The notes under the pieces were generated by a model. The model saw nothing but the letters and a program-made list of their open reading frames with translations, was not told the DNA's origin and ran no database searches. This document shows positions 1 through 40,657 of a stretch of DNA of 40,657 nucleotides, in pieces (the stretch's first letter is position 1; each line of letters opens with the position of its first letter). Made by a program: the position numbers and the translations under genes. Origin of the DNA: Eubacteriales bacterium (GTDB taxonomy: Bacteria; Bacillota; Clostridia; Oscillospirales; Oscillospiraceae). The stretch is from contig JAUNND010000013.1 of the NCBI GenBank assembly GCA_030531595.1, forward strand, positions 1 through 40,657, written 5' to 3'.

Positions 1-30
1 TGATTACATAATTTTGTATCGGAGGTCATA

Positions 31-747
31 ATGTCCGAATTTATTGAATTATGGGAAAACGGGCCGCTGTTTAAGCAGGCGGAGCATTTCAGGCTGAGTA
101 CGGACAGTGTTCTTCTTTCTGATTATGTAAACCTTTCTTCTGTCAAAAAAGGGTTCGATCTCGGCTGCGCCTCCGGCATCATCGCGTTGCTCCTGCTTGA
201 ACGCTCCGAAAAGCTCTGCATGACGGGGCTGGAAATAAACGAAAACGCCTGTGCTCTCGCTCATGAAAATATGGAGAGGAACGGATTTGACGGGCGCTGT
301 GAAATAGTCTGCGGCGATATCCGTGAGCACAGACGGCTTTTCGCCGCCGGCAGCTTTGATCTTGTCGTGTCCAATCCGCCGTATTTTCCGGTCGGAAGCG
401 GCGTCGAAGCGCCGGACGCCGCACGGGCTGCCGCCAGAGGCGAGGGACAGTGCACTCTTGACGAGCTTTGCCGCGCCGCCGCGTTTCTTCTGAAAACCGG
501 CGGGAGCTTCACGCTTGTCCATCGCTGTGAAAGACTTTCGGAGCTTTTCTGCTCTATGACCGAAAGCGGCATCGAACCTAAGCGGCTGAGACTTGTGCAG
601 CATAAAGCCGCCTCCGCGCCGAGCCTTGTGCTTGTCGAGGGCAGGCGCGGCGGAAAACCGGGACTCAGGATCGAGCCGCCCCTGATCCTCGCAGCCGACG
701 ACGGCAGTGAAACAGAGGAGTACAAAAGAATATACCGCCGTAATTAA
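31..747 (+). CDS. trmN6: tRNA1(Val) adenine(37)-N6-methyltransferase family protein
   Basis: A 238-residue SAM-dependent methyltransferase. A glycine-rich SAM loop (DLGCASG, residues 43-49) and the NPPY motif (residues 115-118) that marks amino-group adenine methylases are both visible. The family (YfiC/TrmN6) methylates N6 of A37 in a valine tRNA; related proteins of the same fold methylate other RNAs, so the exact substrate is inferred. The ATG at 31 follows a GGAGG site at 21-25. It is the first gene in the window, so its upstream partners are unseen; in many Firmicutes it is followed by rsmI, which is not the case here. Confidence 0.85.
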   Translation: MSEFIELWENGPLFKQAEHFRLSTDSVLLSDYVNLSSVKKGFDLGCASGIIALLLLERSEKLCMTGLEINENACALAHENMERNGFDGRCEIVCGDIREHRRLFAAGSFDLVVSNPPYFPVGSGVEAPDAARAAARGEGQCTLDELCRAAAFLLKTGGSFTLVHRCERLSELFCSMTESGIEPKRLRLVQHKAASAPSLVLVEGRRGGKPGLRIEPPLILAADDGSETEEYKRIYRRN

Positions 748-900
748 GGGCGAAAGCGATAAGATCGGTCAGGATCGATGTCATGTTTGCCGTGATCGCG
801 GCAGTTATCCGAAAAGTTTTGACAAAACTGCGCATATTACACTCTTATTTTGACTCCGGCGGTGTTATTATAAGATATAAAACTTTTTTGCCATATTTCC

Positions 901-930
901 TTTACTTTTCCGCGTTATCCATATTATAAT
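901..930 (+). promoter_or_regulatory. Promoter for the betaine/choline-type ABC operon
   Basis: TTTACT at 901-906 and TATAAT at 925-930 are separated by 18 bp, 31 bp upstream of the permease ATG. The rest of the 214-bp gap from 748 shows AT-rich DNA and a further TTGACA near 820 without a matching -10 box. Confidence 0.6.
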
Positions 931-961
931 CGGTGAAAAGAACGAAACGGAAAATTCTGCA

Positions 962-1594
962 ATGATCTCTGACATCGTCAAATTACTTTCAAAGCGGGGA
1001 GATTTCTTTCTGAAGCTCCTCGGTCAGCACATCCGAATATCGCTTACCGCCATTCTTATCGCCACGGTGCTGGGGCTGATCATCGGTATCGTGATAAGTG
1101 AAAGGACGAAGCTCTCAAAGCCCGTGCTTTCAACGGTCAATTTTCTCTACACCATTCCGTCCATATCTCTTCTCGGCTTTCTGATCCCGTTTACCGGAAT
1201 AGGTGACGATACCGCCATCATCGCGCTGACGATCTATGCGCTTCTCCCTATGGTCAGAAACACCTATACCGGTCTTACCAATGTCGATGCGAGGATCATC
1301 GAGGCCGCCACCGGTATGGGCTGTACTCCGAAGCAGCTTCTTTTGAAGATAAAGCTGCCGATAGCCGCGCCGGTCATCGTGGCGGGGCTTAAAAACACGG
1401 CGGTCATGACCATCGCGCTGTCGGGCGTTGCGTCCTTCATCGGCGCGGGCGGTCTCGGTGTTGCCGTTTATCGCGGTATCACCACCAATAACAGGGCAAT
1501 GACTCTGATAGGCAGTCTGATGATCGCACTCCTTGCGATCACCGCCGATCTGCTTATCGGTGCTGTTGAAAAGCGTTTACGCAAACACATATGA
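962..1594 (+). CDS. Osmoprotectant (glycine betaine/choline-type) ABC transporter permease
   Basis: A 210-residue integral membrane protein of the OpuCB/ProW class with about five to six hydrophobic segments. The EAA-type loop is seen as the segment around EAATGMGCTPKQLLLKIKLP (residues about 112-131). It would form the membrane channel with the ATPase at 2500-3234 and the binding protein at 1610-2503. Only one permease gene is present, whereas many opuC operons carry two; a homodimer is therefore expected. The ribosome site before ATG 962 is weak (CGGAAAA). Confidence 0.85.
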   Translation: MISDIVKLLSKRGDFFLKLLGQHIRISLTAILIATVLGLIIGIVISERTKLSKPVLSTVNFLYTIPSISLLGFLIPFTGIGDDTAIIALTIYALLPMVRNTYTGLTNVDARIIEAATGMGCTPKQLLLKIKLPIAAPVIVAGLKNTAVMTIALSGVASFIGAGGLGVAVYRGITTNNRAMTLIGSLMIALLAITADLLIGAVEKRLRKHI

Positions 1595-1609
1595 TACGGA
1601 GGAAACAAA

Positions 1610-2503
1610 ATGAAAAAGACAGTTCGTTTACTCGCACTGGTACTCGCAGTAATGCTGATGGCAGGCATGATGTCCGGCTTCGGCTCTGACAGTAAGACCG
1701 TAAGAATGGCAACCAAGCCCATGACCGAGCAGTACATCCTCGGCAGCATGATGAAGGAACTCATCGAAGCCAAGACCGACCTCAAGGTAGAGCTCACCGA
1801 AGGCATCGGCGGCGGCACCAAGAACATTCAGCCCGCTATGGAAAAGGGCGAGTTCGATTTCTATCCCGAATACACCGGCACCGGCTGGAACACCGTTCTC
1901 AAGAACGAGAGCTTCTATTCCGAGGATCTCTTTGAAGACCTCCAGAAGGGCTACAACGAAATGGGCATGGTCTGGACCGGCATGATGGGCTTCAACAACA
2001 CCTACACCATCGCCGTTGTCGATGAAAAGGTCGAGGAGTACGGTCTCGCCACCATTTCCGATCTGGCAGCCGTTTCCGAAAACCTCGTTTTCGGTGCAAA
2101 CTACGACTTCTTTGAGCGCGAAGACGGCTTCGATATGCTCGCCGAGAAGTACGGCATGAACTTCAAGGACACCAAGGATATGGACATGAGCCTGAAGTAT
2201 GAGGCGATCAAGGCACGTGAGATCGACGTTATGAACGCCTTCACCACCGACGGTCAGCTCTCCGTTGCCGGTATTACTCCTCTGGAAGACGACCTCGGCA
2301 TTTACCCCTCCTATATGTGCGGCTTTGTCGTACAGCAGGCGGCTCTTGAGGCTCATCCCGAGCTGCAGGAGGTCTTTGACGCCGTCACCGACATCCTCAC
2401 CGACGCTGAAATGTCCGCTATGAACTATCAGGTTGAGGGCGAAGGCGAAGCTCCCGAAGATGTCGCACATCAGTTCCTCGTTGACAAGGGTCTGATCGCT
2501 TGA
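1610..2503 (+). CDS. Osmoprotectant ABC transporter substrate-binding protein, lipobox cysteine missing
   Basis: A 297-residue periplasmic-binding-fold protein of the OpuCC/ProX class. It has an N-terminal signal segment (KK then a hydrophobic stretch to residue about 24), followed by a typical glycine-betaine/choline-binding body with the EGIGGGTKNIQPAM and FYPEYTGTGW signatures. The expected lipobox ending GCGSD reads GFGSD (residues 24-28): TTC stands where TGC would give the lipidated Cys. The protein may therefore be released by signal peptidase I or stay tethered by its signal. It sits 15 bp after the permease with AGGAGG-like spacing and overlaps the ATPase start by 4 bp. Confidence 0.85.
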   Translation: MKKTVRLLALVLAVMLMAGMMSGFGSDSKTVRMATKPMTEQYILGSMMKELIEAKTDLKVELTEGIGGGTKNIQPAMEKGEFDFYPEYTGTGWNTVLKNESFYSEDLFEDLQKGYNEMGMVWTGMMGFNNTYTIAVVDEKVEEYGLATISDLAAVSENLVFGANYDFFEREDGFDMLAEKYGMNFKDTKDMDMSLKYEAIKAREIDVMNAFTTDGQLSVAGITPLEDDLGIYPSYMCGFVVQQAALEAHPELQEVFDAVTDILTDAEMSAMNYQVEGEGEAPEDVAHQFLVDKGLIA

Positions 2504-3234
2504 TAAATTCTGTCGAATGGAAAAACCTCTGTGTCGCCTACGGTGACACAGAGGTTATACATAATTTGTCGCTGAATATTGAAAACGGCGAGTTCGTAAC
2601 TATCATCGGCACCTCCGGCTGCGGCAAGACAACGCTGATGAAAACCGTCAACGGTCTTGTTATGCCGAAAAGCGGCACGGTCATAACGCTCGGCGAGGAT
2701 ACAGCCAGAACCGACCTTACCTCTCTGCGCCGCAAGATCGGCTATGTTCTGCAGGGCAGCGTGCTTTTTCCAAACATGAACGTTGAAAAGAACATCTCTT
2801 TTGTGCCGCGTCTTATCGACCCGAAGGACAAGGCAGGCGCGGCGGAGACTGTCGCCAGACTCATAAAGCTCGTCGGGCTTGAGGAGGATATGCTCAAACG
2901 CTATCCCGATCAGCTCTCCGGAGGTCAGCAGCAGCGTGTCGGCATTGCCCGCGCCCTTGCAGCCTCACCCGCACTTTTGCTGATGGACGAGCCGTTCAGC
3001 GCCGTGGATGAGATCACAAGGCTCTCTCTCCAGGACGAGATAAAGCGCATTTACCGGGAGACCGGCGTGACGGTCTTATTCGTCACGCACGATATCCGCG
3101 AGGCCGTGCGACTCGGCACGAAGCTGCTTGTGATGGATAAGGGCGTTTTGCAGCAGTACGGCACACCGGAGGAGATACTGTCCTCTCCCGCAAATGAATA
3201 TGTCGAAAAGCTTGCGCGAAGAGCAGGCGAATAA
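2500..3234 (+). CDS. Osmoprotectant ABC transporter ATP-binding protein (TTG start)
   Basis: A 244-residue ABC ATPase with Walker A GTSGCGKTT (about residues 37-45), signature LSGGQQQRVGIARAL, Walker B ALLLMDEP and switch His in FVTHD. It would energise the preceding permease. OpuCA proteins usually carry C-terminal CBS domains (about 380 residues in total) that sense ionic strength; this one ends right after the ATPase domain, so that control is absent. The TTG start overlaps the stop of the binding-protein gene (TTGA), typical of translational coupling. Confidence 0.88.
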   Translation: MINSVEWKNLCVAYGDTEVIHNLSLNIENGEFVTIIGTSGCGKTTLMKTVNGLVMPKSGTVITLGEDTARTDLTSLRRKIGYVLQGSVLFPNMNVEKNISFVPRLIDPKDKAGAAETVARLIKLVGLEEDMLKRYPDQLSGGQQQRVGIARALAASPALLLMDEPFSAVDEITRLSLQDEIKRIYRETGVTVLFVTHDIREAVRLGTKLLVMDKGVLQQYGTPEEILSSPANEYVEKLARRAGE

Positions 3235-3240
3235 AAGAAA

Positions 3241-3271
3241 ATCGGACATCCCGACGGATGTCCGATTTTTT
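3241..3271. terminator. Bidirectional intrinsic terminator
   Basis: A perfect 11-bp stem (3241-3251 with 3256-3266) with loop CGAC is followed by T5 on the plus strand and by a T-rich run on the minus strand. It lies between the convergent ABC ATPase and AbrB-like genes and can serve both. Confidence 0.85.
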
Positions 3272-3275
3272 GTGA

Positions 3276-3521
3276 TCATTTGTCGTCCTTGAGTTTTCTG
3301 ATGCAGCTGCGGCAGACATTCTTTTCCTTGTAAAGCGTAAGACCGTTTTCCGAACCGCAGAAAATGCAGCTCGGCTGGTACTTGCGAAGAATAACATTGC
3401 TGCCGTCAACATATATTTCCAGAGAATCCTTTTCGGCTATTCCGAGAGTCCTACGCATTTCAATAGGAAGCACAATTCTGCCAAGCTCGTCAACTCTGCG
3501 TACAATTCCTGTAGATTTCAT
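3276..3521 (-). CDS. AbrB/SpoVT-family transcription regulator with C-terminal zinc ribbon
   Basis: An 81-residue protein. Residues 1-45 (MKSTGIVRRVDELGRIVLP onward) form the swapped-hairpin DNA-binding domain of AbrB, Abh and SpoVT. The C-terminal part holds two Cys pairs (CIFC and CRSC), which look like a small zinc ribbon. The start is the ATG at 3521, because AGGAGG lies just upstream; an open frame extends further back to 3584 but lacks such a site. Relatives control the transition state and sporulation. It is divergent from spmA-spmB, which fits a role in that programme, though the target is unknown. Confidence 0.85.
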   Translation of the reverse strand: MKSTGIVRRVDELGRIVLPIEMRRTLGIAEKDSLEIYVDGSNVILRKYQPSCIFCGSENGLTLYKEKNVCRSCIRKLKDDK

Positions 3522-3563
3522 ATTCTTTTCCTCCTGATATTCTACAAAAAAGCCTTTTTGATT

Positions 3564-3591
3564 ATTATACACATTAATCAGCATATGTCAA
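3564..3591 (-). promoter_or_regulatory. Promoter for the AbrB-like gene
   Basis: On the minus strand TTGACA (3586-3591) and TATAAT (3564-3569) are spaced by 16 bp, about 45 bp upstream of the ATG at 3521. Confidence 0.7.
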
Positions 3592-3597
3592 CAACAT

Positions 3598-3609
3598 ATT
3601 AACGTTAAT
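3598..3609. promoter_or_regulatory. 12-bp palindrome, possible operator
   Basis: ATTAACGTTAAT is a perfect palindrome between the divergent AbrB-like and spmA genes, just upstream of the AbrB-like gene's -35 box. It could be an operator for either gene; no binding protein can be named from sequence. Confidence 0.35.
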
Positions 3610-3666
3610 TAGATATCAATTTATATTATTATCATTTATTTGTTGCTTATTGGAGGAAATTGTATT

Positions 3667-4242
3667 TTGTTGTTCTCTTATATAATTTGCATTTTATACT
3701 TTTCGGCATTTTTTGCTGTGGTCTTCAGCGGAAATCTGTCCGCCTCCGAGGCTCTCATGAGCGGCAGCAAGGCGGCTGTAGACTTTTGCCTCGGTATTAC
3801 CGGAAGTATATGTCTGTGGTCTGCCGTCACGGAGGTATTTGAACAGTGCGGACTGTCGCAGGAGCTTGCGCGAAAGCTGCGCCCTGTTATTTCCCGTCTT
3901 CTGCCGGTAAGCTCAGTCGATGACGAGGTATGTGCCGCAGTTTCGGAGAATATCGGCGCGAACATTATGGGGCTCGGGAATGCCGCTACTCCGGCCGGTA
4001 TCCGCGCCGCGAAGAGAATAGCCGCTTTCGGCAGAGGAAGGGAAATATCGGATGAGCTCTGTCTGCTCGTCGTACTGAACACGGCGTCAATACAGCTTAT
4101 TCCCACGACGACGGCGGCGCTTCGCTCCTCTGCGGGTGCATCGTCCCCATTTGACATTCTTCCGGCTGTCTGGGTCAGCACAGTCTGCTCTATGGCCGCC
4201 GGACTTCTGAGCGCGTACTTTTTCAAACGGATATGGCATTGA
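3667..4242 (+). CDS. spmA: Spore maturation protein A
   Basis: A polytopic membrane protein of about 191 residues with a nucleoside-recognition (gate) domain, containing the conserved stretch ending in NIMGLGNAATPAGIRA. SpmA and SpmB work together in spore core dehydration in Bacillus. The open frame begins at TTG 3640, but GGAGG at 3652-3656 lies inside it, so I place the start at TTG 3667 (ATT 3664 is the other option). It overlaps spmB by 10 bp. No ATG start is available, an oddity shared with other genes in this window. Confidence 0.85.
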   Translation: MLFSYIICILYFSAFFAVVFSGNLSASEALMSGSKAAVDFCLGITGSICLWSAVTEVFEQCGLSQELARKLRPVISRLLPVSSVDDEVCAAVSENIGANIMGLGNAATPAGIRAAKRIAAFGRGREISDELCLLVVLNTASIQLIPTTTAALRSSAGASSPFDILPAVWVSTVCSMAAGLLSAYFFKRIWH

Positions 4243-4760
4243 ACACACTTTTCACACTCACCCCCGCGATACTTATATGCCTTGCGTGTGTCCTGTCGCT
4301 TTGTAAGGGCGTCGATCTGTACGCGGCAATGACCGCGGGTGCGGCAAAAGGTCTTCGGCTCATGGCGGATATTCTGCCCGCTCTTATATGCCTTTTCCCG
4401 GCGATCGCATTTCTCAGAGCGTCCGGCGTGCCGGAAATGCTTGAAAACATTCTTTCGCCGCTTTTCAATGCTCTGGGCATCCCGCCGGAGACGTCCCTGC
4501 TGATGCTCGTCAGACCTCTTTCCGGAAGCGCGGCCATGAGTGCCGCAAACGACATCATGACGCTTTACGGCGCCGATTCGCTGATCGGACGCACAGCCGC
4601 CGTGATGCTCGGTTCGAGCGAGACGACCTTTTATGTGATCGCCGTTTATTTTTCCGCCGCGAACGTGAAAGAGAGCCGCTGGGCGATCCCTGCGGCGCTT
4701 ATTGCGGATCTTGCCTGCTTTTTGTCCTCGGCATGGATATGCCGACTGCTCTGGGGATAA
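4233..4760 (+). CDS. spmB: Spore maturation protein B
   Basis: A 175-residue membrane protein with the second half of the SpmA/SpmB pair. It carries the nucleoside-recognition gate domain, with RPLSGSAAMS and GSSETTFYVIAVYF as typical conserved segments. It begins inside the end of spmA in another frame, so translation is likely coupled. Its presence indicates that the host lineage can sporulate. Confidence 0.88.
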   Translation: MALNTLFTLTPAILICLACVLSLCKGVDLYAAMTAGAAKGLRLMADILPALICLFPAIAFLRASGVPEMLENILSPLFNALGIPPETSLLMLVRPLSGSAAMSAANDIMTLYGADSLIGRTAAVMLGSSETTFYVIAVYFSAANVKESRWAIPAALIADLACFLSSAWICRLLWG

Positions 4761-4792
4761 TTCGGATTTCTCCTTTATTCATAAAATATTTC

Positions 4793-4821
4793 TTGAAAAA
4801 TAGTGCCGCTGCCTGTATAAT
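4793..4821 (+). promoter_or_regulatory. Promoter for the E2-like gene
   Basis: TTGAAA (4793-4798) and TATAAT (4816-4821) are spaced by 17 bp. The ATG at 4862 lies 40 bp downstream, with GGAGG at 4852-4856. Confidence 0.75.
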
Positions 4822-4861
4822 AAATCTGTTATAGACATATTCTCCGTCAATGGAGGTTTTT

Positions 4862-5737
4862 ATGAGCAGATATAAAAAACGCTACGGCGACCGCAAGGAA
4901 GGACGGCTGATCCGTTCCCTGCCGGCATTCAACAAATTCATTCCTTTTATTATGCCGGAGCGCAGCGATGCGCTTATTTATTATGATGAGAGCTTCGAGG
5001 TCTCCGCACTTGACAGACGGCTGAGACAGCTTCGTGTCGCGGGCTACAAAGGGATCGGAATGCTGCATTTTCTAATCGCCGCCTACATTCGCGGCGTATC
5101 CATGCTTCCCGGCGTCAACCGCTTCTGCGTCGGACGCAGGGTCTACGCAAGAGACGGGATTGAAATAGTGATGGTCGTCAAGCGCAGTATGTCCGTTGAC
5201 GCAACCGAGACAACGGTCAAAGTGCATTTTGAGCCGACAGACACTATTCTCGATGTTTACCGCAAGATGAACGAAAAGATCGAAGAGATCAAGACCGGCA
5301 GCGCCAGCAATACCGAGGATTTTGCCGAGGCCTTCTCCAAAATGCCGCGTTTTCTGCTCCGCTTTGCCTTATGGGCAGTAAAAGTCATGGACTACTTCGG
5401 ACGCGTCCCCGAAAAATGGCTCGAAGCAAGCCCGTTCCACGGCTCAATGATCATCTCCGACCTCGGTTCTCTGCGGATCGGACCTGTTTATCATCATATC
5501 TACAATTTCGGTACTCTGCCCGTATTTATTACCTTCGGTACAAAACATCACAAATATGAGCTGAACAAGCACGGTCAGATGCTCGACAACAAGTATATCG
5601 ACGTTAAATTCGTTCTGGACGAGCGTATTTGTGACGGGCATTATTATTCTCAGTTCCTGCAGGCATATCGCTTTATGTTCCAGCATCCCGAGATCCTTGA
5701 GCATCCCCCCACAAGGACAGTCGAAGACATCTATTAA
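4862..5737 (+). CDS. Stand-alone 2-oxoacid dehydrogenase E2-like acyltransferase domain
   Basis: A 291-residue protein with the chloramphenicol-acetyltransferase-like catalytic fold of 2-oxoacid dehydrogenase E2 subunits. It has no lipoyl or E1/E3-binding domain. The C-terminal motif that is normally HxxxDG reads ERICDG (in VLDERICDGHYYSQFL), so the catalytic His is replaced by Glu, while a His follows the DG pair. No dehydrogenase genes are nearby. The upstream ATG at 4850 is rejected because it overlaps the GGAGG site. Members of this short clostridial class have no established function; it may be an acyltransferase of unknown substrate or a non-catalytic relative. Confidence 0.7.
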   Translation: MSRYKKRYGDRKEGRLIRSLPAFNKFIPFIMPERSDALIYYDESFEVSALDRRLRQLRVAGYKGIGMLHFLIAAYIRGVSMLPGVNRFCVGRRVYARDGIEIVMVVKRSMSVDATETTVKVHFEPTDTILDVYRKMNEKIEEIKTGSASNTEDFAEAFSKMPRFLLRFALWAVKVMDYFGRVPEKWLEASPFHGSMIISDLGSLRIGPVYHHIYNFGTLPVFITFGTKHHKYELNKHGQMLDNKYIDVKFVLDERICDGHYYSQFLQAYRFMFQHPEILEHPPTRTVEDIY

Positions 5738-5747
5738 CGATAAAAAA

Positions 5748-5773
5748 ATCGCCGCACATATCTGTGCGGCGAT
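5748..5773. terminator. Bidirectional intrinsic terminator
   Basis: An 11-bp stem (5748-5758 with 5763-5773, loop TATC) is flanked by A7 on the left and a T-rich run on the right. It serves both the E2-like gene and RNase Y, which converge here. Confidence 0.85.
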
Positions 5774-5780
5774 AAGTTTT

Positions 5781-7334
5781 TTACTTGGCGTAATCCACAG
5801 CCTTTGTCTCGCGCAGGACATGAACCTTGATCTGACCGGGATAGGTAAGCTCTTCCTCGATCTTTTTGGCGATGTCTCTGGCAAGCAGGACCATCTGATC
5901 CTCGCTGACCTCTTCGGGCTTGACCATGATGCGTATCTCACGGCCTGCCTGAATAGCATAGGAGCTTGCAATACCGGGGAAGCTCTTGGATACTTCCTCA
6001 AGCTTTTCAAGACGCTTGACATAGTTTTCAATGTTTTCACGTCTTGCGCCGGGGCGGGAAGCGGAGATAGCGTCCGCAGCCTGAACGATGCAGGCGATGA
6101 CGGTGTGTGGCTCCACATCGCCGTGATGGGCTTCGATCGCGTGGATGACCTCTTCGGACTCCTTGTATTTACGGGCAATATCGACGCCGATGGTGACATG
6201 GCTGCCCTCGACCTCGTGGTCGATGGATTTGCCCAGGTCATGGAGGAGACCGGCACGCTTGGCGGTCGTCACGTCAACACCCAGCTCTGCGGCGAGCAGA
6301 CCGGAGATATGTGCGACCTCGATGGAGTGGTTCAATACGTTCTGACCGTAGCTCGTGCGATATCTCATACGACCCAGAAGCTTGACGATCTCGGGGTTAA
6401 GACCGTGGATATTGGTCTCGAATATCGCTCTTTCGCCTTCGGCCTTTATGGTCGCGTTAACTTCCTTCTGCGCTTTTGCGACCATAAGCTCAATATTTGC
6501 CGGATGGATACGTCCGTCCTGAATGAGTCTTTCAAGGGCAAGACGTGCGACCTCGCGGCGGACAGGATCAAAGCTGGAAACGGTGATCGCTTCGGGGGTA
6601 TCGTCAATAATAAGATCGCATCCGGTGAGCGTCTCGATGCTGCGGATATTGCGGCCTTCACGACCGATGATACGACCTTTCATTTCGTCGTTGGGGAGAG
6701 GTACGACGGAAACGGTGATCTCGCTGGAATGGTCTGCGGCGCAGCGCTGAATGGCGGTGGCGATGATCTCGCGGGCACGCTCGTCAGCCTCGTCCTTGAA
6801 CTGCGTTTCGATCTCCTTGACCTTCATGGCCATTTCATGGGTGACATCGTCACGAACGGTATCGACCAGATAGGCTTTGGCTTCTTCCACTGTGAAGCCG
6901 GAGATACGCTCAAGCATTTCAAGCTGGCTGTTTTTCAACATGCCGATCTCTTTCTGCTGTGCTTCAACGCCCGCTATTTTGGCGGTAAGCGCGTCGTTCT
7001 TTTTCTCGAGGGCATCGATCTTGCGGTCGAGATTTTCTTCCTTCTGCTGAAGACGGCGCTCCTGCTTCTGCAGCTCGGCGCGGCGCGACTTCTCCTCCCG
7101 CTCAAACTCGGAGCGGGCTTTGTGCATTTCTTCCTTTGCCTCTACGAGAGCTTCTCTCTTCTTGCTCTCTCCACTTTTTATTGCTTCATTAATTATTCTC
7201 TTGGCTTCTTCTTCTGCGTCCTCTATTTCCTTTTCACCGTGCTTGATACGCACGTTTTTACTCGCAAAAAACGAAACAACTGCGGTCACTGCGATCGCAA
7301 CGATTATAATAACGATCCAAATCGGTGTTGACAT
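5781..7334 (-). CDS. rny: Ribonuclease Y
   Basis: A 517-residue membrane-anchored endoribonuclease that starts bulk mRNA decay. Visible in order are an N-terminal transmembrane segment (residues 5-24), a long charged coiled coil (about 30-190), a KH RNA-binding domain with [15 protein letters not shown] (about 215-235), and an HD domain with [13 protein letters not shown] (about 360-372) that holds the metal ligands. Length matches the family (about 510-520). It is transcribed alone, with its own promoter and a leader of about 175 nt that contains a GC-rich hairpin. Confidence 0.97.
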
Positions 7335-7518
7335 AGTAAGAAAAACACACCTCCAATCTTTAAAAATATTGTGGTGGTTTTACCCTGACAAGCCCCGAAA
7401 GCAACTCAAATTCCGGTCCTGTCCTCATTAAAAGACGAGCCATAAAACGCACCCGTCCGAAATTGAAAAGAAATACTTTACAGGCTCCTCCCCCGGAGCC
7501 CCAAAATATATCTGGTAT

Positions 7519-7547
7519 ATTTTATCGCTTTGGAAGCATTATGTCAA
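7519..7547 (-). promoter_or_regulatory. Promoter for rny
   Basis: On the minus strand TTGACA (7542-7547) and TAAAAT (7519-7524) are spaced by exactly 17 bp. The start codon at 7334 is about 175 nt further on, giving a long untranslated leader. Confidence 0.75.
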
Positions 7548-7607
7548 GTTCAAGACCTGAAAATTTTGCAATTTTATTTTTCTTTTACTGTGACTGTTGT
7601 ATTTTTC

Positions 7608-7638
7608 ACTGGACAATTTGTGCTGTCCGGTGCATAAT
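7608..7638 (+). promoter_or_regulatory. Promoter with overlapping dyad for the Cys-rich mini-protein
   Basis: TGGACA (7611-7616) and CATAAT (7633-7638) are spaced by 16 bp. A dyad, CACTGGACA with TGTCCGGTG (8 of 9 paired, 7-bp centre, 7608-7632), covers the -35 box and spacer, as an operator would. Confidence 0.45.
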
Positions 7639-7672
7639 AATACTGACAAACAAACGAAAGAGAGCAGATATT

Positions 7673-7852
7673 ATGAGTTTTGTTGATATTCTTATTTCCG
7701 TTGCCGTTATCGCCGCACTGATCTATGCGTACAAGACCACGCGCAATAAGCGTGACGGCGAATGTCCCTACGGCTGCTGCTGCACCTGCGAAGAGTGCCT
7801 GACCAAATGCGACAAGTGGGCGAAAGAGCATAAGGAAGAGTTCAAGGCCTGA
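7673..7852 (+). CDS. Small Cys-rich single-span membrane protein (FeoB-associated type)
   Basis: A 59-residue protein. Residues 3-20 form one transmembrane helix, followed by a basic stretch and a cytosolic tail with seven Cys (31, 35, 36, 37, 39, 42, 46). The arrangement resembles the FeoB-associated Cys-rich membrane proteins, which are thought to handle iron or another metal, but no feoA/feoB lies nearby. The ATG at 7673 is chosen because the hydrophobic helix begins at once, as in the family, and an AGAG-rich site precedes it. Metal binding is inference. Confidence 0.6.
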   Translation: MSFVDILISVAVIAALIYAYKTTRNKRDGECPYGCCCTCEECLTKCDKWAKEHKEEFKA

Positions 7853-7860
7853 GAAAAGTC

Positions 7861-8877
7861 ATGGAGAAGAAAAACCTGCTTTCTTCCGTAAATAAATACC
7901 GCTCGCAGATCATGGGTCTTGCGGCGATATGGATACTTATCTATCACGAATGGCAGATTGTAGCGTCGGAGTGGTCAAGGCCGTACTATGTTGAGTTATT
8001 CATCAAAAGCAACGGTTTTATCGGCGTTGATATTTTCCTGCTCCTGTCCGGCATGGGTCTTACCTACGCCGTCGGCAAGTATTCGCTCTCCCGCTTCTAC
8101 ATACGCAGATACAGAAAGCTTATCGTCCCCGTACTCGCCGCGGCGATACTGAACATTTTCATAAGCCGCTGGTCGATATCCTATTTTTTCAAATGCCTGT
8201 GCGCTTATACTTTCCTCACCGAAGACGTGACGGTTTTCCTGTGGTATGTCTATGCGATAGCGATCTTCTATCTGTTTTTCCCGCTTTACTATCGTTTTTT
8301 TGATAAATGCCGCAATAAGTACCTGTTTTTCGCCTGTACGATCGCCGTCTGGTTCGGCTGCGCCCGTCTTCTGGTCGGTCATATCCGATATACGGACTGG
8401 CTCATCGTTAACCGCGTGCCCGTATTTCTTCTGGGATGTCTGTTCGGGTACATGGAACAAAGCGGAATAAAGCCCGAGAGGAAAATCATAATCCCCATTT
8501 CGCTCGTTTTCCTTATCATCGGGGGCGCACTTGAATACTACTGTGGGGCGCTGTGCAGACCCTTTATCATGCCTATGCCGACGGTTTTTCTGCCCGCGCT
8601 CTTGGTCGGCGTTTCGCTTACTTTTCTGACGGCCGCCTTATTTGAAAAGCTCGGAAGATCGGGACACGTTCTGAAATTTTACGGACAGATCTCTCTTGAA
8701 ATATACTGTCTGCAGGAGGTCATGGGAAAATTTCTTATTCCCATTCTTTCGGAGCGTATGCCACCTATCGCGGTAAACCTTGTTTTTATCGTCTTTGTTA
8801 CTTTCTGCGCATACCTCCTGCATAGAGTCTCCGAATGTATCACAAAAAAATCTGCATCGTTTGATCAATGTCATTAA
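7861..8877 (+). CDS. Membrane acyltransferase (acyltransferase family 3)
   Basis: A 338-residue polytopic membrane protein with about ten hydrophobic helices, of the OafA/YrhL-type acyltransferase 3 family. Supporting segments are the N-terminal LAAIWILIYHEW with the family's conserved His, GFIGVDIFLLLSGMGLTYA, and FYIRRYRKLIVPVL. Such proteins O-acylate cell-surface sugars or other exported molecules; the target is unknown. It follows the Cys-rich gene by 8 bp and may share its transcript; the ribosome site is poor. Its last 11 codons and stop lie inside a long inverted repeat (8845-9020), which may have supplied the present C-terminus. Confidence 0.85.
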   Translation: MEKKNLLSSVNKYRSQIMGLAAIWILIYHEWQIVASEWSRPYYVELFIKSNGFIGVDIFLLLSGMGLTYAVGKYSLSRFYIRRYRKLIVPVLAAAILNIFISRWSISYFFKCLCAYTFLTEDVTVFLWYVYAIAIFYLFFPLYYRFFDKCRNKYLFFACTIAVWFGCARLLVGHIRYTDWLIVNRVPVFLLGCLFGYMEQSGIKPERKIIIPISLVFLIIGGALEYYCGALCRPFIMPMPTVFLPALLVGVSLTFLTAALFEKLGRSGHVLKFYGQISLEIYCLQEVMGKFLIPILSERMPPIAVNLVFIVFVTFCAYLLHRVSECITKKSASFDQCH

Positions 8878-9020
8878 GTTAAGAAAACTGTGACCGTAGG
8901 GCGGGGGCTTGCTCCCGCCGTAACACTGCGGAAACCCTGACTTTTCGGCGGGAGCAAGCCCCCGCCCTACAGTGAAAAATCTTTAACTAAATGACATTGA
9001 TCGTTTGATGCAGATTTTTT
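8845..9020. repeat. 176-bp interrupted inverted repeat (MITE- or REP-like)
   Basis: The inner arms (8896-8920 and 8946-8970) are perfect 25-bp inverted copies rich in GGCGGG/CCCGCC, around a 25-bp centre. The outer arms (8845-8880 and 8986-9020) also pair almost fully, from A6TCTGCATC inward. Inside them the 10-mer ATCGTTTGAT occurs in the same orientation in both arms, so its GTTT core is not inverted. The left arm covers the end of the acyltransferase gene. Such GTAGGGCGGGGGC elements look like dispersed non-coding repeats. Confidence 0.85.
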
Positions 9021-9036
9021 ATAAGACAAATAAAAA

Positions 9037-9063
9037 GGACCTCGGCGAAAATCGCCGAGGTCC
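9037..9063 (-). terminator. Terminator of the hemerythrin gene
   Basis: An 11-bp perfect stem (9037-9047 with 9053-9063), loop of 5, followed on the minus strand by T5. It ends the transcript from 9521. Confidence 0.85.
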
Positions 9064-9089
9064 GAAAAAACTTTTGAGACAGCTCTAAA

Positions 9090-9521
9090 TTAGAGCATAT
9101 TGTCCATCATGCCGTTGGACTTGATCTTTATCCAATCCGTCATACGGATATCCATACCCTGAATATGGTTGATCAGCCAGTTGGTGACTTCCTTCTCAAC
9201 AAGAGCGCCGAACTCTTCGGTAGCACCCTTCTCGGTGAGGACCTGGAACAGACCCTTTACGGTGACGACAAATGCGTCATGAGCCTTCTTGTGCTCGGTG
9301 TAGAGGGGGTACTGCTGTGCCTGCATCAGAGCTTCTTCTCCACCGAAATGGAAGATGGTGTACTGAGCGAGGAACTCAAGGGTCTTCTTTGCTTCTTCAA
9401 CGCCCTTGCCTTCGTCGATAGCGGCATACAGCTTGTTGATTGCTTCGATCAGCTCTTTGTGCTGAGCGTCGACCATTGCGTTGGTGGAAATCAGTGCGGG
9501 CAGGAATTCAACTTTCTTCAT
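9090..9521 (-). CDS. Bacteriohemerythrin
   Basis: A 143-residue four-helix-bundle protein. All di-iron ligands of hemerythrin are in place: His21 (DAQH), His58 and Glu62 (HFGGE), His77 and His81 (HKKAH), His119 and Asp124 (HIQGMD). It binds oxygen at a non-haem di-iron site and in anaerobes is thought to sense, store or scavenge O2. It is monocistronic with its own terminator; GAGGAG lies before the ATG. It lies next to a glycyl-radical enzyme operon, whose product is destroyed by oxygen; a protective link is only a suggestion. Confidence 0.92.
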   Translation of the reverse strand: MKKVEFLPALISTNAMVDAQHKELIEAINKLYAAIDEGKGVEEAKKTLEFLAQYTIFHFGGEEALMQAQQYPLYTEHKKAHDAFVVTVKGLFQVLTEKGATEEFGALVEKEVTNWLINHIQGMDIRMTDWIKIKSNGMMDNML

Positions 9522-9657
9522 TTTTTAATATATTCTCCTCAATAATTTTTTTGCACTTTTCCTCCCAATTCCTTCCCTGTAAGCGGTGTATCGGGAGGAA
9601 GATTATATGCGTAGCAGATAGTTTGCAGAGAATTAATATACAAGGATTTGCGATAAA

Positions 9658-10980
9658 TTACTCAGCCTTTGCTGCAGCAGCCATCTCAGCCTCGATCTTA
9701 TCATCGATGGGGGTCTTAAGAGGCAGAGTGCAAGCGAGAACAGCAGAGATCAGGTAAGCGCAGAGGCAGAAGATGAAAGCGGGAACGTAGGAACCGAAGT
9801 GATCTTTGAACCATGCGCCCATGAAAGTACCGAAGGAAGGTCCGATACCCATAACGATCAGGGTAGCGAAGCCCCAGGTACGACCAAGGCCTGCGCCGCC
9901 GAAGACGGAGCCTGCGTAGCCTGCGCATCCACCGGGCTCGATGCCCCAGTAGGTTGCGAGGAAGAACATAGCAATGATTGCAAGGGGAACGCTCTTGGTC
10001 AGGCACAGTGCAACACCGATAGCACCGCAGATGGGTCCGATGATGAGCATGATCTTACGACCCTTGACTTCGTTGCCGAGCTTCTTAACGATAGCGTCGG
10101 AGATCTTACCGGTGATGGGCATCATGAAGACACCAAACAGACCGATGAGCATGTAGATGTTAGCGGCCTTGTCAGCATCCATGGCCATGTCGGTCTGGAA
10201 GAAGCCGACAGCCTGGGACCAGATAAGGAATTCACCAGCCATAGCGGTCAGGAAGCAAAGGATGTCGCACCAGATTGCATAGGTGCTGAATGCTTCCTTC
10301 AGAGTGACAGCGCGCTTTGCAGGACCGGTCTTTTTCTTGAGAGTCTCAAGACCGAAGGGCTTAACATTGTAGTAGTTAGGAGTGCGCTTTGCAATGAGAG
10401 CAGCAGCTACGAGGAATACTGCGCAGACAACAGCCATGAGCTTCATACCTGCCTGCCAGCCCATGTTCTTCAGAACGGGCTTCAGAACGAGGGTGAGAAG
10501 GAGCTGTGCAAGAGGAGCACCTGCGAATGCAATACCCCACATGGTACCGTACTTGGCACCGACGTACCACTGACGGCAGGAGATGGTGGAGCTGACCCAC
10601 AGCATACCGGTACCGATACCGGCGAACAAACCGTAGGTGAACAGGTAGGTCACGTAAGCGCCGGAGGTGCCGGGCTTAACAAGGATGGAGGTAAGGAAGA
10701 AGCCAAGGAAGCAGCAGACAGCACCGATGAAGTAGGTGGGGCGAGTGCCCTTCTTGTCGACCAGACCGCCGGAGAAGAATGCGGTGATTGCGTAAACAGT
10801 CATCATGACGCAGTAACCGAGAGAAGTCTGGATGGTGGTCCAGCCGGTGTCTGCAATGATGAGGCTCTGCATGATGGAGAAGCTAGAGCGGTATCCAAAC
10901 AGGCAGAATACTGCGAGGAATGCGGAAATTACTGTGCAAATGCCATATTTTTTGGCCTGATCCTCAGTAATAGTATTCAT
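9658..10980 (-). CDS. MFS transporter in the hpd operon, probable aryl-acetate carrier
   Basis: A 440-residue protein with about twelve hydrophobic helices and major-facilitator features, including the loop GGLVDKKGTRPT after helix 2. It is the last gene of the hpdB-hpdC-hpdA transcript, 81 bp after hpdA, with GGAGGAAATT before the ATG. By position it probably takes up 4-hydroxyphenylacetate or exports the product; MFS genes of this kind accompany other aryl-acetate decarboxylase clusters. The substrate is inferred from context only. Oxalate/formate-antiporter-like or monocarboxylate-type MFS proteins are the nearest general class I can suggest. Confidence 0.8.
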   Translation of the reverse strand: MNTITEDQAKKYGICTVISAFLAVFCLFGYRSSFSIMQSLIIADTGWTTIQTSLGYCVMMTVYAITAFFSGGLVDKKGTRPTYFIGAVCCFLGFFLTSILVKPGTSGAYVTYLFTYGLFAGIGTGMLWVSSTISCRQWYVGAKYGTMWGIAFAGAPLAQLLLTLVLKPVLKNMGWQAGMKLMAVVCAVFLVAAALIAKRTPNYYNVKPFGLETLKKKTGPAKRAVTLKEAFSTYAIWCDILCFLTAMAGEFLIWSQAVGFFQTDMAMDADKAANIYMLIGLFGVFMMPITGKISDAIVKKLGNEVKGRKIMLIIGPICGAIGVALCLTKSVPLAIIAMFFLATYWGIEPGGCAGYAGSVFGGAGLGRTWGFATLIVMGIGPSFGTFMGAWFKDHFGSYVPAFIFCLCAYLISAVLACTLPLKTPIDDKIEAEMAAAAKAE

Positions 10981-11061
10981 GGAATTTCCTCCAAAACAAA
11001 TTAAAAGGTTTTGTTTATTAAATTGTATTGAATATAATGCGCGGAGATCCTAACCTCAATA

Positions 11062-12009
11062 TCAGAACGGAGTGCTCTCGCCTATGTAGCAGGCTATATC
11101 GTTGTTAAGGTACAGCTCCTGCAGCTCAAGCATACGTTCCTCCGGCATATCGCCGTGATCGTCATATTCATACTTTTTGCCAAGCTGTTCCCACTTGGTT
11201 CCGCCCATACGGTGGAAGCGAAGCAGGTTGATCTCATAGAGACCGTTTTTATTCATGAAGTCAATAACGCGCTTGGCATTTTCTAAGCTGTCGTTAAAGC
11301 CATGAATGGTGGGCTGACGGAGAACGAGTCTGCCGCGCCACCAGTCTGCGTGTGCCAAAGTCTCAATATTATGCAGAATGGGCTCGTTGCTTACGCCGGT
11401 ACCCCACTTGTGCATTTCGTTATCCATGTTCTTGACATCGATAAAGGCAAAGTTGAGGTTGCGGAATATTTTCTCAAATACTTCGGGCGATGCAAAGCCA
11501 CTTGTCTCAATAGCAGTGTGCATCTGCTGCTTTCTGCATTCCTGAAGCAGGGGGTCAAGGAATTTATGATGCATCAAAGGTTCGCCACCGGAGAAGGTTA
11601 CGCCGCCGTTGCTGCCCCAGTTGGGGTAGTCGCGCATAAGGATCTTCATGACGTCTTCAACAGTCATAAATCTGACGCACTGCTTGAGGGCATGAGCCGC
11701 GCAGGAGGATTCACACTCTATCGTCTCACACTTGTTGCAAAGGATCCAGTCGACATGAGGCTGACCCTTTTCGTCAAACTTGATCGAACCATTGGGGCAG
11801 GCATCACGGCAGGCGGTGCATCCCTGCTCCCACTTGCAGGTGCGTTCTGCAAACATCAAGTGTTTTTTTACCATCCAACTCTCAGGGTTTGCACACCATC
11901 TGCACTGTAAGGGGCAACCTACAAAAAAGACGTTGGTTCTGCATCCGGGACCATCGTGAACGGAATAGCTCTGGATGTCGAATATCATACCAATATTGTC
12001 CTGAGGCAT
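11062..12009 (-). CDS. hpdA: 4-Hydroxyphenylacetate decarboxylase activating enzyme (radical SAM)
   Basis: A 315-residue radical SAM protein that installs the glycyl radical on HpdB. The SAM-cluster motif is Cys32-x3-Cys36-x2-Cys39 (GCPLQCRWC). It is followed by a ferredoxin-like insert with eight further Cys for two extra [4Fe-4S] clusters (the CKWEQGCTACRDACP and CNKCETIECESSC segments, residues about 57-108), and then the GG motif VTFSGGEPL. Length matches known HpdA (about 316). It lies 79 bp after hpdC, and a strong hairpin separates the two. Confidence 0.93.
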   Translation of the reverse strand: MPQDNIGMIFDIQSYSVHDGPGCRTNVFFVGCPLQCRWCANPESWMVKKHLMFAERTCKWEQGCTACRDACPNGSIKFDEKGQPHVDWILCNKCETIECESSCAAHALKQCVRFMTVEDVMKILMRDYPNWGSNGGVTFSGGEPLMHHKFLDPLLQECRKQQMHTAIETSGFASPEVFEKIFRNLNFAFIDVKNMDNEMHKWGTGVSNEPILHNIETLAHADWWRGRLVLRQPTIHGFNDSLENAKRVIDFMNKNGLYEINLLRFHRMGGTKWEQLGKKYEYDDHGDMPEERMLELQELYLNNDIACYIGESTPF

Positions 12010-12040
12010 TTCGGAATTACACCTTTCAAGAAATAATCGC

Positions 12041-12070
12041 CATTTAGGGAAGGTTTCCCTTCCCTAAATG
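12041..12070 (-). ncRNA. Intercistronic stem-loop between hpdC and hpdA
   Basis: A perfect 13-bp stem (12041-12053 with 12058-12070) with a 4-nt loop and no U-run on the transcribed strand. This fits an mRNA-stabilising or processing hairpin more than a terminator. It lies 19 bp after the hpdC stop. It would let the structural subunits be made in excess over the activase. Confidence 0.6.
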
Positions 12071-12088
12071 GACTTGGGTCTTTAGAAA

Positions 12089-12349
12089 TTACTTTCTGGC
12101 GAACTTCTCGCAGGAGAAAGCACCGCACTGTGCATATGCCCATGCTTCCTTCTCGAAGCCGCGGCAGGTGCCGATACCGTACTTATCCTCGGGGGTGAAG
12201 TTCTTGCAGAACTGGCACATGAAGCCCTCTTCGAACATGGGGCAGGCGTCGGAGCCGGCACCGTCGATGGGAACGATCATCTTGGACTTTGCGCACATAC
12301 CCTTCTCTACGTCGAGATGCAGGAAGTTAGCACATTCGTTGTGTTTCAT
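12089..12349 (-). CDS. hpdC: 4-Hydroxyphenylacetate decarboxylase small subunit
   Basis: An 86-residue iron-sulfur subunit with two [4Fe-4S] sites. Ligands for the first are His3, Cys6, Cys19 and Cys36, the same numbers I recall for the Clostridium scatologenes structure. For the second they are Cys45, Cys48, Cys62 and Cys80, which is the published pattern shifted by two. This subunit is found with HPAD and sets it apart from other aryl-acetate decarboxylases, so it is the best evidence for the substrate. GGAGG precedes the ATG. Confidence 0.93.
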   Translation of the reverse strand: MKHNECANFLHLDVEKGMCAKSKMIVPIDGAGSDACPMFEEGFMCQFCKNFTPEDKYGIGTCRGFEKEAWAYAQCGAFSCEKFARK

Positions 12350-12414
12350 ATATATCCTCCATTAATAATTCTTTGGTTGTCGGGCAATAATACCCTTGAT
12401 AATTTTGTCTGACC

Positions 12415-12440
12415 GGTATCTCTCTTTTTTGAGAGATACC
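12415..12440 (-). ncRNA. Intercistronic stem-loop between hpdB and hpdC
   Basis: A perfect 10-bp stem (12415-12424 with 12431-12440) with a 6-nt loop, A6 on the transcribed strand. There is no U-run after it. It lies within the 143-bp gap after hpdB and probably affects message processing or stability. Confidence 0.5.
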
Positions 12441-12492
12441 AATCAATCTGTCGTGTTATCAGGCAGAGTAAGCCAAGTTCAGAATTGGAGAA

Positions 12493-15186
12493 TTATGCGT
12501 CGTACTCGGTACGGAAGATAACCTCGTCCTGGATGGGCTTACCGATCTCACACCAGTACTGGGTGAAGCCGGCAACACGAACCATCAGATCACGGTAATC
12601 ATCGGGCTTTGCCTGAGCTTCCTTCAGGACCTTGGAGGAAGTGACGTTGAACTGGATGTGGAAGCCGCCCTTACGCATGTAAGCACGGTAAACATCAAGC
12701 AGCTTGTGAGTACCCTGAGTGCCCTTGATTGCAGAGGGGTGAATCTTTACGTTCATCTGGCTGTTCTGGCACATTGCATGGTCGTAGCAAGTAGCAGAAG
12801 TGAACAGAGCGTAAATACCGTTCTTGTCGGTGGTAGGTGCGGGGGACATGGAAGCGTCTGCGTAGGTGGTGCCGCAGAGACGTCCGTCGGCGGTTGCCAG
12901 AGTGATTGCACCCTGAGGACCGTGAGTGGAGACGGAGATCTGGCACATATAGTACTGCTTGCCCATGTAGGAACGGAGAGCCAGCATCTTGGGCAGCATT
13001 CTCTCTTCGTAATCGTAGAGAATGTCGTCTGCGTAAGGATCAGCGTTGCCGTACTTAGGAGCATTGACGCAGTCGGCGAAGATCTTCTCGTACTTGGGTG
13101 CATTCTCGGTTGCCTCGCGGCGGTCGGGAGAGAAGACACCGGTCTCGAAAGCGGTCTTGAAGCCGAAGTTGTTGAACATTGCATCCTTCATCTCTTCGAG
13201 CGTGTACTTCTTCTCGTCGTATACGTTCTTCTTGAGGGAAGCGAGGGAGTTGATGAAGTTGATGGTGCCGCAGGACTCGAAGTTGATGGTGCCGTTGTAG
13301 CGTGCGCCAAGGTGGCTCTGGTTCTGACCGACCTTGAAGCAGTCTGCCTTCAGCAGGGAAGCCCAAACGATGGGGCAGATCTTGCGGTGGGTATCCATCT
13401 GCAGGTTGTTCATGCGGTTGGAGACCTCAAGCAGCTCCTGGAGGTAATCGTTGTAGTAAACATCGAGCAGCTCTTCATAGGTGTCGAGGCTCTTGTTGTG
13501 GGGCTGGAAGACCTGGATGCCGGTGCGCTTATCGTAGCCGTTGGTGAGAACGAGCTCGAGCAGCTTGGGCATACCGGTGAAGTGGATACCGGTACCAGCG
13601 GTGGGGCCTGCGCCGCCGGGGATCATGGTGACCTTGCCGTTGTAGTGCAGAGGCTGGAAGCATCCGGGAGAGGACTCAAGGCAGCCGCCGGGGCACCATG
13701 CACGTGCATCATAAATGGTCATGCCTTCGGGATGGTAGTGACGGAGCATGTAGTTCATGCCGCCCTGGTTGTTCATGATTGCGGGGTAGCCGAGACCGAG
13801 CTTGATGCAGCTTGCGACCTTGAGGAGGAAGTCCTCGGGGGTCTTTTCATCATACAGCAGGGACAGGGTGGGCTGAGTGGTCTTGCCGCGCATACCGGCT
13901 TCGACAATGAGGTACTCCAGAGGAGTAACAGCAGTCAGACCGTTGTAGCCAAGACCGCCGATGGACAGGTTGTTGAAGGTGTTGCCGGAAAGAACGCCGC
14001 CGGTGACGCCGGAGGAAGCGAAGCACTCGATAGCGGTGATCTTAATACGGTACAGCTCGAGGAGCTCTATGACTTCTTCATCATTGGTGACGCCCTCTTC
14101 GATGTCCTTTTCATAGAAGGGCTGAAGGATCTGACCCAGACGACCGATGGACTGGCCGGAGTGGGGGTCTTCATTGACAACGCCGTAGTGGCACATAAGG
14201 GTGAGGTTCAGAGCCTGACGGAAGGAAGCGGGCTGCTTGTGAGCGATGTGGTGAGCGACCTCTGCGATGTCGAGGTACTCCTTCTTCTGCTGCTCGTCTG
14301 CTTCACGTGCTGCGAGGAACTCTGCGCGCTTTGCATAGTTCTCGATCCACTTGGAAACGCCAAGAGCGATTTCCTTGCAGGCCATGTAGTAGTAGCCGCG
14401 GCTCATGCCGAGAACGCCGTCGTCGCCTGCTTCACCAAGGGTCTCTGCGATCTTCTCATCGCACAGCTCGACGATCTTGTCAAAGCCGTACTCGAGGGGC
14501 AGATAGTAGTTGATGACTTCACGGCCCTGGGGGATTGCCCAAGAGTCGAACATGACCAGAACGGAGTTACGATAGCCGGCCCACTTCTGATAGTCGGGGC
14601 GGGTCTCAGCAAGACGTGCGGAAACGCGCTCAACAGAGCCGTTGTCCCAGTACTTTGCGACCTTTACGAGGCAGGGAACTTCTTCGCGGCGAAGACCGAA
14701 CTTCTGTGCGATAGAAACGATGTTGCCATAGTCCTTGGTTACGTTACCGCCGCCGGCACCGACAACGGAAACTGCGTCTGCTGCGGACACGGGAGGAGCA
14801 TCGACACCGGCCATCATGGCCTCTGCTGCTGCGTTGAAGAAGGATGCGTCAACCCAGGGGAAGCAGAATGCGCCACGGAAGTTACGGGTCTTGTTACCGA
14901 AGATCAGCTCGCCGGGAAGAATGGTCGGGGTCATATGGGACAGAGCAGCTGCCTCAGACTTTGCACGACGAATCTCGGTGATGTCGCCTTCGTTTGCCCA
15001 CCAGGTACGGTTGTACCAGTAGGGGTACTCCATATCGATGGAGTTCTTCATTGCGTAGTAGATGTTGATCAGCTTGGTAAAGCGGGGAGAGGGTTCTTTG
15101 ACCTCGGTATCAGCAAAATCGGTTACTTCGCTGACGTCGAGTCCGCGTCTCTTCAGGATTTCCTGAATTTTGGCTTCGTTATCCAT
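12493..15186 (-). CDS. hpdB: 4-Hydroxyphenylacetate decarboxylase, glycyl-radical subunit
   Basis: An 897-residue glycyl-radical enzyme that decarboxylates 4-hydroxyphenylacetate, from tyrosine fermentation, to p-cresol. The glycyl-radical site is RVAGFTQYW, with Gly873. The thiyl Cys502 lies in GGCLES with Glu504 two residues later. That Cys-x-Glu pair and Glu637 match the catalytic residues I recall for the C. scatologenes enzyme (Cys503, Glu505, Glu637, Gly873). Length also agrees. It is the first gene of hpdB-hpdC-hpdA-MFS, with AAGGAGG before its ATG and a divergent Crp-like regulator upstream. Indoleacetate or phenylacetate decarboxylase is the alternative, made unlikely by hpdC. Confidence 0.93.
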   Translation of the reverse strand: MDNEAKIQEILKRRGLDVSEVTDFADTEVKEPSPRFTKLINIYYAMKNSIDMEYPYWYNRTWWANEGDITEIRRAKSEAAALSHMTPTILPGELIFGNKTRNFRGAFCFPWVDASFFNAAAEAMMAGVDAPPVSAADAVSVVGAGGGNVTKDYGNIVSIAQKFGLRREEVPCLVKVAKYWDNGSVERVSARLAETRPDYQKWAGYRNSVLVMFDSWAIPQGREVINYYLPLEYGFDKIVELCDEKIAETLGEAGDDGVLGMSRGYYYMACKEIALGVSKWIENYAKRAEFLAAREADEQQKKEYLDIAEVAHHIAHKQPASFRQALNLTLMCHYGVVNEDPHSGQSIGRLGQILQPFYEKDIEEGVTNDEEVIELLELYRIKITAIECFASSGVTGGVLSGNTFNNLSIGGLGYNGLTAVTPLEYLIVEAGMRGKTTQPTLSLLYDEKTPEDFLLKVASCIKLGLGYPAIMNNQGGMNYMLRHYHPEGMTIYDARAWCPGGCLESSPGCFQPLHYNGKVTMIPGGAGPTAGTGIHFTGMPKLLELVLTNGYDKRTGIQVFQPHNKSLDTYEELLDVYYNDYLQELLEVSNRMNNLQMDTHRKICPIVWASLLKADCFKVGQNQSHLGARYNGTINFESCGTINFINSLASLKKNVYDEKKYTLEEMKDAMFNNFGFKTAFETGVFSPDRREATENAPKYEKIFADCVNAPKYGNADPYADDILYDYEERMLPKMLALRSYMGKQYYMCQISVSTHGPQGAITLATADGRLCGTTYADASMSPAPTTDKNGIYALFTSATCYDHAMCQNSQMNVKIHPSAIKGTQGTHKLLDVYRAYMRKGGFHIQFNVTSSKVLKEAQAKPDDYRDLMVRVAGFTQYWCEIGKPIQDEVIFRTEYDA

Positions 15187-15558
15187 GGTTTTCCTCCTTG
15201 ATTTTTGAGTAAAAAATACTTCGGTTTAGATGTCGATGTTATTTTATCTTTTTTTTAACTTTTGGAGTAGTGCATTTTTCACGTTTTCATGCATTTATTC
15301 ATACAAATTTCGTTTTGTGTGCAATTTGCGCTATGAATTTTTGGCTATTTTTATATAATTATCCTATAAACTGTGCATTTTGCGCTTGGCTGTTTAAGCG
15401 GTTTTGTGTATTGTTGACATAATTTTGTGTGACTTTTTATTAACAATCTATTCGTCTTTCGTTTCTTTCTGTAATTTTCTGGTATCTTTTCACGGATCGC
15501 TTTTGCCTTGCTTTTTTCATTATGCAACACTATCTTTAGTCGGAAGAAGGTGTGTCCT
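15187..15558. promoter_or_regulatory. Divergent control region between hpdB and the Crp-like regulator
   Basis: This 372-bp AT-rich region carries no gene. Two near-identical 15-mers, TGTGCAATTTGCGCT (15318-15332) and TGTGCATTTTGCGCT (15372-15386), lie 54 bp apart, about five helical turns, in the same orientation. Further TGCATTT copies occur at 15271 and 15290, and TTTTGTGT occurs at 15313, 15402 and 15423. On the plus strand TTGACA (15414-15419) has only a weak -10. A minus-strand GATAAT at 15358-15363 lacks a good -35 and is preceded by the second 15-mer, as in an activator-dependent promoter. Confidence 0.5.
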
Positions 15559-16215
15559 ATGAAGCTCCAAAGCACTTCCATATTTCCCTATATCAAGGAT
15601 AACCCCGAGCTTTGTGAAACCGTCAGCTTTCAGCGCAATTCATATATAATAAGAGCCTCCGACGTCGACAGCTATGTCTGGTATCTTGTTGAAGGTCAGG
15701 TAAAGGTCATCGCCAACGGCAGCAACGGCAAATGTATTGTGGTGGATATGATCGACGAGGATAATTTTGTCGGGCATCTGTCCAATTACTATGAGCAGAA
15801 TTTCTACTGTGACTCTATCGCCGTCACCAACTGCACGCTTGTGCGTATACCGATCAACAAATTCAACGAGATGATGAAAGGGCTCGAATTTTCGAGACTG
15901 TTCTTCATGAAAACGAGCGCCCGGCTGTACATCATGTACAAGATGGATCTTGTCAACCACCTGTTCACGCAGCAGCAGCAGTTTGCCTACTATCTTCTCA
16001 GCAACGTCAAGGGCGATATCTGTTATATCCAGAGCCTTTACAGGATCTGTGAATTTCTGCGTGTCAGCCGCCGCAATCTCTACAATCTCATAGATAAATT
16101 CATGGCGGAGGGTTATCTTGAGCGCCTTGACGACGGCAAGATACACATACTGGATTTCGACGCCATGCGGGAAATTCAAAAGCCCGTTGCCGACTTCATG
16201 CACAACAAAATCTGA
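15559..16215 (+). CDS. Crp/Fnr-family transcription regulator, likely of the hpd operon
   Basis: A 218-residue protein with a cyclic-nucleotide-binding-type beta-barrel (about residues 20-115, with YLVEGQVKVIA), a long dimer helix, and a C-terminal winged helix-turn-helix (about 155-200, with FLRVSRRNLYNLIDKFMAEGYL). No Cys cluster for FNR-type iron-sulfur binding is evident. I start at ATG 15559, which has AAGAAGG upstream, and not at the earlier in-frame TTG 15508. Divergent placement next to hpdB suggests it controls that operon, perhaps in response to an aryl acid; the effector is unknown. Confidence 0.82.
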   Translation: MKLQSTSIFPYIKDNPELCETVSFQRNSYIIRASDVDSYVWYLVEGQVKVIANGSNGKCIVVDMIDEDNFVGHLSNYYEQNFYCDSIAVTNCTLVRIPINKFNEMMKGLEFSRLFFMKTSARLYIMYKMDLVNHLFTQQQQFAYYLLSNVKGDICYIQSLYRICEFLRVSRRNLYNLIDKFMAEGYLERLDDGKIHILDFDAMREIQKPVADFMHNKI

Positions 16216-16246
16216 GGGCAAAGCTCCCGCACTGTGAAAAGTTTAC

Positions 16247-16275
16247 TTTATTAATTTAATTAAATATTGTATAAT
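16247..16275 (+). promoter_or_regulatory. Promoter before the trigger-factor-like gene
   Basis: A clean TATAAT at 16270-16275 has a weak -35 (TTTATT at 16247-16252, 17-bp spacing) in AT-rich DNA. The transcript would start near 16282. Confidence 0.5.
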
Positions 16276-16310
16276 GGTGCAGAGAAATACCCATACATCT
16301 GCGTCGGTGA

Positions 16311-16351
16311 CCATGCGCGGCTTAACGGGTAAAGGCAGCGCGTGGTTTTTT
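16311..16351 (+). terminator. Leader hairpin with U-run, attenuator-like
   Basis: CCATGCGC (16311-16318) can pair with GCGCGTGG (16338-16345), with one G-U pair, followed by T6. It lies after the promoter and 28 bp before the ATG at 16380, so it would end a leader RNA of about 70 nt unless prevented. No known riboswitch class was recognised. Confidence 0.5.
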
Positions 16352-16379
16352 ATCTTCATTCTTTTTTCGGAGGCAGTTC

Positions 16380-17252
16380 ATGAAATATTCTGTTGAACAT
16401 ATAGACGAGCATTTTATCCGCTTTATCTTCTCTTTCCCCGCGGACGAGTACCACAAAGCCATTGAGGAATATGTGGAAGCCCACAAAAAGGAGTACCTCA
16501 GGCAGGTCGCAAACCAGAACAAGGCAAAGGCCGTCGGTTTCTTCCGCCCCATCATCAACGATCTTGTCAGCAAGGCATACACCAAGGCCGCCAATGAGTA
16601 CCCCGAGGAGATATATTACACTCCCGAGATAAGCATCATGCAGGATGACGCAAAGCGCGGGCTTATCTGCGCGGCAAAGGTCCAGGTCAGCCCCGTTTTC
16701 ACTCTGGGCGACTACAAGGCACTGAGACTGACCGACAGTGAGCTTGCCGAGGTCGAAAAGGAAGCCGCCGGTGTTCCCGAGCCGAACCGCGCCGACACAC
16801 GCCGCTACATGATCCAGACCATCCTCGTGGGCAAGCTCTCTGCCATCACCGAGGGTGAAGTACCCGACACCATGGCCGGTGAGCGTGCTTCCGAAATGGT
16901 CGCCGCTTTCGAGCAGCACCTCGGCAACAACGGTAAGAAGATAGAGGATTATTATAAGGAATGTCAGACCAACGAGCAGGAGCTTTACACCGACTTTGCA
17001 AAGGAAGCCGTCAAGCAGCTCCATACCCGCCTTGCCCTTTTAGAGCTGGCAAAAGCCGAGGGACTGACGGCTACCGACGAGGAATACGAAAAGGAGCTCA
17101 AGCGCCTTTCCGAGATGTACATGATGCCCATGAAGCGTATGCGCGAGATATTTGCAAAGCGTGAGGGCTCCAACGTCCGCCGCGACATATCCATATCCAA
17201 GGCCGCCGACTATCTGGCAAAAATGGCTGACGAGCTGTACCCGATGAAATAA
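16380..17252 (+). CDS. Trigger-factor-like protein lacking the PPIase domain
   Basis: A 290-residue acidic-basic helical protein. Its start (MKYSVEHIDEHFIRFIFSFP) and the segment VSPVFTLGDYKALRL resemble the N-terminal domain and domain boundary of trigger factor. The rest (residues about 130-290) resembles the helical C-terminal chaperone domain. The central FKBP-type PPIase domain is absent; full-length trigger factor is about 430 residues. The ribosome-docking signature GFRKGK is also not seen; GFFRPI stands in that region. GGAGG lies before the ATG. A chaperone role off the ribosome is a fair guess; it could also have another function. Confidence 0.65.
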   Translation: MKYSVEHIDEHFIRFIFSFPADEYHKAIEEYVEAHKKEYLRQVANQNKAKAVGFFRPIINDLVSKAYTKAANEYPEEIYYTPEISIMQDDAKRGLICAAKVQVSPVFTLGDYKALRLTDSELAEVEKEAAGVPEPNRADTRRYMIQTILVGKLSAITEGEVPDTMAGERASEMVAAFEQHLGNNGKKIEDYYKECQTNEQELYTDFAKEAVKQLHTRLALLELAKAEGLTATDEEYEKELKRLSEMYMMPMKRMREIFAKREGSNVRRDISISKAADYLAKMADELYPMK

Positions 17253-17308
17253 TAAATCCGGCGGGAAGCCGGTAGTTTCAAAAAAACAACACAGAAAGGA
17301 AAAACCAA

Positions 17309-18172
17309 ATGTACGAAGGAGTTTACGCACCCATTCCCGATGCCGGCGCATTTCTGGCGAGACTCGGTCTTGATCCCGACGATTACCGCAAGTCATTGCA
17401 CCCCGAGCTGCCCGACTCTCCCTCCCCTTTCAGCGCACCCCACGTCAAGGAGTCTCTGGATAAGCTGGTCGAGGCGCACCTGATGACCGTCCCCTTTGAA
17501 ACGCTCGATATTTTCGATCTGCACAAAGAGGTCTCTCTGGAAATTCCCGCTCTGTTTGAAAAGATCGTTGTAAAACGCAGAGGCGGCTTCTGCTTTGAGG
17601 TCAACGCCCTGTTCATGGCACTTTTAGAGGCTCTCGGCTTCAAGTGCACTCCCGTCGCCGTCCGCGTTCTGTTTGAAGGTGACTTCCCTACCACCGGTCA
17701 CCGCTCCACCATCGTCACTCTGCCCGACGGCACCCGCTGCGTCTGCGACGTCGGCTTCGGCGGTCCCACTCCTCTGGGCGCGACCTATCTCGACTGCACC
17801 GAAGTCCAGAATTCCGGCAAGCTCTCCTTCCGCTTTGAGCACCGCGAGGACGGTCTGTACCGCTTCGTACAGGTTCTCGACAACGGCGAGATCTTCCCGC
17901 TACTTCTGTTCTCCGACAGAGAATATCCCGTTATCGACTTCATCGCGCTGAGCGTTTACATGAGCCGTGGCGATACCGCCCGCTTCAATAACGAGCGCGT
18001 TCTCAACCTCCTGCGTCCTCAGGGCAGCGCCGCCATGATCAACGACACACTGCGTCTGCACGACAACGGCGTTCTGACCGAGCTTGAGCTGAGCACTCCC
18101 GAGGAACGCAAGGCGGCTTACGTCAAGTACTTCGGCATCCCCGCGGAAAGCCTTACCGAGATTCCGGGCTGA
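17309..18172 (+). CDS. nat: Arylamine N-acetyltransferase
   Basis: A 287-residue acetyl-CoA-dependent arylamine N-acetyltransferase. The Cys-His-Asp triad is clear: Cys95 in RRGGFCFEVN, His131 in TGHRSTIV, and Asp147 in CDVGFGG. These enzymes acetylate aromatic amines and hydrazines, including drugs such as 5-aminosalicylate in gut bacteria. It lies 56 bp after the trigger-factor-like gene, with AAAGGA upstream of the ATG, so the two may be cotranscribed. Confidence 0.93.
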   Translation: MYEGVYAPIPDAGAFLARLGLDPDDYRKSLHPELPDSPSPFSAPHVKESLDKLVEAHLMTVPFETLDIFDLHKEVSLEIPALFEKIVVKRRGGFCFEVNALFMALLEALGFKCTPVAVRVLFEGDFPTTGHRSTIVTLPDGTRCVCDVGFGGPTPLGATYLDCTEVQNSGKLSFRFEHREDGLYRFVQVLDNGEIFPLLLFSDREYPVIDFIALSVYMSRGDTARFNNERVLNLLRPQGSAAMINDTLRLHDNGVLTELELSTPEERKAAYVKYFGIPAESLTEIPG

Positions 18173-18258
18173 CAGTATTCCGATAGCTGCAACATGATAC
18201 ATTCCTGTGGCTGGGCGCAATAGGCAAGAAATCTTGTGTGTTTATCGGGGTATAAGCG

Positions 18259-18648
18259 ATGGCTACAATAACATTTGTTTTAGCGGGTATGGCGTTTGAA
18301 TACGATGATGAAAAAAATCGGACTAATATCAAAAAGCACGGCATTGACTTTCGTAGTGCCGCACGTGTCTTTTTTGACTATGATAGAATAGAAGCATATG
18401 ACTATTCGCACAGTCTTGTAGAGGATCGTTACAACACGATCGGCGACACTTCGGCTGCAAATGTTTTTTCCGGCAGCACAGTCATCGGCACACCGAGTTT
18501 TTTGAATGAAGTTAATGATGTTCTTTTTGTGGTATACACAGACAGAATTCATAAAACCTTCGACGGACGCAAGATAGATGTGACCCGTATTATATCAGCC
18601 AGACTTGCAACTGAATTTGAGAAAGGAATGTATTATGGTAAATACTGA
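18259..18648 (+). CDS. brnT: BrnT-family ribonuclease toxin
   Basis: A 129-residue protein with the BrnT (DUF497) pattern: FEYDDEKNRTNIKKHGIDF near residue 13, then VFFDYDRIE, and a C-terminal RIISARLATEFEK. BrnT toxins are RelE-fold RNases held in check by BrnA. The segment between about 60 and 85 is longer than in typical BrnT (about 90 residues in total), so it is a larger variant. The next gene overlaps its end by 14 bp, as expected for a toxin-antitoxin pair. The start could be ATG 18259 or 18289. Confidence 0.7.
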   Translation: MATITFVLAGMAFEYDDEKNRTNIKKHGIDFRSAARVFFDYDRIEAYDYSHSLVEDRYNTIGDTSAANVFSGSTVIGTPSFLNEVNDVLFVVYTDRIHKTFDGRKIDVTRIISARLATEFEKGMYYGKY

Positions 18649-18838
18649 TTTTTATTCGGAAGAACAGCTCAAAGAACTGGCTTTCACCAAGGATGAGCTT
18701 GACCTCCTTGCCAAAGCAAAACAAATGCCGATCACCTTTGATGCCGAGTGCCCGCCGACTACTCCGGAACGTGCACTTAAATTCAGGAGAGTCAATCCCT
18801 CACGCACCGCGATAAACCATACCGATATTCCGAGCTGA
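18635..18838 (+). CDS. Short BrnA-like partner of the BrnT toxin
   Basis: A 67-residue protein starting inside the brnT end at ATG 18635, with AAAGGA upstream. Its ITFDAECPPTTPERALKFRRVNP stretch (split across residues about 32-54) resembles the toxin-binding N-terminal part of BrnA. It ends soon after that. The C-terminal ribbon-helix-helix that gives BrnA DNA binding and autoregulation is absent. It may still neutralise the toxin, but autoregulation would have to come from elsewhere. Confidence 0.5.
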   Translation: MVNTDFYSEEQLKELAFTKDELDLLAKAKQMPITFDAECPPTTPERALKFRRVNPSRTAINHTDIPS

Positions 18839-18848
18839 TATTTATACA

Positions 18849-18976
18849 GAGTGGAGTGTGGAGTTTAAACTGCAAAGCTTTTACTTTGGAGCAATAATTC
18901 ACGTTTCCGCATTTTTCCGCTGAAAATACTGCCGGAGCTTCCGTTTCGGACAACTCCACACTCCACACTCCACACT
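18849..18976. repeat. Inverted repeat built from a GTGGAGT heptamer
   Basis: The left arm (GAGTGGAGTGTGGAGTT, 18849-18865) pairs with the right arm (18952-18976), which holds three tandem CTCCACA heptamers. About 86 bp lie between them. It fills the gap before the TPR gene and looks like a small dispersed repeat; a relative of the same GAGTGGAG type occurs in the pta terminator near 39745. Confidence 0.7.
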
Positions 18977-18990
18977 ACTTGAGGTTTGCT

Positions 18991-19548
18991 ATGAAGACTG
19001 AAGAAATCTTTAAACAAAGTGACGCGCTTTTCAGAAGCGGTGAATACGAAAAGGCGGGAGAGTTTCTTGAACAGAAGTCCAATGAAGCCTTCGAGTGCGG
19101 TCAGCTTGACGTTGCGCTTTCGGTGCTCAACGAGCTTACAGGCTGGTACCGTTTCAGCAAGCGCATGGACGAGGCATGGGCCTCCGCCGAAAAGCTACTG
19201 GAGCTTGTGGACTATATGCAGCTCTGGGGTACGCTTGAGGGCGCAACGGTGCTGCTTAACGTGGCGACGGTCTACAAAGCCTCCGACAAACAGGATATGG
19301 CACTTAATCTGTATGAAAAGGTCGAGGCGATCTACCTCGACAAGCAGGTCACCGATGACAGGATCGTCGGGCTTTACAACAATATGTGTGTTACCTGCCT
19401 TGAACTGGGGCAGAATATGAGAGCGTACAAATACGGTCAAAAGGGTCTGGATTACGCCAAGTATTGCGATGATATCCGCCCCGACAGACTGGAGACCATG
19501 AAATACAACGCGGCTGCCGCAAAACAGCGGCTTGTTAAATACGGCTGA
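18991..19548 (+). CDS. Tetratricopeptide-repeat protein upstream of the selenoprotein cluster
   Basis: A 185-residue all-helical protein with degenerate TPR units, for example residues about 8-30 (ALFRSGEYEKAGEFLEQ), 38-70, 80-115 (ATVYKASDKQDMALNLYEKV) and 120-150 (NNMCVTCLELGQNMRAYKYG). TPR proteins act as binding scaffolds. I start at ATG 18991, with GAGG just before it. It is followed at 51 bp by three paralogous small genes, the last a likely selenoprotein, so it may be their partner. Function is unknown. Confidence 0.75.
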   Translation: MKTEEIFKQSDALFRSGEYEKAGEFLEQKSNEAFECGQLDVALSVLNELTGWYRFSKRMDEAWASAEKLLELVDYMQLWGTLEGATVLLNVATVYKASDKQDMALNLYEKVEAIYLDKQVTDDRIVGLYNNMCVTCLELGQNMRAYKYGQKGLDYAKYCDDIRPDRLETMKYNAAAAKQRLVKYG

Positions 19549-19550
19549 TA

Positions 19551-19566
19551 CTTCGAGACATCGAAG
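19551..19566 (+). ncRNA. Short hairpin between TPR gene and first paralog
   Basis: CTTCGA and TCGAAG form a 6-bp stem with loop GACA, followed by A6 and not U. It may mark an RNA processing point; support is slight. Confidence 0.3.
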
Positions 19567-19599
19567 AAAAAATAAATATATTTAACAGGAGATACATTT

Positions 19600-19926
19600 A
19601 TGTTAGACAGAAACGCATTCATGAAGGATCTTGAAGAAGCAAAGTGCGATCCCAACCCCTGCGTTACCGAGTTTTTCCTCAATCAGACCTTCCAGAATTT
19701 ACAGGAGGAGCTGAAAAATCCCGATCTCACCCGCTACGGCTATTTTCAGGGCGGCACGGACACCGAGGAATTTGAGGAGCTGCTGAGAAGAAACAAGATA
19801 AACCTCATCAAGGGCGACATCTACCTCGTGCTTGACGAGCTGGAGAAGTTCTACGCCGTGCAGAAGCCGGAGCTGGTCACTCCCGTACACAACGTGAAGA
19901 TGACCTTCAAGCAGGTCTCCGACTGA
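19600..19926 (+). CDS. Paralog A of a three-member small protein family (no Sec)
   Basis: A 108-residue acidic protein of a family I do not recognise. It starts MLDRNAFMKDLEEAK and is clearly related to the two genes that follow: all three begin M-[LIV]-DR-x2-F-x2-D. They share a middle aromatic/glycine motif (here YFQGG, residues 48-52) and end in a helix around LVLDELEKFYAVQKPELV. There is no signal peptide or membrane segment, so it is cytosolic. The position corresponding to Sec in paralog C is not Cys here. AGGAG lies before the ATG. Confidence 0.8.
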   Translation: MLDRNAFMKDLEEAKCDPNPCVTEFFLNQTFQNLQEELKNPDLTRYGYFQGGTDTEEFEELLRRNKINLIKGDIYLVLDELEKFYAVQKPELVTPVHNVKMTFKQVSD

Positions 19927-19951
19927 TAAGGCGTTGATCGGAGAACGGTAA

Positions 19952-20299
19952 ATGATAGACAGAATAGGATTTTTAGAAGACCTCAAGGAACTGAAGGAAA
20001 ACGGTGATCCGATACTGATAGAGTATTATCTCAATCAGCGTTTCATCGAAATAAAGGACGATAAGGACGACAGCGGCCGCGATTACTTCTCCAAGGAGTT
20101 TGAGGGGACCGCAAACACGCCCGAATTTGTCGCCATTTTGCAGAAAAAGAGAGAATTTGAAAAGAACGACGATATTCTTTTCGTTCTCAACGAGCTTGCC
20201 GATTTCTACGCGCAGACAAAGCCCGAGCTTGTGGATGCGGTGAGAACGGTCATGAAGGAATTTGAGCCTAAGGGATTTGACCCGAAGGATCTGGTTTAA
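19952..20299 (+). CDS. Paralog B of a three-member small protein family (no Sec)
   Basis: A 115-residue protein, 25 bp after paralog A, beginning MIDRIGFLEDLKELKE and containing FVLNELADFYAQTKPELVDAV, which aligns with paralog A and paralog C. The middle motif is degenerate (KEFEGTANTPEF). It has no Cys at all, so any redox role in the cluster would rest on paralog C. The start follows CGGAGAACGG. Function is unknown. Confidence 0.8.
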   Translation: MIDRIGFLEDLKELKENGDPILIEYYLNQRFIEIKDDKDDSGRDYFSKEFEGTANTPEFVAILQKKREFEKNDDILFVLNELADFYAQTKPELVDAVRTVMKEFEPKGFDPKDLV

Positions 20300-20319
20300 T
20301 ATTAAAAGGAGGGCACAGC

Positions 20320-20658
20320 ATGGTTGACAGATACCAATTTGCCGAGGACGTCAGGCAGTTGAAGGCTCAGAACAAGCCTGAACAGCTTGAAAGCTACCTC
20401 AAAATGCAGCTCGGCTCCATTCAGGAGTACATTCAGTTCGGGAAGACGGGCTGTTGAACGGGCGGTCTTTTCCAGGGTGGAGAAGTAAACAGAGAATACG
20501 AAGAAAGCCAGCGCAAGAGCCGCGAGGAAGGTCTGAGATTTGAGATCATTCAGGTTCTTGAAGAATTAGACGCCTATTACGAAAAATATAACCCCATGTT
20601 CCTTTTCACCGTGCGTCCGACACTGGAGGCAATGAAAAGACAGCAGCAGGGTCAATAA
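20320..20658 (+). CDS. Candidate selenoprotein: paralog C with in-frame TGA at codon 46
   Basis: The frame from ATG 20320 (AGGAGGG at 20307-20313) runs MVDRYQFAEDVRQLK to GKTGC, meets TGA at 20455-20457, and continues TGGLFQGG to QQQGQ and TAA at 20656-20658, 112 residues in all. The part before TGA aligns with the N-terminal halves of paralogs A and B. The part after it (GLFQGG, then IIQVLEELDAYYEKYNP) aligns with their C-terminal halves, so the frame is under constraint on both sides. Reading TGA as selenocysteine gives a Cys45-Sec46 pair. A SECIS-like hairpin follows at the right distance, and selA and selB lie 2.4-6 kb away. A recent nonsense mutation is the alternative. The function is unknown; a thiol/selenol redox role is inference. 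Confidence 0.75.
20467..20485 (+). promoter_or_regulatory. SECIS-like stem-loop after the in-frame TGA
   Basis: CTTTTCC (20467-20473) pairs with GGAGAAG (20479-20485) over 7 bp including one G-U, with apical loop AGGGT (20474-20478). Sixteen bases separate the TGA from the loop, and a G is the second loop base. As I recall them, both fit the bacterial SECIS rules (G in the first two loop positions, 16-37 nt spacing); the fdhF loop AGGUCU is similar. SelB would bind here. Confidence 0.7.
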
Positions 20659-20665
20659 GTAAAAC

Positions 20666-20706
20666 AAAGCATTTCATTTTCGGTTTTCCCGGGAATGAAA
20701 TGCTTT
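20666..20706. terminator. Bidirectional terminator between the selenoprotein and Se operon
   Basis: A 13-bp perfect stem (20666-20678 with 20694-20706) is followed by TTTTCTT on the plus side and TTTTAC on the minus side. It ends both the paralog cluster and the selA-thiF-like operon. Confidence 0.8.
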
Positions 20707-20709
20707 TCT

Positions 20710-21324
20710 TTATAATTTATATGAAACTATTCTGCCGTGCTCCGCTTCCCTGCCGCAAAGATACTTTACGCACAGCGCACTCTGCATGGCGCCGCACATG
20801 GCGACGGTGAAATAAGGGGCGTTTTCAGTCTTACTCTCCGGCAGAGCGTCACCCCTGTATAAAATCGCCGCGTCCGCCTGCCAGCCGTGGGGACAGCCGT
20901 ACACAAAAGGAATATTCAGCGCGTCGCATACTTTTTTGACTGTCACACGGGTATCGTGATTCTCACAGCCGTCGATCACGATATCACAGCCGTTAATAAG
21001 CTTTTCGGCGTTGGTCTCGGTGAGCTTTACAGAGCTTGGCGTGAACACAACATCCGTATTGACGGCAACGGCACGGGCAAAGGCTGCATCCGGCTTCGGC
21101 CAGCCGATCATGCCGAGATCGCATAAAAGCTGATTATGCAGGTTATCTTCGTCAAATCGCCCGCCGTCGGCACAGCGTATTTCCTTCACGCCGAGGCGCA
21201 GAAGCATTTCGATCACCGTGCCGGAAGCCCCGCCGCAGCCGGCAATAAAGACCCGCTTTGTGCGAAGCCTCATGCACTCAATGTCCGTAAGTGCGCCGAT
21301 GTTGCCGATATATTTCAGTTCCAT
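20710..21324 (-). CDS. ThiF/MoeB/HesA-family adenylyltransferase-like protein of the selenium operon
   Basis: A 204-residue protein with the nucleotide-binding fold of E1-like enzymes: VFIAGCGGASGTVIEMLLRLGV (split near residues 23-44) and ADGGRFDEDNLHNQ for ATP and target contact. Family members adenylate the C-terminal glycine of small sulfur carriers. The CxxC zinc pairs of MoeB are not obvious. I start at ATG 21324 because AAGGAG lies just upstream; the open frame extends much further but overlaps the previous gene. As last gene after selA-selB-yedE-yedF-DUF3343, it probably serves Se/S transfer, but its substrate is unknown. Confidence 0.78.
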   Translation of the reverse strand: MELKYIGNIGALTDIECMRLRTKRVFIAGCGGASGTVIEMLLRLGVKEIRCADGGRFDEDNLHNQLLCDLGMIGWPKPDAAFARAVAVNTDVVFTPSSVKLTETNAEKLINGCDIVIDGCENHDTRVTVKKVCDALNIPFVYGCPHGWQADAAILYRGDALPESKTENAPYFTVAMCGAMQSALCVKYLCGREAEHGRIVSYKL

Positions 21325-21364
21325 TTGCTGCTCCTTATAATACTGCTGACGGAAAAGCAGCTCA

Positions 21365-21601
21365 TTATTCTTCGTTTTCAAAAACAAGCGCATATTCTCC
21401 GTTTTCGGAGGAATAGACGGCTTCCATATCCTCGTCCGCCCATTTAGAGTCGAACGCTGCGGCAAACCGGACACAGGTACCGCAGGAAGCGGAGAGCTTC
21501 CTGGGTACCGGCGCCAGTGCCGCCTCTTTGCCGAGTTTTTCAAGCTTTCGCTGAAATCTCAGCGCACCCAGATGGGTGTGAAAGGTGGCTATGTTTTCCA
21601 T
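21365..21601 (-). CDS. Putative Se/S carrier protein (DUF3343)
   Basis: A 78-residue protein of the DUF3343 family, described in Pfam as putative Se/S carrier-like. It begins MENIATFHTHLGALRFQRKL and has a conserved CGTC pair (residues about 40-43), a likely site for carrying selenium or sulfur. Its ATG shares one base with the yedF stop (TAATG), so the two are coupled. This pairing with YedF is common in selenium-using Clostridia. Confidence 0.8.
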   Translation of the reverse strand: MENIATFHTHLGALRFQRKLEKLGKEAALAPVPRKLSASCGTCVRFAAAFDSKWADEDMEAVYSSENGEYALVFENEE

Positions 21602-21807
21602 TACTCTATAATTATCTCATATTCTCCGTCAGGAAGATCTTTATGTGTGACCTTAAATCCGGCATTTTTCGCAAAGCGGGTGACATTTTCAAGGGGAGTC
21701 TTGTCGTCCACGAGGACTTTGAGGGGGGCGCCGTTTTTCTCAACGGCCTTTTTGGTCATGATAACGGGCTGAGGGCAGGCATAACCTCTTGCATCTATTT
21801 CTGTCAT
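21601..21807 (-). CDS. yedF: YedF/TusA-like sulfurtransferase protein
   Basis: A 68-residue protein of the TusA/SirA/YedF family. The CPxP motif (ACPQPV, residues 9-14) holds the active Cys that carries persulfide or perselenide. The start at 21807 follows GGAGG and lies one base after the yedE stop. Related selenium-metabolism YedF proteins are often longer; this one is the TusA-like domain alone. It would pass selenium or sulfur from the membrane protein YedE to downstream users. Confidence 0.85.
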   Translation of the reverse strand: MTEIDARGYACPQPVIMTKKAVEKNGAPLKVLVDDKTPLENVTRFAKNAGFKVTHKDLPDGEYEIIIE

Positions 21808-21808
21808 A

Positions 21809-22885
21809 TTACTCCTCCACTTTCCGGCAGTTTGCAGCGCCGATAATAAACGTAACAACAAGGCAGACGATCACGGCGATCTTGCCGTTGAGGGTCGTAC
21901 CCTTGCCGGAGGACGCGAGACCGAAGTTGTGGCAGAATGCCGCACCGACGGTCATGCCGAGTACGGCGAGGGCAGAGTCGCTGGAGCCGGCACCGGCGAG
22001 AACGAGCTGGCGCAGAGGGCAGCCGCCGAGAAGGATGGAGGCAACGCCCACAAGGAACATACCGAGGAACGCCCAGATGAAGTTGCCGTCGGCAAGGGCG
22101 TTATATGCAACGGGCTGATCTGCAAAGCTGAAGGTGAATTTGCCGGTGATAAGATTGCCGACCAATACAGCGGCGAATATTGCCACAAAGCCCCACAGCA
22201 GGTGGAAATCCTTTAACATGAAAGCGTCACGGATGCCGCCCGCCATACACAGACGGGACTTCTGAGCGAGTGCGCCGATTACAAGACCGATGATAAGTGC
22301 CATTGCTATGGGTGCGTGCTTGGAGCCGGGAGCCTCGGTGGAGAAAGCTAAAAGTGCGGGGAAAGCGAGAAGAAGGACAAGCAGACCGATGTTGATTGCG
22401 GGAAGTGCAAAGCCTTCGATGGTGGGAACGTTGTAGGAACGCTTGAAGGTAAAGCCTTTGTTGAGAAATACTGTTCCGACGCCGACACCGGCAACAAAAC
22501 CGACAAGACCGATGATGGCGTTGCCGTCACCACCGCCGAGACGGATGACCATACGCAGAGGGCAGCCGAGGAACATGAGTGCACCGACCATTACGCAGAA
22601 GCCGAGGACAAAACGGCTGACGGGTGCGGAGCCGCCCTTTGCCTTGAACTCACCGCCGATAAGCGCCATAATCATGGAGCCTAAAACAATACCGATCACT
22701 TCGGGACGGACATACTGAACAACGGGTGCTGTGTGGAGCTTGACGCCGCCTGCGATGTCGCGGATGAAGCAGGCGATGCAGAAGCCCATGTTGCCGGGGT
22801 TGCCGAAAGCAACAAGAACAACGGATGCGATACCGACGGCAAGACCGGCGATAATAATAAGAAGGTTGTCTTTAATTTTAGACAT
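21809..22885 (-). CDS. yedE: Selenium-metabolism membrane protein YedE/FdhT
   Basis: A 358-residue protein with about ten helices and two related halves. Each half contains a GCPLR motif (LGCPLRMVIRLGGGDGN; GGCPLRQLVLAGAGSSDS) and a Cys plus RD motif (CIACFIRD; CMAGGIRD). This is the YedE/YeeE (thiosulfate- or selenium-transport) fold, with Cys residues lining the path. I start at 22885 (MSKIKDN), with GAGG upstream; an upstream extension to 22987 covers two RNA hairpins and is not credible. It is fourth from the end of the Se operon, and a 164-bp gap separates it from selB. Confidence 0.88.
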   Translation of the reverse strand: MSKIKDNLLIIIAGLAVGIASVVLVAFGNPGNMGFCIACFIRDIAGGVKLHTAPVVQYVRPEVIGIVLGSMIMALIGGEFKAKGGSAPVSRFVLGFCVMVGALMFLGCPLRMVIRLGGGDGNAIIGLVGFVAGVGVGTVFLNKGFTFKRSYNVPTIEGFALPAINIGLLVLLLAFPALLAFSTEAPGSKHAPIAMALIIGLVIGALAQKSRLCMAGGIRDAFMLKDFHLLWGFVAIFAAVLVGNLITGKFTFSFADQPVAYNALADGNFIWAFLGMFLVGVASILLGGCPLRQLVLAGAGSSDSALAVLGMTVGAAFCHNFGLASSGKGTTLNGKIAVIVCLVVTFIIGAANCRKVEE

Positions 22886-22922
22886 ATTTTCATACCTCAA
22901 ATATATATTGCGTTTCTTTATC

Positions 22923-22993
22923 AAAGGAGCAGCCATCCTTTTAATAAATCGCGCTTTATAATTAACGGCAAAGTCGGGAGCAGCCATCCCGAC
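22923..22993 (-). ncRNA. Twin hairpins with identical loops in the selB-yedE leader
   Basis: Two stem-loops follow each other: 22973-22993 (GTCGGGA arm, 7 bp) and 22923-22941 (AAAGGA arm, 6 bp). On the transcribed strand both present the same 7-nt loop TGGCTGC, and both are flanked by GGA/TCC pairs, though their outer stem sequences differ. That pattern, with stems varied and loop kept, suggests a selected RNA element 38 bp ahead of the yedE start. Confidence 0.55.
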
Positions 22994-23049
22994 AGAACCG
23001 ATAATTAACAGATATATCCGATAATACGATAACAGTCGAATAATAAAAA

Positions 23050-24957
23050 TTATTTAAGAGATTTTTTTAATAAGACACGTGAGTCACCGACAAGCTTAGA
23101 GGCGCGGCAGACATCAAAATAATCAAGATACATCTGCGCGAATTTTCTTGAAACGCCGAACGCCGTGCGGAAATCGCCGATGGCGACAGTATCGGAGTTT
23201 TCAAACATGGAGACAAACAGATCAAACGCCTGCTTGCAGTATTTGGCGTGGACGGTGACATTCGGGTTGAGGGCGACAAGTATGCCGTCCTTTATCATCC
23301 TTGTCATGACCTGCTTGCAAAGCTTCTGTTTGAGACCGAATATTTCCATCGTGTCCTTGTTGAGCGGTGCTTCAACGCCGCATTTGAGGAAGTAATCCTC
23401 AAGATCCTTCTGCATTGTGACCTGCTCGTCGGAGAAGTTGGTCTGGAAGCTGGCGAGTGCGACGGTGTTGCCGTCAATACGGAGCTTGCCCTTGTCGGCA
23501 AAATAGCTGAGTACAGCATCGGCGTTGCCGGTCGCTTTGGCGAAGGCACGTTCACGCAGCTCACCGAGGCGCATACCCTCCATGAGAGAGTGCTCCTCGT
23601 GGTGCTTTTTCAAAAGCTCCTCCACTCTGTTCCACTGAGTATCAAGCGTCTTTTTCGTGATATACGCGCCCTTTATCTTCACGGTCTCGCCGCTCTGCTG
23701 CACCTGCTGAATGGCGGTATGCACCTGCTTGGCGGACAGTCCGCTGAGTGAAAGCAGTTCATCCTCCTTGATAAGCTCATAGCCCGCGTCATCGATCATC
23801 TGGAACACACGCTCTTTCGGCTCGGAGTCAAGCCGGTCAAGACGGGCGATGGTATCGGGGTCGTTTCGCTTTAAGCGGCGTTTTTTCATGTCAAGGATAA
23901 TGCCGCCGCCGACAGTTGTCATGGGTGAGAAGAAACGGACGATGAAGCGGTCAAGGTTTCTCGCAACGATGGTATCGTCCTTAAAATTGAACTGTGCATA
24001 ACACGTCTCTCCCGGCAAAAGCTCGTTTCTGTCAAGAAGTCTGACCTTGCAGACCTTCTCCTGCGTGCCCTCGTAGAAGTGCAGGAAGGAGTAATTCTTC
24101 ACGACAAAGGGAGAGTCCTTTGTAAGTTCAAGCTTGACGGTTATCTGATCGGTGATAAGCATAGAGTCGGGCTGAGCGATGGTGCAGCCCTTTTCGATCT
24201 CATCCTTATCAATACCGGCAAGGTTGATGGCGACGCGCATACCCGCCTCGACCTCGTCCTGCTTTACATCGTGGTTCTGAAGCTCTCTGACCTTGGCGGT
24301 CTTGCCGTCGGGGTATATCGTGACTTCATCGCCCGGGTGAAGCGTACCGTCAATAAGTGTGCCGGTGACGACCGTGCCGAAACCCTTTACGGAAAATACG
24401 CGGTCAACGGGCAGTCTGAAAGGCTTGTCGGTCGTGCGGGCGGGGGAAGTCTCGACCATTTCAACGATCTTTTCTTTCAGCTCGTCAATGCCCTGTCCGG
24501 TGTAAGAGGACACCGGAACCATAGGAGCGTTCTCAAGGAAGGTGCCCTGAACGGCCTCGGCGATGTCATCCTTGACGACCTCGAGCCATTCTTCATCAAC
24601 CATGTCGCACTTGGTTATGACGATAATGCCGTTTTTTACCTTGAGCATGGAGAGAATATCCAGATGCTCCTTTGTCTGGGGCATACATCCCTCGTCGGCG
24701 GCAATGACCATGAGCACAACGTCAATGCCCGTTGCGCCGGTGAGCATATTGCGGATAAGCTTTTCATGTCCCGGGACGTCAACTATGGACGCGGTCATGC
24801 CGTTCGGCAATACGAGCTGAGCAAAACCGATCTGAATGGTAATGCCGCGCTTCTGTTCTTCCTTCAAGCGGTCTGTGTCAACGCCGGTCAGAGCCTTTGT
24901 CAGACAGGTCTTGCCGTGGTCAACGTGACCGGCTGTACCGATAACTATATGCTTCAT
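23050..24957 (-). CDS. selB: Selenocysteine-specific translation elongation factor
   Basis: A 635-residue GTPase that brings Sec-tRNA to UGA codons marked by a SECIS. The N-terminal EF-Tu-like part has G1 GHVDHGKT (residues 10-17), G3 DVPGH (60-64) and G4 TKCD (115-118). The C-terminal third holds winged-helix repeats that bind SECIS RNA. Length matches SelB (about 610-640). Its ATG overlaps the selA stop by 4 bp. Confidence 0.96.
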   Translation of the reverse strand: MKHIVIGTAGHVDHGKTCLTKALTGVDTDRLKEEQKRGITIQIGFAQLVLPNGMTASIVDVPGHEKLIRNMLTGATGIDVVLMVIAADEGCMPQTKEHLDILSMLKVKNGIIVITKCDMVDEEWLEVVKDDIAEAVQGTFLENAPMVPVSSYTGQGIDELKEKIVEMVETSPARTTDKPFRLPVDRVFSVKGFGTVVTGTLIDGTLHPGDEVTIYPDGKTAKVRELQNHDVKQDEVEAGMRVAINLAGIDKDEIEKGCTIAQPDSMLITDQITVKLELTKDSPFVVKNYSFLHFYEGTQEKVCKVRLLDRNELLPGETCYAQFNFKDDTIVARNLDRFIVRFFSPMTTVGGGIILDMKKRRLKRNDPDTIARLDRLDSEPKERVFQMIDDAGYELIKEDELLSLSGLSAKQVHTAIQQVQQSGETVKIKGAYITKKTLDTQWNRVEELLKKHHEEHSLMEGMRLGELRERAFAKATGNADAVLSYFADKGKLRIDGNTVALASFQTNFSDEQVTMQKDLEDYFLKCGVEAPLNKDTMEIFGLKQKLCKQVMTRMIKDGILVALNPNVTVHAKYCKQAFDLFVSMFENSDTVAIGDFRTAFGVSRKFAQMYLDYFDVCRASKLVGDSRVLLKKSLK

Positions 24958-26351
24958 GCCTTACCTCCCGTAAGCTCCGCCATTGCAGAGGCGATCTCAA
25001 GAATATCATCATCGGTGATGGTTCTTGCGGAAAATACCATATTGCCTTTATTGGTGCGTACTATAATAGGAACTCTGCGCTTTCTGAGTGCTTTCTCAGC
25101 AGCTAAAACATCAAGCCACGGAATACTTACCGCAACGCCCCAGCCCTCAAATTCGGCACCGGGCAGAGAGCCGCCGCCAGCCTCGTCGATAAGGGGCATA
25201 AGCTCACACTCGCACTCCGGCGCGTACTCGGTGATTTTTGCTTTAAGCCTTTCCGCAATCAGCTTACATTCGTCAGCATCCATGGAAAGCATTCTGATAA
25301 CGGGAATTCTCTCCTTGGCAAGAGTGATGTCGGCGCAGTACTGCAAGGTCGCCTCGACTGCGGCGAGGGAGAGCTTGTCAATTCTCAGCATTCTTGTGAG
25401 CTGGTTTTTCTTTATCTTTTCAATATATTCCTTTTTGCCTATGAGTATGCCGCACTGAGCGGAGCCGAAAAGCTTGTCGCCGGAGAAGCACACAACGTCC
25501 GCCCCGTCGCGGAGGCACTGGAACACGGCGTAGCCCTCCTTCACGCCGAGGGTCTCCTTTGTGAACATGAAGCCGCCGCCGAGGTCGTAGAGAAGCATGG
25601 CACCGGCGGCATCCGCGATCTTGCGAAGCTCCGGCACGTCAACGGACTCCGTAAAGCCGTTCATGACAAAATTGCTGGTGTGAACCTTCAACAAAACCTC
25701 CGCGCCGTTTTCACAGGCGCGTTCATAGTCGTAGGGGTGGGTCTTGTTGGTCGTGCCTATCTCCATAAGCTCCGCGCCGGATTCGCGCATAATCTCGGGA
25801 ACTCTGAACGAGCCGCCGATCTCCACAAGCTCACCGCGGGAAACGGCAGTCTTTTTGCCCTTGGCAAGCGTGTTGAGCATGAGAAAAACAGCCGCAGCGT
25901 TATTGTTGACGACCATAGCCGCTTCCGCGCCGGTCAGACGGCAGAGAAGCTTTTCGATATGTGTATAACGGCTGCCGCGAGCACCCTCGTTGAGGTCGTA
26001 TTCAAGGTTGCAGTAGCCCTTGGAAACGCTTGCCACGTGCTCCGCGACCGACTCACCCAGCGGGGCGCGGCCTAAGTTCGTGTGCAGGACGACACCGGTG
26101 GCGTTGATAACACGTTTCAGGGAGTAGTAACCGTTATTGTCAAGGCGGTCAAGAAGCTCCGTCTCGATCTCTCCGATCGACGGTATGGCGTCGATCAGAC
26201 CCTTTAACGCCGCGTTTCTCAGCTCATCCATGTAGGCTGATGCCACGGATTTTATCAATGCCTGCGGGTGGCGCTCCCTTGCTCCCACAAGCGCGGGTCT
26301 TCCGAGAAGCACATCAATTTTAGGTATGCGGCGAAGAATATCATTTCCCAT
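24954..26351 (-). CDS. selA: L-seryl-tRNA(Sec) selenium transferase
   Basis: A 465-residue PLP enzyme that converts seryl-tRNA(Sec) to selenocysteyl-tRNA(Sec) using selenophosphate. The PLP lysine is Lys293 in CFSGDKLFG; VINATGVVLHTNLGRAPL (residues 81-98) is a typical family stretch. Length matches. It is first in the operon, with AAAGGAACG before the ATG and a good promoter upstream. selD and the tRNA(Sec) gene selC, both required, are not in the window. Confidence 0.96.
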   Translation of the reverse strand: MGNDILRRIPKIDVLLGRPALVGARERHPQALIKSVASAYMDELRNAALKGLIDAIPSIGEIETELLDRLDNNGYYSLKRVINATGVVLHTNLGRAPLGESVAEHVASVSKGYCNLEYDLNEGARGSRYTHIEKLLCRLTGAEAAMVVNNNAAAVFLMLNTLAKGKKTAVSRGELVEIGGSFRVPEIMRESGAELMEIGTTNKTHPYDYERACENGAEVLLKVHTSNFVMNGFTESVDVPELRKIADAAGAMLLYDLGGGFMFTKETLGVKEGYAVFQCLRDGADVVCFSGDKLFGSAQCGILIGKKEYIEKIKKNQLTRMLRIDKLSLAAVEATLQYCADITLAKERIPVIRMLSMDADECKLIAERLKAKITEYAPECECELMPLIDEAGGGSLPGAEFEGWGVAVSIPWLDVLAAEKALRKRRVPIIVRTNKGNMVFSARTITDDDILEIASAMAELTGGKA

Positions 26352-26424
26352 GTCGGTCGTTCCTTTTAAGTGTCATATTATCAATAAAAAAGCAGATATA
26401 AACGTATACGCTGTCCCGTTAGCT

Positions 26425-26453
26425 ATTCTACTTGATTATGAACACTTTTTCAA
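26425..26453 (-). promoter_or_regulatory. Promoter for the selenium operon
   Basis: On the minus strand TTGAAA (26448-26453) and TAGAAT (26425-26430) are spaced by 17 bp, about 75 bp before the selA ATG. It would drive selA through the ThiF-like gene. Confidence 0.75.
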
Positions 26454-26502
26454 TATTTTTTTCCAAATTCACCGGCAGCGGCGGATAATTCCATACATGA
26501 AG

Positions 26503-26534
26503 ACGCAGCCGCATCCCGTGGGACGCGGCTGCGT
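26503..26534 (-). terminator. Strong GC-rich hairpin after the secreted-protein gene
   Basis: ACGCAGCCGC (26503-26512) pairs with GCGGCTGCGT (26525-26534), and the stem can extend inward through TCC/GGA. No U-run follows on either strand, so termination is not certain. It lies between the 26600-27325 gene and the selA promoter and may insulate them. Confidence 0.45.
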
Positions 26535-26599
26535 TGTCATCTTCAATAAAAAACCGATCTTTTTCACTCTGCTCCAACTGTTGACACAGAGTCTTTCTG

Positions 26600-27325
26600 T
26601 TATCCGACATTATGATTTGTCCCGACAACGAGCGCCACCTGACCGATGAACTGTGCGATCTGAACATACATCGGCACGCCCTCCTGATCTCCGTCAAAGA
26701 AAACCGTGAGGTAATAGTTGTTCAGGGGCATATCCTTCAAAAGCGTCTCGCCGCCGACGGCTTCGAACTCTCCGTACATTTCATCCTTCGTACCGCTGAG
26801 AGTATAGCCGTCAAAGCCCCAGTATTCCGCGAGCAGAGAGCAGAACCGATCGACCGTCAGCTCGGCGGGGAAAATGTCCTCGAAATTGTCGTAAAAATAA
26901 AACGTCCGGTCATCCTGTTCCAGTTCCCGCACAGGCTCTCTTTCCGCGTCCGGCTCGGCGATCACCGTGAAAAACGAAAGTTTTCCGGTATCTGCGTCAA
27001 CGCAGATATTCCCGCTGTATTTCACTTCATCGCTTTCCTCATTCCCGAACCAGCGTACCTCATAGCGGTGAGGAAACTTTCTGCCGAACCATGAGTCATC
27101 TCCGGTGTGCGCTTCATAATCATATATGTCGTCGGCGTCACCTGTAAACTCTACCTTTTCGGAGAGGATTCCCATTTCTTTCAGTGCTTCGATCTCACGC
27201 AGAGCAGCTTCCTGCGCCGTCTCTTCGGTCACTTTTATCTCCGCGGACGCGGCAGATGAAAGCAGGCTCAGAATAAGTGTCAGCATGAGAATTGTTCCTG
27301 CAAGCTTTTTTGTTTTGCGTTTCAT
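26600..27325 (-). CDS. Secreted protein of unknown function
   Basis: A 241-residue protein with a clear signal peptide (basic MKRKTKK, a hydrophobic stretch to residue 24, then cleavage near ASA-E). The mature part is acidic and rich in Asp, Glu, Tyr and Phe, with no domain I recognise; segments such as KYSGNICVDADTGKLSFF recall PepSY/YpeB-like repeats, but weakly. I start at ATG 27325, with GGAGG upstream, and not at 27355. It is probably monocistronic. Confidence 0.65.
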   Translation of the reverse strand: MKRKTKKLAGTILMLTLILSLLSSAASAEIKVTEETAQEAALREIEALKEMGILSEKVEFTGDADDIYDYEAHTGDDSWFGRKFPHRYEVRWFGNEESDEVKYSGNICVDADTGKLSFFTVIAEPDAEREPVRELEQDDRTFYFYDNFEDIFPAELTVDRFCSLLAEYWGFDGYTLSGTKDEMYGEFEAVGGETLLKDMPLNNYYLTVFFDGDQEGVPMYVQIAQFIGQVALVVGTNHNVG

Positions 27326-27389
27326 GTGTGCCTCCTTGAACTGTAATGATGACATTAAGACGGATTTTCAGGGAAAAAGTTCCATAAAA

Positions 27390-27413
27390 AAGAGCCGCCC
27401 GCAGACAGCTCTT
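27390..27413 (-). terminator. Terminator of the zinc-ribbon protein gene
   Basis: AAGAGC (27390-27395) pairs with GCTCTT (27408-27413); on the minus strand T6 follows. It ends the transcript from 27955. Confidence 0.65.
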
Positions 27414-27430
27414 ATATACGTATATTCTGG

Positions 27431-27955
27431 TCAGAACGGCATTTCCTCGTCGTCTTTCCCGTCTTCCAGAGAGTCAAGATCAAATTCAAGGTTTTCGCCG
27501 CACTTGGGACATTCGATGGAGCCGACCTCAAGAGTCTCCTCGTCAAAGGTTATCTCCTCGCCGCACTTGGGGCACTTCACGTCGTAAATAACGCCGTCGT
27601 ACTCCATTTCCTCGTAGTCATCGTCATCCCAGCTGTCGTCATATTCGCTGCCGCAGCCGGAGCAGCAGGAGCAGTTCCCGTCGCAGTCCTCAAAGTCCTC
27701 GTCGTCGAGCTTTTCCATGTCCTCGGGCATGTCCAGATCGCACGTCAGCTCTTCCAGATAGCTCAGCTCGTCGCCGATCTCGTCCAGAGTGTCCGCGTAA
27801 TCCATGCAGGTGTCCTGAAGGTCTTCTATTTCGTGCGCCATGTCGGAAACCAGATCACACAGAGCACCCCACAGCTTGCCTTCCTTGCTCTCGGGGTCGA
27901 TACCCAGACCGTCTGTAAGTCCTTTCAGATATGCAGCCTTTTCAACAACCGTCAT
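27431..27955 (-). CDS. CD1247-like protein with acidic linker and zinc ribbon
   Basis: A 174-residue protein. Residues 1-70 form a helical domain (VVEKAAYLKGLTDGLGID onward) typical of the CD1247 N-terminal domain found across Clostridia. Then comes a very acidic linker with a Cys cluster (CDGNCSCCSGCG), and a zinc ribbon made of two CPKCGE motifs. Metal binding is likely; the role is unknown. I start at ATG 27955, with GGAGG upstream, and not at the longer frame from 27991. Confidence 0.75.
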   Translation of the reverse strand: MTVVEKAAYLKGLTDGLGIDPESKEGKLWGALCDLVSDMAHEIEDLQDTCMDYADTLDEIGDELSYLEELTCDLDMPEDMEKLDDEDFEDCDGNCSCCSGCGSEYDDSWDDDDYEEMEYDGVIYDVKCPKCGEEITFDEETLEVGSIECPKCGENLEFDLDSLEDGKDDEEMPF

Positions 27956-28040
27956 TTTGAAAACCTCCATTGAAGCATAAGGGAGACGCAAAGAGACGCC
28001 TCCCCTATTTTTTTACAATTATACGCGCTTTGAAATGAAA

Positions 28041-28598
28041 TTATGCGCGGGACAGATACTCACCGGTACGGGTGTCGATCTTGATCATTTCGCCCTCTTC
28101 GATGAAGAGAGGAACCTTGATCTCGGCGCCGGTCTCAACAGTGGCGGGCTTGGTCGCGTTGGTAGCGGTGTTGCCTGCAAAGCCGGGGTCGGTCTTGGTG
28201 ACCTGAAGCTCCACGAAGAAGGGAGGCTCCACATTGAAGACTTTTCCCTTGTAGGAGTAGATGGTGCACTCCATATTCTCTTTGACGAACTTGAAGTTGT
28301 CGCCGAGGACGGAACCGTCCACGGGCTCCTGCTCGTAGGTCTCGGGGTTCATGAAGTAGTAGAGATTGCCGTCTGCGTACAGATATTCCATGGTCTGACG
28401 CTCAACGGTGGCATTCTCGAACTTTGCGGTGGGGTTGAAAGAAGTTTCGGTGACGGCGCCGGTGATGACGTTCTTCATCTTGGTACGCACAAAGGCTGCG
28501 CCCTTGCCGGGCTTGACATGCTGGAACTCAACGACCTGCATGACATTTCCGTCCATCTCAAAGGTAACGCCGTTTCTGAAATCGCCTGCTGTAATCAT
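28041..28598 (-). CDS. efp: Translation elongation factor P
   Basis: A 185-residue protein with three beta-barrel domains that relieves ribosome stalling at polyproline runs. The domain I loop [10 protein letters not shown] carries Lys32, the residue modified in many bacteria. Length matches the family. The upstream promoter is well formed, and the ribosome site GGGAGGACC precedes the ATG. Confidence 0.97.
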
Positions 28599-28639
28599 AA
28601 AATGGTCCTCCCATATAAGTTTGCATATTCAACTTGTTT

Positions 28640-28668
28640 ATTTTACAGTATTCCCGTAAATTTTGCAA
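28640..28668 (-). promoter_or_regulatory. Promoter for efp
   Basis: On the minus strand TTGCAA (28663-28668) and TAAAAT (28640-28645) are spaced by 17 bp, about 40 bp before the ATG at 28598. Confidence 0.65.
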
Positions 28669-28741
28669 TAGGTTTTGTCAATTTTTTTCTTGCCGGATAA
28701 AAAAGTCGAAAGAGGATACATCTATAAAAAGAGAAACGCCC

Positions 28742-29128
28742 TTATTTTTCTTCTCCCGTCACGATCAGCGGACGGATTTTCTCCATACGTCCCTCTCCTA
28801 TGCCGTCCACTTTCATTATGTCCTCGATTTCCTCAAAGCATCCGTTTTCTTCCCTGTATGCGATTATCCTTCCGCTCAGCTCCTCGCCGATCCCGGGCAG
28901 AAGCGCGAGGCGGGCTGCGTCGGCGGTATTGATATTGACGGTCTCCCCGGGAAGGAGCTCGATATACCCTTCGGCGGAGAGCAAAGCACCCTCCGGCGGC
29001 GCGGTATCGTATTCCCGTTGAACGATGATATTCTCGCCTTTTTCGACGTTCTCCAGAGAAAAGCAAATGACGGAACACGCAAGAAGGACTGCTCCGGCGA
29101 GCAGATATGTATACAGTTTTTTCACCAT
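28742..29128 (-). CDS. ComEA-like helix-hairpin-helix DNA-binding protein
   Basis: A 128-residue protein with an N-terminal membrane anchor (residues 4-24), a short linker, and a C-terminal HhH DNA-binding domain starting VNINTADAARLALLPGIG (residues about 64-81) and ending VDGIGEGRMEKIRPLI. ComEA binds incoming DNA during natural transformation. This version lacks the longer SLBB-type linker of Bacillus ComEA. No other com genes are present in the window. It is divergent from dacF. Confidence 0.82.
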   Translation of the reverse strand: MVKKLYTYLLAGAVLLACSVICFSLENVEKGENIIVQREYDTAPPEGALLSAEGYIELLPGETVNINTADAARLALLPGIGEELSGRIIAYREENGCFEEIEDIMKVDGIGEGRMEKIRPLIVTGEEK

Positions 29129-29153
29129 TTATTGCCTCCGATACAGCTCGCTC

Positions 29154-29182
29154 TTGCTTTTTACGGTCAAAAACCTTATAAT
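29154..29182 (+). promoter_or_regulatory. Promoter for the D,D-carboxypeptidase gene
   Basis: TTGCTT (29154-29159) and TATAAT (29177-29182) are spaced by 17 bp, 52 bp before ATG 29235. Confidence 0.65.
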
Positions 29183-29234
29183 AAACAAATATAAGCTATA
29201 CTATACCACATTCCTGAAAAAATGGGAGAGCAAA

Positions 29235-30791
29235 ATGAAAAAAATCCGTTTCTTTCCCCTGACTCTTCTGCTGTGTCTGATCCTGTCCTGCATTACGCCG
29301 GCAGCTTTCGCGCTGGATGACCCCGAGCTGCCCGCCGAGGCGGTGCTGCTTGCCGATCTTGACACAGGAGAAATACTGTACGAAAAAAATATGGACGAGC
29401 GGCGTTCGCCCGCAAGCCTTACAAAGATAATGACCGGTCTTCTGGCTGTCGAGGCGCTTGACGCGGGACAGTGCACAATGGATGACATGGTGACTGCCGG
29501 TCAGGACTGCCTGACGGGTCTGGCTGAGGACAGCTCCACCGCCGGCATCGTCCCGGGTGAGACCATGAGCTTTCGTGATCTTTTCTATTGCGCCATGCTC
29601 CACTCGGCAAACGAGACCTGCAATGTGATCGGCACGTATCTTGCCGGCAGCATCGACGCCTTTGTCGAGCGGATGAATGAACGCGCCATGGAGCTCGGCT
29701 GCACCGATACCCATTTTCTTGACACGAACGGTCTTTCCAATGAGGGACACTATACAACGGCTCATGACCTGTATCTTATCACCCGCGAGGCGATCAAGCA
29801 TCCCGAGTTCATGACGGCTGTCAACACCGTGTACTACGACACCGCCGCCACCAATGTTTCGGCTCCGCGCTCCATGTATAACTCCAACGCCCTTCTCACC
29901 ACCGGCGGATATTACGGAGACAAATACCTCTATGACGGCGCGGCAGGCGTAAAGACCGGTTATACGAGAGCCGCGGGCTACTGCCTTGTCTCGACTGCCC
30001 AGAGAAACAGCATCAACGCCATCGCCATCGTCATGGGCTGCAAGGGTCAGCTCAATTCGGATGCGAACTGGGACGGAAGGTTTTATAACTTCGATGCTTC
30101 CATTACTCTCTATGAATGGCTGTTTGACAACTTCTCCTACCGAACCATTCTTGAATCCGCCACCTTCGGGGAAAAGGTCCATGTCGATCTCGCCGCCGGG
30201 GACGGCATGACGACCCTCCGTCCGCAGGGAGATGTGACCGTCCTGCTGCCCAATGACGTCACGGATGACGATATTGAGACGAATGTGACCGTATTCGACG
30301 AAAAGCTTGTGGCTCCTATCAAGGCGGGGACTGTTTTAGGCGAGGTCCGCGTCAGCGCCGACGGCAGAGACTACGGCACGATAAAGCTTGTGAACAATCT
30401 CGATATCGAAATGTCGAGGATCGAGTACATCAAGCTCTGCGTCAGAAATTTCTTTGCTCAGACCTGGGTAAAGGTGATCATCGTTATCATCATTCTTATT
30501 CTGGCTGCCTATTTTGTCCTTGTGGCACAGTACCGCCGCCTCCGCAGAAAGCATCTGCGCGAGCGCAGACGTTCCGAGGCCCGAAGAAAGACAGAGCGTC
30601 AGAAGATGCGTGAGCGCCAGAGGCAGGTCGAGGCGCAGTATGAAGCGTCCATGAGCAGCGAGGCAAGACAGAGGCGGCGTGAGCGCGCAGATGCCGTTGA
30701 CGATGAACGCTATCATAAAATAGACCCCAAGGAGCGCAGAGATACGAGCGACTTTGACGAGCTGATGAACAAATTTGATAAGTATATGTAA
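29235..30791 (+). CDS. dacF: D-alanyl-D-alanine carboxypeptidase (DacF/PBP5 type)
   Basis: A 518-residue penicillin-binding protein with a signal peptide (residues 1-26). The catalytic motifs are SLTK (Ser61, Lys64), SAN and KTG (GVKTGYTRAAG). They are followed by a PBP5-like C-terminal beta domain, a transmembrane helix (about 415-437) and an unusual cytosolic tail of about 80 residues very rich in Arg, Glu and Lys. It trims pentapeptide side chains of peptidoglycan outside the membrane. The family is usually about 380-430 residues, so the charged tail is an extra. GGGAGAG precedes the ATG. Confidence 0.92.
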   Translation: MKKIRFFPLTLLLCLILSCITPAAFALDDPELPAEAVLLADLDTGEILYEKNMDERRSPASLTKIMTGLLAVEALDAGQCTMDDMVTAGQDCLTGLAEDSSTAGIVPGETMSFRDLFYCAMLHSANETCNVIGTYLAGSIDAFVERMNERAMELGCTDTHFLDTNGLSNEGHYTTAHDLYLITREAIKHPEFMTAVNTVYYDTAATNVSAPRSMYNSNALLTTGGYYGDKYLYDGAAGVKTGYTRAAGYCLVSTAQRNSINAIAIVMGCKGQLNSDANWDGRFYNFDASITLYEWLFDNFSYRTILESATFGEKVHVDLAAGDGMTTLRPQGDVTVLLPNDVTDDDIETNVTVFDEKLVAPIKAGTVLGEVRVSADGRDYGTIKLVNNLDIEMSRIEYIKLCVRNFFAQTWVKVIIVIIILILAAYFVLVAQYRRLRRKHLRERRRSEARRKTERQKMRERQRQVEAQYEASMSSEARQRRRERADAVDDERYHKIDPKERRDTSDFDELMNKFDKYM

Positions 30792-30848
30792 CATATAGCA
30801 TAGAAACCGCTGAAAAGCGGTTTCAGACTGTCGACAAACCCCAAACGC

Positions 30849-30972
30849 GTCATTCCGAACCAGTGACCGATGTCACTGGTGTGGGAATCCGTATCTCAAA
30901 AGCGTTGAAATTTCAACATTTTTCATGCGAAAACGGATTGCCACGACAGTGTGTGCACTGTCTCGCAATGAC
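30849..30972. repeat. GTCATTCC-type dispersed repeat
   Basis: The element starts GTCATTCC and ends GCAATGAC, in inverted orientation. It carries two internal hairpins, CCAGTGAC/GTCACTGG near 30860-30879 and GACAGTG/CACTGTC near 30945-30962, each followed or preceded by a GGAATCCGT/ACGGATTGCC pair. This build is typical of small non-coding intergenic repeats in Clostridia. Confidence 0.65.
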
Positions 30973-30997
30973 AGAGATGGTACTTTGTCTACACTTT

Positions 30998-31020
30998 GAA
31001 ACCGCTGAAAAGCGGTTTTT
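30998..31020 (+). terminator. Intrinsic terminator, second hairpin copy
   Basis: A 9-bp stem with GAAA loop followed by T5. It can end the dacF transcript or any transcript through the repeat. Confidence 0.65.
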
Positions 31021-31062
31021 ATGTTTTAAAAACCGATTGAAAGCCGGTAATAATCGAAATGT

Positions 31063-31096
31063 TCGATTTGAAAAATCGATAAACGTGATATATAAT
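31063..31096 (+). promoter_or_regulatory. LysR gene promoter with dyad over the -35 box
   Basis: TTGAAA (31068-31073) and TATAAT (31091-31096) are spaced by 17 bp. The dyad TCGATTT-GAA-AAATCGA (31063-31079) overlaps the -35 box and could be the site for autoregulation. Confidence 0.65.
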
Positions 31097-31131
31097 AATA
31101 TGAATGATGAAAATAAAAGTGAGGCGACGCT

Positions 31132-32034
31132 TTGAATAATATTAATCTCCGGCAGTTGGAGGTGTTTGTCACGATCGTGGAGAGGGGCAGCTTTACCGAG
31201 GCCGCGTCCACGCTCTATCTTGCCCAGTCCACCGTCAGCAGCCATATCCACGCCTTAGAGGAGGCACTGCACGTATGCCTTCTGAACAGGGAGTCAAAAA
31301 AGAAGCTTATATTGACCGAAGACGGGAAGCGTGTCTATCATTTTGCCAAGGATATCGTCGATAAATGCACACGGCTTGAATCGGAGCTTGACGGAGAAGA
31401 CCGAAAGGAGCTTGTGATCGGCGCTTCAAGCTCACCGAGTCAGGAGCTTATTCCGGCCCTGACCGCCGAATTTCTCAAAACACACCCGAACTGCTGCTGC
31501 ACTATTCTCGACGGCAACAGTGAGGAAATTCAGCAGATGCTGATCGACCATAAGATACAGCTCGGCTTTATCGGTACGAGCGATAATTTACAGACTCTTA
31601 CCTATGAGTGTGTGGCGGAGGATCATCTTGTGCTGATCACCTGCAATAATGAACACTTCCGTTCGCTGCAAGATGAAAACATCCTCGGAAAGCAGCTTCT
31701 GCGTGAGCCTTTTATTTTCCGCGAACCAAATTCCGCCACTCAGAAACACGCCGACAATTATCTCAGCTCCCTTGAGCCGGATAATGAGATAAATGTTGCC
31801 GCCTATGTCTCCAATACAAACACCATGCTCGGTCTTGTGGAAAAAGGGATCGGCGTGGCGATCGTTTCCTATCTGACAGCGAGAGAGCGTATCGAGGACG
31901 GCACGCTGCTGTACTTTGAGCTGGACAATGTACCTCTGAGCCGAAACATTTATATGGCGCGGCTGCGCAAGGGCTATATCAGCAACACAGCTAGAGAGTT
32001 TGCCGAGCTTGCACGGGACTTTCGGGAAAAATGA
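31132..32034 (+). CDS. LysR-family transcription regulator (TTG start)
   Basis: A 300-residue LysR-type protein. The N-terminal winged helix-turn-helix (residues 1-62) includes FTEAASTLYLAQSTVSSHIHALEEAL; the effector-binding domain follows from about residue 90. GAGG lies 7 bp before the TTG; no ATG is better placed. It sits just upstream of a PstSCAB-like transporter on the same strand and is its likely regulator. The sequence resembles LysR proteins annotated as linked to selenium metabolism in Clostridia, but I cannot confirm that from here. Confidence 0.85.
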   Translation: MNNINLRQLEVFVTIVERGSFTEAASTLYLAQSTVSSHIHALEEALHVCLLNRESKKKLILTEDGKRVYHFAKDIVDKCTRLESELDGEDRKELVIGASSSPSQELIPALTAEFLKTHPNCCCTILDGNSEEIQQMLIDHKIQLGFIGTSDNLQTLTYECVAEDHLVLITCNNEHFRSLQDENILGKQLLREPFIFREPNSATQKHADNYLSSLEPDNEINVAAYVSNTNTMLGLVEKGIGVAIVSYLTARERIEDGTLLYFELDNVPLSRNIYMARLRKGYISNTAREFAELARDFREK

Positions 32035-32038
32035 TAAC

Positions 32039-32074
32039 ATCTATAAAAACGATTGAACCGGCGGAACGATAGAT
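32039..32074 (+). promoter_or_regulatory. Inverted repeat upstream of the Pst-like promoter
   Basis: ATCTAT (32039-32044) and ATAGAT (32069-32074) are inverted copies 30 bp apart, 10 bp upstream of the -35 box of the binding-protein promoter. It is a possible LysR site; support is weak. Confidence 0.3.
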
Positions 32075-32083
32075 AAATCCTGT

Positions 32084-32112
32084 TTGTATTCCGCGTGCAC
32101 CAATGTTATAAT
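32084..32112 (+). promoter_or_regulatory. Promoter for the Pst-like transporter operon
   Basis: TTGTAT (32084-32089) and TATAAT (32107-32112) are spaced by 17 bp, 58 bp before ATG 32171. Confidence 0.7.
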
Positions 32113-32170
32113 CCGCCCTGTGAATTAATACTGTTTTTCACAAAAATTAAACGAAACATGGAGAAAAAAC

Positions 32171-33082
32171 ATGAAAAAGTATCTGTCCCTTATGCTTGCG
32201 ACCATGATGGTTCTGGCAATGTTTACCTTCGGCGCCGGCGCTGCCTGCGCTGAGGAGGATTTCCAGCCTTCCATAATGTTCTGCGGTTCCACCTCTCTCT
32301 ACCCCATCATTTCCTCTCTGGCCTCCTCCTTCACTGAGGAGTATGTCACATGGGATAAGGTTGACGCAGCCTTCCCCGCAAAGAATATCTCTGTCTACGT
32401 CGCTCCCGGCGGCTCCGGCGTCGGTGTTGCGGCAGCGGTCGACAAGACGGCTGACTTCGGTATGCTTGCCCGTGACATCAAGGACAAAGAAATTGAGGCT
32501 CTCGGTGAAAATTATGCCGAGTTTATCGTTGCGAGAGACGCTCTGACTGTTTCCGTCAACGCCTCCAACCCCATTACCGCCATCATGGACGATATGAGCA
32601 CCGATATGATCCGTCAGATCTTCTCCGGCGAGCTTGCCACATGGGATCAGGTCGATGCTTCTCTGCCCGCAGAGGCTATCAACGTCTACATCCGCGACCT
32701 GTCCGGCGGTGCTTATGAGGTCTTCCAGAAGGCGATCATGGGCGACAGCGAGGTCACCGCTTCCGCCACGCAGTCCGCATCCATGACCGAGCTTGCCACC
32801 AACATTGCCAATGACCCTTGGGGCGTCGGTTACGCGGGCTTTGGCGCATACAACAAGGCCAATAAAGATACACAGGTTCTGTTCGCCATGAAGGTCGACG
32901 GCATCGAGGCCACCGAGGAAAACATTGTCAGCGGCGAGTACACCGTACAGCGTCCCGTCATGTTCGTCACCGGTGATGTCATCAGCGCATCCGAACAGGC
33001 TTTTATCGACTACATCTTCTCTCAGACCGGATATGATGTTGTCGTTGCCAACGGCTATATCCCCGCTTTTACCGTTGAATAA
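32171..33082 (+). CDS. pstS: PstS-like phosphate-type substrate-binding protein
   Basis: A 303-residue binding protein with a signal peptide (to about residue 27) and the PstS signature FCGSTSLYPIISSLA, followed by the loop APGGSGVGVAAA and the later RDLSGGAYEVF. It delivers phosphate or a similar oxyanion to PstC/PstA. The region around the expected lipobox reads GAGAACAEED; Gly at -3 is atypical for lipidation, and cleavage after ACA is equally possible. GGAGAAAAA lies before the ATG. The neighbouring LysR gene and the absence of phoU leave open that the ligand is not phosphate. Confidence 0.8.
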   Translation: MKKYLSLMLATMMVLAMFTFGAGAACAEEDFQPSIMFCGSTSLYPIISSLASSFTEEYVTWDKVDAAFPAKNISVYVAPGGSGVGVAAAVDKTADFGMLARDIKDKEIEALGENYAEFIVARDALTVSVNASNPITAIMDDMSTDMIRQIFSGELATWDQVDASLPAEAINVYIRDLSGGAYEVFQKAIMGDSEVTASATQSASMTELATNIANDPWGVGYAGFGAYNKANKDTQVLFAMKVDGIEATEENIVSGEYTVQRPVMFVTGDVISASEQAFIDYIFSQTGYDVVVANGYIPAFTVE

Positions 33083-33158
33083 TTCGCCAAATTCTCTCTT
33101 CTAAGATTCCTATCCTATACACGCTGTCGAAAATTCGGCAGCGTGTTGTCTTGATATT

Positions 33159-34040
33159 ATGAAGCTATTTCGAAACAGACTGTTTGACAATTTAATAAAG
33201 CTTCTCACGGTTCTGACTCTGCTTGCGCTGGCATTTGTGATATTGTTTATTGTCCGCGACGCTCTGCCCGTATTTGACGAGGTCACGCTCGGAGACTTTC
33301 TCTTTAAAACACGCTGGATGCCGATCGATTTCGGCAACGGGACGGCTTTCGGCATCGGCAACTTTATTCTCGGCACGGTTTTTGTTTCCTTTGTCGCCAT
33401 GCTCATCGCCCTTTTTATCAGCATCGGTGCAGCACTTTTTCTTTCATGTGCGGTCGGTGAACGCGCAAGAAGGCTTATCTACCCCGTGATCGATCTGCTG
33501 GCCGGTATTCCGTCCGTTGTCTACGGCTTTATCGGGCTTTCGGTGCTTGTAAAGCTTTTTATAAAGGCGGGAGTGCATACCGGTTCATGCGTGCTTGCGG
33601 CCGGAATACTTCTTGCCGTGATGCTTCTGCCCTATCTTGTGTCCTCCTGCAGCGAGACGATGCTCAAGCTCAATGAACGGTATATGGGCGCGGCGGAGGC
33701 GATGGGGGTCGACCGCTGGTACGCCGCCGCGACGATTATTCTCCCCGCCGCGTGGAAGAACATTCTGCTGTCCATGATATTAGCCATCGGCAGAGCGATG
33801 GGCGAGACGATGGCCGTCATGATGGTCATGGGCAACGCCAACCTCACGCCGACTCTTTTAGGCAAGGGCGAGACGATCGCGGCGCTCATTGCGTTGGAAA
33901 TGGGTACAGCCGTTTCGGGCAGTACCCACTATCACGCCCTGTACGCCGCCGGTCTTGTACTGATGATACTGCTCTTTGCCATCACCGTTTCCATCAACCT
34001 CATTCGCCGCAGACTTCTCAGCCGAGGGGAGGTGCTCTGA
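33159..34040 (+). CDS. pstC: Phosphate-type ABC transporter permease PstC
   Basis: A 293-residue membrane protein with about six helices and the EAA-loop region AAEAMGVDRWYAAATIILPAA (split across residues about 178-198), typical of PstC. It pairs with PstA to form the channel. A 76-bp gap from pstS includes a short IR (CGCTGTCGAAAATTCGGCAGCG, near 33121-33143) that may act as an internal stem-loop. The start at ATG 33159 has no strong ribosome site. Confidence 0.88.
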   Translation: MKLFRNRLFDNLIKLLTVLTLLALAFVILFIVRDALPVFDEVTLGDFLFKTRWMPIDFGNGTAFGIGNFILGTVFVSFVAMLIALFISIGAALFLSCAVGERARRLIYPVIDLLAGIPSVVYGFIGLSVLVKLFIKAGVHTGSCVLAAGILLAVMLLPYLVSSCSETMLKLNERYMGAAEAMGVDRWYAAATIILPAAWKNILLSMILAIGRAMGETMAVMMVMGNANLTPTLLGKGETIAALIALEMGTAVSGSTHYHALYAAGLVLMILLFAITVSINLIRRRLLSRGEVL

Positions 34041-34867
34041 TGCGCATACGCGGAAAGCTTGTCAAGCTCTGGGCCTATCTCGGCATTGCCGTTTCCGTCG
34101 GCGTTGTGGTGTTCCTTTTTGCGTTCGTCTTTATCAAGGGCGCGGGAACTGTCTCATGGGAATTTCTTACCGAGGCTCCGAAGGGTGCTGTTTTAGGGGA
34201 GGAGGGAGGCATATTCCCCGCCATCATCGGCAGTCTTTTCTTTACCGTCACCGCTCTTGTGATCGGCGGTATCCCCGCCGTGGCTACGGCGATATATCTT
34301 GTATTCTATTGTACAAGCAAGCGCATTTCGGGCTTTATCCGACTGACGGTGCAGTGTATTTCCGGCATACCGTCCATCGTTCTCGGTCTGTTTGCATACA
34401 GTCTGCTCGTCAAAACGCTGGGGCTTGGACGCTGTGTTCTGTCCTCGGGTGTGGCACTCGGAATTATGGTACTGCCCTTTATCGAGGTCAGATGTGAAAA
34501 GAGCTTTCTGGAGGTGCCCTATGAGCTTGTGGCGGTCTCCCGCAACATGGGCTGCTCAAAGAGCTATACCGTTGTTCACGCGGTTTTGCCCATGTGTAAG
34601 GGTGAGCTTGTCTCGGCTCTCATACTCGGCGGCTGTTATGCCATGGGCGCAACGGCACCGATGATATTCACGGGGGCTGTCGCGTTTGCCGCTGTGCCGA
34701 AAAGTATACTGGAACCGGCGATGGCTCTGCCGCTGCATTTGTATCTGCTGGTGGCACAGGGGCACACCTCGCTTCCCACGGCATACGGTACGGCATTTGT
34801 TATGATGGTGCTGATCCTTTTAAGCAATATTCTTGCCACAATGTACGGCGCAAGGAGTAAGCGATGA
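34040..34867 (+). CDS. pstA: Phosphate-type ABC transporter permease PstA
   Basis: A 275-residue membrane protein with six helices and the PstA-like EAA region VPYELVAVSRNMGCSKSYTV. It starts at ATG 34040, sharing a base with the pstC stop (TGATG), with GGGGAGG upstream. The same open frame extends back to 33752 inside pstC, but that part is only a shadow. Confidence 0.88.
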   Translation: MRIRGKLVKLWAYLGIAVSVGVVVFLFAFVFIKGAGTVSWEFLTEAPKGAVLGEEGGIFPAIIGSLFFTVTALVIGGIPAVATAIYLVFYCTSKRISGFIRLTVQCISGIPSIVLGLFAYSLLVKTLGLGRCVLSSGVALGIMVLPFIEVRCEKSFLEVPYELVAVSRNMGCSKSYTVVHAVLPMCKGELVSALILGGCYAMGATAPMIFTGAVAFAAVPKSILEPAMALPLHLYLLVAQGHTSLPTAYGTAFVMMVLILLSNILATMYGARSKR

Positions 34868-35610
34868 ATGAAATAATGACGATAAAAAACCTCTCTGCCT
34901 TCTACGGAAGCAAAGAGGCCCTGCATGATATAACAGCATCCGTTGAACGAAACCGCATTACCGCGATCATCGGTCCCTCCGGCTGCGGCAAGAGTACGCT
35001 TTTGCGGTGCATGAACGGGACTCTCTCGCAGGAAGCGGGGGCATCCTTCACGGGCGAAATATGCCTTGAGGGAGAAAACATAGCCGATATGAGAAAAGAG
35101 GAGCTTTGCCGACGGGTCGGACTCGTATTCCAGACCCCCGCTCCCTTTCCGTTCTCCATAGAAAAGAACATGGGCTATGCCTTGAAATACTACGGCAAAA
35201 AAAGGTCGGAGATCGCGGCAATCACCGAAGAAAAGCTGCGTCTGGCAGGACTTTATGATGAAGTAAAGAACGAAATGGGCAAAAGTGCGCTGCAATTATC
35301 GGGCGGACAGAAGCAGAGGCTCTGTATCGCAAGAGCTCTGACCGTTGAGCCGGACATCCTGCTGCTTGACGAGCCGTGCTCCGCTTTGGATGTGAACAGC
35401 AGCCGCACGATCGAGGAGCTTTTGCTTGAGCTCAAAGAGAAATACACCTTCGTCATCGTCACGCACAATCTCGCACAGGCGAAAAGGATAGCGGACAGGG
35501 TAATTTTCCTGTATAACGGCGAGCTGACGGAGGAAAACGAGAGCGGGAAATTCTTTGATGCGCCGCAGTCGGAGCGAGCAAGGGCGTTTCTGAGCGGTGC
35601 GTTCGGATAA
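34864..35610 (+). CDS. pstB: Phosphate-type ABC transporter ATP-binding protein PstB
   Basis: A 248-residue ABC ATPase with Walker A GPSGCGKST, signature LSGGQKQRLCIARAL, Walker B ILLLDEP and FVIVTHN. It overlaps pstA by 4 bp (ATGA). With pstS, pstC and pstA it completes a four-gene transporter. phoU, which often follows pstB, is absent; a HAD protein gene follows instead. Confidence 0.92.
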   Translation: MNEIMTIKNLSAFYGSKEALHDITASVERNRITAIIGPSGCGKSTLLRCMNGTLSQEAGASFTGEICLEGENIADMRKEELCRRVGLVFQTPAPFPFSIEKNMGYALKYYGKKRSEIAAITEEKLRLAGLYDEVKNEMGKSALQLSGGQKQRLCIARALTVEPDILLLDEPCSALDVNSSRTIEELLLELKEKYTFVIVTHNLAQAKRIADRVIFLYNGELTEENESGKFFDAPQSERARAFLSGAFG

Positions 35611-35624
35611 TAAAGGAGCTTAAT

Positions 35625-35641
35625 GTGAAAGTTCCTTTCAC
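35625..35641 (+). ncRNA. Short hairpin after pstB
   Basis: GTGAAAG and CTTTCAC form a perfect 7-bp stem with a 3-nt loop, 15 bp after the pstB stop. No U-run follows, so termination is doubtful. Confidence 0.35.
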
Positions 35642-35671
35642 GCTAATTAATAAAAATAATAATCATCTTGT

Positions 35672-35742
35672 CATTCCTTTGCTTCGCGTGATAAGATGCA
35701 GCAATTTCATTACTATTTGTGCCAACGCGAAGCGGCGGAATG
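35672..35742. repeat. Imperfect 18-bp-arm inverted repeat overlapping the HAD gene start
   Basis: CATTCCTTTGCTTCGCGT (35672-35689) matches the reverse complement of 35725-35742 in 15 of 18 positions. A second stem (CATCTTGTCA with TGATAAGATG, 35664-35698) competes with it. The right arm contains the ribosome-site region of the HAD gene. It resembles the GTCATTCC-type repeat at 30849. Confidence 0.55.
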
Positions 35743-35743
35743 G

Positions 35744-36223
35744 ATGATTAAAATGATAGAGATAAATATCCCGGGCAGAGCCGTCCCGCTGATGATCGAC
35801 AATGTTGTCCTTGACTATAACGGCACTATCGCCGTGGACGGTGAGCTGATCGGCGGCGTTCGGGAGCGGATAGAAAGGCTTGCGGAAAGCGTGAAGGTGT
35901 TCGTGCTGACAGCCGACACCTACGGCACCGTAAAAGCCCAGTGTACGGGACTTCCCCTTGAGGTCAGAACCTTTCCGAGGGCGGGCGCTGGCGAGTGCAA
36001 GGAGGAGATCGTGAGATCCCTTGAAGGCGGCGTGTGCGCCATCGGCAACGGCTTTAACGACATTCAGATGTTTGACTGTGCCGACCTCGCCGTTGCGGTA
36101 CTGGACGCGGAAGGAATGTGCGCCTCCCTCCTGCCTCACGCAGATGTGCTTGTAAGATCTCCGCTTGACGCGATGGAACTGCTCCTCAGACCTGACAGGC
36201 TCAGAGCAACACTGAGAAACTGA
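35744..36223 (+). CDS. HAD-family phosphatase-like protein (soluble P-type-ATPase-like)
   Basis: A 159-residue protein (156 if started at ATG 35753). The HAD motif I is VVLDYNGTIAVDG; the nucleophile Asp is present, but the second Asp of DxD is Asn (DYN). Motif II lies in VFVLTADTYG, and the C-terminal motif GNGFNDIQMF serves Mg2+. This matches the COG4087-type soluble proteins that resemble the phosphorylation domain of P-type ATPases. The substrate is unknown. The ribosome site lies in the arm of an inverted repeat. Confidence 0.75.
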   Translation: MIKMIEINIPGRAVPLMIDNVVLDYNGTIAVDGELIGGVRERIERLAESVKVFVLTADTYGTVKAQCTGLPLEVRTFPRAGAGECKEEIVRSLEGGVCAIGNGFNDIQMFDCADLAVAVLDAEGMCASLLPHADVLVRSPLDAMELLLRPDRLRATLRN

Positions 36224-36308
36224 AAAAACATCGGATAAGTATTGACAACTTATATATATATAATACTCTTATCAAAGGTTTTTGTGCCCAGATAGGAGAA
36301 TGAGAATT

Positions 36309-36674
36309 ATGAAAATGCAGAACGCGGAAATGAAATTTGTTTCCTTTGACACATGCGATGTGATCACGGCTTCCACCCCCGCAGTTGATCCATATGTTTC
36401 CTTCGCCAATTTCGGAAATCGACAATCCTCGGATAATACAATCACTATATCAGGTACTCCGTATGATGTTAAGCCACTTGATGGGTATCAATTTGCCGAA
36501 GCCTTAAATAGCGCTTTCCAGACGAGTAATATTAATGCCTATACAGGTTATTGGGGAGGAGTTTCTCCGGAGGTGGTTGCAGAAGTATGCGAAAATGACT
36601 ACTTAGATACGGAAAGCAAGTCGGATTTAAACGGCACTTGGAAATGGATTACTGATCACTTTGTTAAGCAGTAA
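36309..36674 (+). CDS. Small protein of unknown function with DVITAS motif
   Basis: A 121-residue protein whose N-terminus (MKMQNAEMKFVSFDTCDVITAS) resembles short clostridial proteins that share an N-terminal DVI-[AT]-[TA]-S motif. The rest is polar, with GYQFAEALNSAF and several Trp, Tyr and Asn, and shows no domain I recognise. I start at ATG 36309 because AGGAG (36294-36298) is 10 bp upstream; earlier ATGs sit too close. An AT-rich stretch with TATAAT near 36254-36264 lies upstream. Monocistronic with its own terminator. Confidence 0.6.
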   Translation: MKMQNAEMKFVSFDTCDVITASTPAVDPYVSFANFGNRQSSDNTITISGTPYDVKPLDGYQFAEALNSAFQTSNINAYTGYWGGVSPEVVAEVCENDYLDTESKSDLNGTWKWITDHFVKQ

Positions 36675-36692
36675 TAAACGGCATAAGATTTA

Positions 36693-36722
36693 CCGACCTT
36701 CAAAACAGAAGGTCGGTTTTTT
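36693..36722 (+). terminator. Intrinsic terminator of the small-protein gene
   Basis: CCGACCTTC (36693-36701) pairs with GAAGGTCGG (36708-36716), loop of 6, followed by T6. Confidence 0.88.
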
Positions 36723-36756
36723 ATCCGCAAAATTTCGCTGTCCCTGCGGTCGTATT

Positions 36757-38562
36757 TCATTCATCCAATTTCAGCACCGCGAGGAAGGCTTCCGTCGGTA
36801 TCTGCACCGTGCCGAGCTGGCGCATCTTCTTCTTGCCTTCCTTCTGCTTTTCAAGGAGCTTCTTCTTACGGGTTATATCGCCGCCGTAGCACTTGGCGAG
36901 AACGTCCTTACGCATGGCCTTTACGGTCTCGCGGGCGATGATCTTGCCGCCGATCGCCGCCTGGATCGGCACCTCGAACATCTGGCGGGGGATATTGTCC
37001 TTGAGCTTTTCGCAGAGCTTTCTGGCTCTGCCGTAGGCTTTTTCGCGGTGGGCGATGAAGCTGAGAGCGTCGACCTGATCGCCGTTCAAGAGCATATCGA
37101 CCTTGACAAGATCGCTCTGCTTATACTCGCTCAGCTCATAGTCGAGGGAGGCATAGCCCTTTGTGCGGGCTTTCAGAGTGTCAAAAAAGTCATAAACTAT
37201 CTCGTTGAGCGGCATTTCATAGTGCATCTCCACAAGGCGGGAATCGAGATAGGTCATGTTCTTATAGTCGCCGCGCCGATCCTGACACAGCGGCATGATG
37301 TTGCCGACAAACTCGTTGGGCGTGATGATGGAGACCTTCACATAAGGCTCATACGCTTCGGCAATATTGACGACCTCGGGGTAATTGTGCGGATTATCCA
37401 CCATTACGGTACTGCCGTCTGTGAGAACTATCTTGTAAATAACCGAGGGCAGAGTGGTGACAAGCTCTAAATCAAACTCGCGCTCAAGCCTCTCCTGTAT
37501 GACCTCCATGTGCAGCATCCCGAGAAAGCCGCAGCGAAAACCGAAGCCGAGGGCAACCGAGCTTTCCGGCTCGTAGGAGAGGGACGCGTCGTTTAATTTG
37601 AGCTTATCCAGCGCATCGCGCAGATCGGGGTACTTGGAGCCGTCCTCGGTGTAGATGCCGCAGTAGACCATCGCTCTTGCGGGGCGGTAGCCGGGCAGAG
37701 CCTCGGCAGCGGGATTATCCGCAAGCGTGACCGTGTCGCCCACGCGGGTATCCTCAACGTTCTTGATGCTTGCCGTAAAATAGCCGACATCACCGGCGGA
37801 AAGCTCGTCGCACGGCTCTAAACCGATGGGGCGCATATGCCCAACCTCGACCACCTTGTAGCGCGCACCGGTGGATTTGAGCAGAACCTCGTCGTCCTTG
37901 CGTACTCTGCCGTCCATAAGGCGCATGAAGACGATAACGCCGCGGTAGTTGTCATACTGGCTGTCGAAAATGAGAGCCTTCAAGGGTGCGTCGGGGTCGC
38001 CGTCGGGCTGGGGGATATTTTTTACAATATCGTCAAGCACCGCGTCAATATTTATTCCCGCCTTTGCGCTTATCTCCGGCGCGTCCTGTGCGGGCAGACC
38101 GATTATTTCCTCTATCTCGTTTTTGACGCGCTGAGGGTCGGCGGCGGGCAGGTCTATCTTGTTGATGACAGGCAGAATTTCAAGGTTGCTGTCGAGGGCA
38201 AGGTAGGTGTTGGAAAGCGTCTGCGCCTCCACGCCCTGAGAGGCGTCAACGATAAGTATCGCGCCCTCGCAGGCGGCGAGAGAGCGGCTGACCTCATAAT
38301 TGAAGTCCACATGACCCGGGGTGTCGATAAGGTTGAGCGTATAGTCGTGCCCGTCGGAAGCGGTGTACTTCAAGCCGACGGCACGCGCCTTGATGGTTAT
38401 GCCGCGCTCGCGCTCAAGATCCATATTATCGAGTATCTGATCCTCCATTATGCGCTGCTCGACCGCGTTGCACTTTTCGATAAGACGGTCGGACAGGGTG
38501 GACTTGCCGTGGTCAATATGGGCGATGATTGAAAAATTACGTATATATTTCCGGTCGATCAT
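36757..38562 (-). CDS. lepA: Elongation factor 4
   Basis: A 601-residue translational GTPase that promotes back-translocation or ribosome assembly. G1 is [10 protein letters not shown]3 DTPGH, G4 NKIDLP; the C-terminal domain ends with the typical [16 protein letters not shown] basic stretch. Length agrees with LepA (about 600). I start at ATG 38562 because GGAGAT is 8 bp upstream; ATG 38568 is too close to it, and the frame reaching 38688 is unsupported. Confidence 0.96.
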
Positions 38563-38645
38563 AGACATATCTCCGCTGTAAAGATTGTTTGCTGATATTA
38601 TATCCGTGAAACGCTTTTTTGTAAATAATAATTCGTTCTCCGAGC

Positions 38646-38684
38646 TTGAAAAAACATAAATAAAGTGGTAACATACGAATGTTA
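38646..38684 (+). promoter_or_regulatory. Promoter for pta with dyad at the -10 box
   Basis: TTGAAA (38646-38651) and TAACAT (38669-38674) are spaced by 17 bp. TAACAT-ACGA-ATGTTA (38669-38684) is a perfect dyad over the -10 box and start site, a good position for a repressor site. Confidence 0.55.
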
Positions 38685-38729
38685 TCAAAATAACACCTAT
38701 GCCGTATTTTATTCAGGAGGAAGAAACAG

Positions 38730-39728
38730 ATGTTCGAAAACCTTATTGAGATACTCAAGGCCGATTCCCGCAAGATCGTTTTCCCCGAAGGTCCCGACAC
38801 ACGTATCCTTGAAGCCGCCGCAAGGCTGAAAAAAGACGGTTTCCTGACTCCCGTGCTGATCGGCAATGTTGAGGAAGTCAAGGCTGCTGCCGCAAAGGGC
38901 GGATTTGACATTGACGGTCTGGACATCCTTGACCCCGCCACCAGCGAGCTGATGGAAAGCATGGTCGAGAAGATGGTAGAGCTTCGCAAGGGCAAGATGA
39001 CTCCCGACGAATGCCGCGCAAACCTTCTCAAGAACAATTATTTCGGCACCATGCTTGTAAAGATGGGCTATGCCGACGCTCTTCTGGGCGGCGCCACCTA
39101 CTCCACCGCAGACACCGTCCGCCCCGCTCTCCAGCTCGTCAAGACAAAGAAGGGCGCAAACCTTGTCAGCTCCTGCTTCGTTCTCGTTCGCGGTGAGGAA
39201 ATGCTCGTCATGGGTGACTGCGCCATCAACATTTCCTATGAGGACAAGAAGGATAAGGAAGGCAATGTCGTTCTGACCGCCGCACAGCAGGTTGCAGAGG
39301 TCGCCGTTGAGACCGCAAAGACCGCAAAGGTCTTCGGCGTTGACCCCAAGGTCGCCATGCTGTCCTACTCCACCAAGGGCTCCGGCAAGGGCGCAGGCCC
39401 CGAAATGATGCGCGAGGCTACCGCCATCGTCAAGGAGACACATCCCGAGATCGCCATTGACGGCGAGATGCAGTTTGACGCTGCTGTTTCTCCCGTTGTC
39501 GGTCAGCTCAAGTTCCCCGGAAGCACCGTTGCGGGCTATGCCAACACCTTCATCTTCCCCGAAATTCAGTCCGGCAACATCGGCTACAAGATCGCCGCAC
39601 GTTTAGGCGGCTTTGCCGCATACGGCCCCATTCTGCAGGGTCTGAACGCCCCCATCAACGACCTCTCCCGCGGCTGCAACGCCGAGGAGGTCTATCAGAT
39701 GGCAATCATCACCGCAGCACTGAAATAA
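38730..39728 (+). CDS. pta: Phosphate acetyltransferase
   Basis: A 332-residue enzyme that converts acetyl-CoA and phosphate to acetyl phosphate, the first step of acetate formation. Segments such as KIVFPEGPDTRILEAA, MGYADALLGGATYSTADTVRPAL (split near residues 110-132) and GEMQFDAA are typical of the short (about 330-residue) Pta class. AGGAGG lies before the ATG. ackA is not adjacent. Codon use is strongly biased, as in highly expressed genes. Confidence 0.95.
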   Translation: MFENLIEILKADSRKIVFPEGPDTRILEAAARLKKDGFLTPVLIGNVEEVKAAAAKGGFDIDGLDILDPATSELMESMVEKMVELRKGKMTPDECRANLLKNNYFGTMLVKMGYADALLGGATYSTADTVRPALQLVKTKKGANLVSSCFVLVRGEEMLVMGDCAINISYEDKKDKEGNVVLTAAQQVAEVAVETAKTAKVFGVDPKVAMLSYSTKGSGKGAGPEMMREATAIVKETHPEIAIDGEMQFDAAVSPVVGQLKFPGSTVAGYANTFIFPEIQSGNIGYKIAARLGGFAAYGPILQGLNAPINDLSRGCNAEEVYQMAIITAALK

Positions 39729-39746
39729 GAGAGTAAAGAGTTTAGA

Positions 39747-39781
39747 GTGGAGAGTGGAGATATTTCACTCTCCGCTTTTTT
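39747..39781 (+). terminator. Terminator of pta
   Basis: A 10-bp stem (39747-39756 with 39766-39775, one G-U), loop of 9, is followed by T6. It is built from GAGTGGAG repeat units like those near 18850. Confidence 0.75.
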
Positions 39782-39878
39782 ATTCTTGACGAATAATTAT
39801 TTCGTAATTATAATATAATTATGTCGGAGATGGAAAATGCTTTTTTTAACATTTTCCATGAAAGGTAAGGAAAGAACT

Positions 39879-40088
39879 ATGCAGGAAGAATATGATTTCT
39901 CAAACGCAAGGAAAAACCCCTATGCAAAGCTTTTGAAAAAACAGATAACCATAAATCTTGATGCAAACACGCTTGACTATTTCAAGGATCAGTCGGAAAA
40001 CTGCGGAATACCGTATCAGACATTGATCAATCTGTATCTGAGAGACTGTGTTGCCAATAAAAGACATCTGGAAATGTCATGGAATTGA
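39879..40088 (+). CDS. Orphan ribbon-helix-helix protein, BrnA/CopG-like
   Basis: A 69-residue basic protein. The stretch KQITINLDANTLDYFKDQ followed by GIPYQTLINLYLRD is the ribbon-helix-helix typical of BrnA-type and CopG antitoxins. No toxin gene lies on either side. AAGGAAAG precedes the ATG at 39879. It may be an orphan antitoxin or a small DNA-binding regulator. Confidence 0.75.
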   Translation: MQEEYDFSNARKNPYAKLLKKQITINLDANTLDYFKDQSENCGIPYQTLINLYLRDCVANKRHLEMSWN

Positions 40089-40123
40089 CGGAAGGATGAG
40101 TAAATACGGAAAAAGAATACTAT

Positions 40124-40552
40124 ATGTCCCTTGCGCTTGCTCTGGCAAAGGAGGCAGCCTTGAACGGCGAAGTGCCGGTCGGGTGCGTGATCGTTGACGG
40201 TGACGGCAAAATCATCGGCAGAGGGCGAAACAGGAGAATTGAAAAGAATGACGCCACAGCCCATGCCGAAATGGAGGCTATACGTGAGGCTTCCGCCGCA
40301 AAAGGCGACTGGCGGCTTGATGACTGCACCATGTATGTGACCTTGGAGCCTTGCCCCATGTGCGCCGGCGCGATCATCATGAGCCGCATCCCCACGCTCG
40401 TTTTCGGGGCGCGGGAAAGCGTCACAGGCTCGGTCGGCAGCGTCATCGATCTTTTTGCCGAAAAATACGGTCACTCTCCGGCCGTTTATACGGGCGTACT
40501 CGGTGAGGAATGCTCGCAGACTTTGAAGGACTTTTTCAAGGGAAAAAGGTAA
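40124..40552 (+). CDS. tadA: tRNA-specific adenosine deaminase
   Basis: A 142-residue zinc deaminase that makes inosine at position 34 of tRNA(Arg). The site HAE (His47, Glu49) and PCPMC (Cys77, Cys80) hold zinc and catalysis. The family usually has a few more residues at the N-terminus (E-x2-Y-M-x2-A-L); here EKEYYM is encoded just upstream of ATG 40124 in frame, up to a stop at 40097, so a non-ATG start (for example ACG 40106 after GGAAGG) is possible. Confidence 0.92.
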   Translation: MSLALALAKEAALNGEVPVGCVIVDGDGKIIGRGRNRRIEKNDATAHAEMEAIREASAAKGDWRLDDCTMYVTLEPCPMCAGAIIMSRIPTLVFGARESVTGSVGSVIDLFAEKYGHSPAVYTGVLGEECSQTLKDFFKGKR

Positions 40553-40553
40553 T

Positions 40554-40601
40554 GTGCTCCCTCACGTTGCCGCAGGAGGGGGAAAATAAAATCCGGAGCA
40601 C
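40554..40601 (+). other. Weak inverted repeat after tadA
   Basis: GTGCTCC (40554-40560) and GGAGCAC (40595-40601) can pair over a 34-nt loop. The position after tadA is where Firmicutes often carry the small SRP RNA, but its conserved core is not present. Confidence 0.3.
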
Positions 40602-40614
40602 CTTTGATATGATC

Positions 40615-40657
40615 CCCCTAAAGTTGACCAAGGAAAAACGAAAGTCAACTATAGGGG
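40615..40657. mobile_element. Inverted repeat at window end, possible element terminus
   Basis: CCCCTAAAGTTGAC (40615-40628) and GTCAACTATAGGGG (40644-40657) are inverted copies with one mismatch and a 15-bp centre. The sequence resembles ends of some IS3-type elements, but no transposase is visible before the window stops. Confidence 0.35.

Follow-up and report, generated by a model that had tools for sequence, protein, structure and literature searches.

Thioredoxin reductase carries a C-terminal Cys-Sec tail, a neighbouring pair that lies in a glycine-rich, flexible stretch. The protein described here, which we call C, resembles this enzyme by analogy of working in that a Cys and a predicted selenocysteine (Sec) are adjacent in a glycine-rich and presumably flexible stretch; it differs in that C is small, has no flavin domain and would carry the pair in a loop in mid-protein. 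A 2026 review (PMC13188914) ascribes a thioredoxin-like fold to most selenoproteins that have been characterised. Table 1 of that publication includes selenoproteins that share the Cys-Sec pair with C (SaoC, SaoL, KCU-star and the Csac_0668 type), whereas C matches no NCBIfam model, and likewise no Pfam model, up to an E-value of 0.1. Closer to C are unnamed proteins with the motif CCCYGYFQGG (P0005-P0008, P0010, P0012-P0019; gene at L020:6001-6315). They belong to the same family, with identities in local alignments of 35% to P0010 (104 aa) and 39% to P0012, but have CCC (CGC in P0013) where C has Cys-Sec-Thr. Four TPR-fused proteins (P0021-P0024) differ from C by their length of about 320 aa, their TPR array and a Cys instead of Sec.

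The DNA analysed, referred to as the window, is the whole stretch of 40,657 nucleotides of contig JAUNND010000013.1 (positions 1-40,657) of a Eubacteriales bacterium (assembly GCA_030531595.1). The host genome is a draft of 121 contigs and is 92% complete.

Gene C and its in-frame TGA

The features of C and its two paralogs, A and B, are as follows.

19600..19926, + strand: A, paralog without the Cys motif (LTRYGYFQGG), ending in a normal TGA
19952..20299, + strand: B, paralog without the Cys motif
20307..20312, + strand: AGGAGG ribosome-binding site of C, read from the sequence, 7 nt 5' of the ATG
20320..20658, + strand: C, predicted selenoprotein gene, 112 aa, motif TGCUTGGLFQGG, Sec predicted at codon 46
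20455..20457, + strand: TGA, codon 46 (predicted Sec46), directly after TGT (Cys45)
20467..20485, + strand: bSECIS-like hairpin CUUUUCCA-GGG-UGGAGAAG, loop 17 nt after the UGA
20666..20706, + strand: terminator-like hairpin 3' of the TAA of C, 18 pairs, then a T-rich tail

The reading frame starts with ATG at 20320 and continues after the TGA for 66 sense codons to a TAA at 20656-20658. Coordinates and codons are thus as given in a first-pass annotation of this DNA, which had noted an in-frame TGA behind a Cys codon and, as the AGGAGG 7 nt upstream bears out, a strong ribosome site in front of the ATG. Four terminator-like sites were found in the scanned stretch against 3.3 expected, and the hairpin after C is the longest of them. 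TGA is the normal stop in 9 of the 20 window ORFs with a printed stop, A among them. It is therefore an ordinary stop in this genome, so that a simple reassignment of the code does not apply.

Both sides of the TGA were compared with a family HMM based on 11 further members, with C left out. The part before the TGA alone scored 23.5 bits and the part after it 30.8 bits, while the best of 500 residue shuffles reached 7.5 and 8.1 bits, respectively. The latter value agrees with the earlier claim that the downstream part is truly coding. Of the three forward frames, a single one is open 3' of the TGA, and the codon-position GC contents of the post-TGA frame (0.61/0.32/0.52) resemble those of neighbouring genes. 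Judged by sequence, both halves of C belong to one conserved coding unit. Of the columns that do not vary among the other 11 rows, C retains 7 of 11 on the upstream side and 9 of 19 on the downstream side, and it forms by far the longest branch (4.5) of a weakly resolved family tree, indicating fast divergence.

Relatives of C and the residue at the Sec position

A protein search with C alone gave a single match, P0004. This database protein of 65 residues is encoded on a separate contig of 1045 bases, is 98% identical to C and starts just past the TGA position. P0004 entered the comparison as a protein only, so that the DNA evidence comes from one draft genome. A profile search yielded 18 proteins: A (P0002), P0004, P0011 and P0009 (near relatives of A and B), 13 CCC-type proteins, and P0020, which is without the motif part. 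All CCC-type proteins contain CCCYGYFQG except P0013 (CGCYGYFQG).

The first-pass annotation had proposed to look for orthologs with TGA or Cys at codon 46. If the ungapped register is counted from FQG, the residue facing the TGA is Cys in 12 of the 13 CCC-type proteins and Gly in the remaining one, P0013. BLAST and MAFFT gave the same register when U was written as C. When residue 46 was masked as X, the Cys register was held by the HMM alignment and by four of five MAFFT modes; residue 46 faced Tyr beside a gap in the fifth mode, in a separate L-INS-i run with TPR rows added and in 4 of 7 pairwise alignments (gap costs -11/-1). Written as Ser or Ala, it remained in the Cys register in 6 of 7 pairwise alignments with the same gap costs. 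Because the masked alignments shift in part, a Cys at the place of Sec is likely, but it may slip by one residue.

The TPR-fused proteins have an N-terminal CCxC at the motif. All four show Cys at the TGA position, and opposite Cys45 these rows have His, Cys, Cys and Arg (U written as C in this alignment). Their first 112 residues were linked to the family profile by hhalign with an E-value of 5.4e-6 and a probability of 85.8.

The family is rare in the genomes searched. With C as query it was detected in one genome out of 295 of the order and in two out of 101 of the genus; profiles detected it in 2 of 149 relatives, 2 of 102 genus, 1 of 391 class and 2 of 396 order genomes (host counted throughout). 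A profile search of 400 family genomes gave three matches including the host, one of which we took as spurious.

Among the paralogs, the identity to C is 27-28% for A and 26% for B. The residue facing the TGA position is Thr in A, Asn in P0011 and Asp in B and P0009. It had been suggested that C gained a CU motif which its sisters lack. The absence from A and B was confirmed, whereas the proposed direction of change is probably the wrong way round: CCC occurs in relatives that do not belong to the A/B/C set, which makes it more likely that C retained an ancestral Cys motif and converted it. From these comparisons, A and B probably lost the ancestral motif, and C turned one Cys into Sec. The family tree is too weak for proving the order of motif loss and gain.

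Selenocysteine machinery of the host

The selenium genes of the window are situated on the strand facing C.

21809..22987, - strand: YedE-family putative selenium transporter (TIGR04112, 473.7 bits)
23050..24957, - strand: selB (TIGR00475, 367.5 bits)
24954..26351, - strand: selA (TIGR00474, 525.7 bits)

The selA and selB genes of the convergent operon had been recognised before, and a search for selC and selD in the host had been recommended. Both are present on host contig C57: selC, coding for tRNA-Sec, scored 73.6 bits (above the cut-off) with an anticodon TCA according to ARAGORN, and selD scored 382.9 bits. GrdA and GrdB, also encoded on C57, match selenoprotein models over their full length when TGA is read through. 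The contexts of the in-frame TGAs are CFVU and STUGTC in GrdA and GrdB, respectively, and SAGU in SelD. The in-frame TGAs of these three genes point to further probable selenoproteins in the host and to a pathway that is maintained. Among the 102 genus genomes, selA was above the cut-off in two, with a weak match in a third; in the host it is located near C. The genus relative G337, which carries a CCC protein, had no selA match.

A bSECIS-like hairpin downstream of the TGA

The sections of PMC13188914 on bSECIS elements from which we took our limits specify a loop of 3-9 nt, a stem of 4-16 bp, a G in the first two loop positions, a distance of 16-37 nt from the UGA and a minimum free energy of at most -7.5 kcal/mol. 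The hairpin of C lies within these limits with a 3-nt loop, 8 bp and a distance of 17 nt, its -7.5 kcal/mol being exactly the limit value. It resembles the elements of host grdB (CGUUGC-GGC-GCAACG, 18 nt from the UGA) and host selD (AGCGC-CGGGU-GCGCU, 16 nt from the UGA); no comparable element was detected by the same scan in host grdA.

The hairpins were compared by a home-made score. At a spacing of 16-18 nt and a loop of at most 6 nt, a narrow band that was picked after these elements had been seen, one of the 1500 TGAs in the window (C itself), none of the 512 in L030 and two of the 624 in L029 attained the score of C. At 16-37 nt and a loop of at most 14 nt the counts were 19, 11 and 33 of the same totals. 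Codon shuffles matched the score of C in 2 (narrow band) and 15 (wide band) of 5000 cases. The hairpin was not stabler than dinucleotide shuffles, with z values of -0.10, -0.57 and -0.27 for stretches starting at the UGA. A 71-nt stretch favoured a rival fold with upstream sequence (-17.7 kcal/mol, z -1.87), and in a 101-nt stretch the hairpin of C reappeared (z -0.51).

An AbrB-like ORF (assigned by eye) lies at 3051-3584 on the minus strand of the window, and its TGA is followed by a 14-bp hairpin. This hairpin is likely a false positive for SECIS-like scans.

Gene neighbourhood

C is the last gene of a TPR-A-B-C run. The genes around it are given below.

12493..15186, - strand: 4-hydroxyphenylacetate decarboxylase large subunit (glycyl radical enzyme; NF033715, 1523.5 bits), divergent neighbour
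15508..18172, + strand: Crp-type regulator, trigger-factor-like gene and arylamine N-acetyltransferase, an upstream run in common with L020
18259-18648, + strand: BrnT-type toxin gene (Pfam BrnT_toxin), between the N-acetyltransferase and TPR genes
18979..19548, + strand: TPR protein (Pfam TPR_12) heading the TPR-A-B-C run
20710..21543, - strand: ThiF/E1-like gene (Pfam ThiF), adjoining yedE, selB and selA on the same strand

L020, a contig of G337, carries genes for a Crp-type regulator, a trigger-factor-like protein, an arylamine N-acetyltransferase (named by its likeness to the gene of the window), a TPR protein, DUF4037, DUF4125 and a CCC protein. The run of the window is the same, except that BrnT precedes the TPR gene and that A, B and C replace DUF4037, DUF4125 and the single CCC protein. 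The TPR proteins of the two runs are 41% identical. The host has a DUF4125 gene on another contig (G000:C110:184-768); the ORF that follows it there appears by eye to be an ABC transporter permease-like gene.

A separate observation concerns L032 (G461:C350, 2042-7156). There, a TPR protein with an N-terminal CCSC is encoded directly downstream of TrsS (531.7 bits, above the cut-off). Beyond this pair follow a DVU_1551-like NTP transferase/phosphatase, an XdhC-type factor and a DVU_1556-family methyltransferase. The Cys-motif domain in L032 thus adjoins a cluster whose radical SAM member is listed elsewhere as a selenoprotein.

Predicted structure and probable novelty of the family

AlphaFold2 models computed from 12-row alignments consisted of four helices and no strands, with a pLDDT of 74.3 for C and 82.9 for the CCC relative P0010. 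C is accordingly predicted from its model to be all-helical and may well lack a thioredoxin fold; fold comparison gave no reliable match. The motif falls into a low-confidence stretch of the models (residues 43-55 in C, 39-50 in P0010), which would place the Cys-Sec pair of this helical protein in a flexible loop. C is moreover predicted to be related to the start of larger TPR proteins. This kinship is seen in the profile link to the TPR-fused relatives; no Pfam TPR match was obtained for C or, at an E-value of 0.5, for the 12 members of alignment A7.

The first-pass annotation had stated that the family is not among the known bacterial selenoproteins. Table 1 of PMC13188914 lists 119 prokaryotic families and subfamilies; compared by name, and by model for Pfam and NCBIfam, C is absent from it, and none of the entries is named as TPR-type. 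Neither "tetratricopeptide" nor "TPR" appears in the main text of this publication or of the deep-Sep paper. Together with the missing Pfam and NCBIfam matches these results support the assumption, for a literature searched mostly without subscription papers, that C represents a selenoprotein family outside the published catalogue.

Mechanistic model and alternative explanations

In our model, SelB and tRNA-Sec, helped by the hairpin at 20467-20485, would read the TGA at 20455-20457 as Sec. The product would be a likely all-helical protein of 112 residues with neighbouring Cys45 and Sec46 in a loop, rich in glycine and flexible, that joins two helical hairpins. The pair could then make and break a Cys-Sec (selenenylsulfide) bond, for which the tail of thioredoxin reductase serves as a model, and electrons would presumably pass to partners of the TPR-A-B-C gene run. 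The ancestor is assumed to have had a CCC motif, which A and B would have lost and of which C would have converted one Cys to Sec. We assign a probability of roughly 0.8 to this mechanism as a whole, with C as a selenoprotein with a Cys45-Sec46 pair. Taken by itself, the insertion of Sec at codon 46 is highly probable from the sequence data, because both flanks of the TGA match the family, the full Sec pathway is present, relatives carry CCC and the hairpin lies within the published limits; the earlier proposal of a new Cys-Sec selenoprotein family is supported by these points and by the absence of C from the catalogue. The Sec reading is weakened by the Gly of P0013, the residues of the A/B type, the register shifts, the fast divergence and a hairpin stability like that of shuffled sequences. 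For a redox role of the pair we see about even chances.

The same pair could alternatively serve mainly for binding of a soft metal or of selenium or arsenic species rather than for electron cycling. The CCC or CCxC clusters of the relatives suit such a function, several CU selenoproteins of Table 1 in PMC13188914 are metal-related by name, and the TPR-fused relative in G461 adjoins TrsS, an XdhC-type maturation factor and a DVU_1556-family methyltransferase. However, all that C has of the cluster is Cys45 and the predicted Sec46, and the Cys of the GDPC motif is missing, which leaves few ligands; we regard this selenoprotein variant as possible but somewhat unlikely. A further extension of the model is speculative and, in our view, doubtful: C might found a selenoprotein family on an all-helical, TPR-derived scaffold, in which a Cys-Sec loop on a helical adaptor would serve the surrounding anaerobic enzymes (the glycyl radical decarboxylase, and glycine reductase elsewhere in the genome) as a selenium-based redox or selenium-sensing clip between the TPR partner and a client.

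The remaining explanations dispense with Sec. If the TGA were a true stop, C would be a recent pseudogene or a truncated protein of 45 residues. This would fit its fast divergence, the unremarkable stability of the hairpin and the fact that A, B and their near relatives manage without the motif. We nevertheless consider it improbable, as the frame after the TGA is still coding and family-like, a strong ribosome-binding site and a terminator-like hairpin after the TAA frame the whole gene, and the downstream part is preserved at 98% identity in P0004, which comes from a separate contig of 1045 bases; moreover, the TGA falls in the Cys motif, beside the sel genes, and its hairpin is spaced as in host grdB and selD. 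That hairpin and the adjacent sel genes would also find no explanation if the TGA were a sequencing or assembly error for TGC or TGT (Cys) or TGG (Trp) and C a Cys protein of the CC type. A draft genome of 121 contigs and the Cys at this position in 12 of 13 CCC-type proteins make an error conceivable, but P0004 (known as a protein only), from a separate contig, begins just past the site, as expected with a stop there, too, and we rate an error as very improbable. The start of P0004 directly past the TGA position could finally be taken to mean that there are two genes, an ORF of 45 residues and another one that begins within the frame, past the TGA. As the halves correspond to opposite ends of a single conserved domain and the codon following the TGA in the window is ACG, which is not a start, this arrangement is barely credible.

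Implications

If C is a selenoprotein, the list of selenoproteins would gain both a family and a scaffold, with Sec carried by a small, helical protein related to TPR proteins. C also illustrates how such proteins stay hidden: the sole near-identical database protein that the search returned, P0004, is the piece after the TGA. The Cys-bearing relatives and the gene run with TPR, DUF4037 and DUF4125 genes offer a route to the function of a module that is so far uncharacterised.

The addition would come from a genus in which only 2 of 102 genomes have selA above the cut-off. The other one of these, with 79% completeness, had no match to the family of C. On its contig L029 (G316:C79), the GrdB, GrdA and SelD genes carry in-frame TGAs, and trxB, grdC/grdD-like, selB and yedE genes (named by eye) are located on one strand. 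The selenium gene set is found on one contig in L029 and is split over two contigs in the host genome.
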